IMG/VR virus record: IMGVR_UViG_3300010883_000503
Location: 1 to 23,392 of that record
DNA: 23,392 bases
From: a virus
Strand: one strand, 5' to 3'
The position numbers and the translations under genes are program-made. Of this stretch, positions 1 to 23,392 are shown one piece after another. Positions within the stretch are counted from its first letter, which is position 1, and the number at the start of each line of letters is the position of its first letter. The notes under the pieces were generated by a model, which saw nothing but the letters and a program-made list of their open reading frames with translations, did no database searches and was not told the origin of the DNA.

Positions 1-2
1 CC

Positions 3-995
3 GGCGACACCGGCGGCTATGAGGGTAATACATTTGAAGATATCTTCGATGACTTCTTCGCCGGAATTAGAATTTGTTTTATACCCCCATATGGAATATT
101 CAGCGCCAAAATCACGGTCGGCACCGCCGAAGACGCGGACCCGGCCCCGGGAGTCTCGAAGGGCAAGGGCGCATCGACGGCATCGATTGCTGCCTCACGC
201 GTATTTAACGACTATGATCTCACGGAGTTTATTGGCAATGAATTCAGTAGTGCCTCCGTAATCCGTCATCGAGCCTTTCATCACGAACCGGGCGAGTACT
301 CGATCGTCGATAACCGCGCCCCCCAACGCGCCATCCCCATAGTTTCGGCCGAGAAGTCGTACAAAGGCAAGGACGCGTACACCGAGTTCGCGGAACCAGA
401 AGGGTTCGGGACACTTAATTGGTTCAAGCCCGGAATGATAGACTGTATGATCGCCGAGTTAACCGCGAAGCCGGAATACAAGACATTGTTTGAATATTGT
501 TTCTCCTTTGCTCGCTTTAATTCAATTTGGGCAACATATACAATTAATGCGTTCCTTCCATCAATCGGCTCTGCTGATCCGGAGTACAAAAAAGTTAACA
601 CAATCGGCGGGCCTAAGTGGAAAGACAGAGATGAGATAGATGATCCAGATGCTGATGAACCCACGGGCGATTCGTCTAATGCCGATGAATTTGGCGGAGT
701 TGGCACCGGCAACGACGGCTGGATTGCTAAGCCCACAGAGGCCGGCGGCGGTAAGCCCGTTACTTTCACCCCCGGCTTCAGAGGTTGGGATAGGAAGACT
801 TTCAATCGCTCGAAGAAGTTCGCAAGAATCTTATTTAATACTTCTTATAAGGGCAGTGATAACGAATATGAGAAGGACAAAGGCGGAGCGAAAGCTGATA
901 GAAAGAGACTCCGTAATACCACCAACTTGGATCTTGGCTTTGGATGGCTCTTTAAAAAGAGGCAAGTTCCTAAGCCTCCGGAAGAATGTGACTAA
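3..995 (+). CDS. Putative virion structural protein, C-terminal part (5' truncated)
   Basis: The reading frame is open from base 3 to a TAA at 993-995, giving the last 330 residues of a longer protein; no start is visible. An internal ATG at 435 exists, but the frame upstream is open and protein-like, so I do not use it. The visible part starts with an acidic/aromatic stretch (FEDIFDDFFAGIRICFIPPY), has a probably helical segment around residues 150-190 (KTLFEYCFSFARFNS), then an acidic Asp/Gly-rich low-complexity stretch near residues 210-250, and ends in a Lys/Arg-rich tail. No catalytic motif is apparent. It lies 22 bp upstream of the gp25-like gene on the same strand, so a baseplate or tail role is likely from context. 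I do not recognise the family firmly; the segment resembles C-terminal regions of large structural proteins I recall from marine phages, which is memory and not a search result. Confidence 0.75.
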   Translation, partial: GDTGGYEGNTFEDIFDDFFAGIRICFIPPYGIFSAKITVGTAEDADPAPGVSKGKGASTASIAASRVFNDYDLTEFIGNEFSSASVIRHRAFHHEPGEYSIVDNRAPQRAIPIVSAEKSYKGKDAYTEFAEPEGFGTLNWFKPGMIDCMIAELTAKPEYKTLFEYCFSFARFNSIWATYTINAFLPSIGSADPEYKKVNTIGGPKWKDRDEIDDPDADEPTGDSSNADEFGGVGTGNDGWIAKPTEAGGGKPVTFTPGFRGWDRKTFNRSKKFARILFNTSYKGSDNEYEKDKGGAKADRKRLRNTTNLDLGFGWLFKKRQVPKPPEECD

Positions 996-1001
996 TTAGT
1001 A

Positions 1002-1008
1002 AAGGAGG
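1002..1008 (+). promoter_or_regulatory. Strong Shine-Dalgarno site for the gp25-like gene
   Basis: AAGGAGG ends 9 bases before the ATG at 1018. It is the best ribosome binding site in the window and fixes the start of the gp25-like gene. The other genes have weaker sites or depend on overlap with the gene before. Confidence 0.75.
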
Positions 1009-1017
1009 AGAATATAA

Positions 1018-1473
1018 ATGTCTATTGGATTTGGACCGAGCTTGCCGCTCATGCGTTCTGATAATGATGGGTATTATGCCATGCATAAGGTTGTTGTTGC
1101 CGAGATAAAGGAGGATTTCAAGACCTTGTTAAAGACCAACCCCGGCGAACGCGTCATGGATTCTAACTTTGGCATCGGAATTCGCAGATATCTTTTCGAA
1201 CAGAATGTTCAGCAAACGTGGGCTGACATAGACGCCAGAGTCCGCAGCCAAGTAAAGACCTATATTCCGGCCATTAGAATTAATAGTATCGAATTTATCG
1301 CTGCCGACAATGCCGAAGGCGTACACGAAAACCATCTAGGCATAAGAATAGATTTTACGATTGTTCCATTAAAGGTAAGGGAAACCTTCGATATACCTAG
1401 GTCTTCGACCGGTGGGACCAATATCGTAGAATCTTCCAGCAAGGCCTTGAGCCCATCAGCCACAGCGCTGTAA
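1018..1473 (+). CDS. gp25: Baseplate wedge protein, T4 gp25-like (GPW/gp25 family)
   Basis: This is a 151-residue protein, slightly longer than T4 gp25 (about 132 residues). The family signature is clear: a helix near residues 21-42 (MHKVVVAEIKEDFKTLL), then GERVMDSNFGIGIRRYLFE at about residues 43-62, then a helical segment leading to IPAIRINSIEF and a final beta strand (IDFTIVPLK). In T4 and related contractile systems, gp25 joins gp6 and gp7 in the wedge and resembles the sheath protein handshake domain, helping to start sheath assembly. The lysozyme name often attached to the family is historical; I see no reason to predict enzyme activity. The last 25-30 residues (Ser/Thr-rich) exceed the family core. 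The start is fixed by AAGGAGG 9 bases upstream. The gp6-like gene follows after 118 bp, which supports the assignment. Confidence 0.9.
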   Translation: MSIGFGPSLPLMRSDNDGYYAMHKVVVAEIKEDFKTLLKTNPGERVMDSNFGIGIRRYLFEQNVQQTWADIDARVRSQVKTYIPAIRINSIEFIAADNAEGVHENHLGIRIDFTIVPLKVRETFDIPRSSTGGTNIVESSSKALSPSATAL

Positions 1474-1591
1474 AGCTCGCTCATACCCTAAGATGCCAAA
1501 ACTGTGTTGGCACAGTCGCTTCACAGCACACACAATAATGTGTTATTTAAACTGAAACATAAACTATTTATTAGAGGCAGGAAACAAGCGC
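1474..1591 (+). promoter_or_regulatory. Only sizeable intergenic region, with small hairpins
   Basis: This 118-bp gap separates the gp25-like and gp6-like genes; all other gaps are 22 bp or less. Two overlapping, mutually exclusive hairpins can form: TGCCAA (1494-1499) with TTGGCA (1507-1512), loop 7; and ACTGTG (1501-1506) with CACAGT (1511-1516), loop TTGG. A third small stem pairs ACACA (1530-1534) with TGTGT (1539-1543), loop ATAA. None is followed by a clear U-tract, so a classic terminator is not supported. An AT-rich stretch (1541-1573) precedes the gp6-like ribosome site (AGGA, 1579-1582), so a promoter, RNA-processing site or translation-control element is possible. I cannot identify a promoter consensus with confidence. 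Confidence 0.4.
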
Positions 1592-3388
1592 ATGCAAAAA
1601 AAGAATATCCCAATTAAATATACTAGTAGAGACTTCGACTCGATCAAGGCCGATTTAGTCCAGCATATCAAGAGATATTATCCTGATACTTTTAAGGATT
1701 TTAGCGACGCGTCCTTTGGATCGATTATGTTGGATGCAGTTTCCTATGTTGGCGACATTATGTCGTTTTACTTGGATTACCAAGCAAACGAGTCTTTCCT
1801 CCCGACTGCCATAGAATATAACAATCTTATAAAACTGGGAAAACAACTTGGGTACAAATTTACTGGCATTCCTTCCTCGGTAGGGCTAGCTTCTTTTTAC
1901 ATTGTTGTTCCTGCCAATAATGTCGGCTTGGGTCCCGACACAAGTTATTTACCGATCCTTAAAAAGGGGAGCCAATTTTCTTCAACGAGTGGCGTGGGGT
2001 TCTTGCTGGATGAAGACCTTCGGTTTGACCATCCTTCGAATGAAGTTATCGCCGCGAAGATAAATTCTGATACTGGTGTACCAACTTTTTATGCGGTTAA
2101 GGCCTATGGAAAGGTTTCTTCTGGCAATATTATAACAGAAACGATTACTGTCGGGGAATATGAAAGATTTAAGAAGATAAAATTAGCTAATGCTGGTGTT
2201 ACGGAGGTTGTATCTGTTTTCGACTCCGCAGGCAATGAGTACTCTGAGGTGAACTATCTTTCACAAAATGTTATCTATAAAGATATCACCAACTCTAGGG
2301 CCTCTTCTAAGGACGACGTTCCTGCCATCCTCCGGCCATTTGTGGTGGCTAGGAGATTTGTGGTCGACAATATCGGAGGCCGCTCATATCTACAGTTTGG
2401 ATACGGCTCAGAAAGCGAGCTTAGCGCCCCTCCTGTTGTTGACCCTATTGATATAGCATTGTCGGTCCACGGCCGCAAACACTCCACGGATGATGCTTTT
2501 GATCCATCCAAGTTGTTAGAGACCGACAAATTTGGTGTTGTTCCCTCCAATACAACCCTGACAGTTACTTATCGAATTAATAATTCAAGAACTAATAATA
2601 TCGCCATCGGCGCCCTGTCGAAAGTTGTAAATCCAATTTTTTCTTATAATAATCCGCTGAACATCAGTATATCTACCGCTAGCGGAGTTAATTCATCTTT
2701 GGAGGTCTTTAACACTGACCCGATCGTCGGCGGAGCAACACTTCCATCTTCCCCCGAGTTAAAAACTAGAATCCTAGATACGTTCCCCACTCAGAACCGA
2801 GCCGTGACCTCCAATGATTTTAAGGCCATGGTATACCAAATGCCGGCCAAATATGGCGCCCTTAAGAGGGCCGCCGTCATAAGGGACCCAGATTCCTTTA
2901 AAAGAAACTTAAATCTTTATGTTTTGGCCGAGGACTCTAACGGAAAGCTGATTGCTCCAAATAGCCTTCTTAAAGAAAATTTAAAGTTTTGGATTAATAG
3001 ATTTAAGATGATACACGATACAATCGATATTTTGGATGCTAAGATAATTAATTTAGGTGTTAGATTTAGTGTTGTGGCAGATTCCGATCTTAATAAATAT
3101 GATGCCCTTGCCGCAGCAAAAAAAGCGATTGAACTGCGCTACTCAGAGCCTCTCAATATAGGTGAGCCCTTTTATTTAGCTGATATCTATGGCGCCTTGA
3201 ATGACGTGAGAGGAATTCTTGATACAACTAAGGTTGAATTATTTTTACGCTCCGCCGGCGCGTATTCTACTACAATTTTTAATTTTGATGAAGCCATGTC
3301 TGCCGACGGGAGATACCTTGTTTGTCCGAAGAATGTGGCTTTTGAAATAAAATACCCCAGCGTCGACATAGAGGGTTCGGTGACATAA
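1592..3388 (+). CDS. gp6: Baseplate wedge protein, T4 gp6-like (baseplate J family)
   Basis: A 598-residue protein (T4 gp6 is 660). The N-terminus has the gp6 hallmark IKYTSRDFDSIKADL (residues about 8-22), then the helical block FSDASFGSIMLDAVSYVGDI and FYLDYQANESFLP (about 37-71). The middle is beta-rich. The C-terminal third has the baseplate-J-type pattern: DTFPTQNRAVTSNDFKAMV, then KYGALKRAAVIRDPD, a helical FWINRFKMIHDTIDILDAKI, and a final domain with EPFYLADIYGALNDVRGILD. In T4, gp6 forms the inner ring of the baseplate and, with gp7 and gp25, the core bundle of each wedge. The ATG at 1592 is preceded by AGGA 9 bases upstream and gives the complete N-terminal motif. The gene order gp25-gp6 followed by a protein with a gpI/gp7-like segment matches a conserved wedge module. 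No missing region or frameshift is seen. Confidence 0.92.
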   Translation: MQKKNIPIKYTSRDFDSIKADLVQHIKRYYPDTFKDFSDASFGSIMLDAVSYVGDIMSFYLDYQANESFLPTAIEYNNLIKLGKQLGYKFTGIPSSVGLASFYIVVPANNVGLGPDTSYLPILKKGSQFSSTSGVGFLLDEDLRFDHPSNEVIAAKINSDTGVPTFYAVKAYGKVSSGNIITETITVGEYERFKKIKLANAGVTEVVSVFDSAGNEYSEVNYLSQNVIYKDITNSRASSKDDVPAILRPFVVARRFVVDNIGGRSYLQFGYGSESELSAPPVVDPIDIALSVHGRKHSTDDAFDPSKLLETDKFGVVPSNTTLTVTYRINNSRTNNIAIGALSKVVNPIFSYNNPLNISISTASGVNSSLEVFNTDPIVGGATLPSSPELKTRILDTFPTQNRAVTSNDFKAMVYQMPAKYGALKRAAVIRDPDSFKRNLNLYVLAEDSNGKLIAPNSLLKENLKFWINRFKMIHDTIDILDAKIINLGVRFSVVADSDLNKYDALAAAKKAIELRYSEPLNIGEPFYLADIYGALNDVRGILDTTKVELFLRSAGAYSTTIFNFDEAMSADGRYLVCPKNVAFEIKYPSVDIEGSVT

Positions 3389-3389
3389 A

Positions 3390-5912
3390 ATGGCTATTAA
3401 AAGATATATTGCTAACGCTGATACAACTATAACTAATGCTTACCGTGCAAACTTAAGAACTCGCGGAACAGGTGCCAATATGGGCGCCTCGGATATTCTG
3501 GAAACCTTTTCAATCTATGGTCAAGCTTCTGGAAGTACCGGCCTTTCCTCAGAACTTTCAAGAATTCTGATAAAATTCCCAGTAACCGACATGTCAACGG
3601 ATCGTACAAATAGCGCAGTCCCGGCATCTGGAAGTGTTAAATGGGTCTTGAGGATGTACAACGCCGAACACGGCCAGACATTGCCAAGAGACTTTACTTT
3701 AAACGTGTATCCGGTATCTAAAGATTGGGAAGAGGGCACTGGTCTCGATATGGAAGAGTATACAGATCTTACCGATGATAAGGCCGGCACCAATTGGATA
3801 AATGCAAATAGGAATTATACCGCTGCTACTGCGACATTTGTAGGAACTGCTGACTTGGACGATGCAAGTGGCACATCTTTGATCTTGGTAAATGCTGATG
3901 CATCAACTGTAACATTTACTACGGACCCCACTCTCAATTTCGGTGATGTCACCGCCGACACTGGCGACGCAGCGGCCACAGCGACAATTGTGGGAACTGC
4001 TGCTTTGGATGACGAAAACGGTACAAATATGATATTGACAAATGCTGATGGGTCAACTGTAACCTTCCACACCGACCCTACTAAGAACTTTGGTGATACT
4101 TCTTCCGACGGAGGCGATCATATATGGGAAGTCAACACCAGAGACATTAGTGGTGGTTCCGAGGTTAGGAAGGCTACGCAGGCCTTCTGGATTGCATGCA
4201 AAGCCGCCATCGACGCCGGCGAACTAGACATGTCGATTAGTCCCACTAGTTTCGCGGGCACTGAAACATCATTCACATTAACTCAGACTACTGCTGGGAC
4301 TTCTGGCAATACAGCAATAACTTTAATAACTGGCATGACAGCCAATGGCGAAACTACTTTTACTGGTGGTATGGGACAACGGTGGAGAGTCAACACCAAA
4401 GACATCAGTGGAGGCAGTGAAGTCAGGAAGGCTACACAGGCATTCTGGATTGCATGTAAAGGTGCAATAGGCGCCGGCGAATTAGACATGACGATTAGTC
4501 CCACTACTTTCGCGGGCACTGAAGAATCGTTTACGCTAACTCAAACTACTACTGGGACTTCTGGCAATACAGCAATAACTTTAATAACCGGTATGACGGC
4601 CAATGGTGAAACTGCTTTTACTGGTGGTGATGATGGCAAGTGGAGCACAGTTGGCGGGGATTTTTTGGTGTCCGGCAGCGGTGAAAATGATGCAAAAGCA
4701 TATACATTTAATTTTCCGAAGGGCCACGAGGACTTGGAACTTGACATATCAGAGTTGGTAGAAGAATGGATCGATGGCGGCTCTATATCAAACTATGGTT
4801 TGGGAATTTTTCTGTCGGGCACACAAGAGGCTTACTTTTCTGGCTCAGGCCTTACAGTGCAAGGTGGCGACTTCGGTACCGGAGCCCCCGGGCTCGCGAT
4901 TGATCAAGGCTCCTATACGGCAACTCCAGCCGCCTCTGGCAGCGTCCCTTTTAATATAACTGGCTCTACAAAATCCTATTATACTAAGAAATTTTTTGCC
5001 CGCGGCTCAGAATTCTTCTTCTCGCGCCCATGTATTGAAGCGCGCTGGGACGACACTGTGAAGGACCAACGCGGCCAATTCTATTTTAGTAGTTCTTTGG
5101 CAACTGATACTGAAAACTTAAATACCCTTTACTTGTATAACGTGGTCCGCGGAAAATTAGCAAACATACCCAAAGTTGGCACTAGCGCCATCTATGTTTC
5201 ATTGTTCTCCGGGTCAGATTTTGGGGCTGACAGCACCAAGATGTCCGGTGGCTTTCAAAACGAACCGCCGGCGAAATTAATTCAAAGCGTTCCAATTGAA
5301 ACTGCCAACATCTGCACAGGCCTAGACACCGCCACGGGCTCGAATGTGTCGACAGGCATATATAAGTGTGATGTTACTCTGACCGCCTCCACCGAAAAGG
5401 CCCTGACGGTCATTCATGATGTTTGGCACTCGGCCGACTTGGACGCCTCAGGCAATGAGACTTATTTTACCGGCACTATTCGGCCGCTTCACCTAAGTGC
5501 CTCGCAGTTTGATCCCACAGACACCTATGTAACGACGATCACCAATTTAAGAAATTCTTACTTTAACGAAGAAAAAGCTAGATTTAGGATGTTTGTCCGG
5601 CCAAGAAATTGGAATCCAAATATTTATAACAAGTCAACGACAGCAATCCAAAATACAATTGTTAATAGTGGGTCTTATAGGGTTTACAGGACCATTGATG
5701 AATTGAACGTCGTAGCATATGGCACCGGAAGCACGGAAACTAGTTTGCGTCACACGCACCTTTCTTATGATAATCAGGGGAATTATTTTGATCTCGATAT
5801 GAAATTGTTGGAGACCGGCTATTCTTACGCTTTAAAGTTTGCCTATTACAATGATTCTATAAGCACTTGGGTGGAACAACCTGAGATATTTAAGTTCAGG
5901 GTTGAAAAATGA
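3390..5912 (+). CDS. Structural protein with a DNRLRE-like domain split by repeats
   Basis: An 840-residue protein starting 1 bp after the gp6-like stop, with only a weak GAGGG (3371-3375) upstream, so translation is probably coupled. The N-terminal half matches the DNRLRE pattern known from secreted and surface proteins: SELSRILIKFPV (54-65), VYPVSKDWEEGTG (106-118), GTNW (133-136), then WSTVGGDF (418-425) and LDISELVEEWIDGG (from 451). GTxW and WxTxGGD are normally close together; here about 269 residues of duplicated Thr/Ala/Gly-rich sequence (about 145-413) separate them. The C-terminal half (about 500-840) is beta-rich, has SGS-type linkers and ends with YALKFAYYNDSISTWVEQPE, resembling Ig/Fn3-like phage structural domains. 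No enzyme motif is seen. Its place between the gp6-like gene and the giant wedge gene suggests a baseplate or fibre part. The DNRLRE assignment is by eye and needs a profile or structure check. Confidence 0.8.
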   Translation: MAIKRYIANADTTITNAYRANLRTRGTGANMGASDILETFSIYGQASGSTGLSSELSRILIKFPVTDMSTDRTNSAVPASGSVKWVLRMYNAEHGQTLPRDFTLNVYPVSKDWEEGTGLDMEEYTDLTDDKAGTNWINANRNYTAATATFVGTADLDDASGTSLILVNADASTVTFTTDPTLNFGDVTADTGDAAATATIVGTAALDDENGTNMILTNADGSTVTFHTDPTKNFGDTSSDGGDHIWEVNTRDISGGSEVRKATQAFWIACKAAIDAGELDMSISPTSFAGTETSFTLTQTTAGTSGNTAITLITGMTANGETTFTGGMGQRWRVNTKDISGGSEVRKATQAFWIACKGAIGAGELDMTISPTTFAGTEESFTLTQTTTGTSGNTAITLITGMTANGETAFTGGDDGKWSTVGGDFLVSGSGENDAKAYTFNFPKGHEDLELDISELVEEWIDGGSISNYGLGIFLSGTQEAYFSGSGLTVQGGDFGTGAPGLAIDQGSYTATPAASGSVPFNITGSTKSYYTKKFFARGSEFFFSRPCIEARWDDTVKDQRGQFYFSSSLATDTENLNTLYLYNVVRGKLANIPKVGTSAIYVSLFSGSDFGADSTKMSGGFQNEPPAKLIQSVPIETANICTGLDTATGSNVSTGIYKCDVTLTASTEKALTVIHDVWHSADLDASGNETYFTGTIRPLHLSASQFDPTDTYVTTITNLRNSYFNEEKARFRMFVRPRNWNPNIYNKSTTAIQNTIVNSGSYRVYRTIDELNVVAYGTGSTETSLRHTHLSYDNQGNYFDLDMKLLETGYSYALKFAYYNDSISTWVEQPEIFKFRVEK
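3825..4124 (+). repeat. Tandem A units (A1, A2) in the DNRLRE-like gene
   Basis: Two in-frame 150-bp units, 3825-3974 and 3975-4124, encode ATATFVGTADLDD... and ATATIVGTAALDD... followed by NADxSTVTFxTDPTxNFGD. By eye they are clearly homologous but more diverged at DNA level than the B units that follow. They look like the N-terminal half of the FTGG-ended module family found in the next gene. Confidence 0.8.
4125..4640 (+). repeat. Tandem B units (B1, B2) in the DNRLRE-like gene
   Basis: Two 258-bp units, 4125-4382 and 4383-4640, measured from Trp codon to Trp codon; the next Trp (4641) starts the resumed host domain. Both encode VNTxDISGGSEVRKATQAF, FTLTQTTxGTSGNTAITLI and end in FTGG. 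The proteins differ at only about 7-8 of the roughly 75 core residues, so the duplication is fairly recent. This half matches the C-terminal half of the modules in the giant gene (KAAI..., TLTQ...GN, FTGG). Confidence 0.85.
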
Positions 5913-8900
5913 GCATAAAAGACCTATTTGTAAAAAAGGCAACTAAAGTTTTATCCTCTAAGAATCTTCAAGATTTAGAACTTGAGGTTGAGTCTGAAAG
6001 AAATATCTTTGAGACCCGTTCTGATCGAGAGCGGTTTGTTCCCAATGTGAATTTTAATCTACCGGCCTCTTTCGCAAGATATGGGTCCGCCGAGGAATAT
6101 TACCGCAAGAGCATCGAACGTATCCACGACGAGTATCCTTTCGACGGCACTTTTGCGGAAAAGAAAGAGTTTCTCAACGAATCAACTTATTTAGATTTAC
6201 ACATTTTAGATGAAAGATACCCAAAGACAAATGGGTATATTACTTTATCATCCGATGGGTGGTCGACTTCTACTGAAACCGCCGCAGCAGCAGCGACTAT
6301 TACTATTGCCGTAGCTACGGTTGATGTTATTGGCTCCGGCGATGTTATTAGTCTGATCGCCACAGACGGAAGAACGATTACTTGTACGTTACAGGGCGTA
6401 GGGGGTACAACAACTTCCGCAGCAACAGATGGAAATGTCACATCCGCGACTTATGCAAGCAGCACGGATAATACTTTACAGGCCACGGCTCAGGCTGTTT
6501 CCATTGCAACAGCTATAAACAATAATAACTTCTTTACTGCCACTAACTCTGCCAATGTTGTTACTGTTACGCAGGCAGTTCCGGGAGTAACCGGCAATAC
6601 GGCTATCACAATTACAGAGTTGGGTTCCGCTGGTATGTCAAAAACAGACTTTACAGGCGGAAGCGGAGGCGCCTCGGACATCTCCTCAGAGTACGGCGCG
6701 CCAGCAACGGGATCGTTTGAATACATCAGAATTACTGGTAGCCTCATAATTGACGAGATAGGGCCCTCAATAACAGATATAACCAACGATCCGTTGCCAG
6801 ATGCCTTCGGAGATCTAAAAACTAAAAGGATTGGTTCTTTTGCTAACATATACGAAGCGGACATATACGCCACAGGTGGTGTCTTGGCCTATGGCAGAAA
6901 AGGCTCCAGAGATTCAAACCTGAAATTTGATTTAGAGAATGACGGCGTAACTGTAGAGTTTTGGTTGAAGAAAAATGAGTTTCTGCCTGATCTGACAGAA
7001 AGAGAGGTTATTTTTGACCTCTGGAATAAAGAGGGGCCAGAAGAGGATACATATGGCAGGCTTCGACTGGAACTAACCGGTTCTGAAGACGGCACAAATC
7101 CGTTTTTGCTCACTTGTAGATCTGGTGCCTATGGCGACGGGTCTTCCGGAGGATTCTCGTCAGTATCGGTCGCGCCCTCCACAATTACAACTGGAAATGT
7201 TGCCGACAATAAATGGCACCACTACGCAGTATCATTAGCTAATTCGGGGACGTATTCGTCTCCCGGGTCAGCGACTGGAATAATAGTTAAATTTTATCGC
7301 GACGGCGACTTGTTGAACAACTTCGTTACGGGGTCAATGATAGGGCACGTCACCGGCTCTCTAGTAGCTCATATCGGGGCCCTTATCGCCCCGGTGTCCG
7401 CCAGCGCTCCTTATGCTGGAGAGGGGTGGGGCAAACTGTCCGGCTCCCTAGACGAGTTTAAATATTGGAAGGCTAAAAGAGATTCAAAAGAAATTGGAAG
7501 GCACTGGTGGTCTCAAGTTGGCGGAGGAGTTAACTCTGATATAGCGAATGCCGAATTGGGCGTTTATTATAAGTTTAACGAAGGTATTGTTGGCAGTTCT
7601 TCCTATGATTCGGTTGTTTTGGACTATTCTGGCCGATCTGCAAATGGCAAATGGATCGGATATCCCGGCTCTTCAGCCAGAAACACTGGGTCCGCAATTG
7701 TAGACTCAGGATACGCCAGTTCGGAACCAAAAGACCCTATTATTTATTCCGTTCACGACGATGTTAAAAATCTAAAAGAGCAGCTAATAGCTTCTGGTAG
7801 CGAACACGATATAAAAAACGGTTCAAGATTCATAAACCTTTTACCCTCTTTCATGATAGAGGAGGACGAAGAACCCGGTCTAGGCGAGGGCCAGCTCAAG
7901 GACCTCACAAATGTGATCGCCAGCTACCTTGATAGTTTACATGTTCAAATCGAAGCGCTGCCAAGAATTCAAGACGCCACATACATAAGTGCCAGCTATA
8001 AGCCCGCACCTTTTATGGATCGGGTACTAGAAGGCAAGGGATTCGTTGCCCCAGAATTGTTCCCAGACGCTGAAATAATAAATCAAATTTTGAGCCGCGA
8101 CGAAGATCGAAATTTTGGTCTTAAAATTCACAACATCAAAAATTTAATTTATAAGAACGTTTACAACAACTTGGCTTATATCTACAAGTCTAAGGGAACA
8201 GAAAAATCTTTTCGTAACTTAGTAAGGTCTTTCGGCGTCGATGATGAGCTTGTAAAAATTAACTTATATGGCGATAACGTAACTCATCTGTTGCGAGACA
8301 ACTATAGATCCACCGCGGCAAGCAAGAACTATGCTGACTTTGCGCACCCCGATCGCTTTACAGGCTCCGTGTATCAGGCCGCGGCCACTTATGCTCCCTA
8401 CGCCGGCGGCCCTATGTCGGACACATCCGATGTTTTTATTTCTGGTTCCGACAACGCTAGCGGCAGCCTTTCGACAACTGCGGAATGTGAAGCGATTTTT
8501 CCTATAATCCCAAGATTAACAGAGAGCCCCGCGGGCGCACATTACGTTGTGCCCTTTTTGTCCGCTTCATTATTTGGCTGGCACACTCCCAGCGAGGCGA
8601 ATTCGGACAACTGGGCCGCAGCAGCAAGTGATTATGGCGTCGAGGTCTACGCGGTCCGCCCAAAAATAGATTCGAGGGATGCTTATTTTTTGATTCGGTC
8701 GCGACCCGGATATAGCGCCGGCCACTCCTCCGCCATCGCCGACTCAGAGATTACATCTAGTGTTTTTAAGGATGTTTTTGAAAATAAAAAATGGAATTTT
8801 TCTGTCTCGTTTAAGCACTCTAGGGATCCCGGCGGCCATGATTTTGTTTCGGGATCCAGCGACTCCACCGGCAGTATTGATATGGCCTTTTATGGCGTCA

Positions 8901-11900
8901 ACATGGTACAGGATGTTGTGGTAGACGAGTTTTATCTGACAGCAAGCGATGCTAGTCATCTTTATTTATCACAAGATCGTAGGTATTATATCGGCGCCCA
9001 CCGCGAGAATTGGACCGGCACCGTTCAGGAGAAGGCGTATGCTAGGATTTCCTCTTTGCGCCACTGGCAGAGTGAGTTGGGCACAGGATCGGTTCGCGCA
9101 CACGCCAGAGATCCGCTTAATTATGGCTCAAAAAATCCCTATAGCAAGAGCGCGCAGTTCTCTACGGTACATATGGGAGGACTTACAGCTAGCGTTCATG
9201 TGCCCGAGATAGAAACTCTGGCGCTTCACTGGGATTTTCACAGAGTAACCGGATCGGATGACAGTGGAGAATTTTTTGTTGACGATGCATCTTCTGGCTC
9301 CGTGGCGTTGAAAAACGAGAATAGGTATTCGGACTCAATGAACTCGGCGCTGAATAATATTATAGCTACAAGATATATGGGCAAAGGCATAGGCTTCGGG
9401 GATTCCAGCAGCGCTGCAATTAGTAAGGAATATGTGCCCTCCGCTCAGCAAGTCCTGCCAGAATCTCTCGCTAGTGATGATATGGTAAATGTTCTTGATT
9501 TTGATGATGAGACCTTTACGAGAGAGACAAGACCAGTAGATTATTTCTTCGCGTTCGAAAAGAGCATGTATCAGACAATTTCGGAAGAAATGCTAAAGAT
9601 GTTTGCTACAATTGTTGAATTTAATAATTTGATCGGTGATCCTGTTTACAAGTATCGCGGCGAATACAAAGCTATGAAAAAGCTTCGCAATCTTTTCTTT
9701 GAGAAGATTGGCAACACGCCGAATCTAGATCAATATGTCTCTTATTATAAGTGGATTGACGACGCTCTATCTGAAATGCTCCTTGAACTTGTGCCGGCTT
9801 CTGCGAACACGTCTGACGGCTTAAGAAATATGGTTGAAAGCCACATTCTTGAGAGAAGTAAATATAGGCACAAATTCCCGACTCTAGAGATGAAGGCCCC
9901 CGAAGATCAGAATCTCTCGGGTAATCCATTCTTCCCGGCCGGCCCCAGCGGATCGATCCACGGCCGTCGCTTTGAAGCCATCCCCGCATCCCCGGCCACA
10001 GAACTTATTCCTTGGGAGTTTGCGCACGCCCCCGTTGTAGAAAAAGCCACTGCGACGATAACTGTGGCGGACGGGGACGCCGACAGCGGTATGGCAGAAA
10101 AAGAAAGCATGACAGTTACTTCAACGGATGGGACAGCAAAGGTTTATGTGATTGTCGACGACAACGCAACAACTGTCGCCACGGGCGCAGCATTGGCCAC
10201 CACTTCCGACACCGGCGCTGAACAAGCCGGAGAGAAAGCAACCGCGACAATTACTGTTATTGATTCTAGTTCTCCTCCCGGCGTACCTTTCATTGGAGAG
10301 GGCGACACTATCGTGTTAATCTCGACTGATGAGACAACAGTAACCCTCACAATGCAGGGTACAGGTGGCTCTACTACTTCTTCAGGAACTAGTGGCGCGA
10401 CATTAACCGCCAAGACTTTATCCGCAGGCAGCTATGCTAATTCTACTCTTCATGCGACAGCGCAGGCGGTTGAGATTAGAACAGCAATCAACCATCACAC
10501 AAAATTTAGTGCAACCAATAGTACTAATGTAATAACCATAGTTCAAGCAACAGCCGGCACCGCTGGCAACACCACACTCACAATAACAGAACTTGGCGCG
10601 ACCGGAATGTCAAAAACTAACTTCACCGGCGGAACTGAGGTTACTGCGAATAGCGTTGCAGTTGCTATTAACACAACTGGGACTGCCGCCTCTCAAAATG
10701 ACTTCTTGGTTCAACTTAAGGCAGCAATAGAAAGTGCCAACGGACACAAAGGCAAGATTATAGTTTCATCCGTTCCCACAGAGGCCAACGGCGCCCAAAC
10801 AATTACTCTAACGCAAAAGCGCCGCGGCAAAGCCGGAAACAATACTATCACTGATGACATAAGTCAAACTACGATTGTTGGATTTACTGGTGGCACCGAG
10901 GGTATATCGTCTAAAAAGGCTTGGTGGCATCTCCGCGCAGAGAGAGACGTGCATCACTTCTCGTCCGAGTGGCTCGCAGACACCAGCAGTGCCTCCGACA
11001 CAGAACAAAACAAAGAAGAGATTCGAAAAACTTATGTTCGCAGGAGAAGTTTTGTCCCCGGCTTTAATGTCGGAAGCGCCTTAGCACAGAAATATAAATC
11101 ACAGTTTCACAACATTCAAGATAATGCACTTCCCTATAGGTTGTCGGCTTATACAGACGGCGCTGTTGTAGAGCAAGCAAAACACAGAAATTCCACATCT
11201 AACCTAAGGACTTTTAAGGGTGGGTCGAACACTGCCGCGAATAAGAAGCCTGATATCGTATTTTCGTCCATCAAATTTGGTACCACCGACACGTTATCTT
11301 TTAACAATATAAGCGAGGACTCAAAAGCTCTTAGATTGAGGGAAGAGGATTTTATAAATGAAAAGATTAGAAAGAACTTTGGTGTAAAGGATGTCGCCAC
11401 TAAGGGCGACCGGTATTCCCCATTTAGTCTGTTCAAAACAGATGTTGCACAAGGCTACAACAAAACCTTAACTAGTAATTTGGGTACCGCCGCCGATATC
11501 TCCAATTATCATGACGATGTGGTCGGTCCCAACTACGAGGTGCCCCTTCAAGGGCCGTTTACTGAAAAGCACGTCGGCGGCCGAGGCCATCGTCACGCCG
11601 AAATTAATAGATATGACTCTTCAAAGCAGGGCACAAATAATATAGATGGCAAGAAAGACCGAATAGAGGCTTGGAAGCTTGATACTTCAACCTCGGGCGA
11701 AATAAAGTTAGTTCATCAGGATGTTAACAAACCTCGTGCCACCCTTGTAAGAGAAGAACACGCAAAAAGACCAGTTAATATTAGAAATATAAGAACTAGT
11801 GATGAGAGCGGAGTTGATACTAGCCTAAGACTAGCGAGGGCGGGCAACTATCGTAACGACTATGAAATAATAAGTCTTGCAAATCGGTCTGCTGCTAAGA

Positions 11901-14900
11901 GAGCTTTTATTAAGCAAGAAGGATTTGAAGAAGATTCTCGTACTAGTCTGTTAGTAGATGGGTTTGCTGATATTACAAAGCCCGATTTCTCTATTTCTGG
12001 CGCTGCCGGCCGAACCGACTTTGCGTTCATCCAAAGATTCTCCGCACCCGGCGGCCCAGAAACCTCTGGGGACTCTCGCGGAGGCCCGGGCCTTGATTAC
12101 CACAATTCAGAATATTCTCCCTATAACTCACTAAACTACAGAAATCTTACAGTTAGGCTGCCTCTGAGAACCATGCTTAGTGCTTCTGGTACAAATCACG
12201 GATTAAAAGCAGGCACCGCCCCGTCTTCAGCCGACTATTCTGGTGTTGCCTCTTTTCACAGAACTCACCCCAATAACTCGTATCGAGTCAAGCCTACTTC
12301 TACCGGAGTCACCGATCCCGACACCGAGACTATAACGGTTAGTGATAACTTTTATATTTCTCGGGCCATACCCCAATCTGATATACAATATGCTTGGATT
12401 TCGGCTTCTGCTGTAACATATGATAACATTGGGGTAGCTAGTAATAACACGAATAATACAAGAATGCCCCTTAGTTATTTGCCGACAGATGGATTAATAA
12501 CGGGTCTCGGCACTCCCTCTTCGGCACTTTTGGTTGTTAGCGCAAGTGATGCCGGTTCGTATGTGAATTCAGATGGCGACCGTGTTTGGGTGGCCGACAA
12601 ATCAAACGCCAGCGCATTTGATAATTCGCAATTCTTGTATACTGATTTTATAGGATTAAATCATCATATAGTAGAAGACGTTACGTCAGGATCTTGCGAG
12701 ATGGGCCGCCCCGCAGGCAGTGCATTAGCCACTTATATAAATGGTACCGGCGACTCATCAGAAGGAAACTTCATTCAATTACCTACTGCCACCGCAGCCG
12801 CCACAGCGACCATTACTATTGCCGTAGCCACAGTTGACGTGATCGGCTCCGGCGACATTATTAGTCTGATTACCACAGACGGAAGAACGATCACTTGTAC
12901 TTTGGGCGCAGTTGGAAGTACAACAACTTCCGCAGCAACAGATGGAAATGTCACATCCGCGACTTATGCATCAAGCACAGATAATACACTTCAGGCCACG
13001 GCTCAGGCTGTTTCCATTGCAACAGCTATAAATAGCAATAACTTCTTTGCTGCCACTAACTCTGCCAATGTTGTTACGATCACGCAGGCTGTCCCTGGCG
13101 CCCGCGGGAACACGGCCATTACAATTACAGAATTGGGTGCCGCCGGTATGTCAAAAACAGATTTTACGGGTGGAGCGGACGAGGCACAAATTTTGAACGC
13201 CCTTCTACTAAACAGGAACGGCCCTTATGGTTGGCCTTCTTGGAAACAGGTTCGAGCAGGACAGCACCCAATCAACAGGCTGTTGAGGCGCAACTCAAAG
13301 ATAGCAGTGAATAGTTCCACCGGCGAAAAAAGAATTATTGACGAAAAGGGCAAAGCTACTAGAATCTTCTTCGATCGCTTTGGGTCTACAAAGGTTTACA
13401 GAGAGCCGCCCATAACTTCTAAATATCATCCTATCGTGCAGGTTGTTGGGATTCGTACCGAGATAGGCGATGAGGAAACTGGCAAAACCAAGACTGTGTT
13501 AAGGCCTGTGCCGATTAAGAGTAGTTATGGCAACAATAAGGTTGTCTTTGCAAATCCGGATCTAAATGACTCCCACGGACACGAAATTAACACTCCTCAA
13601 CCTTATGACCGTATCAAAAAACTATATTTGGGGGAGAACGTCAACAGGGAGGCCAGCTCAGTCGACAGCTTAATAGAGCTTAGATATAAAGAAACGGTTT
13701 ACCCTGCCGAACAAAATGCTTATTTGGATAGGACTAGGAGAAGAATATCATTTACGAATAATTTCTGGCGTACTAACCGCTCAGATAGGAATACGAGCCG
13801 CACTAGCTTCTCGTCAAACCTTACCTCAAGCGCTTGGTCCTTGGATGCGACAGAGACCTTCGCCGATACCATTACTGGTTCCACAGCGGGAATACTCTTA
13901 AACAACGTGTGCCAAATCCATAATGGAAGCAAGGGCAACCTCATAGCCGCCCCATATTATTCTCGGCTTCATATGTGCGAGTCAACAGCTTCCGTCCGGT
14001 CCGTGACCGGCCCACGGGCACAGTCTGGTTCGTTTGTCTCCGACCCGGATCATCTACTTCATAACGAGAACATGGGCAATATTGGGATTGGAGGCGGCCA
14101 TGCGCTATGGGAAGCCGGTTCACAAGCAGGATATATAGATGAAGCCGGTAGTTTCGTCGCTGACGCCAGAAATCCGGCATATGATTCATATGACGATTAT
14201 GTATTGGAATTGCGTTCCAAAAATATGGACATGTCCGTCGTTCCTGAATTTAGAATTAGTGAACATATTGATTATTATATGAATACACATGACGGTAACT
14301 TCCTCGCCAAGAATTCAAAATTTCTCACAATTTTTGGGGTTCCAAGTGGTTCGGACGAATCCCCGGCCAATAGCTCGGAGGCGGACTTCTTTAAAATCTA
14401 TAGCAATTCAGATTTTATGAAGCATTTTGACACAATCAAGAAAGATCACGAAACTATCGTTGAGCCATCAGAGATTAGTTTGTCATGTAAGGCTGTAGTT
14501 AGGTTTATGCCCTATAATGGTTTTTACCCGGCTGAAAGAACTGTCGATTTGGCAACACAATTCTCTAAATCAGTTGGCCCCTATATACAATATAATGGCT
14601 CCGATGCGGATAGCCATCCCAATATAAAATTTAGAAATATTTTAACACCTTTCTTCGCCCCCGGCATTATGTATAATACGATCAAATCTGGCATTGCTTG
14701 CGACTATCCCGTATACAATATGGGCAGCTCAGCCTTCCCGAAACGGATAGTTAATCCGGACGGCGTGAGCAGCAATGCCAAGACAAAATACTACGCATTG
14801 GGCACCAGCTCATATGGCACGAATGGTTACATCAGGGTACCTTTTGAAGATGTGATCCGGCCGTCTTTCCTAAAAGGCCTGAAGATTTTGGACAACGAGC

Positions 14901-16753
14901 CACACCCTAGTAGTTCACTTGATGTCACGGCCTCGTGGGGTGGCGAAACCGACAAGCTTTATGAAATGATGTCTAATAATTATCATGCTGCCGTACCCGA
15001 CTTTTTCTTGAGCGATGGAAACTTCACTACCCTATCTTCGGTACCGGAGTCACAATTCGAAAGTTTCGCAACGTCGAGTTATTATGGTATGCGCGTGAGG
15101 GTGAGAAAGAGTTATCATACTCCGCGCCCCCTAAACAATCGCTCAAAATTCCCAATGCCCCAAGATGTTCCCAGCGACAACAAAAATTATAATGTATATG
15201 AGTCATTTACAATGTATAGTCGCCCCTCCGCATTTGGCCCGCCCGTGGCCGGCCGGGTTGATATTGATACCTCCGTGGCCGCATCTCACGCGGACTATAC
15301 AGAAATTTTTGATAGCTTGACGGGAATAAACCCAGCCTTTACTCCTCCGTATTATGATGGCGAATGTTGGTTCGACATAGTGTTCCAAGCATCTAAAGAA
15401 AAGCACACACTGAGAGAAATATTTCAGACAGCTTCCGTCTTTTCCTTTCGCTTCGACCCAGATGGTATGCCCACTGGTTCCGCGGACCGACCATATGGGG
15501 AAGCGAACATTAATACCTTTTCTATGCAACTAACTTCTTCCTTTAACCTGTTTGGTATTGCCCCACTGAAGTCGGTAGAATTTGACGCTTCTGGCAACCC
15601 GAAGGTGGTTAAAGATGACTTTTCGGCCGATAACAATGTTTGGGTGATGCAACCCAAATTCGAGACCCCGATGTTGAACTTTAACGATCAGGGGACACAC
15701 GCGATTACCTCTTCTGCCGGCACCCTCACTCTTCCAAACGATGTGTCCGCGTCAGTGATGACGCCTCTAGGAATGTGGCACCAGTTTGGTACGATCCCAG
15801 ACTCTCCCGACAAGGGCATCTTTTTTGAGGTTAGCGATATAGAAGAAGAATGGCTTAGGAGTAGATTAAGCGATGGAGATGATTTTGTAGATGACATCTT
15901 CCCGGGCGTTGCAGAAAATGTTTACAACTCTGGTAAAGTGAAATCATTGTTAGACAAAGTTAAATTTAACAAACGGTCTAAGAGATTGGGGGGGCTAGCC
16001 AAGTCTAAGTCGGTCAGGGAAGCTGTCGTGGCGGTCCCCTTTGTTGTTCGCGATGGTAAGAGAAAGTTTTTCGAGATTCCAAAAGAGCAAATAGCCGCCG
16101 CCACAGGCAAGACTGGCCCAAAAGATCGTGAAGATTTGCCTAGGAGTTTTGTCCCCGGGAAATCAATTCTCTCTATGGTTAACAAAATGAAAGACTATGT
16201 TTTCCCGCCCCCGATGGATTTTATAACATACCCAGAAAAAGTTAAGCCTTTTGCAATGTACATTTTCGAGTTCGAACACGTTTTTGACCAAAATGACCTA
16301 TCTTATATGTGGCAAAATCTTATGCCAAAATCAGGCGTTCAAATTAAGGAAGCACAGGCTTCGATTTCGCATAAACTGTTGATAAATGAGTTGATGGGCG
16401 CCCAATCGTCTGTTAATGGGCAGACAATGCAGTCTAATTTACAATGGATGGTTTTCAAGGTTAAGCAACGCGCCCCAACTAATTACTTTGATAAGGTCAT
16501 CGGAAATAGTAAAGTGGCCGATAAGAGGTTTGATTTTGCCTTTGATGTTGAAAACAGGAGCGAAATTCCTGAGTTTAGTTATAACTGGCCTTATGATTTC
16601 TTCTCATTGGTTGAATTTGCCAAGTTAGATGCCGAGGTTAAATTTTCTAAAGAAGGGGACGAGCTTAGCACTTTAGACGAAAGCCAAATTTTAGAAAATA
16701 GTACTAGGAGCGATCCTCTTGTGGCGCCAAAAGAAGTAGTAAACAAGAAATAG
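5909..16753 (+). CDS. Giant 3,614-residue baseplate protein with gp7/gpI-like core
   Basis: The ATG overlaps the previous stop by 4 bases (ATGA), with AGGG at 5898-5901. Domains in order: module copy 1 (aa 129-251); LamG/concanavalin-A-like fold (about 345-530; VEFWLKK 349, KWHHYAVSL 435, GSLDEFKYWK 512); a P2 gpI/T4 gp7-like wedge segment (about 640-785) with INLLPSFMIEED (642) and YKSKGTEKSFRNLVRSFGV (759-777), like the KGT...L...G motif of tail protein I; a second LamG-like region (about 855-1130; YYIGAHRENW 1026, RISSLRHW 1046); a helical region (1224-1329) ending VESHILERSKYRHKFPTLE; nested modules (1380-1662); HVGGRGHRH (1888-1896); module copy 3 (2300-2422); LNALLLNRNGPYG (2429); and a long C-terminal region with FEFEHVFDQNDLSYMWQNLM (3453). 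T4 gp7 has 1,032 residues, so this is about 3.5 times longer. Role inferred: wedge scaffold carrying glycan-binding or decoration domains. The frame is continuous; no frameshift is seen. Confidence 0.85.
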   Translation: MSIKDLFVKKATKVLSSKNLQDLELEVESERNIFETRSDRERFVPNVNFNLPASFARYGSAEEYYRKSIERIHDEYPFDGTFAEKKEFLNESTYLDLHILDERYPKTNGYITLSSDGWSTSTETAAAAATITIAVATVDVIGSGDVISLIATDGRTITCTLQGVGGTTTSAATDGNVTSATYASSTDNTLQATAQAVSIATAINNNNFFTATNSANVVTVTQAVPGVTGNTAITITELGSAGMSKTDFTGGSGGASDISSEYGAPATGSFEYIRITGSLIIDEIGPSITDITNDPLPDAFGDLKTKRIGSFANIYEADIYATGGVLAYGRKGSRDSNLKFDLENDGVTVEFWLKKNEFLPDLTEREVIFDLWNKEGPEEDTYGRLRLELTGSEDGTNPFLLTCRSGAYGDGSSGGFSSVSVAPSTITTGNVADNKWHHYAVSLANSGTYSSPGSATGIIVKFYRDGDLLNNFVTGSMIGHVTGSLVAHIGALIAPVSASAPYAGEGWGKLSGSLDEFKYWKAKRDSKEIGRHWWSQVGGGVNSDIANAELGVYYKFNEGIVGSSSYDSVVLDYSGRSANGKWIGYPGSSARNTGSAIVDSGYASSEPKDPIIYSVHDDVKNLKEQLIASGSEHDIKNGSRFINLLPSFMIEEDEEPGLGEGQLKDLTNVIASYLDSLHVQIEALPRIQDATYISASYKPAPFMDRVLEGKGFVAPELFPDAEIINQILSRDEDRNFGLKIHNIKNLIYKNVYNNLAYIYKSKGTEKSFRNLVRSFGVDDELVKINLYGDNVTHLLRDNYRSTAASKNYADFAHPDRFTGSVYQAAATYAPYAGGPMSDTSDVFISGSDNASGSLSTTAECEAIFPIIPRLTESPAGAHYVVPFLSASLFGWHTPSEANSDNWAAAASDYGVEVYAVRPKIDSRDAYFLIRSRPGYSAGHSSAIADSEITSSVFKDVFENKKWNFSVSFKHSRDPGGHDFVSGSSDSTGSIDMAFYGVNMVQDVVVDEFYLTASDASHLYLSQDRRYYIGAHRENWTGTVQEKAYARISSLRHWQSELGTGSVRAHARDPLNYGSKNPYSKSAQFSTVHMGGLTASVHVPEIETLALHWDFHRVTGSDDSGEFFVDDASSGSVALKNENRYSDSMNSALNNIIATRYMGKGIGFGDSSSAAISKEYVPSAQQVLPESLASDDMVNVLDFDDETFTRETRPVDYFFAFEKSMYQTISEEMLKMFATIVEFNNLIGDPVYKYRGEYKAMKKLRNLFFEKIGNTPNLDQYVSYYKWIDDALSEMLLELVPASANTSDGLRNMVESHILERSKYRHKFPTLEMKAPEDQNLSGNPFFPAGPSGSIHGRRFEAIPASPATELIPWEFAHAPVVEKATATITVADGDADSGMAEKESMTVTSTDGTAKVYVIVDDNATTVATGAALATTSDTGAEQAGEKATATITVIDSSSPPGVPFIGEGDTIVLISTDETTVTLTMQGTGGSTTSSGTSGATLTAKTLSAGSYANSTLHATAQAVEIRTAINHHTKFSATNSTNVITIVQATAGTAGNTTLTITELGATGMSKTNFTGGTEVTANSVAVAINTTGTAASQNDFLVQLKAAIESANGHKGKIIVSSVPTEANGAQTITLTQKRRGKAGNNTITDDISQTTIVGFTGGTEGISSKKAWWHLRAERDVHHFSSEWLADTSSASDTEQNKEEIRKTYVRRRSFVPGFNVGSALAQKYKSQFHNIQDNALPYRLSAYTDGAVVEQAKHRNSTSNLRTFKGGSNTAANKKPDIVFSSIKFGTTDTLSFNNISEDSKALRLREEDFINEKIRKNFGVKDVATKGDRYSPFSLFKTDVAQGYNKTLTSNLGTAADISNYHDDVVGPNYEVPLQGPFTEKHVGGRGHRHAEINRYDSSKQGTNNIDGKKDRIEAWKLDTSTSGEIKLVHQDVNKPRATLVREEHAKRPVNIRNIRTSDESGVDTSLRLARAGNYRNDYEIISLANRSAAKRAFIKQEGFEEDSRTSLLVDGFADITKPDFSISGAAGRTDFAFIQRFSAPGGPETSGDSRGGPGLDYHNSEYSPYNSLNYRNLTVRLPLRTMLSASGTNHGLKAGTAPSSADYSGVASFHRTHPNNSYRVKPTSTGVTDPDTETITVSDNFYISRAIPQSDIQYAWISASAVTYDNIGVASNNTNNTRMPLSYLPTDGLITGLGTPSSALLVVSASDAGSYVNSDGDRVWVADKSNASAFDNSQFLYTDFIGLNHHIVEDVTSGSCEMGRPAGSALATYINGTGDSSEGNFIQLPTATAAATATITIAVATVDVIGSGDIISLITTDGRTITCTLGAVGSTTTSAATDGNVTSATYASSTDNTLQATAQAVSIATAINSNNFFAATNSANVVTITQAVPGARGNTAITITELGAAGMSKTDFTGGADEAQILNALLLNRNGPYGWPSWKQVRAGQHPINRLLRRNSKIAVNSSTGEKRIIDEKGKATRIFFDRFGSTKVYREPPITSKYHPIVQVVGIRTEIGDEETGKTKTVLRPVPIKSSYGNNKVVFANPDLNDSHGHEINTPQPYDRIKKLYLGENVNREASSVDSLIELRYKETVYPAEQNAYLDRTRRRISFTNNFWRTNRSDRNTSRTSFSSNLTSSAWSLDATETFADTITGSTAGILLNNVCQIHNGSKGNLIAAPYYSRLHMCESTASVRSVTGPRAQSGSFVSDPDHLLHNENMGNIGIGGGHALWEAGSQAGYIDEAGSFVADARNPAYDSYDDYVLELRSKNMDMSVVPEFRISEHIDYYMNTHDGNFLAKNSKFLTIFGVPSGSDESPANSSEADFFKIYSNSDFMKHFDTIKKDHETIVEPSEISLSCKAVVRFMPYNGFYPAERTVDLATQFSKSVGPYIQYNGSDADSHPNIKFRNILTPFFAPGIMYNTIKSGIACDYPVYNMGSSAFPKRIVNPDGVSSNAKTKYYALGTSSYGTNGYIRVPFEDVIRPSFLKGLKILDNEPHPSSSLDVTASWGGETDKLYEMMSNNYHAAVPDFFLSDGNFTTLSSVPESQFESFATSSYYGMRVRVRKSYHTPRPLNNRSKFPMPQDVPSDNKNYNVYESFTMYSRPSAFGPPVAGRVDIDTSVAASHADYTEIFDSLTGINPAFTPPYYDGECWFDIVFQASKEKHTLREIFQTASVFSFRFDPDGMPTGSADRPYGEANINTFSMQLTSSFNLFGIAPLKSVEFDASGNPKVVKDDFSADNNVWVMQPKFETPMLNFNDQGTHAITSSAGTLTLPNDVSASVMTPLGMWHQFGTIPDSPDKGIFFEVSDIEEEWLRSRLSDGDDFVDDIFPGVAENVYNSGKVKSLLDKVKFNKRSKRLGGLAKSKSVREAVVAVPFVVRDGKRKFFEIPKEQIAAATGKTGPKDREDLPRSFVPGKSILSMVNKMKDYVFPPPMDFITYPEKVKPFAMYIFEFEHVFDQNDLSYMWQNLMPKSGVQIKEAQASISHKLLINELMGAQSSVNGQTMQSNLQWMVFKVKQRAPTNYFDKVIGNSKVADKRFDFAFDVENRSEIPEFSYNWPYDFFSLVEFAKLDAEVKFSKEGDELSTLDESQILENSTRSDPLVAPKEVVNKK
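6293..6661 (+). repeat. Module copy 1 (123 codons) in the giant gene
   Basis: Encodes ATITIAVATVDVIGSGD... to KTDFTGG (aa 129-251), rich in Thr, Ala and Asn with GNTAITITELG near its end. It has exactly the same length (369 bp) as copy 3 at 12806-13174 and shares identical DNA of 53 bp (6405-6457 with 12918-12970) and 41 bp (6479-6519 with 12992-13032). It follows LSSDGW and precedes a Gly/Ser linker, so it appears to be inserted in a loop of the N-terminal region. Confidence 0.9.
10046..10894 (+). repeat. Outer module, interrupted by another module (copy 2 outer)
   Basis: The N-terminal part (10046-10231, aa 1380-1441) encodes ATATITVADGDADSGMAEKE... to DTGAEQAG. The C-terminal part (10634-10894, aa 1576-1662) encodes NSVAVAINTTGTAASQNDFL, QLKAAIESANGHKGKI, TLTQKRRGKAGNNTI and ends FTGG. 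Together these read as one module of the family, but a complete second module (10244-10633) lies between them. The 87-residue second part is almost the same size as the 86-residue B unit of the preceding gene. Confidence 0.8.
10244..10633 (+). repeat. Inner module nested in the outer module (copy 2 inner)
   Basis: This 390-bp, 130-codon module runs from ATITVIDSSSPPGVPF to KTNFTGG (aa 1446-1575). It resembles copies 1 and 3 throughout (ATAQAVEIRTAIN, GNTTLTITELGATGMSKTNF), but is more diverged at DNA level. The sequence EKATATITV occurs at the start of both outer and inner modules, marking the nesting boundary. Confidence 0.8.
12806..13174 (+). repeat. Module copy 3 (123 codons) in the giant gene
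   Basis: Encodes ATITIAVATVDVIGSGD... to KTDFTGG (aa 2300-2422). It is 369 bp like copy 1 and lies exactly 6,513 bp downstream of it, a multiple of three, so the two are in the same frame. It sits just before LNALLLNRNGPYGWPSWKQ, a segment that looks like an ordinary conserved part of the host protein. Confidence 0.9.
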
Positions 16754-16762
16754 GTGTTTTAA

Positions 16763-17980
16763 ATGTTGTTTTTAAATAAAAAAGAAGAAGTTCTAGACAT
16801 TAAGCTGACTCAATTTGGCAAATATAAGCTATCTGTGGGCGAGTTTAAGCCCGTTTATTATGCTTTTTTTGATGATGATATTCTTTATGATTCTAACTAT
16901 GCTGAAATATCCGGCAGCCAAAATTCCATTGAGCCGAGAATACAAGAAGATACCCCAAGACTTCAAGCACAACATACTTTCGAAGGCCGGGAGACAACCG
17001 TGCTAAAAGGCAACGAGATTATGCCAATCCCGGGATCCTTCTTCCCGCTGCCCATGGGCCTCGGGACCGCGGGCTCGACGGTCGACCTCGCCCGCAGGGC
17101 CCTCAAGAGTCGTACTGTTATAAATACGCTTAATGGGGATGTGCTTTATTTCCCCGATGCCCAAACACAACAGCTACAGGCCTATTATCAGCAAAATGTA
17201 TTTCAGAAATACCAGTATATGATCGAGACTACAACGAGAGACAAACATTATTCATTTGTTGCGCCCCTAGGAACATCGGACATAATTTCAGAAAAAGCCC
17301 CCAAGTGGTCGGTGACTCTCCTAAACGGGGAACTGGTTAATGCCGAAAAAGTACTGACCGGCTCATATCAGACTGAAAAGATTCCACAATTAAATATAAA
17401 TCTGACTTATGAAACAATGATAGCGAATGTTGACGAAAGTAAAAATCTTGTTCCCCTAGATGGTACTGACCCCGAGTTAGCCTCAGGTGTCTTTCCCGAT
17501 GGAACCTATATAGCCGTCCGCCCAGAACACCTGTTGGCCGACATTAAAGAAGAATACGCGAACTATACAAATGATAATTTTGATATAGAGGTTATGGAAA
17601 AAGATACACAAAAGAGAAGTGGTATCGCATATGCCGAAGGTGCATCGGGAGACGAGGTGCCATTTTTTGAATATCTTTATTTTGAGCCAGAAGAAATAGT
17701 GATCAAGGATGGCCTTTTGTTGGATGAACCAATCATGCCGGTTGCAAAAGAAATAGGCGACGAAACAAAGTTTGTTGGCTATTTTATGGATGTTTTGGTA
17801 GATAATGAAATAGATGAAACAATTATATGTGCCGCAGCAGCCGACCTCAAAGTGAAAGACATATATATTGATCTGGGGTACAACTGTCCGGATATTAGTA
17901 CGATCTATAACCCTGTTTTATACGATCCGACGACAGAAGTTTGCCCGACAGATGTAGAAACAGATATTTGTGATGTATAG
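16763..17980 (+). CDS. Putative baseplate/tail structural protein, 405 residues
   Basis: The ATG follows the giant gene stop by 9 bp, with AGGTG at 16752-16756 as ribosome site. The N-terminus (MLFLNKKEEVLDIKLTQFGK, then KPVYYAFFDDDILYDS, residues about 28-43) resembles a conserved opening I recall from environmental myovirus structural proteins of unknown function. The middle has a Gln/Tyr-rich segment (QTQQLQAYYQQNVFQKYQYM), and the C-terminal half is acidic. Four cysteines lie near the end (C356, C375, C394, C403); these could bind metal or form disulfides in the virion, which is speculation. An 80-bp stretch at 17031-17110 is 72.5% G+C by direct count, far above its flanks. There is no signal peptide or membrane segment. 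A role in the baseplate is inferred from the operon. Confidence 0.8.
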   Translation: MLFLNKKEEVLDIKLTQFGKYKLSVGEFKPVYYAFFDDDILYDSNYAEISGSQNSIEPRIQEDTPRLQAQHTFEGRETTVLKGNEIMPIPGSFFPLPMGLGTAGSTVDLARRALKSRTVINTLNGDVLYFPDAQTQQLQAYYQQNVFQKYQYMIETTTRDKHYSFVAPLGTSDIISEKAPKWSVTLLNGELVNAEKVLTGSYQTEKIPQLNINLTYETMIANVDESKNLVPLDGTDPELASGVFPDGTYIAVRPEHLLADIKEEYANYTNDNFDIEVMEKDTQKRSGIAYAEGASGDEVPFFEYLYFEPEEIVIKDGLLLDEPIMPVAKEIGDETKFVGYFMDVLVDNEIDETIICAAAADLKVKDIYIDLGYNCPDISTIYNPVLYDPTTEVCPTDVETDICDV

Positions 17981-17983
17981 GAG
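17978..17983 (+). promoter_or_regulatory. Shine-Dalgarno site for the 1,033-residue protein
   Basis: TAGGAG overlaps the stop codon of the preceding gene and ends 9 bases before the ATG at 17993. This favours that start, although a second in-frame ATG at 17999 would shorten the protein by only two residues. Confidence 0.6.
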
Positions 17984-17992
17984 TAGAGACAA

Positions 17993-20900
17993 ATGCCGAT
18001 GATCAAAGCGCCAGATTCCAAACAGCACACCGGAATAGGTATGCCGACAGTTTATATAAGACGCGTAACCCTAGACTCTGTTAGCCTCGGCCTCGGTACA
18101 GAGGTCCAGTTGGTTATAAAGGATTTGCTTGGTGGGCTGGATATTGCATCTGCTGGTTCTTTGAAACATCTTAAAATTCACGTTTACCAAAGCCGCGACA
18201 GCGGCTTTGATAGTGAAGTTATTAATGGTGGGAGCAGAAACATTTATCGTGCTAATACAAATCGCTTTGTAAAGAAAAAGACAATTTCTATTTTCGATTA
18301 TGTTGGGAAAGATATTGCCAAAGAGAAGAGGGAATTCGCACGATTCAAAGACGCCAGCGGGAAGCAATACGAAGACTATGTTTATAAAGTTCGTTTTGAT
18401 AGCGAGGAAAAGGATCCTCGACACTTGTCGTACTTCGCTCAGGCGGAAATTGATATGGAATCCGTCTCTAAAGAGGAAGGAATTAAGTCCATTGGCCCCT
18501 CCTCCGGGAAGACTAAGATATGCGGAAAATTAACTGGGGAAGTTGTTATAAAGAATGGAGCTGTCCAGCGCGAATCAACTATTTACTCGATCGAAACCCC
18601 GGCACAGCAAGGCCAACGCCGCGGCTCCGTCTGGGCCGGTCCAGTACATCGCCATTCGAAGAGGGGATATATGGCTGGCACGCGACACACCAATATGCCC
18701 CATGCTTCGCTAGCCGCCGACTCTATTATTAACCCGAAAGTCTTAGACATGAGAGGAAATAAGCTTTTCGAGGAGAAAAAGTTCTTATTTGATTCAGATC
18801 AGGTGTTTGAATTAGGCTTGCCAAAAGACCACCGCGGCACACCAATCCGGCACGATAGGAATAGGAATTATTTTTCTGATCTATTTGTATCCAAAAATGA
18901 AACCGGCGCCGTATCATTAACATTTAGTTTCGATCATCACGGATATATTCGAAACGAAACAAGGTTTAGAGATTTGCTGTCCTCCGCCAATGAAACGAAT
19001 AGGTACTCGAATTATTTCCCCATAACTAATATACAAATTGTGCGCCATCAGCTCGATACATCCGAACAGGAAATTGTAATGGATACGTCTGCTGGCAACA
19101 CAAATAAGCATGATTATGTTTGGCCACCTCCCGCGACAGAGGGAAAAAACAGGATTCCTACAACAAAATCTACCAAGGTGAACAGATTGGAGTCAATCAA
19201 AATAACGCCTACTGATTCTATAAAAACTTGGACCGTCGTGGACAATGATTCCTCCGGCCTTACAATTGGCAAATATAAGTATGAAGCTATTATAACTCTC
19301 GAAGATCGTATGCTTGGGGTGATTAAAGGCACTTCGGGAATAATTGATGACTCAATCAAGAGTATGAGACTTTACGAGGAACATTCTGTCATTTGCGGCC
19401 ATTATGATCCAGCACACGACAAGTTCAAAGAGTCTTTCAGGCAGAAAACACAAAAATTTGGATGGTTAGAGGCGGTTTCTGATTTTGTACAAGTTGTCGA
19501 ACTGCTTTATGGGTCTGTTCAGGATGATCTAATCGATAATATAATAGCGCTTTCAAACCCGGTTACGGGCACTCCCACTGGCATTACACACGTTGTGGGA
19601 TTGATGACGGATTTAAGTTCGAAAATCAAGGCCTACCTTGGCGCACAAGTTCGACCACCCAGCAGCGTAACAACAGGGGCCCCCACTGGTTCTGGCAAGG
19701 GCACCCCGCCCCGGCTGCAAATTCGTAAGATGTTCGAAGAGGAATATAGCGGTGACTTTGCTGACAATGGGTTGTCATATCTCAACGAAAGAATTAATCC
19801 GAAAAAACGAAAAGATCCGCACAAGCCACAGTCCGCAAAGAAAATTTCTCAAACCCAATATAATAAAATCGTCAAAGCACAGAGGGAAAAGTATTTTTCT
19901 GGCGGAGGCAGAGATTCTACTAAATCAATTCTGAAAAGCCTTGCCAAGTCGGCCCCCTCTGCTTCATCTACTTTCTTAAATGAAGCAGAAAATACTCAAA
20001 CTTTATTCTTAACCCCAACAAAAGTCCGCGCCGGCAAACGTGTGCTAAACTTGACCAATCAAGGCGAAAAACTTTATGATATGGAGCAATATCCCACTTT
20101 TACCGCAGAATTGCTGAATCTCTCGGGGCAGACGAGATATATTAAGGCAGATAAGAATGAAAAAAGCAACAAAGAATTTTCACAGCTTATAAGTGGTATT
20201 TTTGCTTCCGAAGGCATTTCTGTTGACTTTGATTTGTTGGACAGGAACGCTCAAAAAGACGTTTTAAGGGAGGTTGTTGGTACCACAAATGAGGGATCAG
20301 ATGACTATTTTATAGAGTCCGCTGATATACTAGACAACAGTCGGTTTAATAAGGATAATCTTCGCAATAATACAAAAGTAAAGTATTCTGTTTATGATTA
20401 TGATGAAAGAGAAAATCTAATTAAAGAAGTCGGCAAAGAAATGCTTTCTGATTTGGCAACGGATTCTAGGGGCCAACTAGAAAATCGTTCAGACCTATCA
20501 GGATTCAAGCTTAGTTTATCCAAGCTGGATCCGGAGAAAAATGCTGATTTACTCAATCCCTCCCGCGCCCGCCGGATCTCCAGATTACCAATGCAAATTT
20601 TATCTTTAATATTTAGCAGATCACCGGTTGTCAAGAAAAACTGGCATGATCTAGAAATTGATTTGTTACAGGATGGAAATTATACTGAGTTTTATCGCTA
20701 TAACTACGATATGATTGTAAAAGTACAATATTTAGATGGTTACGCCTCTTCAAAAGAACAGGCTCAATTAAAATCTCCTACTTGGAAAGATATGACTTAC
20801 TCTGCTTATAAGGGCCTCTCTTTTAGGGGCCATTCAGTCTTGTGTAGGTTGGAGCCACATCAGGACGTTGAGTTTGGATTGGGGCAAACAAAAAACCTTG

Positions 20901-21094
20901 ACGTTCCTATTTATAATAGGTACTTTATTTTTGAGCCCATCCCGGCTTTACCTTCGTCCGGTCAGAACACGATAGGGACAGCACAACAAATGAAACAAAA
21001 AGCGAATAAATTTATGGGTGCTATGTCTCCTAGAATTGTAGATTACGCTAGAACGGTAACCATTAATCACGCCGATATGTTTAGGACCAAATAA
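17993..21094 (+). CDS. Putative virion structural protein, 1,033 residues
   Basis: I do not recognise the family. The N-terminal 200 residues look beta-rich (VYIRRVTLDSVSLGLGTEVQ, HLKIHVYQSRD). A His/Arg-rich segment follows at about residues 216-238 (GPVHRHSKRGYMAGTRHTN) with an HxH motif at H219-H221. GKYKYEAIITLEDRMLGVIK starts at residue 426. A flexible Pro/Gly/Ser/Thr linker at about 554-573 (RPPSSVTTGAPTGSGKGTPP) separates the N-terminal half from a Lys-rich, then beta-rich, C-terminal half. It starts 12 bp after the preceding gene and its stop overlaps the next start (TAATG). Its length is close to T4 gp7 (1,032), but I see no gp7-type sequence here; the better gp7/gpI candidate is in the giant gene. 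A baseplate, fibre or tail-decoration role is inferred from context. Confidence 0.8.
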   Translation: MPMIKAPDSKQHTGIGMPTVYIRRVTLDSVSLGLGTEVQLVIKDLLGGLDIASAGSLKHLKIHVYQSRDSGFDSEVINGGSRNIYRANTNRFVKKKTISIFDYVGKDIAKEKREFARFKDASGKQYEDYVYKVRFDSEEKDPRHLSYFAQAEIDMESVSKEEGIKSIGPSSGKTKICGKLTGEVVIKNGAVQRESTIYSIETPAQQGQRRGSVWAGPVHRHSKRGYMAGTRHTNMPHASLAADSIINPKVLDMRGNKLFEEKKFLFDSDQVFELGLPKDHRGTPIRHDRNRNYFSDLFVSKNETGAVSLTFSFDHHGYIRNETRFRDLLSSANETNRYSNYFPITNIQIVRHQLDTSEQEIVMDTSAGNTNKHDYVWPPPATEGKNRIPTTKSTKVNRLESIKITPTDSIKTWTVVDNDSSGLTIGKYKYEAIITLEDRMLGVIKGTSGIIDDSIKSMRLYEEHSVICGHYDPAHDKFKESFRQKTQKFGWLEAVSDFVQVVELLYGSVQDDLIDNIIALSNPVTGTPTGITHVVGLMTDLSSKIKAYLGAQVRPPSSVTTGAPTGSGKGTPPRLQIRKMFEEEYSGDFADNGLSYLNERINPKKRKDPHKPQSAKKISQTQYNKIVKAQREKYFSGGGRDSTKSILKSLAKSAPSASSTFLNEAENTQTLFLTPTKVRAGKRVLNLTNQGEKLYDMEQYPTFTAELLNLSGQTRYIKADKNEKSNKEFSQLISGIFASEGISVDFDLLDRNAQKDVLREVVGTTNEGSDDYFIESADILDNSRFNKDNLRNNTKVKYSVYDYDERENLIKEVGKEMLSDLATDSRGQLENRSDLSGFKLSLSKLDPEKNADLLNPSRARRISRLPMQILSLIFSRSPVVKKNWHDLEIDLLQDGNYTEFYRYNYDMIVKVQYLDGYASSKEQAQLKSPTWKDMTYSAYKGLSFRGHSVLCRLEPHQDVEFGLGQTKNLDVPIYNRYFIFEPIPALPSSGQNTIGTAQQMKQKANKFMGAMSPRIVDYARTVTINHADMFRTK

Positions 21095-23392
21095 TGGGAA
21101 CAGCAGGAAGCAAAAAAGCTGGTAGAAGAGCAACTTACATCGATCCCATTGCCACTCAAGCCCCTCGCGACAAGTTTAGGGCCGCTTTGGGCAGGTTTTG
21201 GCTCCCCGGAACCGAAGGGGCCAAGTACGGCGCCGACATCCCAGCCGATATATCTCCGTTTTATGCTAGTGTTGGGGCAACCTCCACCCCGCGCCAGACG
21301 ACCGATTGCTCATTTGTATCTCGTAGAAATTCTATATCTGTAACGCCGAATCCAGATGTTTTTGGTGCAGCCGGCGGTGCTAGCCCTAAGGACTCATTTA
21401 CTTGGTTCCTTCATGGCGCAATAGTATTGGCAAGGGATTTCACCCCATTTCATAACTTAACGCCCCGTAATTTTGTTGCCTTTTGCAAATTGTTTGAAAT
21501 ATCAGGCATCTCTAAGCTCCCCGGGAGCACCTCGCCCAATGATGCTCTTAGGATCCCGGGAATTCTGAATTTCTGCGGCCCCCATCAGGTCCCAGATTAT
21601 CTCCTCCCACCACCCACGCTCTCACCCGAGACAGGTTCGGCTGATGGGCGCCCACTGACAACAATAGACATCGAGGTCGGCGAGCTTCCGGAAGACTATT
21701 ACGGGCACTTGACCGGTGATCTGCTTGTTGACAGGAGTTGGTGGGGAGAACAAGAAGGCTTCGGGGGAGATGACTCCGGTGGTGAAATCGGCGATGCCGC
21801 GTTTACAGACACCTCTGAAACGGACACCTATGAAACGGACACCTATGAAACGGACACCCCTCCCCCCGCCGACGAAGAGACAGGCGGCCCGGGGACTTTT
21901 TTCCCCGATGATGTCGACGCCCCCACCCCCGGAACCCCCTTTCGAGTGTCCCGTCCAGATTGCTGCGATGCAACTTTTGATATAATGACTCCGTTTTCGC
22001 CGGAAGCTTTGGAATACTTTGAAGCACAAAATAACGTTGTATTTTCTGGCCTGACATTTAGTTACAATTATACGAACGATGTTTACAATATTTTCGCAGC
22101 AGATCCCGAAGTAGAAGAAAAAGATCTGCCAAACTTGTATACGACATTAACTGATGGGAATGCAGGAAGATTTTTAAGAACAGCAAAAAGTAAGGTCGCA
22201 TGCGACAAGGATATAGAGCACCTTCTAGAAACAACTACGGGGCATAGGTACTTGCTGTCGACGGCTGACACAACATTAAAACTTGGCGCCGGCGCCCCCT
22301 ACTCGGAGTTTTTCCCGTATCACGCAGATCTGCAATTTACAACCGATAGGGACGCCGAATTCGGCGATGCCTTGGCCAAGAGAAAAATGGACGGTATTAT
22401 GCTTCGTCGCCTCGTTGATGGCCCTGTGCCCGGCAACTTTTGCCAGCCTCCAACTCTGCCCCGAACCCTAGAAAAGGTGGTCAGTATGGGGCTCAATACA
22501 CAAATTATAGAAGCCGATGTTCCAAGTAAAACCACCAGAACAAGGGGGAACTTTGGCAGCACTAAGGTAAAAGAGATTGATTTTTGCGATTGGTTCAATA
22601 AGACCGAAAATTGTGTTGTCGCAATGGAGACCCCCAGTGATCTTAATGAAAACACTAGGTTTATAAGGCCGACGCCGGCGAAGGGCACGCGCTGGATAGA
22701 TTCCGCAGATATAGCTCTGCCAGCATTGGTCGCCCCCTTGGAAACTGCGTCAAAGGCGCAGCGATATGCCGAATTTGCTATGCTCAGATCAATGGCGTCT
22801 GAACATGCGAACAGAAATTTTGGAGGCTACAGACAACTTTTGGAGACAGGGGTCAACCATTCGGAAACAATAGCATACAAGGTTTTGAAATGGGATGCCG
22901 AAACATACAGGCAAATACAAGATCTCGGACATGCCTACGCATATACTGCCTTACAGGAAATATATTTTTCTAATACTCAAAAATTAGATTTTATCCACTA
23001 TATTGACACTCAGGTGAAATATAATAAGGGATATGTTTACGAAGTTAAGGCATATGAGATGGTTCTTGGTACTAAATACAAATATCGTCCAATCCCTTGT
23101 ACAGATGGTTGGATTCGTCGTATTCCGTTGCCCACCGGCGAACTGCTCCCCTACATTGGCCCCGCAGCAACTGGCGGAACACCACCACCAGATTATGTGC
23201 CGTGGATTCGGCTGACAGAGATACTTTTGGAGTTTGAATCCGGCCGGGCCACTTATGATCAGACCCAAGATGCTTTGCACGCTTGGCTAAACACCTATTC
23301 CTCACTACCAGAGTGGGGGAAGTTCGCCGGCACAGGGACAATGAACAGTTGCGGAACTCGCGATATCGGTGTCAGGATAGTAGGCGACTGGA
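21094..23392 (+). CDS. Putative structural protein, N-terminal 766 residues (3' truncated)
   Basis: The ATG at 21094 shares one base with the previous stop (TAATG), and the frame stays open to the window end. The N-terminus is basic (MGTAGSKKAGRRATYIDPIA). An acidic Pro/Asp/Thr linker at about residues 225-285 contains a three-copy ETDTY-type repeat. Two adjacent Cys follow (RPDCCDATF). A helical section at about 550-620 (MASEHANRNFGGYRQLLETG) leads to LDFIHYIDTQVKYNKGYVYE and VKAYEMVLGTKYKY, a beta pattern typical of Fn3/Ig-like phage structural proteins I recall. No enzyme motif is seen. Translational coupling to the preceding gene suggests membership of the same assembly. Only short unrelated frames overlap it; they look like shadows. 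The full length cannot be judged. Confidence 0.8.
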   Translation, partial: MGTAGSKKAGRRATYIDPIATQAPRDKFRAALGRFWLPGTEGAKYGADIPADISPFYASVGATSTPRQTTDCSFVSRRNSISVTPNPDVFGAAGGASPKDSFTWFLHGAIVLARDFTPFHNLTPRNFVAFCKLFEISGISKLPGSTSPNDALRIPGILNFCGPHQVPDYLLPPPTLSPETGSADGRPLTTIDIEVGELPEDYYGHLTGDLLVDRSWWGEQEGFGGDDSGGEIGDAAFTDTSETDTYETDTYETDTPPPADEETGGPGTFFPDDVDAPTPGTPFRVSRPDCCDATFDIMTPFSPEALEYFEAQNNVVFSGLTFSYNYTNDVYNIFAADPEVEEKDLPNLYTTLTDGNAGRFLRTAKSKVACDKDIEHLLETTTGHRYLLSTADTTLKLGAGAPYSEFFPYHADLQFTTDRDAEFGDALAKRKMDGIMLRRLVDGPVPGNFCQPPTLPRTLEKVVSMGLNTQIIEADVPSKTTRTRGNFGSTKVKEIDFCDWFNKTENCVVAMETPSDLNENTRFIRPTPAKGTRWIDSADIALPALVAPLETASKAQRYAEFAMLRSMASEHANRNFGGYRQLLETGVNHSETIAYKVLKWDAETYRQIQDLGHAYAYTALQEIYFSNTQKLDFIHYIDTQVKYNKGYVYEVKAYEMVLGTKYKYRPIPCTDGWIRRIPLPTGELLPYIGPAATGGTPPPDYVPWIRLTEILLEFESGRATYDQTQDALHAWLNTYSSLPEWGKFAGTGTMNSCGTRDIGVRIVGDW
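21817..21861 (+). repeat. Three 15-bp tandem repeats encoding ETDTY/ETDTP
   Basis: Units GAAACGGACACCTAT at 21817-21831 and 21832-21846 are identical; the third (21847-21861) ends CCCCT. A partial fourth unit precedes them (ACAGACACCTCT, 21805-21816). The unit length keeps the frame. The encoded stretch lies in an acidic, Pro-rich segment and probably forms a flexible linker. Confidence 0.95.

Follow-up and report, generated by a model that had tools for sequence, protein, structure and literature searches.

Nested in-frame modules in a giant virion-type protein of an uncultivated virus

The locus and its genes

The DNA analysed was IMG/VR record IMGVR_UViG_3300010883_000503, a metagenomic record of an uncultivated virus; "the window" refers to this whole stretch of 23,392 nt. 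The gene order in the window began with gp25-like and gp6-like baseplate wedge genes, followed by P0007, P0002 and then further large genes. The cultured-phage matches of the gp6-like baseplate neighbour were distant only. P0002 (5909..16753, + strand) was an open frame encoding a virion-type protein of 3,614 aa, which was the host of the nested modules described below. Homologues of P0002 were found in many viral contigs and contained a LamG-like region, and zero Pfam or PHROG matches were obtained for P0002. P0007 (ORF 3390-5912, 840 aa), just upstream of P0002, carried a second nest. At the end of the window, P0005 (21094-23391) encoded a large protein without any family match, in which a short acidic repeat, TYETDTYETDT, was noticed.

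P0002 also contained two single, uninterrupted modules of the S1 type, at 6284..6661 and 12797..13174 (both + strand). The loop homologous to that of the first module was empty in three other contigs (L079, L066, and L043). The second module resembled the first at the DNA level, with 86% identity over 300 nt between 6270-6569 and 12783-13082, which lay 6.5 kb apart, and a 40-nt exact word was common to both modules. Judged by this DNA likeness, the two singles appear to reflect either recent copying or gene conversion inside the gene.

A complete S1 module inside a split S4 module

The nest in P0002 occupied positions 10040-10894 on the + strand. The left half of an outer module of subfamily S4 (10040..10231; EKATATITVADG...DTGAEQAG) was followed by a complete inner module of subfamily S1 (10232..10633; EKATATITVIDS...FTGG) with a full-length profile match, and then by the right half of the outer S4 module (10634..10894; TEVTANSVAVAINTTG...FTGG). 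The two outer halves aligned with the left and right parts, respectively, of five uninterrupted S4 modules. The outer module of about 150 aa was split, and the inner module of about 133 aa lay in frame in the gap. An earlier note, made from the sequence alone, had read this region as a beta-rich module inserted whole into a loop of a homologous module with the reading frame kept. Apart from small shifts, the motifs lay where that note had placed them: ATATITVADG at 10046-10075, DTGAEQAG at 10208-10231, a second EKATATITV from 10232, an inner FTGG ending at 10633, NSVAVAINTTG from 10649, and an outer FTGG ending at 10894. The inner start given as 10244 had to be moved; with the shared "EK" counted, the outer module began at 10040 and the inner module at 10232. 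The resumed outer half began at 10634, with TEVTA ahead of NSVAV.

The ORF 5909-16753 was open through the whole nest and across both junctions, which agreed with a preserved frame. The membership of both modules in the same family was borne out by hhalign profile-profile comparison (S1 vs S4, E 4.1e-6), and the other subfamily pairs gave E values of 6.8e-5 (S3 vs S4) and 3e-5 (S1 vs S3). By profile, S1, S3, and S4 were members of one superfamily. The inner module was 51-52% identical to the two single copies elsewhere in P0002, and its identity to free-standing modules of L031 and L003 was 84-89%. Complete free-standing S1-type units were present in L003, L007, and L038 as well as at 6284-6661 and 12797-13174 of the window. 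No second case of the exact S1-in-S4 composite was found beyond this window. The longest exact word common to the left half, the inner module, and the right half was 9 nt.

Relatives of the outer module were retrieved with a spliced query in which the two outer halves had been joined. Five relatives (L123, L124, L022, L125, and L126) carried uninterrupted S4 modules with 55-73% identity to the outer parts in the window, and their alignment with the window showed one clean gap, coinciding with the inner module. The earlier note had asked whether DTGxxxAG is normally continuous with xSVAVAIN, the motif beyond the inner module; DTGxxxAG was joined to IAVAIN via a short linker in all five. The pattern that would have refuted the proposal, outer halves always occurring as separate units, was not seen. 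The reading that a whole module had entered, in frame, a loop of one of its homologues was supported, and nests recurred in other subfamilies, at other sites, and on other contigs.

An S3 module inside an S3 module in P0007

The nest in P0007 consisted of the left half of an outer S3 module (3822..3971, + strand; profile positions 1-50), a complete inner S3 module (3972..4370, + strand; profile positions 1-133, E 6e-78), and the right half of the outer module (4371..4628, + strand; profile positions 51-133). The DNA repeats at 3822-4628 stood in the order left, left, right, and right half. An S3-in-S3 nest was also present in L024 and L025 (the same gene), L023 (a different gene), and L026 (the giant protein's LamG loop), and single S3 modules were found in L027, L028, L029, L110, L111, L116, L118, L119, and L121. 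In the S3 singles, LNF on the left went together with W[RK] on the right (4/4), and KNF on the left with other residues (7/7; Fisher p 0.003). This grouping was chosen after the alignment had been viewed, and the p value is a guide only. All five S3 nests had LNF in the outer left half and WR in the outer right half, around an inner module of the other type. The outer halves were tied together because they kept in the nests the LNF/WR pairing of the singles.

The DNA identity in P0007 was 86% between the right halves vs 71% between the left halves, and this excess similarity of the right halves is not predicted by pure insertion without later gene conversion. The inner right half of L024 was clearly different and had been kept, from which it was inferred that the P0007 copy in the window may have undergone gene conversion after the insertion. 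As a separate observation, TTWGDEEEF occurred in both the inner and the outer right halves of the nest in L025, and a TTV..IA insert occurred in both right halves of the nest in L026; such shared lineage-specific residues suggest that nested copies may evolve in concert. In L030/L122, three S3 left halves stood in succession up to the contig end, which probably opens a nest at least three levels deep, with its closing halves off the contig.

Recursive nesting in other viral contigs

The module profile was run over 120 loci, and the nests became readable as balanced brackets. The deepest arrangement, in L031, consisted of fragments covering profile positions 2-40, 2-40, and 2-91, a complete module, and fragments covering 93-128, 40-128, and 40-128, corresponding to four levels within 531 aa, whose breakpoints fitted pairwise (40/40, 40/40, and 91/93). 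In L013/L047 and L057-L063, the order was 2-91, complete, and 91-128, and the whole nest lay inside a further unit ending in FTGG. L054 contained a nest of three levels, and L009 contained one module within an S4-like module. Among neighbouring copies there was one tandem pair, and the remainder were nested or fragment pairs. Breakpoints were complementary within two residues with p about 5e-6 under an independent-breakpoint null, which was a simple one, with related cases collapsed to five events. Nests were found again on separate contigs: the P0007 type on five, the four-level type on two, and the L057-L063 type on seven.

Filled and empty sites

Flank-joined queries were used to find module-free homologues of the host loops, and homologues without the module were found at many of the same loops. 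The loop of the 10040-10894 nest was empty in L056, L098, and L002; in L113/L027 it contained one S3 module. At the LamG loop, the window, L045, L082, and L066 had no insert, L031 had the four-level nest, L026 the S3 nest, and L050 a module of another subfamily. The closest filled and empty pair (L064 vs L130) had 88% identical host DNA and a 363-nt in-frame difference with short new linkers. The inner module of the window and its copy in L003 were 83.8% identical in DNA at different sites of the same giant protein, and the host proteins around them were only 33-43% identical. By these comparisons, the module behaves as an in-frame domain that is mobile and has moved between phages.

No target-site duplication was found in 67 insertions, and no inverted-end signal, and hence no terminal inverted repeat, was found in 75 modules; the modules thus lacked these two hallmarks of a transposon or a palindromic in-frame element. 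A TGG target motif, prompted by NYTGG at the L051/L085 sites, was also rejected, as it was not significantly enriched upstream of the 67 insertions (p 0.057). T[GSA]G was mildly enriched upstream of insertions (16% vs 7%, p 0.007, uncorrected for eight tests). No signature of the moving process was detected, and it was inferred that the modules move by ordinary recombination of phage genomes without a dedicated transposase.

Host proteins of the modules

The hosts that could be named were tail sheath proteins (L041, L081, and L107, the sheath identity being backed by PDB matches to gp18), a baseplate wedge protein (L110), a virion structural protein (L029), and a tail-spike-like protein (L048). 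All identifiable host genes were virion genes; many further hosts had no PHROG family match. The gp18-like sheaths of L041 (ORF 241-3774), L081, and L107 were 900-1,200 aa long, with the modules inserted in the variable middle. An overlap that L041 seemed to show between the module and the tail-sheath profile did not hold up, as the module alone had no match to a sheath family and the host part did. By analogy with other accessory domains on virions, the modules were inferred to be surface decoration, which may aid adsorption or adhesion.

Structure models

S4 rows were misplaced on the inner module in alignments A4, A7, and A8, and alignment A6, with the inner relatives excluded, was the one behind the structure model of the 10040-10894 nest. 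The resulting model (pLDDT 39) was too poor for the packing of the outer halves to be read. In the model of the P0007 nest (pLDDT 74.8, pTM 0.51), the order of strands and helices was readable and was the one expected of a nest, and the contacts were not readable. The left outer strands were followed by a complete strand-helix-strand module and then by the right outer strand, helix, and strands. The description "beta-rich" needed amending for one long helix in the second half of each module. The packing of the outer halves as one domain, with the inner module emerging from its loop, was inferred without contact-level structural proof.

Entries for the flagellar cap protein FliD, domains D2-D3, predominated among the best PDB matches to the P0007 model, and these were weak (best E 0.013, TM-score 0.19-0.25); a likeness of the predicted nest to FliD is suggestive only. 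Among viral models, related regions occurred, for example, in a baseplate J-like protein from an uncultured phage (E 1.2e-7). Searches of the PDB by sequence gave weak matches only, to tail sheath gp20 (E 0.68) and HslJ (E 0.18).

Comparison with known systems

No Pfam or PHROG family covered the module. The module was not found in 50,697 cultured-phage records searched with four queries, and two pattern-seeded scans of bacterial genome contigs, in which only fairly close relatives were detectable, gave no confirmed relative. None of seven virus records matched the Flagellin_IN profile (Pfam PF07196) at E <= 10. Pfam Ig models gave nothing over the cut-off; one of 11 module members reached E 0.024, and the full proteins gave no match at E <= 0.1. 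Nesting of phage modules was not described in the literature searched, although this does not prove that no description exists.

Inteins are recognised by a Cys or Ser as the first residue, a C-terminal His-Asn, and a Cys, Ser, or Thr at +1. The module did not fit an intein, as it began with (A)TATIT and ended in FTGG, with no Cys/Ser start and no C-terminal His-Asn. Insertions inside insertions are known from twintrons, but twintrons are spliced out of RNA and inteins out of protein; unlike twintrons and nested inteins, the modules had no splicing motifs and stayed in the open frame. Rickettsia palindromic elements also insert in frame into coding genes and are shorter inverted-repeat DNA, whereas the modules were whole domains without inverted ends.

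In FliD, D2 and D3 are both beta-rich head domains, with D3 inserted into a loop of D2 (PMC8533109). The likeness to the module nests lies in a domain inserted in a domain loop; the fold match was weak and the Flagellin_IN profile was unmatched. To our knowledge, the nesting in FliD is a fixed architecture and involves no movement of a module among loops and genes. Ig-like accessory domains occur on tailed-phage virions (Fraser et al. 2006, as cited in PMC10684548), and the BACON repeats of crAssphage are another case of accessory virion domains (PMC6949934). The shuffling of phage proteins is concentrated in receptor-binding and baseplate proteins (PMC10684548), and the term "nested" was absent from that paper. 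The modules resembled Ig-like and BACON domains as promiscuous accessory virion domains that spread between phages. In the cases known to us, Ig-like and other accessory domains are fused at an end or repeated in tandem. Domain insertion in itself is not new; the surprising part is a recursive, moving family.

Interpretation

The analysis established a split outer module, a complete inner module, empty and filled sites, movement between phages, and recursion to four levels. We consider it very probable that the nest is a domain-in-domain product of a promiscuous in-frame mobile module of tailed phages. A module of about 115-150 aa would run from N-terminal strands beginning at [A]TATIT through a strand and a long helix to additional strands that end in FTGG. 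Loops of virion proteins (sheath, baseplate wedge, the LamG-containing giant, and others) would gain, and probably also lose, whole modules. Within the module, the permissive loops would lie at profile positions about 40-57 and about 91. The module would itself be an acceptor of modules, repeatedly, because its placement in loops is tolerated and it has permissive loops of its own.

The main rival concerns the function of the module, not the anatomy of the nest: a selfish element that persists as it is harmless in frame, without helping the virion. The many sites, the lack of an obvious target, the frequent self-insertion, and the movement independent of the host gene would all suit such an element, and this reading, although unlikely, keeps some weight. 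It is opposed by the absence of terminal inverted repeats and target duplication, and by ends conserved as the protein motifs TATIT and FTGG with variable third codon positions. The nameable hosts, moreover, were all virion proteins, as expected of selected surface domains, with the reservation that enzyme loops were not specifically covered.

Far less support remained for separate tandem duplications of the left and right halves, by which the left, left, right, right order would arise without insertion. The unequal DNA identities in P0007 give the two pairs of halves different apparent ages, as this reading would have it, but the different inner right half of L024 suggests instead that the window copy underwent gene conversion afterwards. 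The outer and inner modules at 10040-10894 belong to different subfamilies, each occurring intact and single elsewhere, and separated outer halves keep the linkage of intact singles. The breakpoints were complementary at two positions and at up to four levels. For the 10040-10894 nest, half-duplication was largely refuted by the five uninterrupted S4 relatives, and it is very improbable overall. An assembly artefact, in which reads of different module copies were joined, might be feared in a metagenomic record with several similar copies per gene and a 40-nt word common to the two P0002 singles, but it is scarcely credible for a nest open in frame at both junctions and of a type of arrangement found on separate contigs, and, with no shared word longer than 9 nt, a repeat-mediated chimera made by the assembler is unlikely.

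A split module is a caution for repeat finding and domain annotation, as it resembles unrelated half-repeats and has no Pfam or PHROG model. The insertion of a domain into a homologous domain is usually viewed as rare and fixed; here it was frequent and multi-level, and the modules have moved between viruses, which allows a comparison of empty sites, intermediates, and products. The family is a natural system in which to learn what loops will take up an entire domain, how a chain with nested domains folds during synthesis, and how phages enlarge a virion surface. Whether the modules form a self-inserting mobile class that builds outgrowing or branched structures on sheath, baseplate, and tail proteins is evenly balanced in our judgement; if they do, nesting and not tandem duplication would be their normal mode of amplification, through a recombination process that has not been described.
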